This document shows positions 1 to 64,000 of a DNA stretch of 64,000 bases, piece by piece (position 1 is the first letter of the stretch; every line of letters starts with the position of its first letter). A model generated the notes under the pieces. That model made no database searches. It worked only from the letters and a program-made list of their open reading frames with translations, and was not told the origin of the DNA. The position numbers and the translations under genes are program-made. Source of the stretch: an uncultured Flavobacteriaceae bacterium (GTDB lineage Bacteria; Bacteroidota; Bacteroidia; Flavobacteriales; Flavobacteriaceae); contig CANLUS010000007.1 in assembly GCA_947494325.1 (NCBI GenBank), positions 124,001 through 188,000 on the forward strand, written 5' to 3'.

Positions 1-83
1 AATAGTCCATGTTTAATGGCGCTAACAATTTTATTGTCAACCTGCACAGAAGCTTGGGAAACCCTTTGAATTACAATTTTCAT
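1..83 (-). CDS. dtd: D-aminoacyl-tRNA deacylase, N-terminal fragment (cut by window edge)
   Basis: Only the first 27 codons are inside the window, reading leftwards from the ATG at 83. The N-terminus MKIVIQRVSQASVQVD is the typical start of Dtd, which hydrolyses D-amino acids mischarged onto tRNA in the cytoplasm (family knowledge). The start overlaps the stop of rsgA as ATGA, so the two genes are probably co-transcribed and translationally coupled. The rest of the gene lies outside, so the catalytic region cannot be checked. Confidence 0.85.
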   Translation of the reverse strand, partial: MKIVIQRVSQASVQVDNKIVSAIKHGL

Positions 84-1024
84 ATATAATCGTCAACTCT
101 ATAATTTTCATCTTCTCCCGCCAATAGTTGGAGGTAGCTTTTGTATCGAGAGAAAGCAATCTCATTGTTTTCAACAGCTTCTTTAACGGCACATTTTGGT
201 TCGTTTGTATGAATACAGTTGTTGAATTTACACTGTTGTTTTAAGGCAAAAATTTCTGGAAAAAAATCTCCAATTTCTTCTTCCTCAAAGTCCACTACAC
301 CAAAACCTTTAATTCCAGGGGTATCAATAATATATCCGCCGAAAGGCAACTTAAACATTTCGGCAAAAGTAGTGGTATGTTGACCCTGTTTATGTTGTGA
401 TGATATTTCGGCAGTTTTTAGGTTTAATTCTGGAGAAACCTTATTAATTAAAGTTGATTTACCGACACCAGAATGGCCCGAGAACATATTTACTCGATCT
501 TTCATTAAAGTTTTCAATTTACCAATATTGATATTCTCCTTCGACGAAATTTCTAAGCATTCATATCCTATACTACGATATACCTTTTCTAATTCTTGTT
601 TTTGTTTTAGGAGTTCTTTATTGTAAATATCAATCTTATTGAATAAAATAACTGTGGTAATCGAATACGCCTCAGCTGTTGCTAAAAAACGATCTATAAA
701 ACTTGTAAATGTTTGTGGATCTCTAAGAGTAACGAGTAAAAAAGCTTGATCAATGTTGGCCGCAATAATATGCGTTTGTTTTGATAAATTTACCGACTTT
801 CGAATAATATAGTTCTTTCGATCATGAATATGATATATAATACCATTTTCATCTCCCTCACCCTTTTCAATTTCAAAATCTACAATATCTCCGACAGTTA
901 CTGGATTGGTACTTTTAATTCCGGAGATTCTAAACTTTCCTTTTATCCTACAATTAATAATTGAATCACCTTCAGTTCTCACCGTGTACCAGCTCCCAGT
1001 CGATTTTGTTACAACACCTGTCAT
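80..1024 (-). CDS. rsgA: Ribosome small subunit-dependent GTPase RsgA
   Basis: RsgA (YjeQ) is a circularly permuted GTPase that helps late 30S subunit maturation. The 314-residue protein shows the permuted motif order: an OB-fold N-terminal part (about 1-75), G4 NKID at 129-132, G1 GHSGVGKST at 183-191, then G3 DTPG at 234-237. The C-terminal zinc site is C265, C270, H272 and C278. Length is normal for the family. It lies upstream of dtd with an ATGA overlap. No Shine-Dalgarno sequence is seen, as usual in this phylum. Confidence 0.96.
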   Translation of the reverse strand: MTGVVTKSTGSWYTVRTEGDSIINCRIKGKFRISGIKSTNPVTVGDIVDFEIEKGEGDENGIIYHIHDRKNYIIRKSVNLSKQTHIIAANIDQAFLLVTLRDPQTFTSFIDRFLATAEAYSITTVILFNKIDIYNKELLKQKQELEKVYRSIGYECLEISSKENINIGKLKTLMKDRVNMFSGHSGVGKSTLINKVSPELNLKTAEISSQHKQGQHTTTFAEMFKLPFGGYIIDTPGIKGFGVVDFEEEEIGDFFPEIFALKQQCKFNNCIHTNEPKCAVKEAVENNEIAFSRYKSYLQLLAGEDENYRVDDYI

Positions 1025-1068
1025 CTAAGAAATTTTAACAATATTAACATTATTTATTTTTTTGGCAC

Positions 1069-1076
1069 TAAGTTTG
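1069..1076 (+). promoter_or_regulatory. Bacteroidetes-type -7 box (TAAGTTTG)
   Basis: The box fits the TAnnTTTG consensus and sits 33 bases before the ATG of the small secreted protein at 1110. No clear TTG element is seen at the usual upstream spacing, so this is a moderate call. Confidence 0.45.
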
Positions 1077-1109
1077 TAAAAACTTTTATCAATCATTTAA
1101 ATTTTACAC

Positions 1110-1559
1110 ATGAAAAAAACTATGCTTATTATGTTGTTGATAGTTTCAACAGCATTTACTATGAACGCTCAAACTGTTGAGTACAAAATTATTACAAGTG
1201 TTGAATCAATTGTTCCTAACGGATTAGGTCGTTCTAGATTGATGTCTGCAAATGATCAGAAGGATTATAAAGAATATACTTCGACTCAAACTGCTGATGA
1301 TAATACTAGAAACAAATCGAATAGAAAGGAAATGAGAGTAAAAGGTTTTGACGAAACTAAATTGTTGAATTTTTATAACCTAGGAGGAATTAGATTCCAA
1401 AACATTGCAACGAATGATGCAATTGTAACTTCTAAAATCAATACAATGACTGCTGAGGGTTGGGAATTGACTTTTGTAACTAGTGGTGTTGAGTCATCTG
1501 GAAAAGGAGATAACCAGGGTATTTATATTACACGTTATATTTTTAAAAGAACGAAATAG
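1110..1559 (+). CDS. Small secreted protein of unknown function, DUF4177-like ending
   Basis: This 149-residue protein begins with a Sec signal peptide (about residues 1-20, ending MNAQ). The mature part has no motif I recognise with certainty. The segment AEGWELTFV followed by a final strand ending in ITRYIFKR resembles the end of small DUF4177 proteins, which have unknown function; this likeness was judged by eye. It is a single gene with its own -7 box upstream and a strong terminator downstream. It most likely acts in the periplasm or on the cell surface. Confidence 0.7.
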   Translation: MKKTMLIMLLIVSTAFTMNAQTVEYKIITSVESIVPNGLGRSRLMSANDQKDYKEYTSTQTADDNTRNKSNRKEMRVKGFDETKLLNFYNLGGIRFQNIATNDAIVTSKINTMTAEGWELTFVTSGVESSGKGDNQGIYITRYIFKRTK

Positions 1560-1581
1560 AAGTGTAAAACTTCATCTTAAA

Positions 1582-1614
1582 AAAGCTCTTTCATGAAATG
1601 AAAGAGCTTTTTTT
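1582..1614 (+). terminator. Intrinsic terminator after the gene at 1110
   Basis: A 13-base-pair stem (AAAGCTCTTTCAT with its complement) closes a three-base loop and is followed by a T run. It lies 22 bases after the stop codon. Confidence 0.85.
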
Positions 1615-1631
1615 CGTCTTGGCTAAATTAG

Positions 1632-1639
1632 TATCTTTG
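1632..1639 (+). promoter_or_regulatory. Bacteroidetes-type -7 box (TATCTTTG)
   Basis: Fits TAnnTTTG, 28 bases before the ATG at 1668 and just after the preceding terminator, as expected for a new transcription unit. Confidence 0.5.
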
Positions 1640-1667
1640 TTAGATTAATTTTCCTAACTCTGTTCAA

Positions 1668-2705
1668 ATGAAAGCATTGAAGTATATTGTTTTACTTATT
1701 TTGATTCTAACTATTGGTGCCGCAATTTATGTTGGTACCCTTAACAATACGTACGAAGTCTCTCGAACAAAAATCATGCATGCTCCAATTGAAGTTGTTT
1801 ACGACAATGTAAATGATTTTAAGAATTGGCCGACTTGGTCTCCTTGGTTGGAGAAGGATACGTTGGCTGAGCTTTCCTATAGTGATATTACGTTTGGGAA
1901 AGATGCCTCATATTCATGGAAAAGTAATGATAAGGAGGTAGGTGAAGGGAGTATGACTACAATCGAAAGCGTTTCTTTCCGATCCATTCTTCAAAAAATA
2001 ACATTTCTAAAACCGTGGGAATCTGAGTCAGAAGTTTCTTGGTCGTTTAAACCAGTGAGTGAAGGTACCGAAGTAACTTGGAGTATGAAAGGAGAAATGA
2101 GCTTTGGCGAAAAAGCGTATATGGCGTTTAACGGAGGAATGGATAAAATGGTTGGGCCTGATTATGAAAAAGGCTTAGATAATTTAGATGCCGTCCTGCA
2201 AACTAATATGAAAAAGTTTAGTGTGAATGTGAACGGACTTACTACACATGGAGGAGGTTATTATATTTATAGAACGGGCTCCTGTAAAATAGATGAATAT
2301 CCATCAAAAAAGAATGAGTTGATGCCGCAGATCGATATGTATGTTGATCAAAATAAAATCTCTACTGCGGGTCCTGCGTTTTCGTTGTATCACAAGGTAG
2401 ATGTTGAGAATAATGCTGTTATTTTCTCATGTGCAATTCCAGTTTCTGAAAAAGTAATAACGAACGCAGCTAGTGGTTTACAAACGGGATTTCTCAAGCC
2501 TTTTGAAGCTGTAAAAGTCACTTTGTATGGTAATTATAGTAACATTGAAAAGGCCTGGACTGAAGGTGTGAAATTTATTAAAGAGAATGGCTTAGAAGAG
2601 ATTCACTCAATGCCGGCATTAGAGGCATATACTACTAATCCTGTTTTGATTCCTAACCCCGCTGATTGGGTTACCGAAATTTATATTCCGGTAAAACGAA
2701 AATAA
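1668..2705 (+). CDS. SRPBCC-family protein with C-terminal GyrI-like effector-binding domain
   Basis: The 345-residue protein starts with a hydrophobic segment (about 5-25) that is a signal anchor or signal peptide. Residues about 30-185 look like a polyketide-cyclase/SRPBCC fold (VYDNVNDFKNWPTWSPW is typical). Residues about 190-345 resemble the GyrI/AraC effector-binding fold, including a tryptophan in KAWTEG, the tract EAYTTNP and the ending WVTEIYIPV. Both folds bind small hydrophobic ligands in other families. No DNA-binding domain is present. The pairing is common in Bacteroidetes, but the ligand is unknown. It stands alone as a transcription unit. Confidence 0.85.
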   Translation: MKALKYIVLLILILTIGAAIYVGTLNNTYEVSRTKIMHAPIEVVYDNVNDFKNWPTWSPWLEKDTLAELSYSDITFGKDASYSWKSNDKEVGEGSMTTIESVSFRSILQKITFLKPWESESEVSWSFKPVSEGTEVTWSMKGEMSFGEKAYMAFNGGMDKMVGPDYEKGLDNLDAVLQTNMKKFSVNVNGLTTHGGGYYIYRTGSCKIDEYPSKKNELMPQIDMYVDQNKISTAGPAFSLYHKVDVENNAVIFSCAIPVSEKVITNAASGLQTGFLKPFEAVKVTLYGNYSNIEKAWTEGVKFIKENGLEEIHSMPALEAYTTNPVLIPNPADWVTEIYIPVKRK

Positions 2706-2737
2706 TATGTATTCTACTTTGTGGAAATGCTTAGCTA

Positions 2738-3484
2738 TTATTTGAGTAACGAATTATAGTATGTCACTATTGATAACAAGTCATCTTCTAAGGTTAATTT
2801 TAGATTCTTTTCCTTTGTATATTTCTTAACTAATTCGTTTTTTTCTTTGAATAAATTAAAAAATGCCTTTTTATTTTTCGGAATTTTAAAGACGGCATTA
2901 TCAATTTTTAAAAAGTAAGAATCTTTGGCTCTCATAAATGAAGCCTCGTCGCCTTCAATTAAGGAGACCGTTTCACTACTTCTTTTTAAAAAATAAACTT
3001 TTTCCTTTTTAAGTAAAGTACAGACTCCAGTATCATTTTCAGATAAAATGATGAAGTAATTAGGTTTATAATCAAAATCATATACTTTATACGTTTTGTT
3101 ACTAAATCGAATATATAAAAAATCGCTATTTTTTTTCAAAAGGTAATAATCTAGGCCATTATCAATTGTTGAAATTTCCATTTCATCCATGTATGCATTG
3201 TAAAAACCTAACGCAGAACCCAAGAACATCATATTAGAATCAAAGATTTTACAAATAGGAATATTTCTTGTTCCAATAGTATTTTGAATATAAGGAGAGC
3301 CTTGAATGTTTTGATAAGTTTCGGAAATTTTAAGACTAGATTTTAATAGATTAAAAGGAATGTAACTATTTGTTATTGATCTAACTTGTGAGCTATCTTT
3401 AGAAACTAAATCACCACTTGCTGATTGTGAATACGTATAAACAATATTGAAGATTAAAAGAAAATAAATAAGAACTTTTTTCAT
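2738..3484 (-). CDS. Secreted hypothetical protein
   Basis: I do not recognise a family. The protein begins MKKVLIYFLLIFNIVYTYSQ, a good signal peptide. A methionine seven codons upstream (3505) is also possible, but the inner start gives the better signal. The mature part (about 228 residues) is rich in lysine, phenylalanine and tyrosine, with beta-rich stretches such as FLYIRFSNKTYKVYDF and no cysteine-based or catalytic motif. It is a single gene on the minus strand, convergent with the SRPBCC gene. Likely periplasmic or surface located. Confidence 0.65.
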   Translation of the reverse strand: MKKVLIYFLLIFNIVYTYSQSASGDLVSKDSSQVRSITNSYIPFNLLKSSLKISETYQNIQGSPYIQNTIGTRNIPICKIFDSNMMFLGSALGFYNAYMDEMEISTIDNGLDYYLLKKNSDFLYIRFSNKTYKVYDFDYKPNYFIILSENDTGVCTLLKKEKVYFLKRSSETVSLIEGDEASFMRAKDSYFLKIDNAVFKIPKNKKAFFNLFKEKNELVKKYTKEKNLKLTLEDDLLSIVTYYNSLLK

Positions 3485-3587
3485 GTATTCAAATTTCTGC
3501 TTCACTAATATAATTCAATATGTTGTTCGAATGTAGTTAAGACATTGTTAAAAAGGCTGTTAATTTTAATGTTTGCGAGTCAACTAT

Positions 3588-4151
3588 TTAAACTTCTTTA
3601 TATCGAAAACAATCGGTTGTATGGTCATTAACCATACCTATAGCCTGCATAAAGGCATATATAACGGTAGATCCTACAAATTTAAATCCGCGCTTTTTTA
3701 GATCCTTAGAGAGGGTATCTGAAATATCTGTTGTTGCAGGAACTTCATGTCTATTCTTGAATTTATTCGTTATTGGTTTGCCATTGGTAAAAGCCCAAAT
3801 ATATTTTGAGAAACTACCAAATTCATTTTGAATATGTATGAATAATTTGGCATTACTTATGGTTGCCTTGATCTTAAGTTTATTTCTAATTATTCCAGCA
3901 TCTTGTAATAAACTATCATATTTATCTTCAGAATAATTCGCTATCTTTTGGTAGTCAAAATTATCAAACGCTTTTCTGAAATTCTCACGCTTGCGTAAAA
4001 TCGTAATCCAACTCAATCCAGCTTGAAAGGTTTCTAATATTAAAAATTCGAAAAGGGTAGCATCGTCATAAACAGGTGTTCCCCATTCAATATCATGATA
4101 TTCCATATATAATGGATCATCTCCACACCAAGTACATCGTGTTTTATTCAT
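3588..4151 (-). CDS. tag: DNA-3-methyladenine glycosylase I
   Basis: Tag removes 3-methyladenine from alkylated DNA as the first step of base-excision repair. The 187-residue protein has the family zinc ligands: C6 and H19 at the N-terminus, and H177 and C181 in HTTDC near the C-terminus. The tract LFEFLILETFQAGLSW holds the expected base-recognition glutamate (E40). Length matches E. coli Tag. It is divergent from the FAD oxidoreductase at 4216 across a 64-base gap. Confidence 0.96.
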   Translation of the reverse strand: MNKTRCTWCGDDPLYMEYHDIEWGTPVYDDATLFEFLILETFQAGLSWITILRKRENFRKAFDNFDYQKIANYSEDKYDSLLQDAGIIRNKLKIKATISNAKLFIHIQNEFGSFSKYIWAFTNGKPITNKFKNRHEVPATTDISDTLSKDLKKRGFKFVGSTVIYAFMQAIGMVNDHTTDCFRYKEV

Positions 4152-4203
4152 ATGCTTATAAGTTTCGACTAAAATAACATTTTATACCTAAATAATTTAG
4201 AAT

Positions 4204-4211
4204 TATCTTTA
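4204..4211 (+). promoter_or_regulatory. Possible -7 box (TATCTTTA) before the FAD oxidoreductase
   Basis: One mismatch to TAnnTTTG, with only four bases between it and the ATG at 4216. If used, the mRNA would be leaderless, and it could feed the YceI and polyketide genes downstream. Weak call. Confidence 0.3.
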
Positions 4212-4215
4212 GATC

Positions 4216-5334
4216 ATGAATTTGAGTTATTGGGAATTGAAATCATGGTTTACAAATGTAGATTTTACAATTGTTGGAAGTGGAATCGTAGGATTAAATT
4301 GCGCGATTTACTTAAAAAAGAAACACCCCGAGGCGACTATTTTAATTCTAGAACAAGGAGTGCTGCCACAAGGAGCAAGTACAAAAAATGCTGGTTTTGC
4401 TTGTTTTGGAAGCTTGTCGGAAATTATGAGTGATTTAGAATCTCATGATGAACAAGAAGTACTGACACTCGTAGAAAAAAGATGGAACGGATTACAACTA
4501 CTACGTGAAAATTTAGGAGATCAACACATAGCGTATCAAAACAACGGAGGCTATGAACTGTTTTTGAAAGATGATCATTTATGGGGCCAATGTATTGGAA
4601 ATATAGATAGGATTAATGGATTGTTAGAGCCTTTATTTGAATCGAAAGTATTCTCTGAGAAAAAGAGTGAATTCAATTTTTTAAATCTTAGACAATCGAA
4701 TATCTTTAATCGATTCGAAGGACAGTTAGACACTGGTAAAATGATGTCAGAATTGTTAAAAAAGGTGCAATCGTTAGGGATAAAAATAGTCAATAGCTGC
4801 AAAGTTCAAAGCTATTCTGATCAACCAAACTCAGTTCATGTTCAAACGAATATTTGCGATTTTTTGACTGATAAATTACTCATCACCACGAATGGCTTTG
4901 CAAAGCAATTGTTGAATGAGAATGTGGAACCGGCTCGAGCGCAAGTGTTGATTACAAAACCAATTAAAGACCTTACGATTAAAGGAACATTTCATTTGGA
5001 TCAAGGCTATTATTATTTTAGAAATATTGATAATAGAATTTTATTAGGAGGAGGTAGAAATTTAGATTTCAAAACCGAAGAAACAACAGAATTTGGAGAG
5101 ACAAGCCTAGTGCAGAACAAATTGGAAGAATTGTTAGGAACGACTATTTTACCAACAACTAATTTCGAAATAGATTATCGATGGAGTGGTATCATGGGCG
5201 TAGGTCGAAAAAAGAAAGCCATTGTAAAGATGGTAGGTGAAAATGTCGCTTGTGGGGTACGTTTAGGTGGCATGGGAATTGCTATAGGTACATATATCGG
5301 TAAGGAATTAGCCGAAATAATGACTAAAAATTAA
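4216..5334 (+). CDS. FAD-dependent oxidoreductase of the DAO (D-amino acid oxidase-like) family
   Basis: Residues 17-30 carry the Rossmann dinucleotide motif GSGIVG with a following E (LILEQG) typical of FAD binding. The sequence GASTKNAGFACFGS and the C-terminal RWSGIMGVGR and GGMGIAIGTYIGKELAE fit the DAO superfamily (glycine or sarcosine oxidase-like enzymes). The 372-residue length is normal. There is no signal peptide, so it is cytoplasmic. The substrate cannot be told. Only 17 bases separate it from the YceI gene, so it may be the first gene of the transcript that continues into the polyketide operon. Confidence 0.85.
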   Translation: MNLSYWELKSWFTNVDFTIVGSGIVGLNCAIYLKKKHPEATILILEQGVLPQGASTKNAGFACFGSLSEIMSDLESHDEQEVLTLVEKRWNGLQLLRENLGDQHIAYQNNGGYELFLKDDHLWGQCIGNIDRINGLLEPLFESKVFSEKKSEFNFLNLRQSNIFNRFEGQLDTGKMMSELLKKVQSLGIKIVNSCKVQSYSDQPNSVHVQTNICDFLTDKLLITTNGFAKQLLNENVEPARAQVLITKPIKDLTIKGTFHLDQGYYYFRNIDNRILLGGGRNLDFKTEETTEFGETSLVQNKLEELLGTTILPTTNFEIDYRWSGIMGVGRKKKAIVKMVGENVACGVRLGGMGIAIGTYIGKELAEIMTKN

Positions 5335-5351
5335 TAAGACTGAAAATTACG

Positions 5352-5891
5352 ATGAAAACAACTATCTTTAAGAGTGCCATATGTATTGGTTTGTTTTTTT
5401 TGAGCACAACTATCATCGCTCAAAACGCGACTACAAACACACTTGTCGAATTTAAGATTAAGAATATTGGCGTTTATGTAAAAGGTACTTTTAGCGAAGC
5501 GTCAGTCACAAGTAGTTTTGATGCGGGTGATTTGACTAATAGTTTTATAAATGCTGTAATTAAAGTAAATTCGATTAATACAAACAATAAAAAGAGAGAT
5601 AAGCATTTACGTGAAAGTGATTATTTCGATGTTCATAATTATAAAGAAATGAAATTTGTCTCAACAAAAATCGAGAAAGTTTCAGGTGATAATTATAAGC
5701 TAACGGGTACCTTAACTATTAAGAAAACGAGTAAAACTGTAGTGATACCTTTAATTGTTCGGAATACGAATGAAAAGTTCTCACTCGCTGCGAACTTTGA
5801 ACTGAATAGAAGAGATTATGGGGTTGGAGGAAGTAGTTGGGTTATGTCAAATACTGTAAAAATTAATGTGAAATACACGAAAAAAAAATAG
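5352..5891 (+). CDS. YceI family periplasmic lipid/isoprenoid-binding protein
   Basis: The 179-residue protein has a signal peptide (about 1-24, ending IIAQ) followed by a YceI-type lipocalin-like domain. Characteristic tracts are VEFKIKNIGVYVKGTFSE, LRESDYFDVHNYKEMKF and LTGTLTIKKTSKTVVIPL. YceI proteins bind long-chain isoprenoids or other amphiphiles in the periplasm (family knowledge). It ends four bases before the TTG start of the FAD monooxygenase, so it is probably co-transcribed with the type III polyketide operon. A role in holding or moving the lipid product is possible but only inferred. Confidence 0.9.
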   Translation: MKTTIFKSAICIGLFFLSTTIIAQNATTNTLVEFKIKNIGVYVKGTFSEASVTSSFDAGDLTNSFINAVIKVNSINTNNKKRDKHLRESDYFDVHNYKEMKFVSTKIEKVSGDNYKLTGTLTIKKTSKTVVIPLIVRNTNEKFSLAANFELNRRDYGVGGSSWVMSNTVKINVKYTKKK

Positions 5892-5895
5892 TTCA

Positions 5896-7032
5896 TTGAA
5901 AGATAAAAATGATGTTGATGTTCTAATTATTGGTGGCGGACTCGCTGGATTAACGAATGCTATACATCTATCGAAAGCTAATGTAAATGTGCTTGTAGTT
6001 GAGAAAAATGACTACCCTAAACATAAAGTATGTGGCGAGTATATATCAAATGAAGTATTACCTTACTTAACATCTTTAGATGTCGATCCGTTTAAATTAG
6101 GTGCGCAAAGAATTAATCGGTTTTTACTCAGTACACCAAAGAGTAAAACTATCGAAGCTACTTTGCCATTAGGAGGCTTTGGTATTAGTCGCTATACCTT
6201 AGATGAGGCTTTGTCAAAAAAAGCTAGAGAAAATGGTGTGTCAATTATAAAAGATACAGTAGTGACGATTGATTATATAGATGATAATTTTCAAGTTTCT
6301 ACTAAAAATAAACAACAGTTTACAGCTCATATAGTTATTGGCGCATACGGAAAACGCGATGCGATTGACATGAAATTGAATAGAGATTTTATTAAAAATG
6401 AATCTCCATTTGTTGCTGTTAAAACTCACGTAAAAGGTGATTTTCCATCAGATTTAGTAGCGCTTCATAATTTTAATGGAGGTTATTGCGGGGTTTCCAA
6501 AGTTGAGAAGGAAGTGCTAAATCTATGTTATATTGCAAGTTATAAGTCGTTTAAAAAATTCAAGGATATTCAAGAGTTTCAAGAGAACGTTGTTTGCAAG
6601 AACACTTTTTTGAATGAGATTTTTAAAAACACAGAACCGCTCTTTAAAAAGTCGTTAACGATTAGTCAAATATCGTTTTCAAAAAAGAAACCTGTCGAAA
6701 ACCATATGCTAATGTGCGGAGACACAGCGGGTATGATCCATCCACTATGCGGTAATGGTATGAGTATGGCTATACGAAGCGCACAATTAAGTTCTCAGCT
6801 GATTCTAGCATATTTTAAAAAAGAAATTACTTCTCGGTTAGAGCTTGAAAATAGTTATGAAAAAGCTTGGAATAATGAATTTAAAAAAAGAATAAATGTA
6901 GGTCATGTAGCCGCTTCGATTTTTAATATGAATCATTTTTCTGAACTGGCATTAATTAGTCTTAAAAGTTTCCCTAGAATGCTTCCGAAAATTATCGCAC
7001 AAACACATGGTAAACCAATGTTAGCAATATGA
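5896..7032 (+). CDS. FAD-dependent monooxygenase/reductase of the polyketide operon
   Basis: This 378-residue flavoprotein has GGGLAGL at 13-19, an E/K-rich second strand (VVEKNDYPKHKVCGEYIS, as in the geranylgeranyl-reductase and PHBH-like group) and the second FAD motif CGDTAGMIHPLCGNG with D276. There is no signal peptide. The start is TTG: no ATG occurs before the Rossmann motif, and the TTG lies four bases after the YceI stop. It overlaps the next gene (methyltransferase) as ATGA. In type III PKS clusters such enzymes hydroxylate or oxidise the aromatic product; here that role is inferred from context. Confidence 0.85.
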   Translation: MKDKNDVDVLIIGGGLAGLTNAIHLSKANVNVLVVEKNDYPKHKVCGEYISNEVLPYLTSLDVDPFKLGAQRINRFLLSTPKSKTIEATLPLGGFGISRYTLDEALSKKARENGVSIIKDTVVTIDYIDDNFQVSTKNKQQFTAHIVIGAYGKRDAIDMKLNRDFIKNESPFVAVKTHVKGDFPSDLVALHNFNGGYCGVSKVEKEVLNLCYIASYKSFKKFKDIQEFQENVVCKNTFLNEIFKNTEPLFKKSLTISQISFSKKKPVENHMLMCGDTAGMIHPLCGNGMSMAIRSAQLSSQLILAYFKKEITSRLELENSYEKAWNNEFKKRINVGHVAASIFNMNHFSELALISLKSFPRMLPKIIAQTHGKPMLAI

Positions 7033-7739
7033 GCATTTTTGTGAACACAAAGCATAGAAGCAAGTCAGTTGAAATAATGGATGATCTATCTATGGGAGGA
7101 GAGATACTGCTTAAAACCTTAGATCAATTAGCTGTAATTAACAAATGGTTAGGAGGGAACGCAATTACGCTCAACGGAATCAAAATACTTCTGAAACAAA
7201 AGCCCGTCAATAAAGAGCTGACTATAATTGACTTAGGTTGTGGAGGTGGAGATATGTTAAGGAAGGTTGCAGACTATGGAAGAAAAAAAGGATATAGCTT
7301 TAAATTGATTGGTGTAGATGCCAATCTGCATACAATCGAATATGCTAAAAAATTATCTCAAGAATATCCCGAAATTAATTATCTTCATCAAGATGTTTTT
7401 TCTAATGAGTTTAAGCAATTGTCATATGATATTGTATTAGCAACGTTGTTTATTCATCATTTTAGCGGTACCAAATTAGTGGGACTTATGCGAATGCTTC
7501 ATGACAATGCCAAACTTGGCGTTGTTGTAAATGATTTGCATCGTCATGCCTTAGCGTATTATTTGTTTAAGTTACTCAGCATCACTATATCAAATGAAAT
7601 GGTGAAACAAGATGGATTGACTTCAATTTTACGAGGTTTCAAAAAGGATGAGTTGGTAATGATTTCAGAACAACTAAATGTTAAAAGTTATATAGATTGG
7701 AAATGGGCTTTTCGATTTCAATGGATAATAAAGGAGTAA
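7029..7739 (+). CDS. Class I SAM-dependent methyltransferase 1 of the polyketide operon
   Basis: The 236-residue protein has SAM motif I IIDLGCGGGD at 66-75, an acidic loop (LIGVDANLHTIEYA) and a post-motif tract DIVLATLFIHHF. It is a paralogue of the methyltransferase at 11602: both share the pre-motif region (INKWLGGNAITL versus INKYLGNTSITL) and a final KWAFR tract. It overlaps the flavoenzyme stop (ATGA) and is followed directly by the type III PKS start (TAAATG). It probably methylates the aromatic or pyrone product on oxygen or carbon; which one cannot be read from sequence. Confidence 0.87.
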   Translation: MSIFVNTKHRSKSVEIMDDLSMGGEILLKTLDQLAVINKWLGGNAITLNGIKILLKQKPVNKELTIIDLGCGGGDMLRKVADYGRKKGYSFKLIGVDANLHTIEYAKKLSQEYPEINYLHQDVFSNEFKQLSYDIVLATLFIHHFSGTKLVGLMRMLHDNAKLGVVVNDLHRHALAYYLFKLLSITISNEMVKQDGLTSILRGFKKDELVMISEQLNVKSYIDWKWAFRFQWIIKE

Positions 7740-8792
7740 ATGAGTGTTAAGATAGTATCTGTTGCGAAGCAACTACCAAAATATACCAGAACTACTGAAG
7801 AAATATTACCATATTTAAAACTTTGGTTAACGGGGCAAGAAGAACGTTTTCAGCGAAAAGTGATGAAAATTTTTGAAAATGCTGCTGTAGATAGGCGCTA
7901 TTCTATCATGGATGCGCATGAAGTTTTTTTAAATACTTCTTTTGAAGAAAAGAATGACATTTACGTACGGGAGTCTATTAAACTGGCAGAAAACGCCTTA
8001 AAAAAATCACTGAATAAGGCGAATTTAAAGCCTACAGATATTGATTATATTATAACCGTAAGTTGCACAGGAATTATGATTCCTTCATTAGATGCGTATT
8101 TAATTAATAGCCTCGAAATGAAGGAAGATATTGTAAGATTACCAGTAACGGAAATGGGGTGTGCTGCGGGTGTTTCAGGAATGATTTATGCGAAGAATTT
8201 TTTAAAAGCAAATCCCAACAAGCGAGCGGCAGTAATCGCCGTTGAATCACCTACGGCAACATTTCAGTTACAAGATTTCTCCATGGTAAACATTGTAAGT
8301 GCGGCTATTTTTGGAGATGGTGCCGCTAGTGTTATTTTATCGTCATACGAAGGTGAAGAAGGACCTGAAATTATAGATGAAGCTATGTATCATTTTTATA
8401 ATGCCGAACATATGATGGGCTTTAAGTTGGTAAATACAGGGTTGCAAATGATTTTAGATCAGTCAGTACCTCAAACAATTGCCGATCATTTCCCTAAAAT
8501 TGTCCATCCATTTCTCGAAAAAAATGACATGACTATTGAAGAAGTAGATCATTTGATTTTTCATCCAGGTGGAAAGAAAATAGTACAAACCGTAGAAGAA
8601 TTATTTGGCACTTTAGGGAAAAATATTGATGATACGAAAGAAGTACTTAAATTGTACGGTAATATGTCTAGTGCCACAGTTCTCTATGTTTTAGAGCGTT
8701 TTTTAGACAAAGAATTGTCAAAAGGAGAAACAGGTTTAATGTTGAGTTTTGGCCCAGGGTTCTCAGCACAACGAATTTTATTAAGATGGTAA
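7740..8792 (+). CDS. Type III polyketide synthase (chalcone/alkylresorcinol synthase-like)
   Basis: A homodimeric ketosynthase of the chalcone synthase superfamily that extends a CoA- or ACP-bound starter with malonyl units and cyclises it. The full catalytic triad is visible: C141 in TEMGCAAGVSG, H275 in FHPGGKK and N308 in YGNMSSAT. The C-terminal FGPG loop (LSFGPGFSAQ) is present. At 350 residues it has normal bacterial length. It begins immediately after the methyltransferase stop and its end overlaps the reductase start by 7 bases. The ACP and ketosynthase genes nearby suggest an acyl-ACP starter, but this is inference. An alkylresorcinol, alkylpyrone or phloroglucinol-type product is possible. 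Confidence 0.95.
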   Translation: MSVKIVSVAKQLPKYTRTTEEILPYLKLWLTGQEERFQRKVMKIFENAAVDRRYSIMDAHEVFLNTSFEEKNDIYVRESIKLAENALKKSLNKANLKPTDIDYIITVSCTGIMIPSLDAYLINSLEMKEDIVRLPVTEMGCAAGVSGMIYAKNFLKANPNKRAAVIAVESPTATFQLQDFSMVNIVSAAIFGDGAASVILSSYEGEEGPEIIDEAMYHFYNAEHMMGFKLVNTGLQMILDQSVPQTIADHFPKIVHPFLEKNDMTIEEVDHLIFHPGGKKIVQTVEELFGTLGKNIDDTKEVLKLYGNMSSATVLYVLERFLDKELSKGETGLMLSFGPGFSAQRILLRW

Positions 8793-9583
8793 GAGAATTT
8801 CAACAGGATAATTATTGGGCGCTTATTTTAGGTGGTTCGAGTGGTTTAGGATTGGCTACGGCGAAAAAATTAGCACAACATGGCATGAATATTTGTGTTG
8901 TGCATCGTAGTAGAAAGTCAGAAATTCCAGGCATACATGAAAATTTCGATGAAATAAAGAATCATGGAGTCGAATTTATATCATTTAATATCAATGCATT
9001 TAAGGCTGAAGAACGACTCAAAGTTATTGATAGCCTTAAATTGGAGCTGGGCGATAAAGGTAGAATAAGAACACTAGTTCATAGTGTTGCCAAAGGAAAT
9101 TTAAAACCTATGATTGCAACAGATAAGCCAGCACTAAAGAATGATGATTTTCATTTAACCATCGACGCGATGGCAATTAGTTTATACGATTGGACAAAAG
9201 TAGTATTTGACGAACGATTATTTGCAGATGATGCCCGTCTTATAAGTTTTACGAGTGAAGGGAATACAAAAGCTTGGCCTAATTATGCAGCTGTTTCGGC
9301 GGCGAAAGTAACGCTAGAAGCTATTACGAGAAATATCGCATTAGAATTTGCGCCTTATGGTATCAGAGCCAATTGTGTTCAGGCTGGAGTGACCGATACG
9401 TCGTCATTACGGGCAATCCCGGGGAGTCAAGAGATTATAAACCATTCGTTAAAAAGAAATCCATTTAAACGATTAACCTTACCAGAGAATGTAGCTGATG
9501 TTGTATATTTATTGAGCAAGGATGAAGCTGCATGGATTAATGGGTGTATTATTCCCGTAGACGGTGGTGAACATATTAACTAA
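8786..9583 (+). CDS. SDR-type enoyl-ACP reductase-like protein
   Basis: The 265-residue Rossmann protein has the nucleotide motif GGSSGLG at 16-22. Its active site reads Y167 followed by K174 (YAAVSAAK), a Tyr-x6-Lys spacing as in FabI/FabL enoyl-ACP reductases, rather than the Tyr-x3-Lys of classical ketoreductases. The end WINGCIIPVDGGEHI is common to both groups. It overlaps the PKS stop by 7 bases and is 3 bases from the dehydratase. It probably reduces an ACP-bound enoyl intermediate. A ketoreductase role cannot be fully excluded. Confidence 0.85.
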   Translation: MVREFQQDNYWALILGGSSGLGLATAKKLAQHGMNICVVHRSRKSEIPGIHENFDEIKNHGVEFISFNINAFKAEERLKVIDSLKLELGDKGRIRTLVHSVAKGNLKPMIATDKPALKNDDFHLTIDAMAISLYDWTKVVFDERLFADDARLISFTSEGNTKAWPNYAAVSAAKVTLEAITRNIALEFAPYGIRANCVQAGVTDTSSLRAIPGSQEIINHSLKRNPFKRLTLPENVADVVYLLSKDEAAWINGCIIPVDGGEHIN

Positions 9584-9586
9584 ACT

Positions 9587-10027
9587 ATGAATTCAAAACA
9601 AATTGTTTCAGCATTACCCTATCAAACACCTTTTTTGTTTGTAGACGAATTAACAGTTATTTCTGAAGATGGAATTACAGGAAATTATACCTTTAAAAAA
9701 GATGCGTATTTCTATGAAGGTCATTTTAAAGGAAATCCGATAACACCTGGGGTTATATTAACCGAAACAATGGCCCAGATAGGTGTCGTATGCTTAGGAA
9801 TTTATTTGACAAGAAATACTAAAAAATCGAATAGAGCCCCGCAAGTTGCTTTAACATCGAGTGCCGTAGATTTTTATGTGCCAGTATATCCTGGAGAACA
9901 AGTGATCGTTATTTCCGAAAAAGAATATTTCAGATTTAATAAGTTAAAATGTAAAGTGAAGTTATTGAATGCTCAAGGTCAATTGGTATGTAGAGGTTTT
10001 ATTTCAGGAATGATCAATGAAAAATAA
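9587..10027 (+). CDS. FabZ-like 3-hydroxyacyl-ACP dehydratase
   Basis: A single hotdog-fold protein of 146 residues. The segment YFYEGHFKGNPITPGVILTE carries the FabZ-type catalytic pair H46 and E60 with the usual 14-residue spacing, followed by the MAQIG tract of the central helix. It would dehydrate ACP-bound 3-hydroxyacyl chains in the cytoplasm. Its 3-prime end overlaps the ketosynthase start by 11 bases, so the two are translationally coupled. Being inside the operon, it is more likely dedicated to the secondary pathway than a housekeeping FabZ. Confidence 0.9.
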   Translation: MNSKQIVSALPYQTPFLFVDELTVISEDGITGNYTFKKDAYFYEGHFKGNPITPGVILTETMAQIGVVCLGIYLTRNTKKSNRAPQVALTSSAVDFYVPVYPGEQVIVISEKEYFRFNKLKCKVKLLNAQGQLVCRGFISGMINEK

Positions 10028-11288
10028 AAGAGTTGTTATTACAGGACTAGGAGTCGTTGCACCAAATGGTGTGGGTATCGATGATTTTACAGATGCTATT
10101 AAAAAAGGAAGATCCGGTATTCAATTTTATGAAGAGTTAAAAGATCTTAATTTCTCCTGCTGTATTGGGGGGATTCCTAAGATTTCGGAAGATCTCAAAA
10201 CACAATATTTCACAGATCTACAATTGCGAAACTTTAATAGTTCAGGTATCCTATATGGTTGTATAGCTGGCATGGATGCATGGAAAGATGCAGATCTATC
10301 TACAAATAAGAATGAATTAGATTTTGATAGTGGTACAGTCTTCGGTACGGGTACTTCTGGGGTTGAAAAGTTTAGAGAAGCCATTTATAAATTAGATGAT
10401 AAAAAAGTAAAACGCTTAGGGAGTACAGTCGTAGTTCAAACAATGGCGAGTGGTATAAGTGCATACTTAGGTGGTATCTTAGGATTAGGTAATCAAGTCA
10501 CCACCAACTCGTCAGCTTGTTCTACCGGAACAGAGGCCATCTTATTGGGTTTTGAACGCATACAGGCAGGTAAAGCAAAACGAATGTTAGTAGGTAGTTG
10601 TAGCGATCACGGTGCTTATTTATGGGGTGGTTTTGACGCTATGCGAGTTATGACTTATAAACATAACGATACTCCCGAAAAAGGATCTCGTCCCATGAGT
10701 GAATCGGCTTCTGGATTCGTTCCAGGTAGTGGAGCAGGAGCATTGGTCTTAGAATCTTTAGAGAGTGCCATCGAAAGAGGAGCAAATATTTATGCGGAGG
10801 TTCTAGGCGGAGCTGTAAATTCTGGTGGGCAACGAAATGGTGGAACTATGACGGCGCCCAATTCGAAGGCTGTTCAAAGATGTATAAAAGAGGCTGTCAA
10901 AGAAGCTGGAATTTCTAGCGATGATATTGATGTAATTAATGGTCACCTAACAGCAACTATTAAAGATCCAGTTGAAATTGAAAATTGGGCAATTGCTCTT
11001 GGAAGAAAAGGGAAAAAGTTTCCATATATCAATTCATTGAAGTCGATGGTTGGTCATTGTTTGGCAGCCGCAGGATCCATAGAAACCGTAGCTGCGGTCT
11101 TGCAATTGAAAGAAAGTTTTATTTTTCCGTCTATAAATTGTGAAGACCTACACCCTGATATAACTACGTGTATTGATGCAGACAGAATACCAATGAAGAC
11201 CTTGTATCAAAATGTGAAAATAGTTGCCAAAGCTAGCTTTGGCTTTGGAGATGTGAATGCCTGCGCAATTTTTAAGAAATATGACTAA
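10017..11288 (+). CDS. FabF-like beta-ketoacyl-ACP synthase
   Basis: Condensing enzyme of 423 residues with the complete Cys-His-His triad: C168 in NSSACSTGTEA, H310 in INGHLTATIKDP and H347 in MVGHCLAAAGS. In FabF the first histidine lies in HGTST; here the sequence around it is altered (GHLTAT), which marks a divergent clade. FabF length is usual. The gene overlaps the dehydratase and is followed 50 bases later by the ACP. It would elongate ACP-bound acyl chains with malonyl-ACP. No second ketosynthase or chain-length-factor-like gene is in the operon. Confidence 0.93.
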   Translation: MKNKRVVITGLGVVAPNGVGIDDFTDAIKKGRSGIQFYEELKDLNFSCCIGGIPKISEDLKTQYFTDLQLRNFNSSGILYGCIAGMDAWKDADLSTNKNELDFDSGTVFGTGTSGVEKFREAIYKLDDKKVKRLGSTVVVQTMASGISAYLGGILGLGNQVTTNSSACSTGTEAILLGFERIQAGKAKRMLVGSCSDHGAYLWGGFDAMRVMTYKHNDTPEKGSRPMSESASGFVPGSGAGALVLESLESAIERGANIYAEVLGGAVNSGGQRNGGTMTAPNSKAVQRCIKEAVKEAGISSDDIDVINGHLTATIKDPVEIENWAIALGRKGKKFPYINSLKSMVGHCLAAAGSIETVAAVLQLKESFIFPSINCEDLHPDITTCIDADRIPMKTLYQNVKIVAKASFGFGDVNACAIFKKYD

Positions 11289-11338
11289 TAATTGATATTT
11301 CAACAAAAACAAGAATTCAGAAATCAAAAAGTAAGTAG

Positions 11339-11587
11339 ATGAGTAACGAAGAACTAATAGTGACTTTAAAGAAAATAGTAAAACCATATATTCAAGATGA
11401 AATCGCTTTTGAAAATTTATCTGAGGATACCGATTTTGTAAATGATTTAAAAATTAATTCGGCCAATTTAGTTGATGTTATTTTAGATGTTGAAGATGAA
11501 TTTGATATCGAAATTGACAATGATTCAATGGAACAAATGTTATCCGTAAAAGCTGCTATAGAAATTATTACTTCAAAGCTTAATTAG
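11339..11587 (+). CDS. Acyl carrier protein of the polyketide operon
   Basis: An acidic 82-residue protein with the four-helix ACP pattern. The serine expected to carry phosphopantetheine is S41 in DLKINSANLVD; the usual DSL signature is replaced by NSA, which marks it as a specialised ACP and not the fatty-acid AcpP. It is followed in the same operon by a phosphopantetheinyl transferase that could activate it. A 50-base leader separates it from the ketosynthase, perhaps allowing separate expression of this highly used protein. Confidence 0.92.
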   Translation: MSNEELIVTLKKIVKPYIQDEIAFENLSEDTDFVNDLKINSANLVDVILDVEDEFDIEIDNDSMEQMLSVKAAIEIITSKLN

Positions 11588-11601
11588 AAATAGTGTTTTA
11601 A

Positions 11602-12297
11602 ATGTTTGATACCAGGAGTTACTTGAAAGAAGAAATGGACAACTACCCAACAAATGGGGTAATGTTGAATGATTCATTGAGTAAACTATCTTTAATCAAC
11701 AAATACCTTGGAAATACATCAATTACCTTAAAGGCGGTCGTTGAAATATTAGAAAGAAAACCTAAAGAGATATTTCATATCGTTGATTTGGGTTGTGGTG
11801 CTGGAGATAATCTAAGGGCAATTGGCAATTGGTGTATAAAAAAAGGGAGAAAAATAAAACTAACAGGTATCGATGGTAATAAAAATATTTTGAGCTATGC
11901 AATGTCTCAAAATGATAAGGTGAAAATTAATTATAAACACGTAAATATTTTAGACACTCAATTTGAGTTAGAGCGTTGTGACATCGTAATAAGTAGTCAT
12001 TTTATCTATCGTTTTACCGATGCTGAATTGATTCATTTTATAAGTAGATCAAGTGACAAAGTGCGTAGCGCGATAATTTTCAGTGAGTTACAGCGTCATG
12101 TCGTTCCGTATGTTGCATTTTCAATATTCGGAAGGTTATTTTCTTTAAATACGATGGTTTTACAAGACGGTTTGAAAGCAATTAAAAATTCGTTTCAAAA
12201 AAGAGAGTTGAGAGATATTTTGAAACAAGTTGATGTTTCATCGTTCAACATAAAATGGAAGTGGGCATTTCGATATTTAATTATAATTAAGAGTTAG
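11602..12297 (+). CDS. Class I SAM-dependent methyltransferase 2 of the polyketide operon
   Basis: The 231-residue protein has SAM motif I HIVDLGCGAGD at 59-69 and an acidic loop LTGIDGNKNIL. It is a paralogue of the methyltransferase at 7029, sharing the pre-motif region and the C-terminal KWKWAFRY tract. It is followed directly by the phosphopantetheinyl transferase (TAGATG). Two related methyltransferases suggest two methylation steps or two sites on the product. In this copy the post-motif tract is SSHFIYRF rather than ATLFIHHF, so specificity probably differs. Confidence 0.86.
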   Translation: MFDTRSYLKEEMDNYPTNGVMLNDSLSKLSLINKYLGNTSITLKAVVEILERKPKEIFHIVDLGCGAGDNLRAIGNWCIKKGRKIKLTGIDGNKNILSYAMSQNDKVKINYKHVNILDTQFELERCDIVISSHFIYRFTDAELIHFISRSSDKVRSAIIFSELQRHVVPYVAFSIFGRLFSLNTMVLQDGLKAIKNSFQKRELRDILKQVDVSSFNIKWKWAFRYLIIIKS

Positions 12298-12885
12298 ATG
12301 ATTGGTAATGATATTGTAGATTTAGAATTGGCTAAAACTCAAAGTAATTGGCAGCGTAAAGGTTTTTTGACAAAAATTTTTACGAGTCAAGAGCGCCAAA
12401 TGATTGAACAAGCTAAGGATCCTTTTCGACTCGTTTGGTTGTTTTGGAGTATGAAAGAGAGCGCGTACAAATGTTATGTTCAGAAAAAGAAGGTTCGTTT
12501 TTTTGCACCTAAAAAATTTCAATGTGAACTAATTACAAATAACCAAGGTTTGGTTTTAATCGATAATGAATTCTATAAAACCCATTCGAAATTAACGAAT
12601 AAATTTATCTTAACAGAAGCAAGTGCAGTCCAAAATAAAAGTATTGAAAATGGATATTTTGAATTGAACAATTCAACACCAAAGAGGAGCAGTTCTATCG
12701 TTCGAAATAAATTGAAAGATGCGATTTCGATAAACATGAAGCTTCCCGTTGAGAAATTTAGCATTAAAAAGAATGCTCTAGGAATTCCATATGTATATCG
12801 GGGTACTAAACAACTGCAAGTTTCAATTTCTATGACGCATCATGGTAATTTTGGAGCTTATTCAATATTAAATCAAGAAGCATGA
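12298..12885 (+). CDS. 4'-phosphopantetheinyl transferase
   Basis: The 195-residue protein has the two superfamily signatures: GNDIVDL at 3-9 with the metal-binding aspartate, and WSMKESAYK at 50-58 with the catalytic K53/E54 pair. These enzymes move phosphopantetheine from CoA to the ACP serine. Between and after the motifs it is longer than AcpS, closer to a single-chain transferase with a C-terminal domain (SISMTHHGNFGAYS). Its place next to the ACP gene suggests that the ACP is its target. It overlaps the next gene by ATGA. Confidence 0.92.
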   Translation: MIGNDIVDLELAKTQSNWQRKGFLTKIFTSQERQMIEQAKDPFRLVWLFWSMKESAYKCYVQKKKVRFFAPKKFQCELITNNQGLVLIDNEFYKTHSKLTNKFILTEASAVQNKSIENGYFELNNSTPKRSSSIVRNKLKDAISINMKLPVEKFSIKKNALGIPYVYRGTKQLQVSISMTHHGNFGAYSILNQEA

Positions 12886-13313
12886 ATGAATTTATAGCAT
12901 ACGCAAAATCGAAATTAAAAGTTGATCAAAAATTAATACTAACGTACGTAGTTATCTATTTTAGTTGGGGCATGCTCATGGATAATTTTGGAGCGAAAGT
13001 TGAAATTGCCAAATTTACGTATTGGTGGCAGGTGATAACGGTCTATCTCATTTATATGATCCCAATATCCTTATTATTACGAGGGTTACCATTTCATGCA
13101 CAATATGCATATGGTTTAGTAGCCATGGCTTTCCTGGAATTTGGTGGATATGCTTTGCAAACATCTTATGCCTACCCTAATAATATGCTTGATGAGCTCT
13201 TTAATATTAGAAATTTCAGTTTAGGAATGGCTTTATTTTTTGCATTGTATTTCCCTCTTGGGAATGCATTAGTGGGTAAGGTTTACCGTACTATTTTTAA
13301 AGGTAAATCTTAA
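12882..13313 (+). CDS. Small integral membrane protein at the end of the polyketide operon
   Basis: I do not recognise a family. The 143-residue protein has about four hydrophobic helices (about 20-40, 48-66, 74-92, 112-135) and no signal peptide. Aromatic residues are common in the segments (FTYWWQVITVYLIY). It overlaps the phosphopantetheinyl transferase stop by ATGA, so it is co-translated with the biosynthetic genes. A role in product export, membrane insertion or anchoring of the enzymes is possible; the sequence alone does not decide. Confidence 0.7.
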   Translation: MNEFIAYAKSKLKVDQKLILTYVVIYFSWGMLMDNFGAKVEIAKFTYWWQVITVYLIYMIPISLLLRGLPFHAQYAYGLVAMAFLEFGGYALQTSYAYPNNMLDELFNIRNFSLGMALFFALYFPLGNALVGKVYRTIFKGKS

Positions 13314-13318
13314 AATTG

Positions 13319-13765
13319 ATGCAAGATATTAAACAACAATTATTAAATTCTTGTTTCGAATATGTCGCACGACGATCTAAAACGGTAAGCGATACTATTT
13401 CGTCAAATCAAAAGGCGTTATTATCTGAAACTAAAAGTAGTGCTGGAGATAAGCATGAAACCGGTCGAGCGATGCTGCAATTAGAAATGGAAAAGGCAAG
13501 TCAGCAATTGGCAGCAATCAATCAAATGAAAAAGGTACTGGCGAAGTTAACTATTGAAACTTCGGTTCTTGCTAAGTTAGGAAGTTTAATTATGACCGAC
13601 CATGCGAATTATTTTTTAGCCGTTAGTGCCGGAGAAATAAAAATTAATAAGACAACCTACTACGCGATCTCTCCTGGTTCACCAATAGGCAGTTTGTTAT
13701 TGGGAAAACAGGTGGGGGATACTGTTAATTTTACCAAGGAAATGTTAATTAAAGCAATTTTTTAG
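13319..13765 (+). CDS. GreA/GreB C-terminal-domain-like protein
   Basis: The 148-residue protein has a helical, possibly coiled-coil N-terminal half (about 1-80) and a C-terminal half resembling the FKBP-like domain of transcription factor GreA: AISPGSPIGSLLLGKQVGDTVNF matches the family pattern SPIGxALLGKxxGD. It could bind RNA polymerase, but the acidic tip residues of true GreA are not obvious, so anti-pausing activity is uncertain. The ATG at 13319 is chosen over a TTG one codon earlier. It lies five bases after the membrane protein and is probably read from the same mRNA. Confidence 0.75.
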   Translation: MQDIKQQLLNSCFEYVARRSKTVSDTISSNQKALLSETKSSAGDKHETGRAMLQLEMEKASQQLAAINQMKKVLAKLTIETSVLAKLGSLIMTDHANYFLAVSAGEIKINKTTYYAISPGSPIGSLLLGKQVGDTVNFTKEMLIKAIF

Positions 13766-13806
13766 ACTACAATTAGTATTTTTAACCAACTTATTTAAAT
13801 CTAAAC

Positions 13807-16299
13807 ATGAAAAAAATATTATTCTTATTGTTGGCAATATGCATGTTGACGCCAACTTCCATTCAAGCGCAGAAAAAGAAGAAAAAGAAAAAAGGTAAAA
13901 CAGAACTTCCTGTGAAACCCAAACCAAAAGCGAAATCGAAAAATGGTATAAAAAAGTATAGCGAAGTGATAACCAAAAATGCTATTACTGATGAGGGTCT
14001 TTTTGATTTGCATAAAGTTAACAAGACATATTTTTATGAAATTCCTTTTTCTAAGTTAAACAAAGACATGTTATGGGTGAGTCGAGTAGCGCAGATCCCA
14101 ACAGGTTTGGGAGGTGGTTTTTTCAATGCTGGTACCAAAACCAATGAACAAGTTGTACACTGGACGCGATTTCAAGATAAGGTTTTGCTAAAAGTTAAGT
14201 CTTTTAGAAATGTTGCTGATAGTTCTAAAGCAATTAGTGCTTCGGTTCGTGTAAACAACTATGAACCTATTTTGTTTGCTTTTGATATTAAGGCTTTTAA
14301 TGCAGATTCAACAAAAGTAGTTATTGATGTTACTAAGTTTTTTAGTAAAGATATACTAGCGATTAGTGGTTTGCCTAGCTTTTTAAGAAAGCGTTACAAA
14401 GTAAGACGATTGGATGCCTCTCGGAGTTTTATTAATAGTATGAAGAGTTTTCCAGAAAATATAGAGGTGAAACAAGACTTTACTTATGAGGCTTCAGAAC
14501 CACCGTCATCAGCTTCAACGGGCTCTATTAGCTTGCAAATGAATCAGTCAATGATTTTATTACCTGAAGAGCCTATGCAACCTCGGTTATACGATCCTCG
14601 TGTAGGTTTTTTTACGGTTAGTCAATATGATTTTGGTAGTGAAGCTTTAAAGGCCGATCAAAAAACATATATCAGACGTTGGAGACTAGAGCCAAAAGAT
14701 CCTGCTGCTTATGCGCGTGGTGAATTGGTTGAACCAGTGAAGCCTATTGTGTATTACTTAGACCCAGGTACCCCTGAAAACCTTAGAAAATATATCAAAC
14801 AAGGCATTGAAGATTGGCAAAAACCATTTGAGACTGCAGGATTCAAAAATGCTATTATTGCGAAAGATGCACCAACTCCAGAAGAAGACCCAGAGTTTAG
14901 TCCAGAAGATATTAGGTATTCGGTCGTGCGTTATGTGGCGAGTACAACACGAAACGCGGTTGGACCAAGTGTCTCTGATCCAAGAAGTGGTGAAATTATT
15001 GAAAGCGATATCGTATGGTATCATAACCATTTAAGAAGTTATAGAAACCGATATTTATTAGAGACTGGAGCCGCGAATCCAAGTGCTAGAACATTGAATA
15101 CAAAGCCGGAAGAAATAGGTGAAATGATGCGTATGGTCATTGCCCACGAAGTGGGGCATGCCCTAGGCTTTCCACATAATATGGCAGCAAGTTTTGCTTA
15201 TCCTGTAGAATCATTGAGAGATGGTGCTTTTACACAAGAATTTGGCTTAGCAGCAAGTCTCATGGATTATACGAGATACAATTATGTTGCGCAGCCTGGA
15301 GATGAAAATATCCGATTTGTTCGTCAAATGGGGCCTTATGATCATTATGCTACGAATTGGGGTTATAGATATATCCCAGGTGCAGCTTCCGCGGAGGCGG
15401 AAAAAATCACACTTGACAAATGGATTCTAGATACCAAGGGAGATCCAAAATATAAATTTGGAAGACAATCCAGTCGTTTCGACCCACAATCACAAACCGA
15501 ATGTGTAGGAGATGATCCGATCAAGGCAAGTGACTATGGATTAAAAAATCTGAAATATGTAGCAAAGAATTTGCCAAGTTGGACGTCTGACGTGACCAAT
15601 AATTATCAAGATTTAGAAGAACTCTATGGAGAATTATTAGGCGTGTATAGTAGATATATAGGGCACGTCCTAACCAATATTGGAGGTGTCTATGAAAATA
15701 TTAAAATGCCAAATCAAGAGGGTATTGTGTATACCCATGTGGACAGAGCAACACAAAAAGCATCTTTACGATGGTTGCAAACAAACATTTTTGATACACC
15801 TACATGGTTGATCGATAAAAAAATCCTTCAAAATATAGATCATGCAGGATATTTTGAACGTTTGCGCAGAGTGCAAGGGAGATATGTCCATTCCTTGTTA
15901 AGTTTTGATCGTATCGGTAGATTGATAGATAGTGAAACGGTGAACTCTTCCTATTATAGTGCACTTGAGATGTTGAGAGATTTAAGAAGTGGACTTTGGA
16001 AAGAGGCCAATGCAGGGAGAAATGTTGACTTGTATCGAAGAAATTTGCAGCGTACCTATTTAGATAGAATGGGATATTTGTTAACGAAAAATGGACGACC
16101 GCCACGTAGAAGTAGACCAGGTTTCGAAGGAACGTTGACCTATAGTGTAAATACTTCAGATGTTAGAGCCTTGGTACGAGGAGAATTGAAAACCTTGCGT
16201 TCTAGATTAAGAAGCGCCAGAAGTGGTGTGAATACGGTAACTCGCTATCATTACGAAGATGCGATTGCAAGAATAGATCAATTACTAGATCCTAAATAG
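13807..16299 (+). CDS. Secreted zinc-dependent metalloprotease (DUF5117/DUF5118 type)
   Basis: The 830-residue protein starts with a signal peptide (1-21, ending SIQAQ) and a very lysine-rich stretch (about 22-50). The zinc motif is HEVGHALGFPH with H447, H451 and H457, followed by a methionine-turn-like SLMDY. The large N-terminal domains match the usual layout of this Bacteroidetes protease family, and length is typical. No T9SS tail is seen, so it is probably periplasmic or attached to the outer membrane. Its substrate is unknown. The last eight bases overlap the convergent ABC gene. Confidence 0.9.
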   Translation: MKKILFLLLAICMLTPTSIQAQKKKKKKKGKTELPVKPKPKAKSKNGIKKYSEVITKNAITDEGLFDLHKVNKTYFYEIPFSKLNKDMLWVSRVAQIPTGLGGGFFNAGTKTNEQVVHWTRFQDKVLLKVKSFRNVADSSKAISASVRVNNYEPILFAFDIKAFNADSTKVVIDVTKFFSKDILAISGLPSFLRKRYKVRRLDASRSFINSMKSFPENIEVKQDFTYEASEPPSSASTGSISLQMNQSMILLPEEPMQPRLYDPRVGFFTVSQYDFGSEALKADQKTYIRRWRLEPKDPAAYARGELVEPVKPIVYYLDPGTPENLRKYIKQGIEDWQKPFETAGFKNAIIAKDAPTPEEDPEFSPEDIRYSVVRYVASTTRNAVGPSVSDPRSGEIIESDIVWYHNHLRSYRNRYLLETGAANPSARTLNTKPEEIGEMMRMVIAHEVGHALGFPHNMAASFAYPVESLRDGAFTQEFGLAASLMDYTRYNYVAQPGDENIRFVRQMGPYDHYATNWGYRYIPGAASAEAEKITLDKWILDTKGDPKYKFGRQSSRFDPQSQTECVGDDPIKASDYGLKNLKYVAKNLPSWTSDVTNNYQDLEELYGELLGVYSRYIGHVLTNIGGVYENIKMPNQEGIVYTHVDRATQKASLRWLQTNIFDTPTWLIDKKILQNIDHAGYFERLRRVQGRYVHSLLSFDRIGRLIDSETVNSSYYSALEMLRDLRSGLWKEANAGRNVDLYRRNLQRTYLDRMGYLLTKNGRPPRRSRPGFEGTLTYSVNTSDVRALVRGELKTLRSRLRSARSGVNTVTRYHYEDAIARIDQLLDPK

Positions 16300-17296
16300 A
16301 ACTATGAAATTCAAAAGAGTCTTCGAGAATGGAGGCTCTTTTTTTTATGATATTTTCATCAATTTTGAAACAAATCTGTTGCCCTGATTTTAGACTTTTT
16401 GTATGTTTAAAATAAACATTCCTATTATTAAAACTGACATTAACCAGAAAATGATCTCCATTAAAAAAAGACTGCTTTACCACAGCTTTGAAGTTGGATG
16501 ATTGCGCAAGCTCAATCTCATGTGGATAAATGATAACAACTCCAAATTTTTTGGAGTCTGTTACTTCTGATATTTTGAACTCGTTAAACTCATCAAAAAA
16601 AGAAGCTATCAAACTATTTTTAGGATGCTCATATAAATGTTTAGGACTATCAAATGCAATGGCCTCACCCTGATATAAAAACAGCATAGAATCAGCAAAA
16701 GAAACAATATCATGCTTGTCATGTGTAGCGACAACACACGTAATGTTCTGTTGTTTTAAATAACTATACAGACTTCTTCTTAAAGACTGTTTCTTTAAAT
16801 TGTCAATATGACTAAATGGTTCATCAAGCAATAAAATTTCTGGTTCTTTTGCGAGGGCCCTTGCCAAGGCAACACGTTGCTTTTGACCACCACTTAAGTA
16901 TTTGACTTTCGTTTTGGCTACTTCTTGCAATTCAACAATAGCTACCAATTCATCAATACGACGTTGTTTTTCGTTGAGATCTTCATTTGATAAAAATTTT
17001 CCTATGTTATTTTCGACGCTAGTAAAGGGCATCAAGTCAAATTCTTGAGAAACATATTTCATGTAATCCGGACCAGGAATTAGATTATATTCCGGACCTA
17101 AAATTTGATGCTTGTTCCAGAAAATAAACCCTCTGTTTAAATCGTATTCACCATACAGTAATTTGAGTAAAGTACTCTTACCAGAACCGCTTTCTCCTGC
17201 AATGGCAAGACATTCGCCTTTTGCAATAGAGAAATCAATATTCTTTAAAGTAAGCGCCCTATTATAACTAAAGTAAATGTTATTGACTTTAAGCAT
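16292..17296 (-). CDS. ABC transporter ATP-binding protein (spermidine/iron/sulfate importer-like)
   Basis: Complete nucleotide-binding domain: Walker A GESGSGKST at 34-42, signature LSGGQKQR, Walker B ILLLDEPFSHID, and the switch histidine in VVATHD. The C-terminal part (about 240-334) looks like a TOBE-type regulatory domain, as in PotA or FbpC. No permease or binding protein lies beside it, so its partner is encoded elsewhere or it has another role. The end of the gene overlaps the protease gene on the other strand and contains that gene's terminator. Confidence 0.88.
   Translation of the reverse strand: MLKVNNIYFSYNRALTLKNIDFSIAKGECLAIAGESGSGKSTLLKLLYGEYDLNRGFIFWNKHQILGPEYNLIPGPDYMKYVSQEFDLMPFTSVENNIGKFLSNEDLNEKQRRIDELVAIVELQEVAKTKVKYLSGGQKQRVALARALAKEPEILLLDEPFSHIDNLKKQSLRRSLYSYLKQQNITCVVATHDKHDIVSFADSMLFLYQGEAIAFDSPKHLYEHPKNSLIASFFDEFNEFKISEVTDSKKFGVVIIYPHEIELAQSSNFKAVVKQSFFNGDHFLVNVSFNNRNVYFKHTKSLKSGQQICFKIDENIIKKRASILEDSFEFHSSI
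16313..16346 (+). terminator. Terminator of the metalloprotease gene, inside the ABC coding region
   Basis: A 10-pair stem with G-U pairs (AAGAGTCTTC with GGAGGCTCTT) and a six-base loop is followed by a run of T. It begins 14 bases after the protease stop and lies within the last codons of the convergent ABC ATPase. Confidence 0.75.
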
Positions 17297-17308
17297 TGTT
17301 GAAAATAT

Positions 17309-17396
17309 ACGTCATTACGAGAAGTTTTTAAGTTCAACGCAATGAGTTCTTAATTTGACAGATTATAGTATATCTAACGAGATTCGCAATGACGTA
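17309..17396. repeat. REP/MITE-like intergenic element with CGTCATT ends
   Basis: The 88-base stretch begins TACGTCATTACGAGAA and ends, read on the other strand, TACGTCATTGCGAATCTCG, giving imperfect inverted ends. Similar CGTCATTGCGA palindromes occur as intergenic repeats in many bacteria. It fills almost the whole gap between the ABC gene and the prolyl oligopeptidase gene. It encodes nothing. Only one copy was noticed in this window. Confidence 0.55.
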
Positions 17397-17405
17397 GTAT
17401 GTTTT

Positions 17406-19550
17406 TTAGTCTTTATATTCTGATTTTAGTTCTTTAATACCCATGTTATATAGGGTAAATCCGAAGATGTCTGCATACTGCTCAATAGTCTTGCTTACAG
17501 GAGTTCCTGCACCGTGACCAGCATTAGTTTCAATTCTGATTATCGTTGGATTTTCTCCAGTTTGTTTGTCTTGCAGTTCAGCAGCAAATTTAAAACTATG
17601 TGCTGGTACCACGCGATCATCATGATCTCCTGTGGTCACCATTGTTGCCGGATATTGTACCCCTTCTTTTACATTATGAACAGGTGAATACCCTTTAATA
17701 TATTCGAACATTTCTTTACTTTCTTCAGAAGTTCCATAGTCATAAGCCCATCCAGCACCAGCAGTAAATGTATGATAACGTAACATGTCTAATACACCCA
17801 CAGCAGGAAGCGCTACCTTCATTAGATCTGGTCGCTGTGTCATCGTAGCACCGACTAATAAACCTCCATTTGATCCGCCTCTTATTGCCAAGAAGTCCGA
17901 AGAAGTATAGTTGTTTTCAATCAAGTATTCCGCAGCAGCGATAAAGTCATCAAATACATTTTGTTTTTGCATTTTAGTGCCTGCTTTATGCCATGCTTTT
18001 CCATATTCTCCACCGCCTCGTAAATTTGGAACTGCATAAATACCACCTTGCTCCATCCAAACAGAATTCGCAATACTAAAACTAGGTGTTAAGGATATAT
18101 TAAAACCTCCGTAACCGTATAAAATAGTTGGATTTTTACCATTAAGCTCGATACCTTTTTTATGCGTAATAATCATAGGAACTTTCGTGCCATCTTTCGA
18201 TGTGTAAAACACTTGGTTTGATTCATAATCATCCGAATTAAAGTCAATTTCAGGTTTCCAATATACGTCGTACTCACCCGAGTCGGCATCAAACTTATAC
18301 GTCGTTCCAGGAGTTTTGTAATTAGTAAAAGAAAAGTACATCTCTTTATCGTCTTTTTTACCACCAAAACCACCGGCGCTACCAACACCAGGTAATTGAA
18401 TCTCTCGAACTAATTTACCATCCATATCATACTGTATAACCTTCGAAACGGCATCGACCATATACTCGGCGAAGAAATAACCACCCCCAGATGAAGGACT
18501 TAATACATGTTCAGTCTCAGGAATAAAATCTTTCCAGTTTTCAGGTTGTGGATTTGCCGCATCTACAGTGACCACTTTTTGATTAGGAGCGTTACGATTC
18601 GTAACTAGATACAATTTACTTCCACGATTATCTGCAACATACGTGTCGCTATCTGTGTCATTCAAAATAGTAATCAGCTCACTATTTGGGTTCTCAAGAT
18701 CTTTTATAAATAATTTATTGCCAGAAGTAGAAGTGGAAGCCGTAAGCACCATATAGCGATCATCTTCTGTTAAATAAGCGCCAATGTATCTATGTTTTTG
18801 TTCTGGAGTTCCACCAAAAATCAACGCATCCTCTTTCTGAGAAGTTCCTAATTTATGATAGTATACTTTATGCTGGTCAGTTTTGGCGGAAAGTTCACTA
18901 CCCTTTGGCTTGTCATAACTAGAATAATAGAAGCCTTCATTTCCGCGCCAAGAAACACCACTAAATTTTACATCGATAATGGTATCTTCTTTGATTTCTT
19001 TAGTTTCAGCGTCCATGATGATAATCTTTCTCCAATCACTTCCTCCTTCAGAGATAGCATACGCCGCAATCTTACCATTTTTTGAAAATCGTAAAGAAGA
19101 AAGAGAAGTGGTTGCATCTTCAGAAAAAGTATTTGGATCTAAAAATACTTCAGCATCTCCATCACCTTTTTGACGATACACCACGTATTGATTTTGCAGA
19201 CCGTCATTTTTATAAAAATAAGTATACTCTCCTTCTTTAAAAGGGCGACCTAATTTTTCATAATTCCATAATTTTTCTAATCGATCTTTTAAGCTTTTTC
19301 GATACGGAATTTGATCTAAATACCCAAAAGTCACTTTGTTTTGTGATTCTACCCAAGCTCCAGTTTCATCTGACATATCATCTTCTAACCATCTATATGG
19401 ATCTTTCACATCGGTACCAAAGTACGTAGTTACGGTATCGACTTGTTTCGTTTCAGGATATGATAATGCCATTTCTGAGGGTGCTTTTTTTTCGGTGTTA
19501 CAAGAAAGAATAAGGAGTGCCGTAAGAAGCACAAAAAATAGATTTTTCAT
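17406..19550 (-). CDS. Prolyl oligopeptidase family (S9A) lipoprotein
   Basis: The 714-residue serine peptidase has a lipoprotein signal (LILSC at about 13-17), so it is probably anchored in an envelope membrane. Residues about 30-430 form the N-terminal region and beta-propeller; the C-terminal alpha/beta-hydrolase carries S560 in GGSNGGLL, an aspartate in GDHDDRV and H679 in NAGHGAG. The layout and length match prolyl endopeptidases, which cut short peptides after proline. It has its own -7 box and is separated from upstream lpdA by a terminator. Confidence 0.95.
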
Positions 19551-19581
19551 AAGTTTTGAATTAGATGAATTAGAACAAACA

Positions 19582-19589
19582 CAAAGCTA
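19582..19589 (-). promoter_or_regulatory. -7 box (TAGCTTTG) of the prolyl oligopeptidase gene
   Basis: Read on the minus strand it fits TAnnTTTG. It lies directly after the lpdA terminator and 31 bases before the ATG at 19550. Confidence 0.55.
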
Positions 19590-19590
19590 C

Positions 19591-19621
19591 TAAAAAAGGC
19601 ACACTATTGAGTATGCCTTTA
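19591..19621 (-). terminator. Terminator downstream of lpdA
   Basis: Arms AAAGGCA and TGCCTTT close a stem with one mismatch, followed on the minus strand by a T run. It separates lpdA from the prolyl oligopeptidase gene. Confidence 0.75.
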
Positions 19622-19673
19622 TCTTCTAACAAAACTTTAACAATTCTTTTAAGAATTTACTTCTTTTTTTGGA

Positions 19674-21080
19674 TTAGCTATGTAGAGCTCTTTTACCAGT
19701 TGCATCTAAGGCTGCTTCTTTAACCGCTTCGGCATATGTTGGATGTGCATGACTCATACGTGCAATGTCTTCGGCAGAAGCCCTAAATTCCATAGCTGTG
19801 ACAGCTTCGGCAATGAGATCAGCAACGCGAGCCCCAACCATATGTACCCCTAAGACTTCATCAGTCGTAGCGTCGGCCAATATCTTCACAAAACCATCAA
19901 TATCTCCACTGGCTCTAGATCTTCCTAGAGCACGCATTGAAAATTGACCAGATTTGTAATTTACCCCAGCTTCTTTTAATTCTTCTTCTGTTTTTCCAAC
20001 TGCAGCTACTTCTGGCCATGTATATACAACACCTGGAATTAAATTGTAATCAATATGTGGTTTTTGACCAGCAATCGTTTCTGCAACAAAAACACCTTCT
20101 TCTTCTGCTTTATGGGCCAACATAGCACCTTTTACAACATCACCAATCGCATAAATAGTAGCTATATTAGTTCGTAAATGTGCGTTTACTTCAACCTGTC
20201 CTCTTTCACTTAACGTTACTCCCGCTTTCTCTAATCCTAAACCATCTGTATAGGGTTTTCGTCCAACAGAAACTAAACAATAATCTCCTTTAAACTCGAC
20301 AGGATTTCCTTTCTTATCATCAGCTGTAATAGTTACCTCTTTTGCAGAAGTTTTTACCCCAGTTACTTTATGTTTTGTGTAAAATTTTACACCTTGTTTT
20401 TTGAGTACTTTTTGTAATTCTTTTGATAAGGAAGCATCCATGGTCGGGATAATTCTATCCATATATTCTATGACAGAAACTTCGGCACCTAATCTTTTAT
20501 ATACCTGTCCTAATTCAAGACCAATTACGCCACCTCCGATTACAACCATGTGCTTTGGAATTTCCTTTAAACTCAACGCCTCTGTTGAGGTAATAACACG
20601 TTTTTTGTCAAGCTTAATAAATGGCAATGTTGATGGTTTTGAACCTGTAGCAATAATGATATTTTTTGCCTCTATTTCTTCAGATTTACCATCCGCTTTA
20701 GCGATATTAATATGAGTAGCATCTTTGAATGAACCTACACCATTATAAACAGTAATTTTATTTTTGTCCATTAAATATTGAATACCTGAAGTGTTCGTAT
20801 CAACCACATTTTGTTTACGAGCAATCATTTTTTCTAGATTGGCCTTCACGTCTCCAGAAATCTCAATACCATGTTCTTCAAAATGTGTAATTGCATCATG
20901 ATAATGATGCGAGGAATCTAATAGTGCTTTAGATGGAATACAACCTACGTTTAAACAGGTGCCTCCCAATGTATTGTATTTTTCGATTATGGCAGTTTTC
21001 ATGCCTAATTGCGCACAGCGGATCGCTGCTACATAACCTCCAGGTCCAGAGCCAATAACGGCTACATCATATGTACTCAT
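19674..21080 (-). CDS. lpdA: Dihydrolipoyl dehydrogenase
   Basis: The E3 flavoprotein of the 2-oxoacid dehydrogenase and glycine cleavage complexes re-oxidises dihydrolipoamide with NAD. The 468-residue protein has the FAD motif GSGPGGY at 10-16, the redox disulfide C42/C47 in GGTCLNVGCIPSK, an NAD motif GGGVIGLE, the second FAD motif YAIGD, and the C-terminal HAHPTYAE with the catalytic histidine. No complex partner lies beside it. It has its own promoter and terminator. Confidence 0.97.
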   Translation of the reverse strand: MSTYDVAVIGSGPGGYVAAIRCAQLGMKTAIIEKYNTLGGTCLNVGCIPSKALLDSSHHYHDAITHFEEHGIEISGDVKANLEKMIARKQNVVDTNTSGIQYLMDKNKITVYNGVGSFKDATHINIAKADGKSEEIEAKNIIIATGSKPSTLPFIKLDKKRVITSTEALSLKEIPKHMVVIGGGVIGLELGQVYKRLGAEVSVIEYMDRIIPTMDASLSKELQKVLKKQGVKFYTKHKVTGVKTSAKEVTITADDKKGNPVEFKGDYCLVSVGRKPYTDGLGLEKAGVTLSERGQVEVNAHLRTNIATIYAIGDVVKGAMLAHKAEEEGVFVAETIAGQKPHIDYNLIPGVVYTWPEVAAVGKTEEELKEAGVNYKSGQFSMRALGRSRASGDIDGFVKILADATTDEVLGVHMVGARVADLIAEAVTAMEFRASAEDIARMSHAHPTYAEAVKEAALDATGKRALHS

Positions 21081-21102
21081 ACGTTTTTTAGATTTTGAAT
21101 AA

Positions 21103-21110
21103 CAAAAGTA
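21103..21110 (-). promoter_or_regulatory. -7 box (TACTTTTG) of lpdA
   Basis: On the minus strand it fits TAnnTTTG and ends 22 bases before the lpdA ATG. Confidence 0.5.
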
Positions 21111-21220
21111 GTATAAATTGTTTACTTCTTAAATACGTTTTATAAGCTAATTAATTGTGCAGGTATTACATTTTTAGTTTTATTTTGATTGAAATAATAT
21201 GATGGCTCAAGCGAATCTGT

Positions 21221-21228
21221 TAACTTTG
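21221..21228 (+). promoter_or_regulatory. -7 box (TAACTTTG) of the MATE gene
   Basis: A full TAnnTTTG match 23 bases before the TTG start at 21252. No ATG occurs between it and the coding region, which supports the TTG start. Confidence 0.5.
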
Positions 21229-21251
21229 CTGACTTAATAGTTGCACCGACC

Positions 21252-22634
21252 TTGAACCTTCAAAAATATACTTCTGAATTCCGCTATAATCTTAAGCTAG
21301 CGTACCCTGTAATGTTGGGTATGATAGGTCATACTTTAGTAGGATTAGTTGATAATATAATGGTAGGTCAATTGGGTACTGCCGAATTAGCGGCAGTATC
21401 TCTTGGGAACAGTTTTGTGTTCATCGCAATGTCTTTAGGTATCGGTTTCTCTACGGCGATCACGCCATTAGTTGCCGAAGCAGACGGTGAAAACAATATA
21501 GAAAAAGGAAAGCAAGCCTTTAATCACGGAATATTTTTATGTACTATTCTTGGAATTGTATTGTTTGGTCTTATCATACTGATAAAACCTTTAATGTATT
21601 ATATGAGTCAACCAGAAGAGGTCGTGAAGCTGGCAATGCCATATCTTAACTTGGTAGCTTTTTCGTTGATTCCGTTGATCATGTTTCAAGGGTTTAAGCA
21701 ATTTACTGACGGCCTGTCTCAAACAAAGTATGCCATGTGGGCAACTATTTTGGCCAACATTATTAATGTAATGTTGAATTATGTGTTGATTTTTGGAAAG
21801 TTTGGATTTCCTGAAATGGGCATAATTGGTGCCGCCATCGGAACCTTAATTTCTAGAATTGTCATGGTGCTTTTTATATGGGGATTATTGAAATCAAAGA
21901 AAAAATTTAAACCATATGTAGAGCGATTTAGTTTTGGGAATATTAAAAATAATATTCTTAAAAAGATTATCAACCTCGGTTTTCCTTCAGCCTTGCAAAT
22001 GTTGTTTGAAGTTGCAGTATTTACCGCGGCTATTTGGCTTTCGGGAGCATTGGGTAAGAATCCGCAAGCGGCAAACCAAATTGCACTAAACCTCTCATCA
22101 ATGACATTTATGATTGCTATGGGCTTAGGTGTCGTTGCAATGATTCGAGTTGGTAATCAAAAAGGACTAAGACATTTTAAAGATTTAAGACGGATTGCCC
22201 TTTCTATATTTTTATTAGTTTTTTTATTAGATGTTGTTTTTGCTGCGTTATTCTTCATATTCAATACCCAGTTGCCTAGACTTTATGTAGATGAGCACGA
22301 TTTAGTAAATCAATTAGATAATTTTGAGGTGATTGCAATTGCAGCAAAACTATTATTAGTGGCTTCTGTTTTTCAAATTTCTGATGGAGTCCAGGTAGTA
22401 GTTTTGGGAGCGTTACGCGGATTGCAAGATGTTAAGATACCAACGTTAATTACTTTTATTGCTTATTGGATTATCGGTTTTCCGATAAGTTACTTTCTTG
22501 GTAAAGAAGAGGTTTACGGAAGTACAGGAATTTGGATAGGGCTATTGGCAGGACTCACGGCTTCGGCAATTATGTTGTATATTCGATTTAATTACTTAAC
22601 TAAAAAATTAATTATTCAAAATAGTAGCAGCTAA
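21252..22634 (+). CDS. MATE family multidrug/metabolite efflux transporter
   Basis: The 460-residue integral membrane protein has about 12 helices. Its N-terminus (LAYPVMLGMIGHTLVGLVDNIMVGQLGT, read as two pieces) is typical of NorM-like MATE exporters, which couple drug or metabolite export to sodium or proton entry. The start is TTG; the first in-frame ATG would remove the beginning of the first helix. It is followed without a gap by the flippase gene (TAAATG), so the two are co-transcribed. Confidence 0.93.
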   Translation: MNLQKYTSEFRYNLKLAYPVMLGMIGHTLVGLVDNIMVGQLGTAELAAVSLGNSFVFIAMSLGIGFSTAITPLVAEADGENNIEKGKQAFNHGIFLCTILGIVLFGLIILIKPLMYYMSQPEEVVKLAMPYLNLVAFSLIPLIMFQGFKQFTDGLSQTKYAMWATILANIINVMLNYVLIFGKFGFPEMGIIGAAIGTLISRIVMVLFIWGLLKSKKKFKPYVERFSFGNIKNNILKKIINLGFPSALQMLFEVAVFTAAIWLSGALGKNPQAANQIALNLSSMTFMIAMGLGVVAMIRVGNQKGLRHFKDLRRIALSIFLLVFLLDVVFAALFFIFNTQLPRLYVDEHDLVNQLDNFEVIAIAAKLLLVASVFQISDGVQVVVLGALRGLQDVKIPTLITFIAYWIIGFPISYFLGKEEVYGSTGIWIGLLAGLTASAIMLYIRFNYLTKKLIIQNSSS

Positions 22635-24089
22635 ATGGGTATTGTTTTAAATCAGTCTTTTAAAAACACACTTGTACTGTTTCTTGGGTTTGCCATCGGA
22701 GGTATTAATGTCCTTTTTCTTTACACGCATTTTTTAGAGGATGATTATTACGGGTTAGTGACTTTTCTTCTGTCGACTGCAAGTATATTATTACCGCTAC
22801 TTGTTTTTGGAATGCAACATACTGTGATTAAATTTTTTAGTGCTTATAAGACAAAGAAAGAGCAAGATGAGTTTTTAATGAGTACGCTAATTGTGCCCTT
22901 ACTCATCATTATTCCTTTAGGTTTCATTGGAATGATGGCTTATGAAGCCATTGCAAATTGGCTGTCTCAAGAAAACGCTATTATAAAACCATATGCATAC
23001 CTTATTTTTTTGGTGGCCATTTTCATGGGATATTTCGAGGTGTTCTATTCATGGACCAAAATTAGAATGCAATCGGTTTTTGGAAATTTTATTAAAGAAA
23101 TATTTGCGAGAATTTCAACAACTTTTTTATTGATCGCAGTGTATTTTGAGGTATTAACTAATGAAGAGTTTATATACGCCATTACCATTGTTTACTTCGT
23201 TCGAATGTTGCTTATGATAGGATATGCCTTATTCATTTATAGGCCGGCTCTTGTTTTTAAATTACCTCAAAATTTCAAAGAAATTGTTTCCTATTCTTTG
23301 TATATCATCTTAGCCGGGTCGGCAGCAACTATTTTATTAGAAATAGACAAGTTTATGATTCCTCAGCTGAAACAAATAGCGCAAGTTGCTTACTATTCTG
23401 TGGGTATTTATATTGCATCAGTGGTTGCAATTCCGTCAAGAGCAATGCAGCAGATTATCAATCCGATTACGGCAAAAGAATTGAATGCGAATAATTTAGA
23501 TGAAGTGGCAAGCTTATATAAGAAAAGTTCGATTAATCTGTTAGTTGCGGGTGGATTACTATTCTTACTGATTAACTTGAATGTGAAAGATTTATATCTG
23601 ATTATTGATAAGCCCGAATTTTCTGTTGGAGTACTGATTGTTTTATTAATTTCTATCGCCGAATTGTATAAGTTGTCACTTGGAACTAATGGAGCCATTT
23701 TAGTGAACTCAAAATACTATAAAGTGTTTTTTTATTTTTCGATTGCAATGGCGGCATCTGTGATTATATTAAATAAATTGCTGATCAATTCATTGGGTAT
23801 AGATGGAGCGGCATTGGCAACCCTTATTGTAGTACTTATTTTTAGTACGATTAAGATTGTATATATCCAACGAAAAATGAAGATGCAACCGTTTTCAAGA
23901 AGCACAGTTGTGGTGTTGTGTGTTATTGGTGGGATATTTTTAGGTTTTTATTTCTGGAATTTTTCATTTCATCCTATTATTAATATTGTGCTGAAAACGT
24001 TGCTGGTTACTGTCGTTTATGGAATTGCCATAATCAAGTTGAAAGTTTCTAGTGATATTCAGGAGGTTTATACGAAATACGTCAAATAA
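22635..24089 (+). CDS. Polysaccharide/oligosaccharide flippase-like membrane protein
   Basis: The 484-residue protein has about 12-14 hydrophobic helices and belongs to the MVF/Wzx-like superfamily: the N-terminal FKNTLVLFLGFAIGGINVLF and the central ILLEIDKFMIPQL are characteristic. Such proteins flip lipid-linked sugars across the inner membrane. No glycosyltransferases are nearby, so the substrate is not suggested by context. It is in one operon with the MATE gene and ends at a strong terminator. Confidence 0.85.
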   Translation: MGIVLNQSFKNTLVLFLGFAIGGINVLFLYTHFLEDDYYGLVTFLLSTASILLPLLVFGMQHTVIKFFSAYKTKKEQDEFLMSTLIVPLLIIIPLGFIGMMAYEAIANWLSQENAIIKPYAYLIFLVAIFMGYFEVFYSWTKIRMQSVFGNFIKEIFARISTTFLLIAVYFEVLTNEEFIYAITIVYFVRMLLMIGYALFIYRPALVFKLPQNFKEIVSYSLYIILAGSAATILLEIDKFMIPQLKQIAQVAYYSVGIYIASVVAIPSRAMQQIINPITAKELNANNLDEVASLYKKSSINLLVAGGLLFLLINLNVKDLYLIIDKPEFSVGVLIVLLISIAELYKLSLGTNGAILVNSKYYKVFFYFSIAMAASVIILNKLLINSLGIDGAALATLIVVLIFSTIKIVYIQRKMKMQPFSRSTVVVLCVIGGIFLGFYFWNFSFHPIINIVLKTLLVTVVYGIAIIKLKVSSDIQEVYTKYVK

Positions 24090-24090
24090 A

Positions 24091-24120
24091 AAATCCTGCA
24101 GCTGAACCACAGGATTTTTT
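24091..24120. terminator. Bidirectional terminator between flippase and secreted repeat protein
   Basis: Arms AAATCCTG and CAGGATTT with an 11-base loop, followed by T residues on the plus strand. It lies between two convergent genes. Confidence 0.75.
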
Positions 24121-24126
24121 CTTCAT

Positions 24127-24843
24127 CTACTTTCTTCTTTTTCTATTTTTTAGGTCGTCATCGTCGTCATAATCTTTTAATTTCTTTCGTTTGATGATCT
24201 CACCTTTTTGGTAACCTTTTTTATATCCTTTCTTACCTTTTTTTGATTTATAATAGTAATAGTCATCATCTTCTCCATGATTTTCATAATAGTCATAGAA
24301 ATCATCGTTGAAGAAGAAATCATCATTGTAATCAAAGATAGATGCAATAAAACGATCTGTTCTGAAATGATTATACCTATGCTTTACTTGTCCGAAATAT
24401 CTCACATTTCCATAATGATCATACTTAATTCTTAAACCACCAACTCTCGTCATTTTTCTTCTTCTATAGTCAATGAAAATTGATCCAATTCTAGACACTT
24501 TACCATGTCTATTATAACTGATATATGTATTCCCGATTCGTCTAATGCTTCCATCAAAGTTCCTTGAAATTCGTACACGACTATTCGGGACTCTTTTCTT
24601 ATATCTGCGTCCGTTTCGATACACATAATGTGTTGTGAAATGACCTCTTCGGGTATTCGTATTAAAATCGAATTCTCCGTCAGGGTACACATAAAACTTA
24701 ATTCCTTTTTCGAAAAACTGAATCGGTTTTACGCGGTAACGATTATAATAATCCTTTTTGCTGTTTGTTTTTACTCCGTCTGAGGCTTCAACAGTAGAAA
24801 CCATCATGAGCATACCTAAAAATAATAGTAGTCCTTTTTTCAT
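24127..24843 (-). CDS. Secreted Tyr/Arg-rich beta-repeat protein with acidic-basic tail
   Basis: I do not recognise a named family. The 238-residue protein has a signal peptide (1-20, ending TVEAS). Residues about 95-160 contain three tandem units with the pattern hydrophobic-x-Y-x-x-x-G-x-V/M-x-R-I/V-G: ISYNRHGKVSRIG, IDYRRRKMTRVG and IKYDHYGNVRYFG. The last third alternates DDFFFNDDFYDYY-like acidic aromatic stretches with lysine-rich ones and ends DDDDDLKNRKRRK. It looks like a surface or periplasmic structural protein that might bind metal or polyanions; this is only inference. Confidence 0.7.
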   Translation of the reverse strand: MKKGLLLFLGMLMMVSTVEASDGVKTNSKKDYYNRYRVKPIQFFEKGIKFYVYPDGEFDFNTNTRRGHFTTHYVYRNGRRYKKRVPNSRVRISRNFDGSIRRIGNTYISYNRHGKVSRIGSIFIDYRRRKMTRVGGLRIKYDHYGNVRYFGQVKHRYNHFRTDRFIASIFDYNDDFFFNDDFYDYYENHGEDDDYYYYKSKKGKKGYKKGYQKGEIIKRKKLKDYDDDDDLKNRKRRK

Positions 24844-24921
24844 AATACATGGTTTTAAGGATTATGCCTACTCTATAAGTTTTTCGGCTTCCACTTGTTA
24901 TTTGAATTTCAAAGAGCGTGC

Positions 24922-24929
24922 CAAAAATA
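24922..24929 (-). promoter_or_regulatory. -7 box (TATTTTTG) of the secreted repeat protein gene
   Basis: On the minus strand it fits TAnnTTTG, 78 bases before the ATG at 24843, giving a leader of about 75 bases. Confidence 0.45.
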
Positions 24930-25040
24930 TACAAAATCATTTAAATATTTGATAATCAGTAACTTAAATTAAATTTTGTCGTTTTTATTTTGTTTAACAA
25001 ATTTTAATTTTTTTTTAACACTTTGATATGCTGATTGTAT

Positions 25041-25048
25041 TATATTTG
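25041..25048 (+). promoter_or_regulatory. -7 box (TATATTTG) upstream of the carbon-transport genes
   Basis: A full TAnnTTTG match 27 bases before the ATG at 25076. A TTTGA element lies a little upstream, at closer spacing than usual. Confidence 0.5.
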
Positions 25049-25075
25049 CCCTCATTCAACATAACCAACTAAAAA

Positions 25076-25375
25076 ATGTTTCGAAAAGGTATCGCCTTAT
25101 TTTTTCTTACTGTATTTCTAATATCGGCAATGGCTCCGACAATTTTATCGTTCGTAGATGGTAATTCGGAGATTTGTTTATTGATAGATATGGGTGAAGA
25201 GGAAAGTAAAGAAAAGGAAGCCTCTAAAGATGCCGAAACAAAAATAGTCCATCTATCGAATACAAATCTATCTCTTTATGGTTTGGGCCTTTCAGATGCC
25301 ATGGGCTACTATCTGAAAAATTATTCAAAACCTTATTTGAATTTAGTTTCTCCTCCCCCCGAACAAAACGTATAA
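25076..25375 (+). CDS. Small secreted or membrane-anchored hypothetical protein
   Basis: I do not recognise a family. The 99-residue protein has one N-terminal hydrophobic segment (about 5-28), then a very acidic stretch (MGEEESKEKEASKDAE), and ends in SPPPEQNV. The gene has its own -7 box and lies 91 bases before the SulP transporter gene. It may be a small accessory or regulator of that transporter, but nothing in the sequence proves this. Confidence 0.6.
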   Translation: MFRKGIALFFLTVFLISAMAPTILSFVDGNSEICLLIDMGEEESKEKEASKDAETKIVHLSNTNLSLYGLGLSDAMGYYLKNYSKPYLNLVSPPPEQNV

Positions 25376-25466
25376 TAAAACGCATTTTTCGGTCAATATG
25401 TATTGACCTCAATTAAAGTAAAATTTCTCTTAATACTACATTAAGGGACAAAAATATTATTGTTAT

Positions 25467-27047
25467 ATGTTTAAAACTATTAAAAATGATTTACCGGCTA
25501 GTATAGTCGTGTTTTTCGTTGCATTACCGTTATGTTTAGGTATTGCTTTGGCGAGTGGAGCGCCGTTATTTTCAGGATTAATTGCAGGAATTGTTGGAGG
25601 AATTGTTGTAGGATCAATGAGTGGATCTAAAATAGGAGTGAGTGGTCCGGCCGCCGGGTTAGCTGCGATTGTATTGGTCGCAATTGGTACACTTGGAAGT
25701 TATGAGAACTTTTTAGTTGCTGTTGTACTAGGTGGAGTCATTCAAATTATATTTAGTATTCTTAAAGCAGGTGTTATTGGATATTATTTTCCGTCATCAG
25801 TAATTAAAGGGATGCTCACGGGTATAGGTATCATTATCATTCTAAAACAAATTCCTCATTTCTTCGGTTACGACGCAAATCCGGAAGGTGATTTTGCCTT
25901 CTTTCAGGTAGATGGTGAAAATACTTTTTCTGAAATCATCAAAACAATTAATCATATCAAACCAGGTTCTGCACTTGTAGGTTTTATTGGATTGGGAATA
26001 TTGCTTCTATGGGATAAAGTTTTGTCAAAAAAAGGTAAAATTTTTCAACTTGTTCAAGGCCCACTTGTAGCTGTTGTATTTGGAATACTCTTTTATGTAT
26101 TTACAAAATCTAGTGAGTATTTTGCAATTACTGAAACCCATTTAGTAAAGGTGCCAGTACCTGAAGATACGGCGTCATTTTTAGGACAATTCAGTTTCCC
26201 TAACTTTAGTGTAATTACGAATCCTGATATTTGGATTGTTGCTTTTACGATTGCTTTGGTAGCTAGTTTAGAAACGTTATTATGCGTTGAAGCGACTGAT
26301 AAATTGGATCCACATAAAAATGTTACTCCAACCAATCGTGAATTATTGGCGCAAGGTACCGGAAATATTATTTCTGGAATGATCGGTGGACTTCCAATTA
26401 CCCAAGTTATTGTTAGAAGTTCGGCGAATATTCAATCAGGAGGTCGATCAAAAATGTCAGCAATTATTCATGGTTTTTTCTTGCTTATTTCTGTCGTTTT
26501 AATACCTCGATTGTTAAATATGATTCCGTTGTCTGTCCTAGCGGCTGTTCTTTTGATTGTTGGCTATAAATTAGCGAAACCAGCACTATTTAAGAAAATG
26601 TATGATCTTGGTTGGAAACAATTTATTCCATTTACTGTGACCGTTGTTGGAATCGTATTTACTGATCTTTTAGTTGGAATAGGAATGGGACTTGCGGTAG
26701 GTATTGTGGTAATTCTAATAAAGAGTTATCAAAACTCTCATTTCTTACATATTGAAGATAAGAGTAATGGGAAGCATAAGATAAAAATGACATTGGCTGA
26801 GGAAGTTACTTTCTTTAATAAAGGCGCGATTTTGAAAGAGCTGGAAAGTCTGCCAAGAGATACTTTTTTAGAATTAGATGTGCGTAAAACCAGATATTTA
26901 GATAATGATATTGTTGAAATTTTAGAAGATTTTGCTTTTAAAGCTAAAGAAAGAAGTATAGACATTCAATTAATTTCTGAAAGAGGTATCGTGGAGAATC
27001 CTGATAGTTTTATTCAATTTTTCCAACTAAGACCAAAAACAGCTTAA
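25467..27047 (+). CDS. SulP family anion transporter, probably bicarbonate
   Basis: The 526-residue protein has about 12-14 helices with SulP hallmarks: PLCLGIALASGAP in the first helix, the SGPAAGLAA motif in the third, ITQVIVRSSAN in the eighth to tenth region, and a C-terminal cytoplasmic STAS domain (about 430-526). The family moves sulfate, bicarbonate or other anions. A beta-carbonic anhydrase two genes downstream favours bicarbonate. It is 11 bases from the universal stress protein gene, so they share an mRNA. Confidence 0.92.
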   Translation: MFKTIKNDLPASIVVFFVALPLCLGIALASGAPLFSGLIAGIVGGIVVGSMSGSKIGVSGPAAGLAAIVLVAIGTLGSYENFLVAVVLGGVIQIIFSILKAGVIGYYFPSSVIKGMLTGIGIIIILKQIPHFFGYDANPEGDFAFFQVDGENTFSEIIKTINHIKPGSALVGFIGLGILLLWDKVLSKKGKIFQLVQGPLVAVVFGILFYVFTKSSEYFAITETHLVKVPVPEDTASFLGQFSFPNFSVITNPDIWIVAFTIALVASLETLLCVEATDKLDPHKNVTPTNRELLAQGTGNIISGMIGGLPITQVIVRSSANIQSGGRSKMSAIIHGFFLLISVVLIPRLLNMIPLSVLAAVLLIVGYKLAKPALFKKMYDLGWKQFIPFTVTVVGIVFTDLLVGIGMGLAVGIVVILIKSYQNSHFLHIEDKSNGKHKIKMTLAEEVTFFNKGAILKELESLPRDTFLELDVRKTRYLDNDIVEILEDFAFKAKERSIDIQLISERGIVENPDSFIQFFQLRPKTA

Positions 27048-27058
27048 TACATACAATT

Positions 27059-27856
27059 ATGAAAAAAAATAAAAATAAAATATTAGTACTTACAGATTTA
27101 AAAAATTCTGCCGAGTCTGAATTAAAAAGTGCCGTGAGTTTGGCAAAAATGACAGCCAGTGATATTATGATATTACATGTTCAAAGACCTACTGATCTGG
27201 TAGATCGAGAAAGCCAATTGTCAGCAATGCGAACTATTAATCAGGAACATCTGGTTGGGACAAAAAGAATGCAAGAAATAGCAAAGCCTTATATGAAAGA
27301 TCGGGCGTTTAAAATTGGGTCCAAAATAGTCATAGGAAATTTGAAAAATGAAGTAGAAGCTTTTTTAAAGATATATCAACCTGATACAGTGGTAATAGGC
27401 AAAAAAAAGACTAAAGCTATGAGTATTATAGGTGATAATCTTACTAAATTTATAATGAACAAGCATTCTGGAAGTGTAATGATTGCTGCAAATAATGCTT
27501 TACATACCAATAATGAGGTATCTCTTGGGGTTTTGAACCCAAATGATGAGACCGTTAATTTGGAAGTTATGGAAGGATTACTTCATAAGGTTAAGGAGCC
27601 GATAAAAGCTTTTAATATTTCGAATAATGGTAAAAGTAGTTTGAAAGAAGAGCGTACATTGATAGGTAAAAAAGCGATAGAGTACATTTTTGATGACGCA
27701 AATCAAGCAATTGAGAGTGTATCGAGATATGCATCGAAAAATAATATAAATTTGATGTGTATTGATAAAACAGAGATAAATATTAAAAACCTTTTGAATA
27801 AATTAACTATTTCAGTATTATTGACTGAAAAACAACCAGCAATGCTGTATAACTAA
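27059..27856 (+). CDS. Universal stress protein (UspA family)
   Basis: The 265-residue protein has an N-terminal Usp domain (about 5-145) with ILVLTDL at the start and the nucleotide-binding-like tract VVIGKKKTKAMSIIGDNLTKFI. The C-terminal half is a degenerate second domain. Such proteins are cytoplasmic and often bind ATP. It sits between a SulP transporter and a carbonic anhydrase in one operon, which suggests that it regulates or senses the state of anion transport. Confidence 0.85.
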   Translation: MKKNKNKILVLTDLKNSAESELKSAVSLAKMTASDIMILHVQRPTDLVDRESQLSAMRTINQEHLVGTKRMQEIAKPYMKDRAFKIGSKIVIGNLKNEVEAFLKIYQPDTVVIGKKKTKAMSIIGDNLTKFIMNKHSGSVMIAANNALHTNNEVSLGVLNPNDETVNLEVMEGLLHKVKEPIKAFNISNNGKSSLKEERTLIGKKAIEYIFDDANQAIESVSRYASKNNINLMCIDKTEINIKNLLNKLTISVLLTEKQPAMLYN

Positions 27857-27884
27857 AATTTTAATACTAAAATAATTAACACTT

Positions 27885-28514
27885 ATGAAAGCACATACAA
27901 AAGAAACGCAAGGGGCAATGACTCCAGCAAAAGCGATTGAAGCTTTAAAAGAAGGAAACGTTAGATTTCAAAATAATTTAAAGGCAGATAGAGATCTATT
28001 AGATCAAGTAAAAGATACGAGCACCGGGCAATATCCATTTGCAACAGTACTGAGTTGTATTGATTCTAGAGTGTCATCTGAATTGATTTTTGATCAAGGA
28101 ATTGGTGATATTTTTAGCGCTAGGGTAGCTGGTAACTTTGTGAATGAAGACATACTTGGAAGTATGGAATTTGCCTGTAAATTAGCAGGGACCAAAGTGA
28201 TTTTAGTTCTTGGCCATACGGCTTGTGGAGCTGTTAAAGGAGCCTGTGATGATGCAAAATTAGGAAATTTGACTGCGATGCTCGCGAAAATCAAACCAGC
28301 TGTGAATGCTGTTTCTGAACCGCAAGATGAAAGTTTAAGAAATTCTGGAAATATAGAGTTCGTAAATACAGTAGCAAAGAAAAATGTACATCTTACAATC
28401 GATAGAATTTTCGCCGAAAGTTCTGTGCTTGCCGAGATGGCAAAAAACGGAGAAATTCAAATTGTTGGTGGCATGTATGATATCCATACAGGGGCTGTTA
28501 CTTTTTACGCATAA
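27885..28514 (+). CDS. Beta-class carbonic anhydrase
   Basis: Interconverts CO2 and bicarbonate. The 209-residue protein shows all beta-class zinc and catalytic residues: C58, D60 and R62 in SCIDSRV, then H111 and C114 in GHTACGAVKGA. No signal peptide is present, so it is cytoplasmic. It lies 28 bases after the stress protein gene and 13 bases before the DUF2490 gene, in an operon with a SulP transporter. Together they look like a module that takes up and equilibrates inorganic carbon, perhaps for anaplerotic carboxylation. Confidence 0.96.
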   Translation: MKAHTKETQGAMTPAKAIEALKEGNVRFQNNLKADRDLLDQVKDTSTGQYPFATVLSCIDSRVSSELIFDQGIGDIFSARVAGNFVNEDILGSMEFACKLAGTKVILVLGHTACGAVKGACDDAKLGNLTAMLAKIKPAVNAVSEPQDESLRNSGNIEFVNTVAKKNVHLTIDRIFAESSVLAEMAKNGEIQIVGGMYDIHTGAVTFYA

Positions 28515-28527
28515 AATAATCCGGTTA

Positions 28528-29199
28528 ATGGGAAAATTTAAAATAACTACGGTAGTATTGATCTTTGCATTGATGCTACCACTTGTTGGTTCTAGTCAAG
28601 ATAGTGAGTTCGGTAACTGGTTGATTTATATTGGGAATAAGAAGTTAAATTCGAAGTGGAACATTCATAATGAAGTTCAATATAGAAATTACAATGCAAT
28701 TGGAGATTTAGAACAGCTTCTCTTAAGAACTGGTGTTGGTTATAATCTTACTGAGAATAATAATAATTTATTAGTAGGTTATGGATATATCTTATCTGAA
28801 AATTACGTAGGCGATTCTGATGAAAAAGTAAGCGTTAATGAACATAGAATTTTTCAGCAATTCACCACAAAACATAAAGTAGGAAAGCTTAAATTCAGTC
28901 ATAGATATCGATTTGAACAACGATTTGTAGAAAGTGATTTTAAAATGCGTTTTCGCTATTTCCTAAATTTACAGATTCCTTTAAGCGCTAAAGAAAAGGT
29001 TGATAATACCTACTATTTATCGGCGTATAATGAAATATTTTTGAATACAAAATCTTCAATTTTTGACAGGAATAGATTGTACGGAGGTCTAGGTTATCAT
29101 TTAAATAGTTCCATAAGATTTGAAGCTGGATATATGAATCAATTTTTTGAAACGAATGGTAGAGATCAATTTAACATTATTGCCTTTGTTACGTTTTAA
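28528..29199 (+). CDS. DUF2490 family outer-membrane beta-barrel-like protein
   Basis: The 223-residue protein has a signal peptide (about 1-23, MGKFKITTVVLIFAL and on to SSQ). The mature part is made of alternating beta strands ending in FNIIAFVTF, with a terminal phenylalanine typical of outer-membrane barrels. Tracts such as WNIHNEVQYRNY and HRYRFEQRF fit DUF2490. The ATG at 28528 is chosen because longer readings overlap the carbonic anhydrase and lack a signal. It might be a porin for bicarbonate or a similar anion; this is inferred from the operon only. Confidence 0.85.
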   Translation: MGKFKITTVVLIFALMLPLVGSSQDSEFGNWLIYIGNKKLNSKWNIHNEVQYRNYNAIGDLEQLLLRTGVGYNLTENNNNLLVGYGYILSENYVGDSDEKVSVNEHRIFQQFTTKHKVGKLKFSHRYRFEQRFVESDFKMRFRYFLNLQIPLSAKEKVDNTYYLSAYNEIFLNTKSSIFDRNRLYGGLGYHLNSSIRFEAGYMNQFFETNGRDQFNIIAFVTF

Positions 29200-29215
29200 G
29201 TCAATTCTATTTGAT

Positions 29216-29252
29216 AAAAAAACCATTACTTTCGAGTAATGGTTTTTTTTTT
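29216..29252 (+). terminator. Terminator of the SulP-Usp-CA-DUF2490 operon
   Basis: A long perfect stem (AAAACCATTACT and its complement) closes a UUCG tetraloop and is followed by a T run, 17 bases after the DUF2490 stop. Confidence 0.92.
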
Positions 29253-29293
29253 GAGAAAGAAAAACTAACTTGTGCTTTTAAAAAATCGTACAA

Positions 29294-31165
29294 ATGAAGA
29301 ATTTTTTTTCAAATATTAAAGGAGATGCTTTCGGAGGAATCACGGCAGGTATTGTTGCTTTGCCATTGGCATTAGCGTTTGGTGTTTCATCTGGATTGGG
29401 CCCAAGTGCTGGTCTTTATGGAGCCATATTTATTAGTTTTTTTGCTGCTCTTTTCGGTGGTACAAATACGCAGATATCTGGACCTACAGCGCCAATGACC
29501 GCTGTGAGTATGGTAATTATAGCCGGTATAATTGCGTCAAATGACGGCGATGTTAATAAAGCATTACCCGCGATATTAACGGTATTCTTATTGGCCGGAA
29601 TTATGCAAATTGGCTTAGGAGCGATCGGACTTGGTAAATACATCCGATATATACCTTATCCTGTTGTTTCTGGTTTTATGACTGCAATCGGTGTGATTAT
29701 TTTAGTTACTCAAATTTTACCGTCGTTAGGATATTATCCTAAAGAGGATGCAGAATATGTTCAGCAATTCAAACCTCAAGCTGAGGAAGTTATTTTAGAG
29801 AATATTTTGAAGGAAGAGGCTGCAGAAGATATATTGGTTCTCGAAGATTTTAAAGAAACGATTAGCAGAGCAGAGAAAATTACGCAGGCAGATATATTAA
29901 AAGAATCACAAACCTTGGCCGCAAAAAATGCGTCTGGTGTTCTCGGTGCTTTAAAAGTGCTTCCTAGGGCGTTGGGAAATATAAATTGGCTAGAGGTAAT
30001 TTTGGCACTGGGTACGATCATAATAATCTATGGTTTTAAACGAATAACTACGAAGGTTCCGAGTACACTCGTGGCGCTCGTCGTTATGTCGGCAATAGCG
30101 ATTCTTGCTAAACTAGATTATAGACCAATTCCGCAGATACCTGAAGGACTACCGGAGTTTAAAGCTGAAATATTTACCAATTTTAGCCTTGGTAGTATAC
30201 AGCCATACATTTTTACGGCATTGGCATTATCCTTATTAGGTGCCATTGATTCGTTATTAACGAGTATTGTAGCCGATAATATGACGAAAACTAAACATAA
30301 ACCGAATAAAGAGTTGATAGGGCAAGGAATAGGAAACAGTATTGCGGCATTGTTTGGTGGTATTCCTGGAGCAGGAGCAACAATTCGTACAGTAGTAAAT
30401 ATAAATTCGGGTGGTAAAACTAGACTTTCTGGTATGATAGCAGGTATTCTATTATTTGTTATTCTTTTAGCAATTGCACCGCTAGCTTCTAAAATACCGG
30501 CAGCCGTGCTTGCGGGAATATTAATAACTGTTGGAATCGGCGTGATGGATTATAAAGGTCTTAAAGCAATTCCTAGTTTGCCAAAAGATATGAAATTAGG
30601 ACCATTAAAATTAAGTTCTGAAGTTTTAATAATGCTTGTTGTTTTAGTATTGTCATCGTTTTGGGATTTAGTTTTCGCTGTAGGTATTGGACTGGTAATT
30701 GCGTCTTTAATGTTCATGAAGAAAATTGGAGATTTGACTGCCGAACGTTCTGATGTAAAGTCGTTAGGTAAAGAGAAAGCTTGGGCAGATGAATCAGGTT
30801 TTCCAATTGAATTGAAAGAAGAGGTATTCATAAAACATATTAAAGGACCCTTGTTTTTTGGTTCTACTAGTGATTTCCAAGCGTTAGCGCAGCAGATTCC
30901 CGATACCGCTTCTACCGTGATTATGCGTCTTGATAGAATGCAGTATATGGATCAATCAGGCCTATATGCAATGGAAGATATGTTACAAGATCTGAAAAGT
31001 AAAGATGTTGAGGTACTTTTTGTAGGCTTATTAGAACAGCCTAGATATATGATGGAACGTATTGATATTATTCCAGATTTTATTCCTACCGAACACATTT
31101 TTGAGGACTTTAATGGTTGCTTGAGTTGGGTGAAAGAGAATGTTAAGGATGAAATTACTTCGTAG
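29294..31165 (+). CDS. Second SulP family anion transporter
   Basis: The 623-residue protein has SulP hallmarks (IVALPLALAFG, QISGPTAPMTAV, GAGATIRTVVNI) and a C-terminal STAS domain (about 500-620, FFGSTSDFQ and MDQSGLYAM). It is longer than the SulP at 25467 mainly because of a highly charged insertion at about 150-220, rich in Glu and Lys, after the first five helices. It is a separate transcription unit between two terminators. Sulfate or bicarbonate could be the substrate; proximity to carbonic anhydrase suggests the latter. Confidence 0.92.
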   Translation: MKNFFSNIKGDAFGGITAGIVALPLALAFGVSSGLGPSAGLYGAIFISFFAALFGGTNTQISGPTAPMTAVSMVIIAGIIASNDGDVNKALPAILTVFLLAGIMQIGLGAIGLGKYIRYIPYPVVSGFMTAIGVIILVTQILPSLGYYPKEDAEYVQQFKPQAEEVILENILKEEAAEDILVLEDFKETISRAEKITQADILKESQTLAAKNASGVLGALKVLPRALGNINWLEVILALGTIIIIYGFKRITTKVPSTLVALVVMSAIAILAKLDYRPIPQIPEGLPEFKAEIFTNFSLGSIQPYIFTALALSLLGAIDSLLTSIVADNMTKTKHKPNKELIGQGIGNSIAALFGGIPGAGATIRTVVNINSGGKTRLSGMIAGILLFVILLAIAPLASKIPAAVLAGILITVGIGVMDYKGLKAIPSLPKDMKLGPLKLSSEVLIMLVVLVLSSFWDLVFAVGIGLVIASLMFMKKIGDLTAERSDVKSLGKEKAWADESGFPIELKEEVFIKHIKGPLFFGSTSDFQALAQQIPDTASTVIMRLDRMQYMDQSGLYAMEDMLQDLKSKDVEVLFVGLLEQPRYMMERIDIIPDFIPTEHIFEDFNGCLSWVKENVKDEITS

Positions 31166-31194
31166 TACAATATAGAGACATTATGAAATTATTT

Positions 31195-31222
31195 AAAAAG
31201 GGCATTATCATGCCCTTTTTTG
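31195..31222 (+). terminator. Terminator of the second SulP gene
   Basis: A perfect 10-pair stem (AAAAAGGGCA and TGCCCTTTTT) with a six-base loop and T-rich tail, 30 bases after the stop. Confidence 0.9.
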
Positions 31223-31277
31223 TTAATATTTTTTAATATCCTCAATAAGATTAGTAAGGTTGACGTAAATTAATTAT

Positions 31278-31285
31278 TATATTTG
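31278..31285 (+). promoter_or_regulatory. -7 box (TATATTTG) of the DinB gene
   Basis: Full TAnnTTTG match 32 bases before the ATG at 31318; a TTG occurs 15 bases upstream of the box, slightly closer than usual. Confidence 0.55.
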
Positions 31286-31317
31286 CGACTAACCGTTTAA
31301 TTTTAACGTAATAAATT

Positions 31318-31815
31318 ATGATAGATGCTATTGAGCAAAATCTAAACAGAGGTGTTAGATTATTAAATTCTATAAGTGATACTCAATATAGCGATACTAC
31401 TGTAAAGCCCTATCATTCCAGTATTGGAGGACATATGCGCCATATACTTGATGTTTTTGATTGTATTTTCAGTGGATTAGAGGACAAGCACATAGACCTT
31501 ACAGCCAGAAAGAGAAATCAATTAGCCGAAGAAAAAACGGCTTTCGGATTGGCTTATTTTGCAGAAACAATAGAAAAAATAAATAGTTTAAAAACAATAG
31601 ATTTAGATCAGAAAGTGGCGGTTACTGATGATCTTGGTTTGGGTATGGTCACGGCGAACTATACACTGGCTTCACTTTTGATACAAGCACATAGCCATAC
31701 AATTCATCATTTCGCAAGTATCGGATACATCATTTGTAACTTAGGAATTGAATTACCTGATGCAGATTTTGGTTACAATCCATCGACACCTAGATGTAAA
31801 GAACAAGAAGCATAA
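31318..31815 (+). CDS. DinB family protein
   Basis: The 165-residue protein has the four-helix metal-binding pattern of the DinB superfamily: H33, H39 and H42 in HSSIGGHMRHILD, and a second histidine cluster QAHSHTIHHF. Members include thiol-dependent transferases and many uncharacterised proteins. No signal peptide. It is a single gene with its own promoter and terminator. Its reaction cannot be assigned. Confidence 0.85.
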   Translation: MIDAIEQNLNRGVRLLNSISDTQYSDTTVKPYHSSIGGHMRHILDVFDCIFSGLEDKHIDLTARKRNQLAEEKTAFGLAYFAETIEKINSLKTIDLDQKVAVTDDLGLGMVTANYTLASLLIQAHSHTIHHFASIGYIICNLGIELPDADFGYNPSTPRCKEQEA

Positions 31816-31832
31816 TCGAATTTCGATATATA

Positions 31833-31866
31833 GAAAAGACTCAATAGTTATTTATTGAGCCTTTTC
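31833..31866 (+). terminator. Terminator of the DinB gene, overlapping the end of the ATP-grasp gene
   Basis: Arms AAAAG-A-CTCAATA and TATTGAG-C-CTTTT form a stem with one mismatch. It lies between convergent genes and covers the ATP-grasp stop codon. Confidence 0.7.
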
Positions 31867-32903
31867 AGTTTTTTAGAATACGTTCTCAGCCAAGCAATGT
31901 CTTTTAAATAAGGAAGTATTTTGGGATAACCAACGTTCTTATTTTTGTGATTTGCAATGGCAATTTTACTAATAATTCCCCAATGTTTTTTTAAAGATCT
32001 TAGAGCGCCAAAATAGGTAGCTCCTGTAGTAGGATCATAAATATGCGTAGGTTCTGCGATAATTCCGTTGATCTCTAATATTTTAAAATCCTGCCCATTT
32101 TTGACTTTTTCAAAAGTATCATATTTAATGTCTAATCTCCCATAAAACCATCCTTCAATTTGTTTGTTCAGAGCATCAAGCATAGTAGTTAGCTCCTCGT
32201 CAATTAAGTGATTCCCATTAATGAACTGTGTACCTCTAGCGTGATTCCCTATAACCGAAATAACTTCTTCCTCGTTCTTATCTAGAATTGTATTCATATG
32301 TTCCTTGTGAATAGCTTTTAAATAATCATAATAGACACATGCCCTTTCATCATTTAAAATGAGTTCTGATAAATTAGAACTACCATCTCCGGTTACGGTC
32401 AAAAATTTTTTCAAGGTCACAGAAGTAATTTGACCTCGAGATTCTCCTGGAATTCTTGAATACAAAATGCCGCATTCGTTCTTATAATCTATAAATTCTT
32501 GGATTATAACGTCGACGTCATATTTATTGAGGTATTTTCTTAACTCTTCAATTGTATCAATTTTTTGAACGAGAAACCCTCTAAATCCCACATCGGGTTT
32601 CGCAATTAAAGGAAAAGAAATACCTTCATTTTCAATAGTTGTTTTTACAATATCAAATTTTTCACCTGTGGGAACAAAAATGGTCCTGGGTCTATGTTTT
32701 TCTGGAATCAGAAGAATGGTCTTATATTTAGATTCTGTACCATTTCCTGAATATTTGATACCTGGATTTGTTGCGAGGTAAAAAACCAAATGTCCCGCTC
32801 TAAGTGCGCGATATAAAAAATAGGGTATAATAGGTACATAAAACATATATGTAGGCCAATATTCCCATTTGGTTAGTTTGGTTAGAAAGGTTTTGGTTTT
32901 CAT
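31848..32903 (-). CDS. ATP-grasp domain protein (D-Ala-D-Ala ligase-like)
   Basis: The 351-residue protein has an N-terminal hydrophobic region (about 12-35) and an ATP-grasp core: FPLIAKPDVGFRG for the nucleotide-binding strand, DVIIQEFI for the hinge, YGRLDIKYD and the metal-binding ILEINGIIAEP. These enzymes form amide or related bonds through an acylphosphate. It is not a standard Ddl: the conserved Ddl signatures are altered. Its start overlaps the small membrane protein gene by ATGA, in one operon with murQ, so a task in cell-wall or amino-sugar recycling is plausible but unproven. Confidence 0.82.
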   Translation of the reverse strand: MKTKTFLTKLTKWEYWPTYMFYVPIIPYFLYRALRAGHLVFYLATNPGIKYSGNGTESKYKTILLIPEKHRPRTIFVPTGEKFDIVKTTIENEGISFPLIAKPDVGFRGFLVQKIDTIEELRKYLNKYDVDVIIQEFIDYKNECGILYSRIPGESRGQITSVTLKKFLTVTGDGSSNLSELILNDERACVYYDYLKAIHKEHMNTILDKNEEEVISVIGNHARGTQFINGNHLIDEELTTMLDALNKQIEGWFYGRLDIKYDTFEKVKNGQDFKILEINGIIAEPTHIYDPTTGATYFGALRSLKKHWGIISKIAIANHKNKNVGYPKILPYLKDIAWLRTYSKKLKRLNK

Positions 32904-33127
32904 TTATCTTTATCAAAAAAAGACTTAGTAATTAGTTTTACTGCGAGAGCTGTGATAATCATAGCCACAAGCACCAATATAATTCCGATAATCAAAATAA
33001 GATAAAGACCGTCTTTTCGCAGTGCTGAGAACCCAATAGATAATACAATCGGTGCACCAAAAAGAAATGGTAATGCCAGCGCTAAATATGATAATCCTTT
33101 AGATATTGGTGTTTTTTCTGAACTCAT
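32900..33127 (-). CDS. Small two-helix membrane protein (DUF6095-like)
   Basis: The 75-residue protein has two hydrophobic helices (about 12-32 and 42-65) with short charged ends. It resembles a small flavobacterial membrane family named DUF6095; this is from memory of the neighbourhood, not a search. It overlaps both neighbours by four bases (ATGA type), between murQ and the ATP-grasp gene, which shows tight coupling. Function unknown. Confidence 0.7.
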   Translation of the reverse strand: MSSEKTPISKGLSYLALALPFLFGAPIVLSIGFSALRKDGLYLILIIGIILVLVAMIITALAVKLITKSFFDKDK

Positions 33128-33936
33128 TGCTGATAATTATTAATTGCGTTTCTTACACTTCCGTACTCCAATAATAAAGAATTTGCCGTTTTTTCATCGA
33201 TGTGGAGTACTTCCATAATCATGTGAGTACCACGATTGACTAACTTTTCATTAGACAATTGCATATCTACCATTTTATTTCCCTTTACTTTATCGAGTTT
33301 GATCATTACCGACGTGGAAATCATGTTTAAAATCATTTTTTGCGCCGTTCCAGCTTTCATGCGCGAACTACCCGTCACAAATTCAGGACCTACAATACAT
33401 GCAATAGGATATTTGGCTACTAAAGCTAACGGACTTCCAACATTCATGGTAATTGCACCTGTAATGATATTATGTTTATTCGCCTCTTCTAACGCGGCTA
33501 CCACATAGGGCGTTGTGCCAGATGCAGCAATACCTACGAGAACATCATTGTTGGTTATATTGTAAGCTTCTAAGTCTTTCCAGGCTTGTGTTTTAGAGTC
33601 TTCCGCATTTTCAACTGCTTTTCTAATAGCAGCATCACCTCCAGCAATCAATCCAATTACAACATCATGCGAAACTCCAAATGTGGGAGGACATTCAGAA
33701 GCATCTAAAATGCCTAATCGTCCACTTGTACCTGCTCCTATGTAAAAAAGGCGACCTCCCTTTTTCAATTTAGGAACGATCTCATTCACTAGTTTTTCAA
33801 TGTTAGGAATTACTTTTTGAACAGCGACAGCTACTGTTTGATCTTCACGATTCATGTTGGTTAACAATTCATGCACCGACATTTTTTCTAAATCATTGAA
33901 ATTTGAAGATTGTTCAGTAGTTTTTACGAAATTCAT
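33124..33936 (-). CDS. murQ: N-acetylmuramic acid 6-phosphate etherase
   Basis: MurQ splits the lactyl ether of MurNAc-6-phosphate, giving GlcNAc-6-phosphate and D-lactate in peptidoglycan recycling. The 270-residue SIS-domain protein has the sugar-phosphate motif IGAGTSGRLGILDASECPPTFG (read as two pieces), VGIAASGTTPYV, and SSRMKAGTAQK near the C-terminal part. It is somewhat shorter than E. coli MurQ because the C-terminal helical domain is reduced. It heads an operon with the membrane and ATP-grasp genes. Confidence 0.95.
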   Translation of the reverse strand: MNFVKTTEQSSNFNDLEKMSVHELLTNMNREDQTVAVAVQKVIPNIEKLVNEIVPKLKKGGRLFYIGAGTSGRLGILDASECPPTFGVSHDVVIGLIAGGDAAIRKAVENAEDSKTQAWKDLEAYNITNNDVLVGIAASGTTPYVVAALEEANKHNIITGAITMNVGSPLALVAKYPIACIVGPEFVTGSSRMKAGTAQKMILNMISTSVMIKLDKVKGNKMVDMQLSNEKLVNRGTHMIMEVLHIDEKTANSLLLEYGSVRNAINNYQQ

Positions 33937-33940
33937 AACT

Positions 33941-33948
33941 CAAAAATA
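33941..33948 (-). promoter_or_regulatory. -7 box (TATTTTTG) of murQ, leaderless
   Basis: On the minus strand it fits TAnnTTTG. Only four bases separate its last G from the ATG at 33936, so transcription should start at or next to the start codon. Confidence 0.6.
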
Positions 33949-33988
33949 CAAATTTTAGAATTGATTTAATCGAGAAGTATATACATAA

Positions 33989-34798
33989 TTATTGAACTGT
34001 ATAGCTCACTGTATCTGCTTGAGAGAGTCTAAAGTATCCGAAAGGGAAATTAGCAGGGTTCGTTTCATTTTTGCAATTGCCTCGCACGGTGGCTGGTTGG
34101 GTTTCAAAAGGACCGCCGCCATCATCTCCACTTTGTTGTAATAAAATGAACATAAACTCATAAAAACGTTCAGAAATACCATAATTAGTAATTGTTATTT
34201 CATTTCCTACCTCTAAATCTTCATCTGAATAAAACGCGAAAATCTGATTTCCATCTGTAAATTCATCATCATAAACTTCTGATGAGGTATCCGTATCTGT
34301 TCGAAATTGATAAAAATAGAAGTTCTCTTCATTCACAGGATCTGTATAAAATGCTTTTATTTCAATTTCGTCTCCAGAAAATCCTCCATCGTTTTTTTGT
34401 TCAACTGTATCAACGGAAGTTACTGACATTAACGTTTCAGTGGCGGTATAAGTTTCTCCATTATAACTAATGTTTAATGTATACGATGCATCAATTTCAG
34501 GAACAAAATTACCATTGACGTACGTTCCGGTATTATTAACTTCTTCAAAATTAAAGACAACATTATCTTCATTGGTTACGGTCACTATGGCATCATTCGC
34601 AGGCGGTACGTTTTCATCAAAATAAGGCGCAGAGAGTGTTAATTTTATAAGTTGTTCATTACCCAGAGTACCTTTAAACCAGTTAATAGAAGCATCTATT
34701 ACCAATCGCGGAGGAGCATTAGGAACATCTACATCAATTACATCTTCACAAGAAGTGACTAATAAACTTAACATTACTATGTAATATAATTTTCTCAT
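33989..34798 (-). CDS. DUF4249 lipoprotein partner of a TonB-dependent receptor
   Basis: The 269-residue protein begins with a lipoprotein signal (LSLLVTSCED, cysteine about 17). The mature region has an Ig-like beta-rich part with RLVIDASINWFKG and YTLNISYNGETYTA, as in DUF4249. These lipoproteins are regularly encoded next to TonB receptors and probably sit on the outer membrane as substrate-binding or plug-like partners. It begins two bases after the receptor stop, so the two are co-translated. The substrate is unknown. Confidence 0.87.
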   Translation of the reverse strand: MRKLYYIVMLSLLVTSCEDVIDVDVPNAPPRLVIDASINWFKGTLGNEQLIKLTLSAPYFDENVPPANDAIVTVTNEDNVVFNFEEVNNTGTYVNGNFVPEIDASYTLNISYNGETYTATETLMSVTSVDTVEQKNDGGFSGDEIEIKAFYTDPVNEENFYFYQFRTDTDTSSEVYDDEFTDGNQIFAFYSDEDLEVGNEITITNYGISERFYEFMFILLQQSGDDGGGPFETQPATVRGNCKNETNPANFPFGYFRLSQADTVSYTVQ

Positions 34799-34800
34799 TG

Positions 34801-37173
34801 CTAAAATTTAAAATTATAAGATACTGATGGAATGATTCCGAAAATAGATAATCGAGTTGCTTCATTTCCTCCTGTTTCATTGTTTCGATCGAATGAAATG
34901 GAAGCCGCATTCTTACGATTGTAAACATTATAAATACCAAATACCCATTCGCTTTGCCACCCTTTTTTTCTAGAAGGTTTAGGAGTGTAGTTCAACGAAA
35001 CATCTAATCGATGATAGGCTGGTAATCTGTCTGCATTTCTGTTGCTAAAACTTGGAACTGTAATTCCATTGTATACATATTGACCATTTGGATACGTGGT
35101 AGGTTGTCCGGTCTGAAATAAGAAATTAGAATTTAATTTCCATTTTTTTGAAAATTCGTAACTCCCGGTAATCGAAATATCGTGTGTTTTGTCATATGGG
35201 GTATTGTACCAATCTCCGTTATTAATACCGAGTTCTGATGACGTTCTTCCAGCCGTTAATTGTTCAGATTTTGAAAGGGTATAAGCCAACCATCCTTTAA
35301 ATCTTCCTTCACTTTTACGCAATAGAATTTCGAGCCCATAAGCGCGAGCTTCACCATTGAGGATTACACGCTCTATCGCGTCGTTTGCTATTAAGTCGGC
35401 ACCATCAATATAGTCAATTCTGTTTTCTATAGTTTTGTAGAAACTTTCAATCTCAAGAGAAAGACCCGAGTTGAAATTTTTGAAATAACCTACCGCAAAC
35501 TGATCTAATAATTGAGGTTTTACATATTTTCCACTTGGTGTCCAAATATCTAACGGAGTTGGTGAACTAGTGTTAGACAATAAATGCAAATACTGGCTTA
35601 ATCTATTGTAACTTGCCTTTACCGAAGAGGTATTCGTTAATTGGTACGATAGAGAAGCTCTTGGTTCAAAATTACTAAATGAAGCAATAACATCACTTCT
35701 CTTGAAAGTCTCTACTCCAATTGGTGTAACTTGTTCATAAATTTGAAAATCTTCATTGAAGATAACCGCTTGATCGTTTTGATAACTATTCAATTCATCT
35801 TGGCCTAATCTCGAAAAAGTACTAAATCGCAAGCCGTAGGAAACAGATAATCTGTCGGATAGTTTGTGTTCTGCATCGATATACAGTGCATTTTCAAAGG
35901 CATATTTGTCAATTAGCTTTTTGCGATTTATTCCAGAAGTAGGAGTAGAAGGTTTAATTTCACCAGGATTGAACTTATGATAAATGCTATTGAGTCCGTA
36001 TTGCAGTTTAAAGGTATCACTGATATAATGTTTCAAATCATATTTTACATTAAAATTTTGAATACCTGAATTCCAATCAAACTCAACAAAATTAAGTTTT
36101 AAACCGTAATAATAATCAGAGTAAATCAGAGATAGATTCGAAAAGAGTTTGTCTGAAAATAAGTGATTCCATCGAAAATTCACCAAAGTGTTTCCGTAGG
36201 TATTATCGAAACTATCTGCAATTCGAAAAACATCCCTACCAAAATATCCAGACAAATAAATGTTATTTCGATCATTTAATCTATAACTTAATTTGGTGTT
36301 TAAATCATAAAAATACGCCACATTATTATTGTCAAATAGAGGTAAAAATAAGTGGGCGTAAGAACTACGTCCGCCTAATAGAAAGGATCCTTTTTCTTTT
36401 TTTAATGGCCCTTCGAGTAACAACCTACTCGATACAATGCCAACTCCGCCGTTGGCATGAAACTCCTTATTATTACCTTCTTTTTGGTAGATGTCTAAAA
36501 CCGAAGAAACTCTTCCTCCATAACGAGCCGGAATACCACCCTTATAAAGTTTTATATCTTTAATTGCATCAGGATTAAATACTGAGAAGAAGCCAAATAA
36601 ATGTGAGGAGTTATAAATTGTTGCCTCATCTAAAAGGATGAGGTTTTGGTCAGCGGCTCCACCACGAACATTAAAACCAGAAGAGCCTTCACCCGCATTT
36701 GTAACTCCAGGTAACAAGGTTATTGATTTAATGATGTCAGCTTCGCCCAAAACAACTGGAATCTGTTTTATAGTAGCAGAAGTAAGTGTGTTTACACTCA
36801 TTTGAGGGGCTCTAATATTTAGTTTCTCAACATTCTTTTTAATGATCACTTCGTTTAATGTTTCTGAAGACTCTACGAGCTTAAAATTTTTAGAGACGTT
36901 TTGAGTAAGTGCTATAGTTTCGGTAATCTCATTAAAACCAACATAACTAATTAAAACTTTGTACGTGCCTTCAGGTAAGGTGATCGAGTAGAAACCGTAT
37001 TCATTGGTAGTAGTACCGGTTTTCAATTCGGGAAAAACAATGGTCACACCAATGAGGGTCTCATTACTTTTTTGTTCAGTAATTGTTCCGCTTAGCGTAA
37101 ATTTTTCTTGAGAAAAAAGAGAGAAGTTTAATAAAAAGGCAGCTAAAAAAAGAATCTTTTTTATACTATTCAT
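34801..37173 (-). CDS. TonB-dependent receptor with carboxypeptidase-like N-terminal domain
   Basis: The 790-residue outer-membrane protein has a signal peptide (1-21, ending SLFSQ), a CarboxypepD_reg-like domain (about 25-105: LSGTITEQKSNETLIGVTI), a plug domain (about 120-230: GFNVRGGAADQNLILLD) and a beta-barrel ending in YNFKF. It imports a substrate with energy from TonB-ExbBD. Length is typical of the group paired with DUF4249 rather than of SusC. No sugar or metal genes lie beside it, so the ligand is not suggested by context. Confidence 0.94.
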   Translation of the reverse strand: MNSIKKILFLAAFLLNFSLFSQEKFTLSGTITEQKSNETLIGVTIVFPELKTGTTTNEYGFYSITLPEGTYKVLISYVGFNEITETIALTQNVSKNFKLVESSETLNEVIIKKNVEKLNIRAPQMSVNTLTSATIKQIPVVLGEADIIKSITLLPGVTNAGEGSSGFNVRGGAADQNLILLDEATIYNSSHLFGFFSVFNPDAIKDIKLYKGGIPARYGGRVSSVLDIYQKEGNNKEFHANGGVGIVSSRLLLEGPLKKEKGSFLLGGRSSYAHLFLPLFDNNNVAYFYDLNTKLSYRLNDRNNIYLSGYFGRDVFRIADSFDNTYGNTLVNFRWNHLFSDKLFSNLSLIYSDYYYGLKLNFVEFDWNSGIQNFNVKYDLKHYISDTFKLQYGLNSIYHKFNPGEIKPSTPTSGINRKKLIDKYAFENALYIDAEHKLSDRLSVSYGLRFSTFSRLGQDELNSYQNDQAVIFNEDFQIYEQVTPIGVETFKRSDVIASFSNFEPRASLSYQLTNTSSVKASYNRLSQYLHLLSNTSSPTPLDIWTPSGKYVKPQLLDQFAVGYFKNFNSGLSLEIESFYKTIENRIDYIDGADLIANDAIERVILNGEARAYGLEILLRKSEGRFKGWLAYTLSKSEQLTAGRTSSELGINNGDWYNTPYDKTHDISITGSYEFSKKWKLNSNFLFQTGQPTTYPNGQYVYNGITVPSFSNRNADRLPAYHRLDVSLNYTPKPSRKKGWQSEWVFGIYNVYNRKNAASISFDRNNETGGNEATRLSIFGIIPSVSYNFKF

Positions 37174-37410
37174 AAGGGGTAATTTACCTATGGTATGTTG
37201 AATGATAGCGCTTCGTCACGCTCTTTTGTCAAAGCTATAAAAAAGGGCCTAAAGAAGTGCTTAGGAATTGTTAAAAAATATTTTTTTCAGAAAATTAATT
37301 ATTAAATGTGACTTTTTGAGTACTTGCGTGTCATACTAGTGTAACATGATTTAGGAAAAGTTACATTTAGAAAGTTTTTTATAAGAGAGTTGTTGAATTA
37401 GTTAGTTAAT

Positions 37411-37447
37411 AAAAAAGCAGGTAACGAGATGTTAACCTGCTTTTTTT
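37411..37447 (-). terminator. Terminator downstream of icd
   Basis: On the minus strand a stem with arms AAAAAGCAGGT and ACCTGCTTTTT is followed by T residues, 19 bases after the icd stop. Confidence 0.88.
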
Positions 37448-37465
37448 ATCAATTAAAATGGCATT

Positions 37466-39706
<2,241 letters not shown>

Positions 39707-39723
39707 TTAAAATTTTAGTGATG

Positions 39724-39731
39724 CAAATATA
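39724..39731 (-). promoter_or_regulatory. -7 box (TATATTTG) of icd
   Basis: Minus-strand TAnnTTTG match ending 32 bases before the icd ATG at 39691. Confidence 0.55.
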
Positions 39732-39784
39732 GTATTTATATGTACATTATTTAAGTATGCGTTAATCGAGATTTTTTACATGAA

Positions 39785-39815
39785 AAAGCACCTTATCGGG
39801 AAAATAAGGTGCTTA
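39785..39815 (-). terminator. Orphan terminator between rplS and icd
   Basis: Perfect 11-pair stem (AAGCACCTTAT and its complement), loop of seven, followed on the minus strand by TTTTT. No coding gene ends here, so it may terminate an unannotated RNA. Confidence 0.75.
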
Positions 39816-39820
39816 AAAAA

Positions 39821-39889
39821 CGTTTTTAATAATAAATTTTATCTTTAATTGTGCGCTAAACACTCGATTATGAAATTTTATTAAAAACG
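39821..39889. repeat. Inverted repeat in the icd-rplS gap
   Basis: The left arm CGTTTTTAATAATAAATTT pairs with the right arm AAATTTTATTAAAAACG with a three-base bulge, leaving a loop of about 30 bases. It lies next to the orphan terminator and could be part of a structured RNA or a protein-binding site. Confidence 0.55.
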
Positions 39890-40119
39890 CTATTGAAAAA
39901 CGATTTCTCGTTAGTTGTAAAACCTAAATAAGCTCATAGTGTGCTAGTTCATAGCAAATAAAAAAAAAGGGATAATTTTAATTCAAACCTAGATTTTACA
40001 CTTCAAATATACAGTTTGATTCGTTTTTCTAATTGAAAATCAATAGTTTAATTATTAACTCCTTATAAACATCTGTTATTAACAATTGTTGATAAGTTAT
40101 AATTGTAATTATAAAAAAA

Positions 40120-40155
40120 ACTAAAGCCATACTAGTAAAACTAATATGGCTTTTA
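40120..40155 (-). terminator. Second orphan terminator-like hairpin between rplS and icd
   Basis: Arms AAAGCCATA and TATGGCTTT continue inward after one mismatch; the minus strand follows with AGTTTTTTTT. It lies about 480 bases beyond the rplS stop and has no coding gene. Confidence 0.65.
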
Positions 40156-40577
40156 GCTGAAACATTTAACTCAAGTTGTTATTACGAATAATAACGCTTG
40201 CTATTTATGGAAACAGCATACTCAGTTAACGTATTTCTTAAAATATTTCTCCATTAATATTATCAGTTTTCACCTCTAATTTTAATTTTCAAAATATTTT
40301 AATGTTTTTCATATCTCAATATCGCCAATTATTCATGCTAAATACTTAGTGTTATTTTAACGAGATATAGAAAACAAAAAGAACGTTCTTCTTTTGTAAC
40401 TTCTAATTCTTATACTGCGTCTATGCTAAATTTTAATTTACATTAATCTTTATCATATTCACCGAAATTCCTTAAAAATTACGTTGTAAATGTAAGCAGC
40501 TTAGTTAAAACGGCAAGAAAATTAAAGCGTTAGTTATTAATAAGATATGAAAATGGCTTTTCAACATTTGTTAATAA

Positions 40578-40611
40578 TAAAAGCCGATTTGAAATTTCAA
40601 ATCGGCTTTTA
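40578..40611 (-). terminator. Terminator of rplS
   Basis: A near-perfect palindrome (AAAAGCCGATTTGAAA and complement) located 24 bases after the rplS stop, with U-rich arm on the transcript. Confidence 0.85.
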
Positions 40612-40634
40612 AATTCTTTTTATATGAAGTCAAA

Positions 40635-40985
40635 TTATCTTCTTGCTTCTTTAATTCTAGCTTTCTTACCTGTAAGATTTCTAAAGTAATAGATTCTAGC
40701 TCTTCTTACTTTACCTCTCTTTTCAACTTCAATTTTTTGAATGGCCGGCAAGTTGATAGGGAAAATACGTTCAACCCCAACAGTACCTGACATTTTTTTA
40801 ATTGTAAATGTTTCAGATGATCCTGAGCCTCTACGTTGTATTACGACTCCTTTGAAAAACTGAATACGTGTTTTGTTTCCTTCTTTAATTTCGTAGTATA
40901 CAGTAATTGTATCTCCTGCTGAAAATTCAGGAAGGTCGTTTTTGGTAACAAATTCGTCTTGTACAAATTTTACTAAAGATTCCAT
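40635..40985 (-). CDS. rplS: 50S ribosomal protein L19
   Basis: Ribosomal protein at the interface of the subunits. The 116-residue sequence has the L19 signatures [42 protein letters not shown] and the C-terminal [20 protein letters not shown]. Length is standard. It lies downstream of trmD on the same strand, as in many bacteria, but 121 bases away with its own -7 box. Confidence 0.98.
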
Positions 40986-41053
40986 TGTTTTATTTTTTAA
41001 TTGTTTAACAAACTAACATTCACGATTCTCGTCAGAGGTTAATTTTGAGTTTG

Positions 41054-41061
41054 CAAAAATA
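41054..41061 (-). promoter_or_regulatory. -7 box (TATTTTTG) of rplS
   Basis: Minus-strand TAnnTTTG match 68 bases before the rplS ATG, leaving a leader of about 65 bases between trmD and rplS. Confidence 0.5.
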
Positions 41062-41106
41062 AAACTTTTTTTAACTATATCACGACTAAATGAAAAAAAA
41101 TATTTT

Positions 41107-41787
41107 CTATTGTTTTTTTAGGATATCGGGACGTATCTGTTTTGTGCGCTCTAGTGCTTGTTCTGACCTCCAGGCTTCAATTTTTGGGAAATTACCAGAC
41201 AGTAAAATATCAGGTACTTTGGTGTTATTATAATCTGCCGGCCTTGTATATACAGGAGGTGCAAGTATATCGTCTTGAAACGAATCTGTCAATGCTGATG
41301 TTTCGTCACCAATGACACCCGGTATTAAACGAATGATGCTGTCGCACAATACAGCGGCTCCTAGCTCACCACCACTCAGTACATAGTCACCGATAGAAAT
41401 TTCTTTCGTAATAAATAAGTCGCGAACGCGTTGATCTACTCCTTTATAATGTCCACAGAGTATGATGATATTTTTAGCAAGGGAAAGACCATTCGCTGTT
41501 TTTTGATTTAATACCTGAGCATCTGGTGTCATGTATATAATTTCATCATAGTTGCGCTCCGCAACTAATTTACCAATACATTTATCTATCGGTTCAATCA
41601 TAAGAACCATGCCAGCACCACCACCAAACTGAGTATCGTCTATTTTACCATATTTATTAACAGCATAATCTCTTAAGTTATGAAAATGAACTTCTACAAG
41701 GCCTTTTTTGATACCTCTTTTTATAATAGAATGTTCAAACGGACTTTTTATGAGTTCCGGAGAAACGGTAATAATATCTATTCGCAT
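41107..41787 (-). CDS. trmD: tRNA (guanine-N1-)-methyltransferase
   Basis: TrmD methylates G37 next to the anticodon and prevents frameshifting. The 226-residue SPOUT protein has [13 protein letters not shown] at the start, [10 protein letters not shown], the knot motifs [13 protein letters not shown] and [11 protein letters not shown], and the C-terminal helix with [10 protein letters not shown]. Length is typical. It is followed by rplS, the usual neighbour. Its own -7 box lies just before the start codon. Confidence 0.98.
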
Positions 41788-41791
41788 ACAG

Positions 41792-41799
41792 CAAAAATA
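41792..41799 (-). promoter_or_regulatory. -7 box (TATTTTTG) of trmD, leaderless
   Basis: Minus-strand TAnnTTTG match with four bases between its final G and the ATG at 41787, so the mRNA should start at or beside the start codon. Confidence 0.6.
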
Positions 41800-41978
41800 C
41801 TATTTTTAAAGTGTTTATTATTTAAGTTTTGTACAATTCGTTGATTCTAAAGAATTAAGACAAAAAGAGGTAAAGTAAATTATTTTTTAGTTGTAAACTT
41901 TATTCGAAATAGGCAATAAGTCTAATGGCAAAAACGTTATTTAATCTACCCTACGGTTTCACTAAAAATATCACAAGT

Positions 41979-42716
41979 ATGAGAATTTTTACTTTAAGTA
42001 GGTTGCTCCTTTTTATTATTTTTCTTTTTATTTATCAATGTATTTTAGCTCAAACTGCTGAGGAGGAAGCGCAAGAAATGCTCGAACTTGTTAATGAAAT
42101 TAGGGCGGCTCGCGGAATACCATTGTTAAGATTGAATACAGAATTGAACAAAGCTGCTTACGATCATTCCGACGATATGGCACGCAATAATTACTTCAGT
42201 CATACTGGGTTAAACGGATCAAATTTTTCCCAACGAATTCAGGCAACTGGTTATAATGGATCTCCTAGAGGAGAGAATATTGCTGCAGGAAATTCTTCAG
42301 TGATAAACACATTTAATCAATGGTTAAATAGTGAAGGACATTTAAATAATATGTTGAATAGAAATTCGGATGAAATGGGAATTGGACATGCTTCTTTCAA
42401 TGGGTCAAGGTATACACATTATTGGACACAAGTTTTTGGGAAGTCGAATCAAACCTTGTCAAATAACGAAGAGGTTGCAATTAAAAACCTCAAAATTTAT
42501 CCCAATCCTGTAAAAGATATATTGAATTTAAATTTTAAAGAGCCCTTTGGAGATCAAGTGCAAATAAAGTTAATGTCCGTTACTGGACAAATTGTCTTTC
42601 AGCAATTAAATGATCGTAATATCTCCGAAATGAAATTGAATATTGGGCACCTACCTACTGGAATTTACTTTTTATATTTTAAAAATAGTAATATCCGTAA
42701 AATTGTAAAATATTAA
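41979..42716 (+). CDS. Secreted CAP/SCP-domain protein with T9SS sorting tail
   Basis: Starting at the ATG at 41979 the 245-residue protein has a good signal peptide (ending ILAQ); an earlier ATG at 41925 adds 18 residues before the signal and is less likely. Residues about 30-155 form a CAP domain: AAYDHSDDMARNNYFSHTG, GENIAAGNSS, SEGHLNNML and HYWTQVFG with the usual His and Glu residues. Residues about 170-245 are a type A T9SS tail (IYPNPVKDILNL, PTGIYFLYF, KIVKY), so it is exported through the outer membrane and attached or released. Its last bases overlap the convergent esterase gene. Confidence 0.92.
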   Translation: MRIFTLSRLLLFIIFLFIYQCILAQTAEEEAQEMLELVNEIRAARGIPLLRLNTELNKAAYDHSDDMARNNYFSHTGLNGSNFSQRIQATGYNGSPRGENIAAGNSSVINTFNQWLNSEGHLNNMLNRNSDEMGIGHASFNGSRYTHYWTQVFGKSNQTLSNNEEVAIKNLKIYPNPVKDILNLNFKEPFGDQVQIKLMSVTGQIVFQQLNDRNISEMKLNIGHLPTGIYFLYFKNSNIRKIVKY

Positions 42717-43573
42717 TATTGATGAAATGCCTGCGATACAAAATGTAAAACTTTTGGTAATGAAGCGCGCCAGTATGTCCAGTTGTGAGCTCCATCTCTA
42801 ACTCGGTATTCATGAGGAATTTGCTTCTTGGTTAACGCAATATGAGCCAAGCTATTTCCTTCGTATAAAAAATCATCATCACCGCAATCAATATACCACC
42901 TCACAGATTTTAATTTTTCGACACTCGAGCTCTTAATTAGTTCAATTGCATTGTGCTTTTTAAAATAGGAAACTAGTTGCTTTTCTGTAAATTTTTGATA
43001 TTTAGGGATGCGTGCTTTAAGTTGCTCAATGGTTAACGGACCTACATACGCACTCAGTGGACATGCCGATGAAAATAATTCAGGACGATGCAATGCATAC
43101 ATAAAAGAACCACCACCGCCCATAGACAATCCGGCGACAGCACGATAGCGTTTTTCACTTTTGATACGATATTTTTTTTCTACATATGGCATCAACTCTT
43201 CAAAAAAGAAATCTTCATAGTTCCAATTTCCTTTTAGATCATTAAAATACCCACGTTTACCAGTATTTGCATCTGGCATAATTATGATCATGGATGTGGC
43301 TTTTCCTTTTTTTATGGCCGTATCGGTAATACGCAATACTTCACCAAATTGCACCCAGCCTGTTTGGTCGTCTCCTGCACCATGTAATAAATAGAGTACA
43401 GGATAACTGCGCTTAGATGTCTCATAATCTGGTGGTAAATAGACGGCAAAATTTCGTTCTCCTTTTAAAATTTTACTAGTCATTGATACCTTATCATAAA
43501 CAGTGCCCGTCTGAGAATGAGCCAAATTTGAGAAGAGTAATAAATTACATAAAATTAAGACAAGTTTTTTCAT
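42713..43573 (-). CDS. Secreted esterase of the esterase D/feruloyl esterase type
   Basis: The 286-residue alpha/beta-hydrolase has a signal peptide (1-20, ending AHSQ), the oxyanion tract VLYLLHGAGDD, nucleophile S150 in GLSMGGG, an aspartate in YIDCGDDDF and H263 in DGAHNWTYW. This matches the putative-esterase family that includes feruloyl, acetylxylan and S-formylglutathione esterases; the real substrate is unknown. It is periplasmic or secreted. It is a single gene, overlapping the CAP-domain gene end by four bases. Confidence 0.9.
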   Translation of the reverse strand: MKKLVLILCNLLLFSNLAHSQTGTVYDKVSMTSKILKGERNFAVYLPPDYETSKRSYPVLYLLHGAGDDQTGWVQFGEVLRITDTAIKKGKATSMIIIMPDANTGKRGYFNDLKGNWNYEDFFFEELMPYVEKKYRIKSEKRYRAVAGLSMGGGGSFMYALHRPELFSSACPLSAYVGPLTIEQLKARIPKYQKFTEKQLVSYFKKHNAIELIKSSSVEKLKSVRWYIDCGDDDFLYEGNSLAHIALTKKQIPHEYRVRDGAHNWTYWRASLPKVLHFVSQAFHQY

Positions 43574-43612
43574 GATTTGGGGGATTTACGAAAGGTTGCT
43601 GGTAAAGTTAAA

Positions 43613-43643
43613 TAAAAAAAGCTTGCACAATTTGTGCAAGCTT
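43613..43643 (-). terminator. Terminator of the cold-shock gene
   Basis: A perfect stem AAGCTTGCA/TGCAAGCTT around CAATTTG, followed on the minus strand by TTTTTTT, 26 bases after the stop. Confidence 0.88.
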
Positions 43644-43668
43644 GTTAAAAGTTAAAGAATGAAGGTGT

Positions 43669-43860
43669 TTATAACACTTTTACGTTCACTGCGTTCAATC
43701 CTTTTTTTCCTTCTGCCAATTCAAATTCTACTGCATCTCCTTCTCTGATTTCATCTAATACACCTGTTACGTGTACGAAATACTCTTGTTTAGATTCATC
43801 ATCAATAATAAATCCGAATCCTTTTGAATCGTTAAAAAATTTTACTGTGCCTTTACTCAT
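43669..43860 (-). CDS. Cold-shock domain protein (CspA family)
   Basis: A 63-residue single-stranded nucleic-acid binder: MSKGTVKFFNDSKGFGFI with the RNP1 motif KGFGFI, RNP2 YFVHV, and a C-terminal GLNAVNVKVL. The ATG at 43860 is chosen because it gives the standard family N-terminus; a nine-residue extension is possible but unlikely. It acts as an RNA chaperone. It is monocistronic with a -7 box and a terminator. Confidence 0.96.
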   Translation of the reverse strand: MSKGTVKFFNDSKGFGFIIDDESKQEYFVHVTGVLDEIREGDAVEFELAEGKKGLNAVNVKVL

Positions 43861-43884
43861 TGTTGTAATGTATTGTTTATCATA

Positions 43885-43892
43885 CAAATATA
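43885..43892 (-). promoter_or_regulatory. -7 box (TATATTTG) of the cold-shock gene
   Basis: Minus-strand TAnnTTTG match 24 bases before the ATG at 43860. It overlaps the upstream alternative start codon, which further argues against the longer reading. Confidence 0.55.
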
Positions 43893-43939
43893 GGAAATTA
43901 AATTATTAAATTAGTTGGAGTGGTATATTTTATTTGAAG

Positions 43940-44812
43940 TTATAATGAGGCTTTTATCATTCGAAAATTATCGAATAAATCTTTTTTAAGGTCAATTGAG
44001 GTGTATTTTTTTTCTTTTAATAATTGAACCGTTTCTTTGTGCAAGTATTGATTAATTTCGAAAAATAAGAATCCATTTTCAGAAAGACTCGATACTGATA
44101 ATTCAGCAATTTTATCATAGAAAAGTAAAGGATTCGTATCCTTAACAAATAATGCTTGATGCGGTTCATATTGTAAAACATTAGCTTGCATTTCTTCTTT
44201 TTCTAAATTTCGTACATATGGTGGATTGCTAACAATAATATCAAAATGAAAAGTATTAGAAATCAATTCTGATAGGTTTGATGTTTTTAAAATATTGGCG
44301 TGTATAAAGTCAATAGCTACATCATTTGATTGGGCATTTATTGTTGCCATTTCTAGTGCGTTTTTAGAAACATCTATCGCATAAACATCTACGTTTGGAA
44401 TATGTTTAGCTAAAGTAATAGCAATACAACCACTACCTGTACCAATATCTAGAATACGTAAATTCGATTTTTTATTCGAAGTCTCTATTTCTTTAAGGAT
44501 CCAATGAACCAATTCTTCGGTTTCGGGTCTAGGAATTAATGTGTCTTCATTTACTTTAAATGATAAACCATAGAATTCAGTTTCTCCGATTATATATTGA
44601 ATAGGTTTTTCGTTCGCTAATTCATCAACTGCATCAAATAAAAAGTCTAACTTTTCTGATGAAATGACCTTCTGTAGATTCAATGCGCTATCGACAGATG
44701 AATAGTTGAGCTGATGCGCTATTAATAATTTATAGAACGTGTCAATTTCATTTTTTGGATATATCTGTTCTAGTTCAGAATGTAGTTTAGTCTTAAACTC
44801 AAGAAGGGTCAT
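43940..44812 (-). CDS. prmC: Peptide chain release factor N5-glutamine methyltransferase
   Basis: PrmC methylates the GGQ glutamine of RF1/RF2. The 290-residue protein has a helical N-terminal domain, PRPETEELV before the SAM domain, motif I LDIGTGSGCIAI at 121-132 and the substrate motif NPPY at 196-199. Length is typical. The start overlaps the acetyltransferase stop by ATGA. prfA is not in this window. Confidence 0.96.
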   Translation of the reverse strand: MTLLEFKTKLHSELEQIYPKNEIDTFYKLLIAHQLNYSSVDSALNLQKVISSEKLDFLFDAVDELANEKPIQYIIGETEFYGLSFKVNEDTLIPRPETEELVHWILKEIETSNKKSNLRILDIGTGSGCIAITLAKHIPNVDVYAIDVSKNALEMATINAQSNDVAIDFIHANILKTSNLSELISNTFHFDIIVSNPPYVRNLEKEEMQANVLQYEPHQALFVKDTNPLLFYDKIAELSVSSLSENGFLFFEINQYLHKETVQLLKEKKYTSIDLKKDLFDNFRMIKASL

Positions 44813-45291
44813 TGGTTTAATTCTTTAAGCATCCATACGCTACATGAAAAATGTCCAGTGTCGCCAATATGACTTGTTAAATGTTTAAATCCGTTTTTCT
44901 CATAAATATGAATTGCAGCTTTCAACGAACTTGCAGATTCTAGATAACACTGCTCATAATTAAAATCCTTAGCAGCTTCCATACATTTGTGAAAAAATAA
45001 TTGGCCATACCCGTTGCCTCTAGCTTTTGGGTCAAAATACATTTTTTGAAGTTCGCAAATAGTTTCATCAGAACCCTTCAATTGTTTGATGCCACCACCG
45101 CCCAATACTTCTCCTTCAACTTCTAATACATAATATACTTCACGATCTTTTTGGTAGGCATCATACATCGATAGTGTTTCGGGATCTTCAAAAGCAGTTC
45201 CAGTAGTTGGTAATTCAAACTCAATAAGTGCTGCTTTAATAATTTGCTCTATTTTTTTATTGTCTTCGGGCTGGATTTTTCTGATTGTCAT
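44809..45291 (-). CDS. GNAT family N-acetyltransferase
   Basis: The 160-residue protein has the GNAT pattern: central strand ICELQKMYFDPKARGNGYGQ, in which RGNGYG is the acetyl-CoA pyrophosphate loop, followed by FHKCMEAA and the end IHIYEKNGFKHL. Substrate unknown. It is translationally coupled to prmC and divergent from ribD across 38 bases. Confidence 0.9.
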   Translation of the reverse strand: MTIRKIQPEDNKKIEQIIKAALIEFELPTTGTAFEDPETLSMYDAYQKDREVYYVLEVEGEVLGGGGIKQLKGSDETICELQKMYFDPKARGNGYGQLFFHKCMEAAKDFNYEQCYLESASSLKAAIHIYEKNGFKHLTSHIGDTGHFSCSVWMLKELNQ

Positions 45292-45317
45292 GTGATTAAT
45301 AACTAAACTTTAAACTG

Positions 45318-45325
45318 TACTTTTG
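45318..45325 (+). promoter_or_regulatory. -7 box (TACTTTTG) of ribD, leaderless
   Basis: Full TAnnTTTG match with four bases between its last G and the GTG start at 45330. The gap to the divergent acetyltransferase is too short for a long leader. Confidence 0.6.
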
Positions 45326-45329
45326 TGAT

Positions 45330-46379
45330 GTGAAGATACACGAAAAATATATAAAACGTTGTATAGAATTAGCTAAAAAAGGCTTGAATGCTGCGAGACC
45401 GAATCCTTCAGTTGGATGCGTTATTGTTTATCAGAATACGATTTTAGGGGAAGGATATACCAGTCCTTATGGCGGCAGTCATGCCGAGGTGAATGCGATA
45501 AACGCAGTATCTAATAAAAAGCTTCTAAAAAAGGCTACTTTATATGTTAGTTTAGAACCTTGTAATCACTTTGGGAAAACACCTCCTTGTAGTGATTTGA
45601 TTATAAAACATCAGATTAAAAGGGTAGTCGTAGGTTGTATCGATCCCTTTGCTAAAGTTGCAGGTGCTGGTATTGAAAAACTAAAATCAAATGGATGTGA
45701 AGTGATTGTTGGTGTTTTGGAGAAGAAATGTATTGCCGTAAATAAGCGTTTCTTCACATTTCACACTAAAAACCGTCCGTATATAATCTTGAAATGGGCT
45801 GAGACTCAAGATGGTTTTATTGACAAAGTTAGAAATGATCACAGTTCACTAGAGCCAAATTGGATTACCAATAGATATTCGAGGCAATTAGTGCATAAGT
45901 GGAGATCTGAAGAAGATGCACTATTAATAGGTACAAATACGGCGTTAAATGATAACCCGAAGTTAAATGTGCGCGATTGGATGGGGAAAAGCCCTATCCG
46001 AATTGTACTAGACAGAGAATTACGTATCCCGAAGTCACATCATATATATAATGGTACTGTAAAAACATTAATACTTACCGAATTGGATGAGTTGTCGACT
46101 GAAAACATAACTTTTGAGCGAATTGATTTTTCTAAGAACCTATTACAGCAAGTGTTGACTGTTTTAAAAAGGTATAATATTCAATCATTATTTATTGAAG
46201 GCGGTAAACAAACATTACAAACATTTATTGATAGTGAAATGTGGGATGAAGCAAGAGTGTTCAAGGGAGAAGTTTATTTTGAAGACGGATTAGAGGCGCC
46301 CATAATAAAGGGTGAAAAAAGTAGTAGTCAGCGTATTGGATCTGATCTCTTGGAAATTATGTACAATAACAATGCTTAA
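45330..46379 (+). CDS. ribD: Bifunctional riboflavin deaminase/reductase RibD
   Basis: Catalyses the second and third steps of riboflavin synthesis. The 349-residue protein has an N-terminal deaminase domain with zinc ligands H51 (HAE, E53), C78 and C87 in SLEPCNHFGKTPPC, and a C-terminal reductase domain (about 148-349: PYIILKWAETQDG, ALLIGTNTALNDNPKLNVR). The start is GTG, the only suitable codon after the promoter box. Its end overlaps the IMPACT gene start. Other rib genes are elsewhere. Confidence 0.96.
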   Translation: MKIHEKYIKRCIELAKKGLNAARPNPSVGCVIVYQNTILGEGYTSPYGGSHAEVNAINAVSNKKLLKKATLYVSLEPCNHFGKTPPCSDLIIKHQIKRVVVGCIDPFAKVAGAGIEKLKSNGCEVIVGVLEKKCIAVNKRFFTFHTKNRPYIILKWAETQDGFIDKVRNDHSSLEPNWITNRYSRQLVHKWRSEEDALLIGTNTALNDNPKLNVRDWMGKSPIRIVLDRELRIPKSHHIYNGTVKTLILTELDELSTENITFERIDFSKNLLQQVLTVLKRYNIQSLFIEGGKQTLQTFIDSEMWDEARVFKGEVYFEDGLEAPIIKGEKSSSQRIGSDLLEIMYNNNA

Positions 46380-46995
46380 CGAGTTTGAAAAAGACACATA
46401 TCGAACGATTGAAGTACCTTCTGGCGAGGGTCTATTTAAAGATAGGGGTAGTAAATTTTTAGGATATGCTTTTCCGCTTCAGCGAGAAGAAGAAGTAAAA
46501 GAAATAATCCAACAACTAAAAGAAACACATTGTAAAGCTCGGCACTGGTGTTATGCATGGCAATTAGGTAAGGAGGAAAGTAGTGCAGCTTATAGAGTGA
46601 ATGATGATGGCGAGCCAAATAATTCAGCTGGACAACCTATTTATGGACAACTATTATCGAAAGACCTAACCAATATTTTAATTGTCGTAGTGCGTTATTT
46701 TGGTGGAACTAAACTCGGAGTGGGAGGATTGATAACTGCCTATAGAACGGCTGCGGAACTTGCTCTAGATGCGGCAAAGATTGTTGAAAAAACAATAGAT
46801 GTACGATTTAAATTGATATTTGATTATCAAGATATGAATAAGGTGATGCGTGTTATTAAGGAGCGGAATCTATCAATTCAATATCAAAAAATGGAAATGA
46901 ATTGTGAAATTGAAATTCTGGCAAGAAAAAATGAAGCAGCAGCCATAGAGAAAACCTTCATAGCGTTAAGGTGTTTGAAAATTGAAAGAGTTTAA
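46372..46995 (+). CDS. IMPACT/YigZ family protein
   Basis: The 207-residue protein has the UPF0029 core: FKDRGSKFLGYAFPL, HCKARHWCYAWQLG, DDGEPNNSAGQPI and VVVRYFGGTKLGVGGL, then a C-terminal ferredoxin-like domain (about 135-207). Family members bind translation machinery or RNA in eukaryotes; the bacterial role is unclear. The ATG at 46372 overlaps the ribD stop by eight bases. Its end overlaps the convergent thioesterase gene by four. Confidence 0.93.
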   Translation: MLNEFEKDTYRTIEVPSGEGLFKDRGSKFLGYAFPLQREEEVKEIIQQLKETHCKARHWCYAWQLGKEESSAAYRVNDDGEPNNSAGQPIYGQLLSKDLTNILIVVVRYFGGTKLGVGGLITAYRTAAELALDAAKIVEKTIDVRFKLIFDYQDMNKVMRVIKERNLSIQYQKMEMNCEIEILARKNEAAAIEKTFIALRCLKIERV

Positions 46996-47399
46996 TCAAA
47001 GAGCGGCTCAACTTTCTCTGAAATATATTGAGGAACCCTAGTGGGTTTATTTTTTTTCATATCGATAAAGACGAGGCTGGTGTATCCTTCAGTTAATAAT
47101 TCTTTTTGTTCGTTGAATAGCTCAAAATTAAATTCAATTCGCACAGAAGGTTTTTTTATAAGCGTGGTATTTAATGTCAATAAATCATCGTATTTACCAG
47201 GTTTTAGATAATTTATGTTTAAATTTAGCACAGGCAACATAATACCAGACTCTTCCATGCGTTTATAAGATGTGCCTAAGTTACGCAACCATTCAACTCT
47301 TCCCATTTCGAAATATTGGGCATAGTTACCATAGTATACGTAGCCCATTTGGTCTGTTTCTCCATACCTAACACGAAATTGAATAGAATGTGTTTTCAT
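46992..47399 (-). CDS. Acyl-CoA thioesterase (YbgC/4-hydroxybenzoyl-CoA type)
   Basis: A 135-residue hotdog protein. The motif YGETDQMGYVYYGNYAQYFE contains the catalytic aspartate (D16) of the 4HBT family. It hydrolyses acyl-CoA thioesters; the exact substrate is unknown. It is divergent from dnaA, with 172 bases between them. Confidence 0.9.
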   Translation of the reverse strand: MKTHSIQFRVRYGETDQMGYVYYGNYAQYFEMGRVEWLRNLGTSYKRMEESGIMLPVLNLNINYLKPGKYDDLLTLNTTLIKKPSVRIEFNFELFNEQKELLTEGYTSLVFIDMKKNKPTRVPQYISEKVEPLFD

Positions 47400-47478
47400 T
47401 GATTTATTTGTGAGGGGTCAGAGTTTACGGAAAAAATAATTAATAATCAATAGAAAATTTATTTTTTTATAATGAATA

Positions 47479-47487
47479 TTATTCACA
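47479..47487 (+). promoter_or_regulatory. DnaA-box-like site (TTATTCACA) upstream of dnaA
   Basis: Eight of nine bases match TTATCCACA. It lies 85 bases before the dnaA start, where autoregulation by DnaA is common. Only one such box was found in the gap, so it does not by itself mark an origin. Confidence 0.4.
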
Positions 47488-47571
47488 TTTTTGTAACACC
47501 AAAGAAGGAGTTAGTTTTTCCCCTAATTTCTAAAGAAAATACGTTAACCGAACATAAACTAGACCCCAATA

Positions 47572-48999
47572 ATGACTAAAACTGCAACTACAGTTTGGAA
47601 TAATTGCCTGTCTTTTATCAAAGACAATATAAAACCTCAAGCATATAAAACATGGTTTGAGCCTATAAAACCCATAAAAGTTACTGGTGAGGCTTTGACA
47701 ATACAAGTGCCTAGTAAATTCTTTTATGAATGGTTAGAAGAGCATTACATCAAATTATTACGTGTCGCTTTGGTACGCGAGTTGGGAGAAGACGCAAAAC
47801 TTATCTATGATGTGCGAATGGAAAACGCATATAGCAGTAAAAATCCGCATACGGTTAAAATACCAAGTTCGAATCGAAAACCATTCAATTCTCAAGGAGT
47901 TACCGTTCCTTTGGAATTAGATAAAAGAGAATTGAGAAATCCGTTTATCATTCCTGGTATTCAAAAGGTAAAAATCGAATCTCAATTAAACCCTAATTAT
48001 AATTTCGAAAGTTTTGTTGAAGGAGATGCGAATAGATTAGCTAGATCGGCTGGTATGGCTGTTGCTAATAAACCTGGAGGAACTTCTTTTAATCCTCTCT
48101 TAATTTATGGAGGAGTAGGCTTAGGAAAAACACATTTGTCTCATGCGATTGGTGTTGATATTAAAGATAAATATCCTGAGAAGACTGTGTTATATATCTC
48201 AGCGGAGAAATTTACACAGCAATATATAGATTCTGTGAAAAGTAATACTAGAAATGATTTTATTCATTTCTATCAGATGATTGATGTGCTTATTATTGAT
48301 GATGTGCAGTTTTTATCTGGGAAATCAGGTACCCAAGACGTTTTTTTCCATATTTTCAATCACTTACATCAAAATGGCAAGCAGGTCATCTTAACCTCAG
48401 ATAAGGCGCCTGTAGATATGCAGGATATAGAACAACGTTTATTATCTCGTTTTAAATGGGGGCTTTCGGCAGAATTACAATCTCCAGATTATGAGACACG
48501 TATTTCAATCTTGCAGCGTAAACTCTTTAGAGATGGTGTAGAAATGCCAGAAGAAATCGTTGAATACATTGCCAAAAATATTAAAACAAACGTCAGAGAG
48601 TTAGAAGGTGTTTTAATTTCAATGATTGCGCAAGCATCATTTAATAGAAAAGAATTTACGCTTTCACTAACAAAACAAATAGTAGATAAGTTTGTAAAAA
48701 ATACCAAGCGAGAAGTCTCTATTGATTATATCCAAAAAGTTGTATCGAAATATTTCGAAATGGATGTAACCACTTTACAATCGAAGACAAGAAAACGTCA
48801 TATTGTACAAGCAAGACAGTTAGCTATGTATTTCGCTAAGAAAATGACAAAAGCTTCCTTGGCTAGTATAGGTTCTCAAATAGGAAGTCGTGATCATGCT
48901 ACAGTATTGCATGCTTGTAAAACAGTTGATAATTTAACTGAAACAGACAAGCAGTTTAGAAAATATGTAGATGATATTACTAAAAAACTATCCTTTTAA
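47572..48999 (+). CDS. dnaA: Chromosomal replication initiator DnaA
   Basis: Binds DnaA boxes and opens the origin. The 475-residue protein has domain I (about 1-85), a variable linker, the AAA+ core with Walker A GGVGLGKTHL (180-189) and Walker B VLIIDDVQFL, the sensor tract LLSRFKWGLSAELQ, and domain IV with the DNA-binding signature GSRDHATVLHA near the end. Length is typical. dnaN is not next to it, as is usual in Bacteroidetes. It is followed by the phosphatase gene nine bases later. Confidence 0.98.
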   Translation: MTKTATTVWNNCLSFIKDNIKPQAYKTWFEPIKPIKVTGEALTIQVPSKFFYEWLEEHYIKLLRVALVRELGEDAKLIYDVRMENAYSSKNPHTVKIPSSNRKPFNSQGVTVPLELDKRELRNPFIIPGIQKVKIESQLNPNYNFESFVEGDANRLARSAGMAVANKPGGTSFNPLLIYGGVGLGKTHLSHAIGVDIKDKYPEKTVLYISAEKFTQQYIDSVKSNTRNDFIHFYQMIDVLIIDDVQFLSGKSGTQDVFFHIFNHLHQNGKQVILTSDKAPVDMQDIEQRLLSRFKWGLSAELQSPDYETRISILQRKLFRDGVEMPEEIVEYIAKNIKTNVRELEGVLISMIAQASFNRKEFTLSLTKQIVDKFVKNTKREVSIDYIQKVVSKYFEMDVTTLQSKTRKRHIVQARQLAMYFAKKMTKASLASIGSQIGSRDHATVLHACKTVDNLTETDKQFRKYVDDITKKLSF

Positions 49000-49008
49000 T
49001 TTAAAGTG

Positions 49009-49464
49009 ATGACCCGTATCTTAATGGTTTGCTTGGGTAATATTTGCCGATCGCCATTGGCAGAAGGCATCCTAAAATCTAAAGTCGATACTTCAAAAAT
49101 TTTTGTTGACTCAGCCGGAACTGGAAACTATCATGTTGGAGGTTTACCAGATCAAAGGTCAATAGATGTAGCGAAAAAATATGCTATTGATATTACCTAT
49201 CAACGTTGCCGTCAATTTACTGTACAAGATTTTGATGATTTTGATGTTATTTATGTCATGGATAATTCAAATCGACGTAATGTATTAGAATTGGCCCGAA
49301 ATCAGCGAGATAAAGATAAGGTGAAGATGATTCTGAATGAGTTGTTCCCGAATGAAAACGTTGATGTACCGGATCCATATACCGGAGGCTTGAACGGTTT
49401 TGAACAAGTTTTTCAAATGCTCAACAAGGCTTGCACGGTTGTCGCTCAGAATGTGATGCAATAA
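49009..49464 (+). CDS. Low-molecular-weight protein-tyrosine phosphatase
   Basis: The 151-residue protein has the catalytic loop VCLGNICRS (C8 to R14, the CX5R motif) and the general-acid aspartate in VPDPYTGG. The ATG at 49009 is chosen over a GTG one codon earlier. It is cytoplasmic and removes phosphate from tyrosine or small aryl phosphates. It directly follows dnaA, a position conserved in related genomes as far as I recall. Confidence 0.95.
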   Translation: MTRILMVCLGNICRSPLAEGILKSKVDTSKIFVDSAGTGNYHVGGLPDQRSIDVAKKYAIDITYQRCRQFTVQDFDDFDVIYVMDNSNRRNVLELARNQRDKDKVKMILNELFPNENVDVPDPYTGGLNGFEQVFQMLNKACTVVAQNVMQ

Positions 49465-49533
49465 ATCCCTTATTCTTGGTTTTATTTTTTTTTGTAAATT
49501 AGATGCATCCTACTAGCCTAAATATATATAGGC

Positions 49534-50943
49534 ATGAAAAAATATCATTTTATAGTACTTTTTTTGATTTTCTTAGGTGAGCTAGATGCACAACCTACAA
49601 TTTCCTTAGAATCTTTTGCTACAGGGTTGGATAAACCTGTGAATATCAAACATGCTGGGGATGCTCGCTTATTCGTAGTAGAACAAGAAGGCTTTATTCG
49701 TATTGTGAATACTGATGGTTCTTTAATTACAACTCCGTTTTTAGATATAGAGAGTCAAGTTGGAGGTAGTGGAACAATTGGAGATGAACGTGGATTTTTG
49801 GGATTAGCTTTTCATCCGAATTTCGCAACCAATGGATTTTTCTATGTGAATTACACCAATACTTCTGGAAATACAGTCGTTTCGAGATTTACAGTGAGTG
49901 GTTCAAATGCTAATCTAGCAAATACAAACTCTGAACAAATTATACTCACGATTAACCAACCAGCAGGGAATCATAACGGTGGTGATATGGCATTTGGAAG
50001 TGATGGGATGCTTTATATTAGTTCGGGTGATGGTGGTGGAAGTGGTGACCCTACCGATAAAGGTCAGGATCTAAGTTCGTTGTTGGGTAAAATACTGCGA
50101 ATTGATGTTGATAATGCCAGTGGAGGTAACAACTATGCTATTCCTTCAAATAATCCTTTTATTTCGGACCCAGCTGCACTTGATGAGATATGGGCTTATG
50201 GGGTGCGAAACCCTTGGAAGTTTTCCTTTGATAGGCAAACGAATGATATATGGATAGCGGATGTTGGTCAAGGTGGTTTTGAAGAAATAAATATGATGCC
50301 TTCAACAATGGCAGGATTAAATTATGGGTGGAGATGTTATGAAGGCAATAACCCATTCAACACAGGTGGATGCGCCAATATGAATACCATGACTTTTCCG
50401 ATCGCTACTTTAGCTCATAGCAGCACTTCATTTTGTTCGATCACTGGTGGTTATCGTTATAGAGGAGCACAGTACCCTGGATTTCAAGGGCTTTATTTCT
50501 TCGCTGATTATTGTAGTAATGAAATTGGGACATTAACAGAGAATGGCTCAACTTGGAACCTATCATTAACTCCCCCATTTAATGGGAATGGTTGGGTGGC
50601 CTTTGGGGAAGATGTAAATGGAGAGCTCTATATTGCAGGTATAAATTCAAGCACTATTTATAAAATAAAAGATGCTACGTTAAGTACAGATAATACGCTA
50701 TTTTCGAATTTTAAAATGTTTCCTAATCCGGCGAAAACGGTGTTGAATTTAGTGTTTACAAATAGAACGACTCCAGAAACCATTACATTATATGATGTAC
50801 AGGGAAGAGCGGTCAAAAAAGTTAAAGATTTCTCTAGTAATACTATTGAAATCTCAACGGAACAATTGAATAAAGGATTGTATTTTGTTCAGATTTTAGG
50901 TGCAAATGGAGAAAAAGCGACTAAAAAATTAGTATTGAACTAG
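49534..50943 (+). CDS. Secreted PQQ-dependent sugar dehydrogenase-like protein with T9SS tail
   Basis: The 469-residue protein has a signal peptide (1-19, ending LDAQ), a six-bladed propeller of the glucose/sorbosone dehydrogenase family (about 25-375: FHPNFATNGFFYVNYT, GNHNGGDMAFGSDGMLYISSGDGG read as two pieces, WAYGVRNPWKFSFD, WIADVGQ) and a T9SS type A tail (about 390-469: MFPNPAKTVLNL, LNKGLYFVQI). Relatives oxidise sugars with PQQ and calcium; many flavobacterial ones are untested. It is exported to the cell surface. Confidence 0.92.
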   Translation: MKKYHFIVLFLIFLGELDAQPTISLESFATGLDKPVNIKHAGDARLFVVEQEGFIRIVNTDGSLITTPFLDIESQVGGSGTIGDERGFLGLAFHPNFATNGFFYVNYTNTSGNTVVSRFTVSGSNANLANTNSEQIILTINQPAGNHNGGDMAFGSDGMLYISSGDGGGSGDPTDKGQDLSSLLGKILRIDVDNASGGNNYAIPSNNPFISDPAALDEIWAYGVRNPWKFSFDRQTNDIWIADVGQGGFEEINMMPSTMAGLNYGWRCYEGNNPFNTGGCANMNTMTFPIATLAHSSTSFCSITGGYRYRGAQYPGFQGLYFFADYCSNEIGTLTENGSTWNLSLTPPFNGNGWVAFGEDVNGELYIAGINSSTIYKIKDATLSTDNTLFSNFKMFPNPAKTVLNLVFTNRTTPETITLYDVQGRAVKKVKDFSSNTIEISTEQLNKGLYFVQILGANGEKATKKLVLN

Positions 50944-50984
50944 TTTAGTTTAAATTAGCTTTTTAATTAGTACCAAATAATACT

Positions 50985-51698
50985 ATGTCATCAACCGGTA
51001 AACTCTATTTAATTCCAACCACTCTTGGCGATAATGAACCTTTAGAAGTATTGCCTCTGTCTGTAAAAAAAGTGATCGAAAAAACGACACATTATATCGT
51101 AGAAAACGAAAAATCAGCGAGGCGATTTATTAAAAAGATAACGCCTAGAAAATCACAATCTGACCTTCACATTTATAAATTAGATAAATTTACTAATGTG
51201 ATAGAAGTTCAGCATTATGTCGATGCTTGTGAAAAAGGGGAAAACGTAGGGTTGTTGTCTGAAGCTGGCGTGCCGGCAGTAGCAGATCCCGGGGCACTTG
51301 TTGTTCAGTTGGCGCACAGTAAGAATATTCGTGTAGTGCCATTAGTGGGACCTTCATCTATTATTATGGCTTTGATGAGCTCTGGAATGAATGGCCAAAA
51401 TTTTGCATTTAATGGATATTTACCGATCGATAAAGTAGAAAGAAAACGAAAAATAAAACAATTAGAAAAATTATCATTAGAAAAGGATCAGTCACAAATT
51501 TTTATAGAAACTCCTTATAGAAATGAAAAGATGTTGTCTGATTTGTTGCAGGCTCTAACACCAAATACGCAACTTTGTATTGCTGCGGACATTACATTAT
51601 CTACTGAATATATACGTACGCTTTCTGTGAAGGATTGGAAACATGCAAAACCTGATTTGCATAAAAAACCAGCTATTTTTATCGTTCATAAACAATAA
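50985..51698 (+). CDS. RsmI-like SAM-dependent methyltransferase (tetrapyrrole methylase fold)
   Basis: The 237-residue protein has the fold markers GKLYLIPTTLGD at the N-terminus, LLSEAGVPAVADPGA and VPLVGPSSIIMALMSSG, and FIETPYRN. It resembles RsmI, which methylates the ribose of C1402 in 16S rRNA, but differs enough that the target is not certain; Bacteroidetes often carry this second form beside true RsmI. Cytoplasmic. Followed by a terminator. Confidence 0.88.
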   Translation: MSSTGKLYLIPTTLGDNEPLEVLPLSVKKVIEKTTHYIVENEKSARRFIKKITPRKSQSDLHIYKLDKFTNVIEVQHYVDACEKGENVGLLSEAGVPAVADPGALVVQLAHSKNIRVVPLVGPSSIIMALMSSGMNGQNFAFNGYLPIDKVERKRKIKQLEKLSLEKDQSQIFIETPYRNEKMLSDLLQALTPNTQLCIAADITLSTEYIRTLSVKDWKHAKPDLHKKPAIFIVHKQ

Positions 51699-51727
51699 AA
51701 AATCCCCAACTTGTGTTGAGGATTTTT
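51694..51727 (+). terminator. Terminator of the RsmI-like gene
   Basis: Arms AAAATCC and GGATTTT, continued inward by CAAC/GTTG after one mismatch, with T residues after. It lies between convergent genes. Confidence 0.72.
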
Positions 51728-51748
51728 GTAATCAGTTGATTGATACAT

Positions 51749-52378
51749 TTATAATCTAGGTCTTTTGTTTGCTTCTACTATTGAAGTATCATAACCTGCA
51801 AACTTTCGCATATAATTCTCTATTGTGGTGCCATAGGCATCACTAAATTCAAATTCACCGTTACTGCGTAAGTATTTTTTTACGCTTCCGGCACCAGCCA
51901 AATGAGCCGCTGCTAATATGCCAGATTCAGTAATTCGAATTCCGTTAATCCTTTTACCAACACTGCGTTTTATGTCCCTTATAAGAATCCACTTATTGAC
52001 AGCACATAGAGCTGCAAAAGCATTTTCTTGTAATTCGGCGTCTTTTAAAAACGATGCAGTATCGTAAATTTTAAATCGTTCTAAGGTAGATTTTCCAAAC
52101 TGATATTTTCCTAAATAACCAAAGGTGTTTATCCGATTGTACTTGCCTTGCGATTCTTTAAATCCAACAGCTTCTTTAAAACCAATAAAAGAGTTACCAA
52201 TGAAAGGTCTTAAAATGTCTGTGTCAGTCTCAATTACAGCGATGGGGTTGACCGTTGTAATTGCGTTTTTGTTTGGTACATTGTACACCACTGTCACTTT
52301 TTTCCAACTAGAAAATCCAGTTGTAATAAAGTACATGACAGAAATAATACAAAGCACTTTAAATAGTTTCTTTTTCAT
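51749..52378 (-). CDS. Secreted lysozyme-like (transglycosylase-related) protein
   Basis: The 209-residue protein starts MKKKLFKVLCIISVMYFITTG, a signal peptide or signal anchor; a methionine ten codons earlier is less fitting. The mature part has a lysozyme-fold signature: GFKESQGKYNRINTFGYLGKYQFG (two pieces), in which the glutamate of KESQG is a candidate catalytic acid, and GILAAAHLAGAGSVKKYL near the end, as in phage-lysozyme-like or SLT-like proteins. It probably acts on peptidoglycan in the periplasm. The divergence leaves the activity unproven. Confidence 0.8.
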   Translation of the reverse strand: MKKKLFKVLCIISVMYFITTGFSSWKKVTVVYNVPNKNAITTVNPIAVIETDTDILRPFIGNSFIGFKEAVGFKESQGKYNRINTFGYLGKYQFGKSTLERFKIYDTASFLKDAELQENAFAALCAVNKWILIRDIKRSVGKRINGIRITESGILAAAHLAGAGSVKKYLRSNGEFEFSDAYGTTIENYMRKFAGYDTSIVEANKRPRL

Positions 52379-52495
52379 TTTGTGTAATTTAATAAGTGCG
52401 TCAGTCACTCATTTAATTTCAGCGTGCAAATGTATAATATTAATGCAAATTTACAAAAAAAATAACATTTTATTAACTATTTGATTATCAAAGAA

Positions 52496-53416
52496 TTAGA
52501 AATATATCCAATGAAATTTGAATTTGTTATTGGTGTTGAATTCAACTGTAGGGGCAGGAATTTTGATAAAATTTATGGCTGAAAACACTGTTTTTAGCAA
52601 TTTAGAACGTGTTTTTATCTTGCTTAAATCAACATCAAGGCTTAAGTAAAATTGACGATATCGTCTATCTTGAAAGTTATCAATACTTGTAAATGTGCCT
52701 TTATTTCCAGATAACATGCCTTCACCCCCATATCCAAAAGCTATGTTAAACCACTTAGGAATCTTACTCTTTTTGTTAAATGACCATAAGTTCGCGGAGA
52801 GCCAGTAAGTTTGACCGTTATAATCTTTAATGGTCTGTTCTAAAAAATTTTCTCCAAGAAGTTCTGGACGCATGGAGGCATATTTGGTGGTATGAAAGGA
52901 GTACTTTAAATTGATACGCTGTTCATCCCATAGTAATTCTTGACCTATCAACAGGCCAGTGCCCGCAGCATTGGCTACAAAATCACCTGGAGAGAAACCC
53001 CATTCTTCCGAATAACCATCGAGAATTTCGACACCTGTTAAAAATGCAAAACCCAAAGTTGCTCCATAAAGCAGCTGATTTTTTTTGGTTTCTCCTGCCC
53101 AATTTAAAGCTTCCATACCGATTTTTCCAATATGGTAAGAAGAGAGGATATGGCCTATTTTATCTAATTGCAACCATTCTTGGTTATCATTAACAGTTTG
53201 AAAAGAGGTTCTTGGAAAGTCGGCATACCAAAGTTGATTCAAGCCGAGTAACGTAACGGTTGCAACAGAAGCTTCAGTAATATAGACTGCATTTCGGCGC
53301 TTTTTATTGAGTGTATCTGACTTTTGCCAAAAGTTGATATCATTTTGTGCAGTAGTAGTATCAGGTAATGACAATGAAATAAGTATCAATACAAACCACC
53401 ATTTGTTAATGCACAT
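52496..53416 (-). CDS. DUF2279 family predicted lipoprotein-like envelope protein
   Basis: The 306-residue protein has an N-terminal signal (about 1-23, ending TTAQ). It contains the DUF2279 tracts LNQLWYADFPRTSF, KIGHILSSYHIGK and GFSPGDFVANAAGTGL, with two or three short hydrophobic segments. The C-terminal half is beta-rich and ends KFHWIYF, perhaps a barrel. Function unknown. It begins two bases after the mltG stop, so it shares the mltG operon. Confidence 0.82.
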   Translation of the reverse strand: MCINKWWFVLILISLSLPDTTTAQNDINFWQKSDTLNKKRRNAVYITEASVATVTLLGLNQLWYADFPRTSFQTVNDNQEWLQLDKIGHILSSYHIGKIGMEALNWAGETKKNQLLYGATLGFAFLTGVEILDGYSEEWGFSPGDFVANAAGTGLLIGQELLWDEQRINLKYSFHTTKYASMRPELLGENFLEQTIKDYNGQTYWLSANLWSFNKKSKIPKWFNIAFGYGGEGMLSGNKGTFTSIDNFQDRRYRQFYLSLDVDLSKIKTRSKLLKTVFSAINFIKIPAPTVEFNTNNKFKFHWIYF

Positions 53417-53418
53417 AG

Positions 53419-54453
53419 CTACCTTTTTATACCTTGTTTACTAATCCATCTATGATATTTATTGGCATTTACATTATGTTGTTCTAATGTTTTAGCGAAT
53501 TCATGATACCCTAATTTTGTAACACTTGCACACATATAATAATAATCATGTCTTTTGTCATTTAATACTGCATCAATTGATGAAATATCCGGCATTGAGA
53601 TTAAAGTCGGAGGTAAGCCTCTATGTAGATAAGTGTTATACGGAGAATCTATTTTTAAATCTTTTGTTAAAACCCGTCTATATACTTCGTCCTGACCATA
53701 CTTTTGTTTGAGGGCATAGATAATCGTTGGATCAGCTCCCAGAGGCCAACCATCTCTAATTCTGTTTAAATATAAACCAGCAACAAGCGGGCGCTCACTA
53801 GCCTGAGCAGTTTCTTTTTGTACAATAGATGCTAAGGTAATGACTTCGTGTTTTGTTAAATTTAACTTCTTTGCCTTTGCTGTTCTATTTTCATTCCAAA
53901 AGATATCAAATTCTTTAAGAAAGCGATCCCTAAATTTTTCGGCAGAAGTATTCCAAAAAAACTCATAGGAGTTTGGCACAAAAATCCCTAAGACATTGCC
54001 TTTCGTAAGATTATGCTCTTTAAGAAAGTTGGGATCTGTAATGGCTTGCAAAATACTCTCGGCATCAACCTCTAATTGTTCTGCTATCCTAGCAGATAAT
54101 TTCTCCAAGGTATCTTGATTATTAAACGAAACTTTTACAGGTACTTGATTACCACTTCGCAATTGGTTGACTAGCAAATTATTGCTCATGCCTTTAGTTA
54201 GTTGGTATTTGCCTCCTTTTATTTTATTGTTGTAATTCTTTTGTTCTGCGACCCATTTAAAACTATTGGTGTCTTTTAAAAAAGGACTGAGTAGTACTAA
54301 GGTTTCATCGAATGTTGCATTACTCGGAATATATACGAATCCATTTTCAACGATATTTCCTTTGTATATCTTATTGTAATAAGAATAACCAATTGACGCG
54401 CCTACAATCGCGACCAGTAAAACTACAACTAAAAGTATTTTTTTTATCTTCAT
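53419..54453 (-). CDS. mltG: Endolytic murein transglycosylase MltG
   Basis: MltG cuts nascent glycan strands and helps set their length. The 344-residue protein has one N-terminal membrane helix (about 4-26), a LysM-like region, and the catalytic glutamate E214 in LASIVQKET, followed by VAGLYLNRI and the C-terminal LPPTLISMPDISSIDAVL. Its start overlaps the acetyltransferase stop by ATGA. Confidence 0.96.
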   Translation of the reverse strand: MKIKKILLVVVLLVAIVGASIGYSYYNKIYKGNIVENGFVYIPSNATFDETLVLLSPFLKDTNSFKWVAEQKNYNNKIKGGKYQLTKGMSNNLLVNQLRSGNQVPVKVSFNNQDTLEKLSARIAEQLEVDAESILQAITDPNFLKEHNLTKGNVLGIFVPNSYEFFWNTSAEKFRDRFLKEFDIFWNENRTAKAKKLNLTKHEVITLASIVQKETAQASERPLVAGLYLNRIRDGWPLGADPTIIYALKQKYGQDEVYRRVLTKDLKIDSPYNTYLHRGLPPTLISMPDISSIDAVLNDKRHDYYYMCASVTKLGYHEFAKTLEQHNVNANKYHRWISKQGIKR

Positions 54454-54974
54454 GAGTTGATAAGTTGAAATAGAATTTCATCTTTAAATTGACCGTTTGA
54501 GTGAATCCATTCTTTTTTAGTGCCTATAGCTCTAAAGCCTTGATTTTTGAATAAAGACAAACTATGTTCGTTATCACTTATAATATTTGCAAATAATTGA
54601 TGTAATTGCAAGGTTGTAAAACTATAAGGTATCAATAACGATAAAGCTGCCGATGCATACCCTTTTTGTTGAGCAGATGATATTACTATAATTCCGACTC
54701 CGGCTCTTTGATGTTGCGGATTAAAGTCAAAAAGATCCAGTAAACCGACCGGTTCATTGGTATCATTCTCAACAATCATTAAGCGAAGTTGCTTCACCTC
54801 ATATATATCTAAATGCGCGTTTGCTATATATTGCTCTAGCAAATGTCTCGAAAAAGGAGTTTGTGTGCTACTCACTTCCCAAAAAGTACTATCATTCTCG
54901 ATATCAAATAAAAAATCGATATCTGCTGGCTCTAAGGCTCTAAGATGGATATGTGCTCCTTTAAGAATTTGCAT
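54450..54974 (-). CDS. GNAT family N-acetyltransferase (RimJ/RimL-like)
   Basis: The 174-residue protein starts LKGAHIHLRALEPADIDFLF, typical of the RimJ/RimL type, and has the acetyl-CoA loop QQKGYASAAL and LFANIISDNEHSLSLFKNQGF. It may acetylate a protein N-terminus or a small molecule. It lies four bases after dapF and overlaps mltG, so dapF, this gene, mltG and DUF2279 form one operon. Confidence 0.92.
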   Translation of the reverse strand: MQILKGAHIHLRALEPADIDFLFDIENDSTFWEVSSTQTPFSRHLLEQYIANAHLDIYEVKQLRLMIVENDTNEPVGLLDLFDFNPQHQRAGVGIIVISSAQQKGYASAALSLLIPYSFTTLQLHQLFANIISDNEHSLSLFKNQGFRAIGTKKEWIHSNGQFKDEILFQLINS

Positions 54975-54978
54975 GCTG

Positions 54979-55758
54979 TTAAATATCTATTGTACCAGTA
55001 AATACTAAGGTTGCTGCTCCCTTTAAAAACACATTTTTATAGTTATTATTGTGAGTTTCGAAAGAAACTTCTAATTGTCCTCCAGGAGTGTCAAGTAGAA
55101 TCATATTACTTGTAGTTTTTCTCGCTTTATGCGAAGCAATTGCCACGGCAGTAACACCAGTACCACAACTTAGTGTTTCGTCTTCGACTCCTCTTTCGTA
55201 TGTACGAACCTTAAAAGTGTTTTTATTAGTTTGCTCAACAAAATTAATGTTACTCCCTTCTTCAAAATATGGAGCGCCAAAACGTAATTTACGCCCGGTT
55301 ATTTTTACATTTACATCACTTACATTTTTAACAAAAGTGACATGATGAGGAGAACCAGAGTCTAAAAATAGATGATCATCAAATTGATCAATGGTCTCAA
55401 CATCAATCATTTTTAAACTAACAATAGCATCTTCAATGGTGGCTTGATGCAATCCGTCAATGGCTTCAAAAGAAGTTCTTTGAACGATAATGCCAAGTAA
55501 TTTGGCAAAAGCTACTAAACACCGTCCGCCATTACCACACATGGTGCTTGTATTACCATCCGCATTGTAATACACCATTTTAAAATCACCAATTGTCGAA
55601 TTTTCTAGAAGGATAAAGCCGTCAGCGCCAATCCCAAATCTTCGGTCGCACAGTTGCGCCACAAGTTTGGTATTATTTTTGTCGAATATTTCTTTGCGAT
55701 TATCGATTAGAATAAAATCATTTCCAGTTCCTTGGTATTTGTAAAATGTAAGCTGCAT
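54979..55758 (-). CDS. dapF: Diaminopimelate epimerase
   Basis: Interconverts LL- and meso-diaminopimelate for lysine and peptidoglycan. The 259-residue protein has both catalytic cysteines: C74 in MCGNGGRC and C198 in SCGTGVTA, and the N-terminal KYQGTGNDFILID. Length is a little short of E. coli but complete. It heads the operon with mltG, joining wall precursor and wall processing functions. Confidence 0.97.
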   Translation of the reverse strand: MQLTFYKYQGTGNDFILIDNRKEIFDKNNTKLVAQLCDRRFGIGADGFILLENSTIGDFKMVYYNADGNTSTMCGNGGRCLVAFAKLLGIIVQRTSFEAIDGLHQATIEDAIVSLKMIDVETIDQFDDHLFLDSGSPHHVTFVKNVSDVNVKITGRKLRFGAPYFEEGSNINFVEQTNKNTFKVRTYERGVEDETLSCGTGVTAVAIASHKARKTTSNMILLDTPGGQLEVSFETHNNNYKNVFLKGAATLVFTGTIDI

Positions 55759-55765
55759 AATGGCG

Positions 55766-55773
55766 CAAATGTA
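55766..55773 (-). promoter_or_regulatory. -7 box (TACATTTG) of dapF, near-leaderless
   Basis: Minus-strand TAnnTTTG match with seven bases between its last G and the ATG at 55758, so the leader should be a few bases at most. Confidence 0.55.
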
Positions 55774-55842
55774 AGGATAATTTGTAAGGTTTTGTTCCTG
55801 TTAAAGTATCGTTAAAGTGATTTTATTTTTATAATAATCTGT

Positions 55843-55850
55843 TATTTTTG
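55843..55850 (+). promoter_or_regulatory. -7 box (TATTTTTG) of the HtrA gene
   Basis: TAnnTTTG match 58 bases before the ATG at 55909. Confidence 0.45.
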
Positions 55851-55908
55851 AATGTTATTTTGTCTAATGACAGTATAAGAGTTCATTAATTAATAAAAAT
55901 TTAAGCAT

Positions 55909-57366
55909 ATGAAAAAAATAGCAAGTTTGATGTTGGCGTCTATTTTAGGAGGCAGCCTAGCCCTTGGAGGATATCTATTAATTACGGATACTTCAAATAA
56001 TGATTCGATACAAGGCGAAGAAAAAAGCCCTACGATATTTCAAACTAAATATATTCCGACCGCCAAAGCGGCATTAGACGGAACGGCCATTGATTTTACC
56101 AGGGCGGCCGAAGAAACAATCAATGCAGTTGTACATGTTAAAAACAGAGCCTCTGCCAGATTGAGTCCATTGGAAGAATTTTTCTATGGTGATAATAGTA
56201 GAAGTTCGAAAGAAAAGTCGGTAGTAGGAGCAGGTTCAGGTGTTATAATTTCACCTGATGGGTATATTATTACGAATAATCATGTGATAAAAGGCGCAGA
56301 TGATTTAGAAATTGTATTGAACGATCAAAAGACGTACACCGCAGAGGTAATAGGTAAACACGAAGCCTCAGATATTGCTTTATTAAAAATTAATGCCTCC
56401 GAAGACTTACCCTATGTGCCTTTTGGTAATTCTGACGCTATTCAAGTAGGTGAATGGGTGTTGGCAGTTGGAAATCCGTTTAATTTAACATCAACAGTAA
56501 CGGCCGGTATTGTGAGCGCGAAGGCAAGAAATATTGAATTACCAAGTCGTACGAATATGATACGTTCTTTTATTCAAACTGACGCAGCGGTAAACCCAGG
56601 GAATAGCGGTGGTGCTTTGGTTAATGTACGAGGTGAGTTGATGGGGATAAATACCTTAATATCATCTCAAACGGGATCGTATGTTGGATATTCGTTCGCA
56701 GTACCTTCTAATATAGCAAAGAAAGTGATTGATGATCTGATAGAATATGGGGATGTGAGAACGGCATATATTGGAATCAATTATTCAGATTTAAATTCTA
56801 AACAGGCAAAAGAAGAATTTGAGTTAAATGGAGTTTCTGAAGGTGTTTTAATTACTGGATTGACAGATAACGGAGGAGCCGCAGAAGCGGGTCTGAAAGT
56901 AAATGATATAATTGTAAAAGCCGATTATATAGATGTAAATCGTTTCTCTGATTTGCAGGGTTTTTTAAGTACAAAACGACCTGGAGATGCTATTAGTATT
57001 ACAGTTCTGCGAGAGGGAAAAGAAAAAGAATTTAAGGTGAATTTGAAGAATCAATTTGGCAAATTAAGTATCGACAAATATGATTTCACAAAAGAGGCTT
57101 TAGGTGACTTAAAAGAAATACCTGCAAAGAAGGCAAAAGAATTTAAGATAAACTATGGATTGATTTTTAGCGGTATGCTAAATGAACTACTAGTGCGTCA
57201 AGAAGTGCAAAAAGGAGATATTCTATTAAAAATTAACGAAAAGAAAGTCTACAGCATAGATGATGTCGAAAATGAACTGCGTAAAAATAAAGGAAAGAGA
57301 GTCATTTTACAGGTGTTGAATCAAAAAGGATATGCTGAGTATATTCAAGCAATAGTGAGAAATTAA
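55909..57366 (+). CDS. HtrA/DegP-family periplasmic serine protease
   Basis: The 485-residue protein has an N-terminal hydrophobic segment (about 1-27), a trypsin-like domain with H125 (NNHVIKG), D155 (SDIALL) and S233 (GNSGGAL), and two PDZ domains (about 270-370 and 395-485). It degrades or refolds damaged envelope proteins. Length matches DegP/DegQ. It is monocistronic, with a strong terminator downstream. DegP-type (Do) assignment is by layout. Confidence 0.95.
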   Translation: MKKIASLMLASILGGSLALGGYLLITDTSNNDSIQGEEKSPTIFQTKYIPTAKAALDGTAIDFTRAAEETINAVVHVKNRASARLSPLEEFFYGDNSRSSKEKSVVGAGSGVIISPDGYIITNNHVIKGADDLEIVLNDQKTYTAEVIGKHEASDIALLKINASEDLPYVPFGNSDAIQVGEWVLAVGNPFNLTSTVTAGIVSAKARNIELPSRTNMIRSFIQTDAAVNPGNSGGALVNVRGELMGINTLISSQTGSYVGYSFAVPSNIAKKVIDDLIEYGDVRTAYIGINYSDLNSKQAKEEFELNGVSEGVLITGLTDNGGAAEAGLKVNDIIVKADYIDVNRFSDLQGFLSTKRPGDAISITVLREGKEKEFKVNLKNQFGKLSIDKYDFTKEALGDLKEIPAKKAKEFKINYGLIFSGMLNELLVRQEVQKGDILLKINEKKVYSIDDVENELRKNKGKRVILQVLNQKGYAEYIQAIVRN

Positions 57367-57386
57367 AAACAGAAAAATACATGATT

Positions 57387-57420
57387 AAATTCCTTCGAAA
57401 TTCCGAAGGAATTTTTTTTT
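57387..57420 (+). terminator. Terminator of the HtrA gene
   Basis: A perfect 11-pair stem (AAATTCCTTCG and complement) with a five-base loop, then a run of T, 21 bases after the stop. Confidence 0.92.
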
Positions 57421-57452
57421 GAAAAATGTTGTACGCAAACGTTTGAAATATG

Positions 57453-57460
57453 TACTTTTG
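57453..57460 (+). promoter_or_regulatory. Bacteroidetes promoter of the long GAPDH gene
   Basis: The -7 box TACTTTTG has a TTG at 57429-57431, 21 bases upstream, which agrees with the TTG/TAnnTTTG promoter pattern. The ATG at 57491 follows after 30 bases. Confidence 0.6.
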
Positions 57461-57490
57461 CGAAAAAATTAAATCCAAAATTATAGTACA

Positions 57491-58936
57491 ATGTCTAGAG
57501 ACGAATCCTATGAAAAAGAACTTGCTTTTCAAGCTGACAGAAGAAGAGCAACCGTTGAATTCATAAATATTATTAGTGATCTTTGGTATGACAATACCAT
57601 TGAATTGGTATTGTTCAGAAACCCGTTAATTGATAGAAAGGTAAGTGAGATTTTAAATTTACTCGAATATGCTGGTGATTTTGTTCAGAAACCCATTTCT
57701 ATTTTCGATGCTGTTGAAATAGCAAGGGCCTTGAATCAATTAGACTTGCCACCTGCAAAACTTGATATAGGTAAATTAGCTTATGAATATCATTTAGATG
57801 ATGATGCTGATAACTTGGTCGCATTCGTATCTGATAAATTAAAAGATGCGAAAAAATCAAATGGCATTGCTCCAAAAGATGTTGTTTTATACGGTTTTGG
57901 TAGAATTGGTCGTCTTTTGGCGCGCGAATTAATGAGTAGAACAGGAAAAGGAAAACAAATGCGTTTGCGTGCTATTGTAACGAGAGGTGAAATTAACGAA
58001 GCTGTTTTAGAAAAAAGGGCCTCGCTTTTGCGGAGTGACTCTGTGCATGGTGATTTTCCAGGTACTGTAAAAGCTGATCTTGATAATAAAGCATTGATCA
58101 TTGATGGTACGACCGTTTTTATGATTTCTGCAAATGCTCCTGAAGAAATTGATTATACGACCTATGGTATCGATAATGCTTTGGTGGTTGATAATACGGG
58201 TGCATTTAGAGATAAAGAGGCTTTATCTCGTCACCTTATTGGAAAAGGTGTAAGTAAGGTATTATTAACGGCTCCAGGTAAAGGTATTCCAAATATTGTT
58301 CATGGAGTAAATCATAATGAACACAATCCTGATAAAATTGATATCTTCTCAGCGGCTTCATGTACAACGAATGCAATTACTCCAGTATTGAAGGTTCTCG
58401 AAGATAGTTTCGGCATTGCATCTGGGCATTTAGAAACGATTCATGCTTATACCAATGATCAGAACCTAGTTGATAATATGCATAAGAAATACCGGAGAGG
58501 TAGGGCAGCAGCTTTGAATATGGTAATTACAGAAACTGGTGCCGGTAAGGCGGTGGCAAAAGCCTTACCCGTATTAGAAGGAAAGTTAACATCAAGTGCC
58601 ATTCGTGTACCTGTACCAAACGGTTCTTTAGCAATTTTAAATTTACAATTAGATACGGCTACAACAGTAGATGCAATCAATGCAACGATGAAAAAATATG
58701 CTTTGGAGGGTGATTTAGTTGAGCAAATTCGTTATTCAATTAATAATGAGTTAGTGTCTTCTGATATTGTTGGTGTTGCTCAGCCTTCTATTTTTGATAG
58801 CAACGCGACTATTGTTTCACCTGATGGAAAAACGTGTGTTATTTATATTTGGTATGACAACGAATATGGTTATAGTCATCAAGTAATTCGTTTAGCCAAA
58901 CATATTTCCAAAGTAAGAAGATATACTTATTATTAA
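57491..58936 (+). CDS. Glyceraldehyde-3-phosphate dehydrogenase, long form
   Basis: The 481-residue enzyme has an N-terminal extension of about 125 residues with no nucleotide motif, then the Rossmann motif YGFGRIGRL, catalytic C291 in SCTTNAITP, H318 in TIHAYTNDQ and the C-terminal WYDNEYGYSHQ. It converts glyceraldehyde-3-phosphate and 1,3-bisphosphoglycerate; whether it runs in glycolysis or gluconeogenesis is not clear. The long form occurs in Bacteroidetes besides the usual 330-residue enzyme. A second copy is not in this window. Confidence 0.95.
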   Translation: MSRDESYEKELAFQADRRRATVEFINIISDLWYDNTIELVLFRNPLIDRKVSEILNLLEYAGDFVQKPISIFDAVEIARALNQLDLPPAKLDIGKLAYEYHLDDDADNLVAFVSDKLKDAKKSNGIAPKDVVLYGFGRIGRLLARELMSRTGKGKQMRLRAIVTRGEINEAVLEKRASLLRSDSVHGDFPGTVKADLDNKALIIDGTTVFMISANAPEEIDYTTYGIDNALVVDNTGAFRDKEALSRHLIGKGVSKVLLTAPGKGIPNIVHGVNHNEHNPDKIDIFSAASCTTNAITPVLKVLEDSFGIASGHLETIHAYTNDQNLVDNMHKKYRRGRAAALNMVITETGAGKAVAKALPVLEGKLTSSAIRVPVPNGSLAILNLQLDTATTVDAINATMKKYALEGDLVEQIRYSINNELVSSDIVGVAQPSIFDSNATIVSPDGKTCVIYIWYDNEYGYSHQVIRLAKHISKVRRYTYY

Positions 58937-58961
58937 GATAGTTCCTTATTAAGAAGAATTT

Positions 58962-58992
58962 AAAAAACCGAAACTTTAAGTTTCGGTTTTTT
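58962..58992 (+). terminator. Terminator of the GAPDH gene
   Basis: A perfect 15-pair stem (AAAAAACCGAAACTT and complement) with a minimal loop and U-rich arm, 25 bases after the stop. Confidence 0.9.
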
Positions 58993-59055
58993 AAATTTAT
59001 AACTTCGTTTATAAGGTTAATGTCATTTATTGGTGTTTAAAAGTATCAGAACTAG

Positions 59056-61131
<2,076 letters not shown>

Positions 61132-61133
61132 GT

Positions 61134-61802
61134 ATGAAATTTTTGATAAGAAATGGCGCATTGTTTCTTTTTTCGATTGCGGCGATCACCTATGGTTATG
61201 CTTATATGAATGAGTTTTTAAGCATTATGTATGTATCGAAATCACTTGTGATACCAATGCTTTCTACATATTATATTACAACGACCAAAAGAATTAGCAA
61301 TCTGTTTTTATTGGGTCTTTTGTTCGCATTTTGTGGCAATTTAGTGCTGTTTAATTCTGGTCAAATTTTCTTTATACTTTCAATGGGGTGTGCACTTTTC
61401 TTTTTGCTAATTCACATGGTTTTGATTGCAACTTTAACAGGAGCCATTCGAACATATGAATTTTTAAAGATTTCGATTCCTTTTGTTATTGTGGTAGTTG
61501 GAAGTATTTACCTCATTTTTAATGGTGAAAATCAAATCAAAATTCTATTTTACGTTTTTGGAACTGTACTCGGTATTTATCTTAGTTTCTCATATTATTT
61601 ATTTCGAAAAAGAAATAACAACGCTACATTATTAAACTTAATAGGTGTTTTTGTTTTTCTGTTGTATTGCGTTTTTAAAGGCATTGAAGTTACTAAACAA
61701 TCAAATGACATTTATACGGTAATCACCCTTTCTTTATACCCTATATTTTTGTTTTTGGTAACAAGAGCTTTGACTATTATAGACTTGGAAAAAGACAATT
61801 AA
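61134..61802 (+). CDS. YhhN-like membrane protein, first of a tandem pair
   Basis: The 222-residue protein has about eight hydrophobic helices and the layout of the YhhN/TMEM86 family, which includes lysoplasmalogenase: KSLVIPMLSTYYI, LLFAFCGNLVL and FILSMGCALFFLLIH. In the second copy and in the family as I know it, the tract reads L-G-D; here it is CGN, so a conserved aspartate is missing. It begins two bases after ligA. Catalysis is therefore doubtful for this copy. Confidence 0.72.
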   Translation: MKFLIRNGALFLFSIAAITYGYAYMNEFLSIMYVSKSLVIPMLSTYYITTTKRISNLFLLGLLFAFCGNLVLFNSGQIFFILSMGCALFFLLIHMVLIATLTGAIRTYEFLKISIPFVIVVVGSIYLIFNGENQIKILFYVFGTVLGIYLSFSYYLFRKRNNNATLLNLIGVFVFLLYCVFKGIEVTKQSNDIYTVITLSLYPIFLFLVTRALTIIDLEKDN

Positions 61803-62038
61803 AAGAGTTATAGGTATCGTTGTCATAAGTCTATTATTTTCGCCATCTCTATACCAAGAATGGTTATTGTTAGCTTATTTAATCCAGAGATATTTTGTTT
61901 TTATATAAAACGATGCGTTTTAATAGCTACATAATTATCTATATTTTTGACGAAAATTGTAATAATTTTTAAGTAACTTCGTTTCACAATTTTCTGTCAC
62001 CGAAGTATTAAATTATGCGCTTTATGGGCGCTAGAAAA

Positions 62039-62713
62039 ATGAAATTTACTAATAAAGCCCTACTATTAATAAGTTTTCTTATTGTATCCGCATTATATAC
62101 ATATGCTCATATGTATGATGTTATATGGTTAAAGTATTGGACAAAGCCCTTTCTGATGCCATTTTTGACTTTATTTTATATTACTATTGCCAAAAAAATA
62201 GACACGAAATTTATAATTGCGTTGTGCTTTGCATTTCTTGGTGATCTGTTATTTTTAAGTCAGAAAGAATCTTTTTTTATTTTAGGAATGAGTTGTTTTT
62301 TAATATTTATATTATTGAACATGATTATTATTTCAAATAGGATCGGAGAAATAAAATTAGCAACTTTTTATCTTACTATATTACCTTTTATTTTAATCTG
62401 TATAGCGATTATTTCGGTGTATTTTGGAGATGTTGGCCTTATGAAGTTGTTATTTATCATCTACGCCGGTGTGATAGGTTTGTATGGAGCTTTTTCACTT
62501 TATTGGTATGTTAAAGAACGAGATAAATGGGCCTTATTGAACTTAATCGGCGTGCTGTTCTTTTTTATTGCGGCGATAGGCAAAGGATTAAAAATGGTTG
62601 AAGGGCCCAAGGAGATCTATATAATAGTAAATATGACTTTTTACATAGCATCTATGCTATTGATCTGTACGAGTTATGCAAATCATACGATTCGTCATGA
62701 CATTAAAAAATGA
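62039..62713 (+). CDS. YhhN-like membrane protein (lysoplasmalogenase family), second of a tandem pair
   Basis: The 224-residue protein has about eight helices with the family pattern TKPFLMPFLTLFYI, LCFAFLGDLLFL and FILGMSCFLIFILL, and keeps the LGD aspartate that the neighbour lacks. Family enzymes cut the vinyl-ether bond of lysoplasmalogens; whether this one does is unknown. The ATG at 62039 gives an N-terminus like the first copy (MKF); earlier starts at 62015 or 62024 are possible. The gap to the first copy is 236 bases, so a separate promoter is likely. Confidence 0.75.
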   Translation: MKFTNKALLLISFLIVSALYTYAHMYDVIWLKYWTKPFLMPFLTLFYITIAKKIDTKFIIALCFAFLGDLLFLSQKESFFILGMSCFLIFILLNMIIISNRIGEIKLATFYLTILPFILICIAIISVYFGDVGLMKLLFIIYAGVIGLYGAFSLYWYVKERDKWALLNLIGVLFFFIAAIGKGLKMVEGPKEIYIIVNMTFYIASMLLICTSYANHTIRHDIKK

Positions 62714-62724
62714 TCATTTCATCT

Positions 62725-63048
62725 TTATTTAAATAGATCAAAACCCGGCATATTAGGCATACCATCTTTAGCAGCGGCAGCCATTTCGGCATCATTGATA
62801 GCGCTTGCTTTGGTTAGAACATCGTTTAAGGCAAGAATTAAATAATCCTCTAAAGCTTCTTTATCATGCAAAAGTGCATCGGCAATAGCAATTGTTTTAA
62901 TCTCCCTGTTGGCAGTTGCCGTAACTTTAACTGCTCCTCCATTCGATTGGCTATCGACTAAAACCGTATTCAATCGAAGTTTGGTTTCTTCAACTTTTTG
63001 TTGAGCTGCTTTGAGCTTTTGCATCATTCCAGAAATATCTCCAAACAT
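62725..63048 (-). CDS. YbaB/EbfC family nucleoid-associated protein
   Basis: The 107-residue protein has the family pattern: [21 protein letters not shown], then [19 protein letters not shown] and an acidic/amphipathic C-terminal helix ending in PGFDLFK. It binds DNA as a dimer. The ATG at 63048 is chosen: the longer start at 63081 overlaps the -7 box, and the family begins MFGD or similar. recR or dnaX, frequent partners in other bacteria, are not adjacent. Confidence 0.92.
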
Positions 63049-63078
63049 AATTATTAGTTGTTTTATAAGATGTGACTT

Positions 63079-63086
63079 CAAAATTA
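63079..63086 (-). promoter_or_regulatory. -7 box (TAATTTTG) of the YbaB gene
   Basis: Minus-strand TAnnTTTG match ending 30 bases before the ATG at 63048. It overlaps the alternative start at 63081 and so supports the shorter reading. Confidence 0.5.
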
Positions 63087-63116
63087 CTACATTCGTTGTT
63101 CATAAAACCTAAAAAA

Positions 63117-64000
63117 ATGAAGAATTTAGTCCAATCTATAGTTGTATTATCCCTTATTTTTGCAACTTCATGTAAACAAGAACAGATGAAAATTGATATT
63201 GACGCTCCTGTAGCAGAAAAGATTCCGAAACAGTTAGAAAAACATGGCGATATAAGAGTTGATAATTACTATTGGATGCGGTTGACTGATGAACAAAAAA
63301 ATGCAAAAACACCAGATGAGCATACACAAAAAGTACTCGATTATTTAAATGCTGAAAATACGTATTATGATACGATTACTGCACATACGAAGCAATTTAA
63401 AGAGGATTTGTTTCAGGAAATGAAGGCTCGCATTAAAGAAGATGATGAGTCCGTTCCTTATAAAAGCAATGGTTATTTTTACATTACACGCTATGAAACT
63501 GGCGGTCAATACCCGATTTATGCTCGGAAAAAAGGAACTCTTGATGCTAAAGAAGAAATTTTGTTTGATGTAAATAAAATGGCTGAAGGGTTTGATTATT
63601 ATGCATTACGAGGATTGAATGTGAGTGAAGATAATAAAATAGCGGCTTTTGCAGTAGACACCATTAGTCGTAGACAATATGTTATACAATTTAAAAATCT
63701 TGTAACTGGAGAAATATATCCAGATAAAATTGAAAATACAACAGGCGGAGCGACTTGGGCTAATGATAATAAAACCGTATTTTATACTAAAAAAGACCCT
63801 ATAACGCTACGTAGTGAGAAAATCTACAAACATGTATTGGGAACAGATACCTCAGCAGACGCGGTCGTTTTTCACGAAAAAGATGAAACGTTCGATGCTT
63901 TTGTTTACAAAACGAAGTCTAAAAAGTATATCATGATAGGGTCTTATAGTACACTTACCCAAGAATATCAGGCGTTAGACGCGAATAATCCAAATAGTGA
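63117..64000 (+). CDS. Oligopeptidase B-like S9A peptidase lipoprotein, N-terminal part (cut by window end)
   Basis: About 294 codons are inside the window. The start MKNLVQSIVVLSLIFATSCK is a lipoprotein signal with the lipid-bearing cysteine at 19. The tract HGDIRVDNYYWMRL and DVNKMAEGFDYYALRGLNVSED (two pieces) match oligopeptidase B and related prolyl oligopeptidases (propeller region). The catalytic Ser-Asp-His domain would lie outside. It is a different subgroup from the S9 enzyme at 17406. Confidence 0.9.
   Translation, partial: MKNLVQSIVVLSLIFATSCKQEQMKIDIDAPVAEKIPKQLEKHGDIRVDNYYWMRLTDEQKNAKTPDEHTQKVLDYLNAENTYYDTITAHTKQFKEDLFQEMKARIKEDDESVPYKSNGYFYITRYETGGQYPIYARKKGTLDAKEEILFDVNKMAEGFDYYALRGLNVSEDNKIAAFAVDTISRRQYVIQFKNLVTGEIYPDKIENTTGGATWANDNKTVFYTKKDPITLRSEKIYKHVLGTDTSADAVVFHEKDETFDAFVYKTKSKKYIMIGSYSTLTQEYQALDANNPNS

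Follow-up and report, generated by a model that had tools for sequence, protein, structure and literature searches.

A 64,000-nt stretch of DNA from an uncultured Flavobacteriaceae bacterium (hereafter, the window) encodes a type III polyketide synthase (PKS) side by side with an acyl carrier protein (ACP), a ketosynthase (KS), a dehydratase (DH), a reductase of the SDR type and a phosphopantetheinyl transferase (PPTase). We were interested in whether these enzymes serve one pathway and, if so, what it might produce. Our preferred answer, to which we assign a probability of roughly 0.6, is that a dedicated type II module for fatty-acid elongation and the type III PKS form a hybrid system, leading to a methoxylated phenolic or quinone lipid.

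A close-packed cassette and its flanks

The ORF list of the window contains all ten genes of the cassette at 5896-13313 on the + strand, and their families were assigned by Pfam and NCBIfam models (Table 1). They are as tightly packed as originally predicted, the gaps being, in order, -4, 0, -7, +3, -11, +50, +14, 0 and -4 bases. Comparison of loci revealed a conserved core of seven genes, in the order FAD enzyme, MT1, type III PKS, enoyl-reductase-type (ER-type) SDR, FabZ-like DH, FabF-like KS and ACP, plus three lineage extras, namely a second methyltransferase (MT2), the PPTase and a small membrane protein. This arrangement is not a product of chance, as many genera share the core order.

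Table 1. Genes of the cassette and its immediate neighbors in the window
Feature	Coordinates	Strand	Family assignment and occurrence
DAO-family FAD oxidoreductase, upstream	4216..5334	+	PF01266; 16/81 loci
YceI-like protein (lipid/isoprenoid-binding family)	5352..5891	+	PF04264 6.5e-33; 4 bases upstream of cassette
Core gene 1, FAD-dependent oxidoreductase (GG-reductase / aromatic hydroxylase / halogenase superfamily)	5896..7032	+	TTG start; 84/84 loci
Core gene 2, SAM-dependent methyltransferase MT1	7029..7739	+	PRK06202-type, 129 bits (cut-off 243 missed); 84/84 loci
Core gene 3, type III PKS	7740..8792	+	PF00195 2e-19, PF02797 1.6e-20, both over cut-off
Core gene 4, enoyl-ACP-reductase-type SDR (Y-x6-K)	8786..9583	+	NCBIfam FabL, 138.2 bits
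Core gene 5, FabZ-like 3-hydroxyacyl-ACP dehydratase	9587..10027	+	PF07977
Core gene 6, FabF-like ketosynthase	10017..11288	+	PF00109/PF02801
Core gene 7, dedicated ACP	11339..11587	+	PF00550; Ser41 in INSAN = phosphopantetheine site
Second methyltransferase MT2, lineage-specific	11602..12297	+	PRK06202-type; 38.5% identical to MT1
PPTase	12298..12885	+	PF01648 2.4e-14; 28/84 loci
Conserved small membrane protein	12882..13313	+	no Pfam/NCBIfam family; 24/84 loci
GreA-like ORF, downstream	13316..13765	+	PF01272 26.6 bits, just below cut-off 26.9

While the predicted operon genes are in place, the co-directional run exceeds them on both sides, with two genes upstream, a DAO-family oxidase and then the YceI protein, at gaps of 17 and 4 bases, and with a GreA-like ORF beginning 2 bases past the cassette. 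The YceI-like gene, a homologue of which lies near the cassette in 27/81 loci, eight of these having it on the same strand, is a possible co-transcribed accessory. The upstream oxidoreductase, common to one subset of relatives, and the GreA-like ORF, with homologues in 16/81 loci that mostly lie upstream of the cassette, are probably mere neighbors. The longest + strand terminator-like hairpin of our scan, at 16313-16342, is weak evidence for a terminator, because the scan returned 10 sites vs 7.4 expected. The Bacteroidetes-type promoter pattern matched the window twice with 5 matches expected by chance, and neither match is near the operon. In 6/81 loci, an MMPL-family gene lies directly 3′ of the PPTase.

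A branched-chain dehydrogenase E1 gene precedes the cassette in 55/81 loci, which made it a candidate supplier of starter units. However, E1 was also present in 13/15 PKS-less genomes examined; in three of these 13, lipocalin-like and OmpA genes follow within 1.5 kb without a cassette, and in one TerC comes next. Since the same block occurs without the cassette, the E1/lipocalin-like/OmpA genes look like a flank, and the case for E1 as starter supplier is weakened.

Enzymes of the cassette

With both CHS domains and a Cys-His-Asn triad, the product of core gene 3 is a type III PKS of the chalcone/stilbene synthase superfamily. The triad noted at the outset (C141, H275, N308) is indeed invariant in 81/81 aligned sequences, that of the window included. 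The nearest solved folds are Pks11 and CylI, Mycobacterium tuberculosis Pks11 being the best PDB match (sequence 5.7e-51, fold TM 0.92, 29% identity). The best NCBIfam model is DpgA, a 3,5-dihydroxyphenylacetyl-CoA synthase that uses malonyl-CoA only; at 177.5 bits, the PKS misses its equivalog cut-off of 425 and is not assigned to this family, and with a best model of such substrate use, a fatty starter is only probable. Likeness to the DarB-type ketosynthase of flexirubin/dialkylresorcinol DarA/DarB clusters is confined to 26 bits vs a cut-off of 550, and NCBIfam does not list the DarB model for the cassette KS. On plasmids, the PKS had matches in 228 records, all at <60% identity (best listed, 34-35%), and no cassette stood beside the two that we inspected; the eight plasmid matches listed for the KS are ∼36% identical, the annotated ones being ordinary FabB/FabF.

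What kind of reductase does the cassette contain? Enoyl reductases are marked by Y-x6-K and ketoreductases by YxxxK. The SDR carries the former, as do FabL/FabI enoyl-ACP reductases, with Y167 and K174 conserved in 73/73 aligned sequences; its best PDB match is an enoyl-ACP reductase (3oic, 7e-24). FabL is also its best NCBIfam model, but the equivalog cut-off of 328 is missed, and we therefore call it an ER-type SDR, not FabL itself. A ketoreductase can be excluded, the YxxxK motif being found instead in the FabG of the same genome. The reductase of the original prediction is thus present, albeit as an ER-type enzyme without the ketoreductase motif.

The module proteins are free-standing (KS, 423 aa; DH, 146 aa; SDR, 265 aa; ACP, 82 aa), and the catalytic residues of PKS, KS, DH, ER and ACP are invariant across the ORFs aligned: H46 and E60 of the DH in 75/75, C168, H310, K342 and H347 of the KS in 77/77, and the phosphopantetheine-site Ser of the ACP in 70/70. 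Outside the cassette, the genome encodes another FabF-like KS with an adjacent ACP and another FabZ-type domain; the cassette KS shares ∼31% identity with the nearest other KS, and the cassette ACP ∼35% over 66 residues with its counterpart elsewhere in the genome. The seven-gene core lacks a ketoreductase, a malonyl transacylase (MAT) and FabH, and must therefore rely on primary fatty acid synthesis for these activities, FabG being located elsewhere in the genome. Hence, the "full set" of chain-building enzymes foreseen for this locus holds for KS, DH, ER and ACP and falls short by these three activities. The PPTase presumably activates the cassette ACP; the other PPTase-family match of the genome is at C1.

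As for tailoring, the best model for the FAD enzyme is of the geranylgeranyl-reductase type (TIGR02032, 112 bits, under the cut-off of 158.8), and the enzyme's nearest PDB sequences, albeit weak, are FADH2-dependent halogenases (5buk, 7.4e-10). Given this best model and these weak matches, the enzyme is only a candidate for ring hydroxylation. A role as halogenase is unsupported, since WxWxIP, the motif of FADH2-dependent halogenases, occurs in 0/81 aligned sequences; C46-G47-E48-Y49 is kept in 81/81. MT2 was found in 1/84 loci, the window itself, and at the same place in 2/80 named loci (L175 and L176). With MT1 as the only core methyltransferase, the double methylation once proposed for the product would be possible at most in the window's lineage and a few others. 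The small membrane protein is predicted to be helical (model pLDDT 79), shows 55-74% identity across 17 aligned homologues of the 22 listed and had no PDB match at E 0.001.

Co-occurrence of the PKS and the ACP-dependent module

Among 249 Flavobacteriaceae genomes, the co-occurrence check proposed for this locus found the core PKS in 85 and the core KS in 84, with the PKS beside it in 84/84 (raw counts, shared ancestry included); at the threshold used, 84 genomes have both, one has the PKS alone (G138), and none has the KS alone, such that 84/85 PKS-bearing genomes carry the core KS. By genus, the cassette is present in 77/235 sampled Flavobacteriaceae genera, or about a third. FAD enzyme, MT and PKS adjoin in 84/84 loci; DH, KS and ACP are each present in 80/84 and ER in 75/84, i.e., at full length in 74 and as a 61 aa remnant in L098, leaving nine without it. 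A second locus comparison found the SDR missing in 17/80 named loci, and KS plus ACP present in 75/80, with four of the other five ending at contig edges.

Two genomes (G144 and G190) have a split cassette, with DH-KS-ACP apart from FAD-MT-PKS-ER, and both halves are kept. In addition, the distance matrices of five core genes are correlated pairwise at r of 0.76-0.88, the largest value of 200 permutations being 0.18. Gene content, synteny, co-occurrence and intact active sites are matters of observation, and they support the view, first suggested by linkage in the window, that the PKS functions as a unit with the ACP-dependent module.

Leaving aside MT2, which is rare, the gene set is not peculiar to the window, being widespread in Flavobacteriaceae and found also in some other Bacteroidia. 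Among another 20 loci from the phylum, three contain the cassette, two of them with no detected ER, while 16 have distant PKSs and no cassette-type DH, KS or ACP; two of these 16 (L164 and L166) possess MT and FAD homologues. The remaining locus, L160, was excluded from this reading.

A possible pathway and its alternatives

In our preferred reading, the PPTase would arm the cassette ACP, on which KS and DH, with the ER-type SDR where present, would assemble or elongate a fatty acyl chain with help from two housekeeping enzymes, the ketoreductase FabG and the malonyl transacylase. The PKS would then take the acyl starter directly from the ACP, add malonyl units and cyclize the chain to an alkylresorcinol or alkylpyrone, which MT1 (and MT2 in the window's lineage) would methylate and the FAD enzyme would oxidize on the ring. 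YceI and, in some relatives, the MMPL-family exporter may move the lipid through the envelope. Acyl-ACP transfer, type of ring, order of steps, product and role are all what we infer from the genes. Counting against this reading are the loci without ER (9/84 and 17/80), the shortened ER of L098, the PKS without KS in G138, the absence of ketoreductase, MAT and FabH from the core, and the fact that the planctomycete trio discussed below functions with no module of this kind.

The same genes might also act in reverse order. The PKS would make a small aromatic acyl-CoA from malonyl-CoA only, like DpgA, and this would prime KS, DH, ER and ACP to yield an aryl-alkyl product or, where ER is lost, an aryl-polyene as in flexirubin logic. 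That DpgA is the best model of the PKS speaks for this order, as does the loss of ER with KS, DH and ACP retained, which would leave double bonds; moreover, flexirubins, which are dialkylresorcinol-type aryl polyenes, are typical of the phylum (PMC10734526). However, the role of a lost ER could equally be filled by an enoyl reductase of primary metabolism, the PKS scores under the DpgA cut-off, both of its nearest folds belong to alkyl-chain enzymes, and Pfam and NCBIfam detected no adenylation or CoA-ligase family in the ten proteins. We consider the reverse order decidedly unlikely.

A somewhat better, though still low, chance goes to a product of two parts, with the PKS using acyl-CoA or acyl-ACP of primary metabolism, and KS-DH-ER-ACP making an acyl group of its own for later attachment to the PKS product. 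Strict co-occurrence fits this scheme equally well, and characterized planctomycete trios give alkylresorcinols from ordinary fatty starters without such a module (PMC10896814). The joining step finds no counterpart among the cassette proteins, however: Pfam and NCBIfam revealed no acyltransferase or esterase in the ten. That PKS and ACP module belong to unrelated pathways that are merely side by side, as may be true for flank-like neighbors such as E1 dehydrogenase, lipocalin-like and OmpA genes, is very hard to reconcile with the 84/84 co-occurrence, the retention of both halves of split cassettes and the correlated distances, and we reject it on the first two of these grounds.

Known systems and the lipids of Flavobacteriaceae

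Returning to the ACP-fed hybrid, parts of it have precedents. Alkylresorcinols have been linked to operons that combine a methyltransferase, an oxidoreductase and a type III PKS (PMC10896814). In hidABC of cyanobacteria and in a planctomycete operon, these three activities are adjacent as they are in 84/84 of our loci, a likeness of activities, and the hid product hierridin B is a methylated and hydroxylated alkylresorcinol (PMC10896814, PMC8086630). The passages on these trios describe no dedicated ER, DH, KS, ACP or PPTase alongside these trios, and their gene order differs from the FAD-MT-PKS of the window. The gene content agrees with the earlier proposal of a methylated and oxidized phenolic lipid, resembling the hidABC and srsABC products. 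The Streptomyces srsABC genes encode a type III PKS, methyltransferase and flavoprotein set as in the cassette; they are not known to include a dedicated type II module.

For the ACP-dependent part, one parallel is the Azotobacter ars operon, where a dedicated fatty acid synthase ACP feeds type III PKSs for phenolic lipids (PMC6274091, PMC3098273). In both systems, a type III PKS is accompanied by fatty acid synthase genes of its own, but ArsA is a multidomain type I synthase acting with ArsB/ArsC, whereas the cassette has four separate type II proteins. Acyl-ACP use is reported for ArsB/ArsC and Gcs, and ArsB Trp281/ArsC Gly284 acts as a switch between resorcinol and pyrone (both in the review PMC6274091). 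Similarly, CylI of the cylindrocyclophane pathway, one of the two nearest folds, is described as taking over a chain that was started on the ACP CylB and lengthened by type I PKSs, and as forming a resorcinol (PMC8086630); in contrast, the cassette core contains none of the type I PKSs CylD/CylH, CylB, halogenase and CylK described there. The other nearest fold, Pks11, makes methyl-branched alkylpyrones from long-chain acyl-CoA (PDB entry title; PMC6274091). The koreenceine system, a Pseudomonas type II system (PMC6498172), is unrelated to the cassette.

ACP-fed type III PKSs (ArsB/ArsC, CylI, Gcs) and the hidABC/srsABC-like trio are already known. That free-standing type II enzymes with a private ACP feed a type III PKS, so far in Bacteroidota only, to make methylated, oxidized and as yet undescribed phenolic or quinone envelope lipids is a broader proposal to which we give slightly less than even odds. 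The open-licence literature searched contained no product for the cassette. Type III PKS clusters constitute 10.74% (PMC10734526) or 9% (PMC7440613) of predicted Flavobacteriaceae biosynthetic clusters, and the relevant passages of both papers name no product for them. With the PKS in 85/249 genomes, part of this class must be the cassette found here. If our reading is true, it would identify a lipid that is common among marine bacteria of high abundance, and the cassette would offer a compact, free-standing and easily reconstituted system for the selection of ACP-bound starters by type III PKSs, which has so far been studied on few enzymes (Ars, Gcs, CylI).

Gene content and conservation of the cassette

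The operon originally predicted, ten ORFs on the plus strand separated by intergenic gaps of -11 to +50 bases, is present in full, and the proposed family assignments hold in Pfam and NCBIfam, with the reductase better named an enoyl-reductase-type SDR (ER). This naming follows from its NYAAVSAAK motif (Y-x6-K, a mark of enoyl reductases), from its top PDB match, the enoyl-ACP reductase 3oic (7e-24), which we take to be FabL, and from its unlikeness to the genome's own FabG, which scores 332.8 bits against TIGR01830, above the cut-off, and carries a YxxxK motif instead. The ten-gene observation is real, and the cassette is conserved and coherent.

Features in and near the operon, with window positions
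Feature	Position	Strand	Remark
Ten-gene operon	5896-13313	+	
Small membrane protein	12882-13313	+	highly conserved; without family or PDB fold match
Met-zincin gene (DUF4953/DUF5117/DUF5118)	13807-16299		adjoins operon
DUF805b RNA	24865-24897	-	Rfam match
L19-Flavobacteria leader	41014-41041	-	Rfam match

With the type III polyketide synthase (PKS) as query, 156 of 249 Flavobacteriaceae genomes gave matches at E 1e-10. A core-type PKS, at least 58% identical over near-complete length (in genome G150, as two pieces of 68 and 54%), is found in 85 genomes, and the remaining ones reach at most 31% among the matches listed. Besides the window's genome, 84 genomes have such a PKS; the DNA around it was taken from 80 of them, G150 was added later, and three were left out. 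Together with the window and three loci outside the family but within the class, the 80 family loci form a set of 84, whose gene content was determined by profile search of six-frame ORFs. The FAD enzyme (FAD), methyltransferase (MT) and PKS occur in 84/84 loci each, the FabZ-like dehydratase (DH), FabF-like ketosynthase (KS) and acyl carrier protein (ACP) in 80/84 each, and the ER in 75/84 (74 full length, a remnant in L098), usually in the order FAD-MT-PKS-(ER)-DH-KS-ACP. The PPTase is found in 28/84 loci and the small membrane protein in 24/84.

The four loci lacking KS and ACP are L036, where a contig end interrupts the cassette and the same genome has DH-KS-ACP-PPTase on a separate contig (L258), the split cassettes L078 and L096, and L042, from genome G138. 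A second set, the best 80 named loci, overlaps the first, so that counts are not additive; here 75 loci have KS and ACP; of the five that do not, four are interrupted by contig ends and one is L214. Within this set, the close relatives L175 and L176 have the second methyltransferase where the window has it, an extra methyltransferase occurs at other positions in L232, L241, L248 and possibly L247, and the ORFs of L195 are fragmented. The ER is the most dispensable cassette part, being gone from between PKS and DH in 9/84 loci, shortened in one, and missing in 17 of the best 80 (12 Polaribacter, 4 Winogradskyella, 1 Brumimicrobium). At the G150 locus (L257), the PKS and FAD genes are each split over two frames, and KS, DH, ER and ACP are single ORFs; this is probably a broken copy.

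Among ORFs called in 81 family loci, leaving out loci with the gene absent or uncalled, the predicted PKS triad Cys141-His275-Asn308 is unchanged in 81/81 sequences. Equally invariant are KS C168/H310/K342/H347 (77/77), DH H46/E60 (75/75), ER Y167/K174 (73/73) and ACP S41 (70/70). As to the flanks, three genomes that lack the PKS (L268, L271, L273) have an E1-lipocalin-OmpA block but no cassette; in L268 the block is followed by TerC, as if this were the cassette's empty site.

Linkage of the PKS and the KS-ACP module

Core-type KS was defined by E <=1e-120 and identity >=51%, a threshold chosen to keep out housekeeping FabF, so that more diverged core KS could escape. KS and PKS are found together in 84 of the 249 Flavobacteriaceae genomes, a count that ignores ancestry. 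At this threshold no core-type KS was detected without the core PKS in any of the 249, and G138 is the sole genome with the core PKS but without core-type KS.

The strongest single observation for functional linkage is given by two split cassettes. Genomes G144 and G190 carry FAD-MT-PKS-ER at one site and DH-KS-ACP at another (on a separate contig in G144, ~356 kb away in G190), and both have retained both halves. Since the surroundings of the two detached DH-KS-ACP halves look alike, the split may be one event. A gene of ~800 aa lies beside this half in each genome (L255, L256).

Pairwise protein distances of PKS, KS, FAD, MT and DH also correlate across 142 loci (r 0.76-0.88; maximum of 200 permutations, 0.18). 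From 164 loci in two overlapping sets, those with all five genes longer than the limits applied were kept (146), and four whose PKS sequences were duplicates were then removed. Because shared ancestry alone would also yield it, the correlation is evidence of common inheritance, not of function.

Origins of the PKS and of the module

The PKS structure model (pLDDT 87, 23 aligned sequences) has Pks11 (TM 0.92) and CylI (TM 0.90) as nearest folds. In 395 genomes of the phylum, a core-type PKS (at least 66% identity) occurs in 33, three of them outside Flavobacteriaceae, and the next PKS reaches at most 36% among the matches listed, which makes this a discrete clade. In a tree of 68 PKS sequences, a Saprospiraceae strain, Saprospiraceae MAGs, Brumimicrobium, Bizionia and a Flavobacteriales MAG share one starred clade, which suggests horizontal transfer. 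The trio of FAD enzyme, methyltransferase and PKS also exists alone, as in L166 and L164, from other Bacteroidota, where a distant type III PKS lies beside homologues of the other two without a KS-ACP module.

Elsewhere, the window's genome encodes a FabF-like KS adjoining an ACP (site C1). C4 is a third KS-like protein, and three more matches to the KS family are weak; one FabG, a second PPTase-family protein and one FabZ-type domain within a 484 aa frame are also present. The cassette KS and ACP are ~31% and ~35% identical to their C1 counterparts, and the module is therefore an old, separate set. The "full set" of chain-building enzymes originally claimed is there in part: KS, DH, ER-type reductase and ACP are present, but ketoreductase, malonyl transacylase and FabH are missing from the cassette. 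On pathway knowledge, the module must borrow all three.

Proposed acyl-ACP supply and its precedents

We infer that the cassette module would supply acyl-ACP to the type III PKS. Reported precedents for an ACP-fed type III PKS are ArsA feeding ArsB/ArsC, and Gcs (PMC6274091), as well as CylB/CylD/CylH feeding CylI (PMC8086630). The trio itself parallels the cyanobacterial hidABC genes and a planctomycete operon; PKSs of the planctomycete operon reportedly yielded pentadecyl- and heptadecylresorcinols in C. glutamicum, and one such operon contains a lipid/isoprenoid-binding protein gene (PMC10896814). In the window, a YceI gene stands 4 bases upstream of the cassette. An MMPL-family gene directly follows the PPTase in 6/81 loci (family checked on one of them). 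Both neighbors are compatible with a lipid product and prove nothing.

Type III PKS clusters are common in Flavobacteriaceae surveys (excerpts of PMC10734526 and PMC7440613), and that of one genome had no MIBiG similarity (excerpt of PMC9859067). This gene set was not found described in the open-licence literature, which was covered in part, so that its absence there is weak evidence. While ACP-fed type III PKSs for phenolic lipids are known, the combination of a type II module with a type III PKS appears to be a new form of them.
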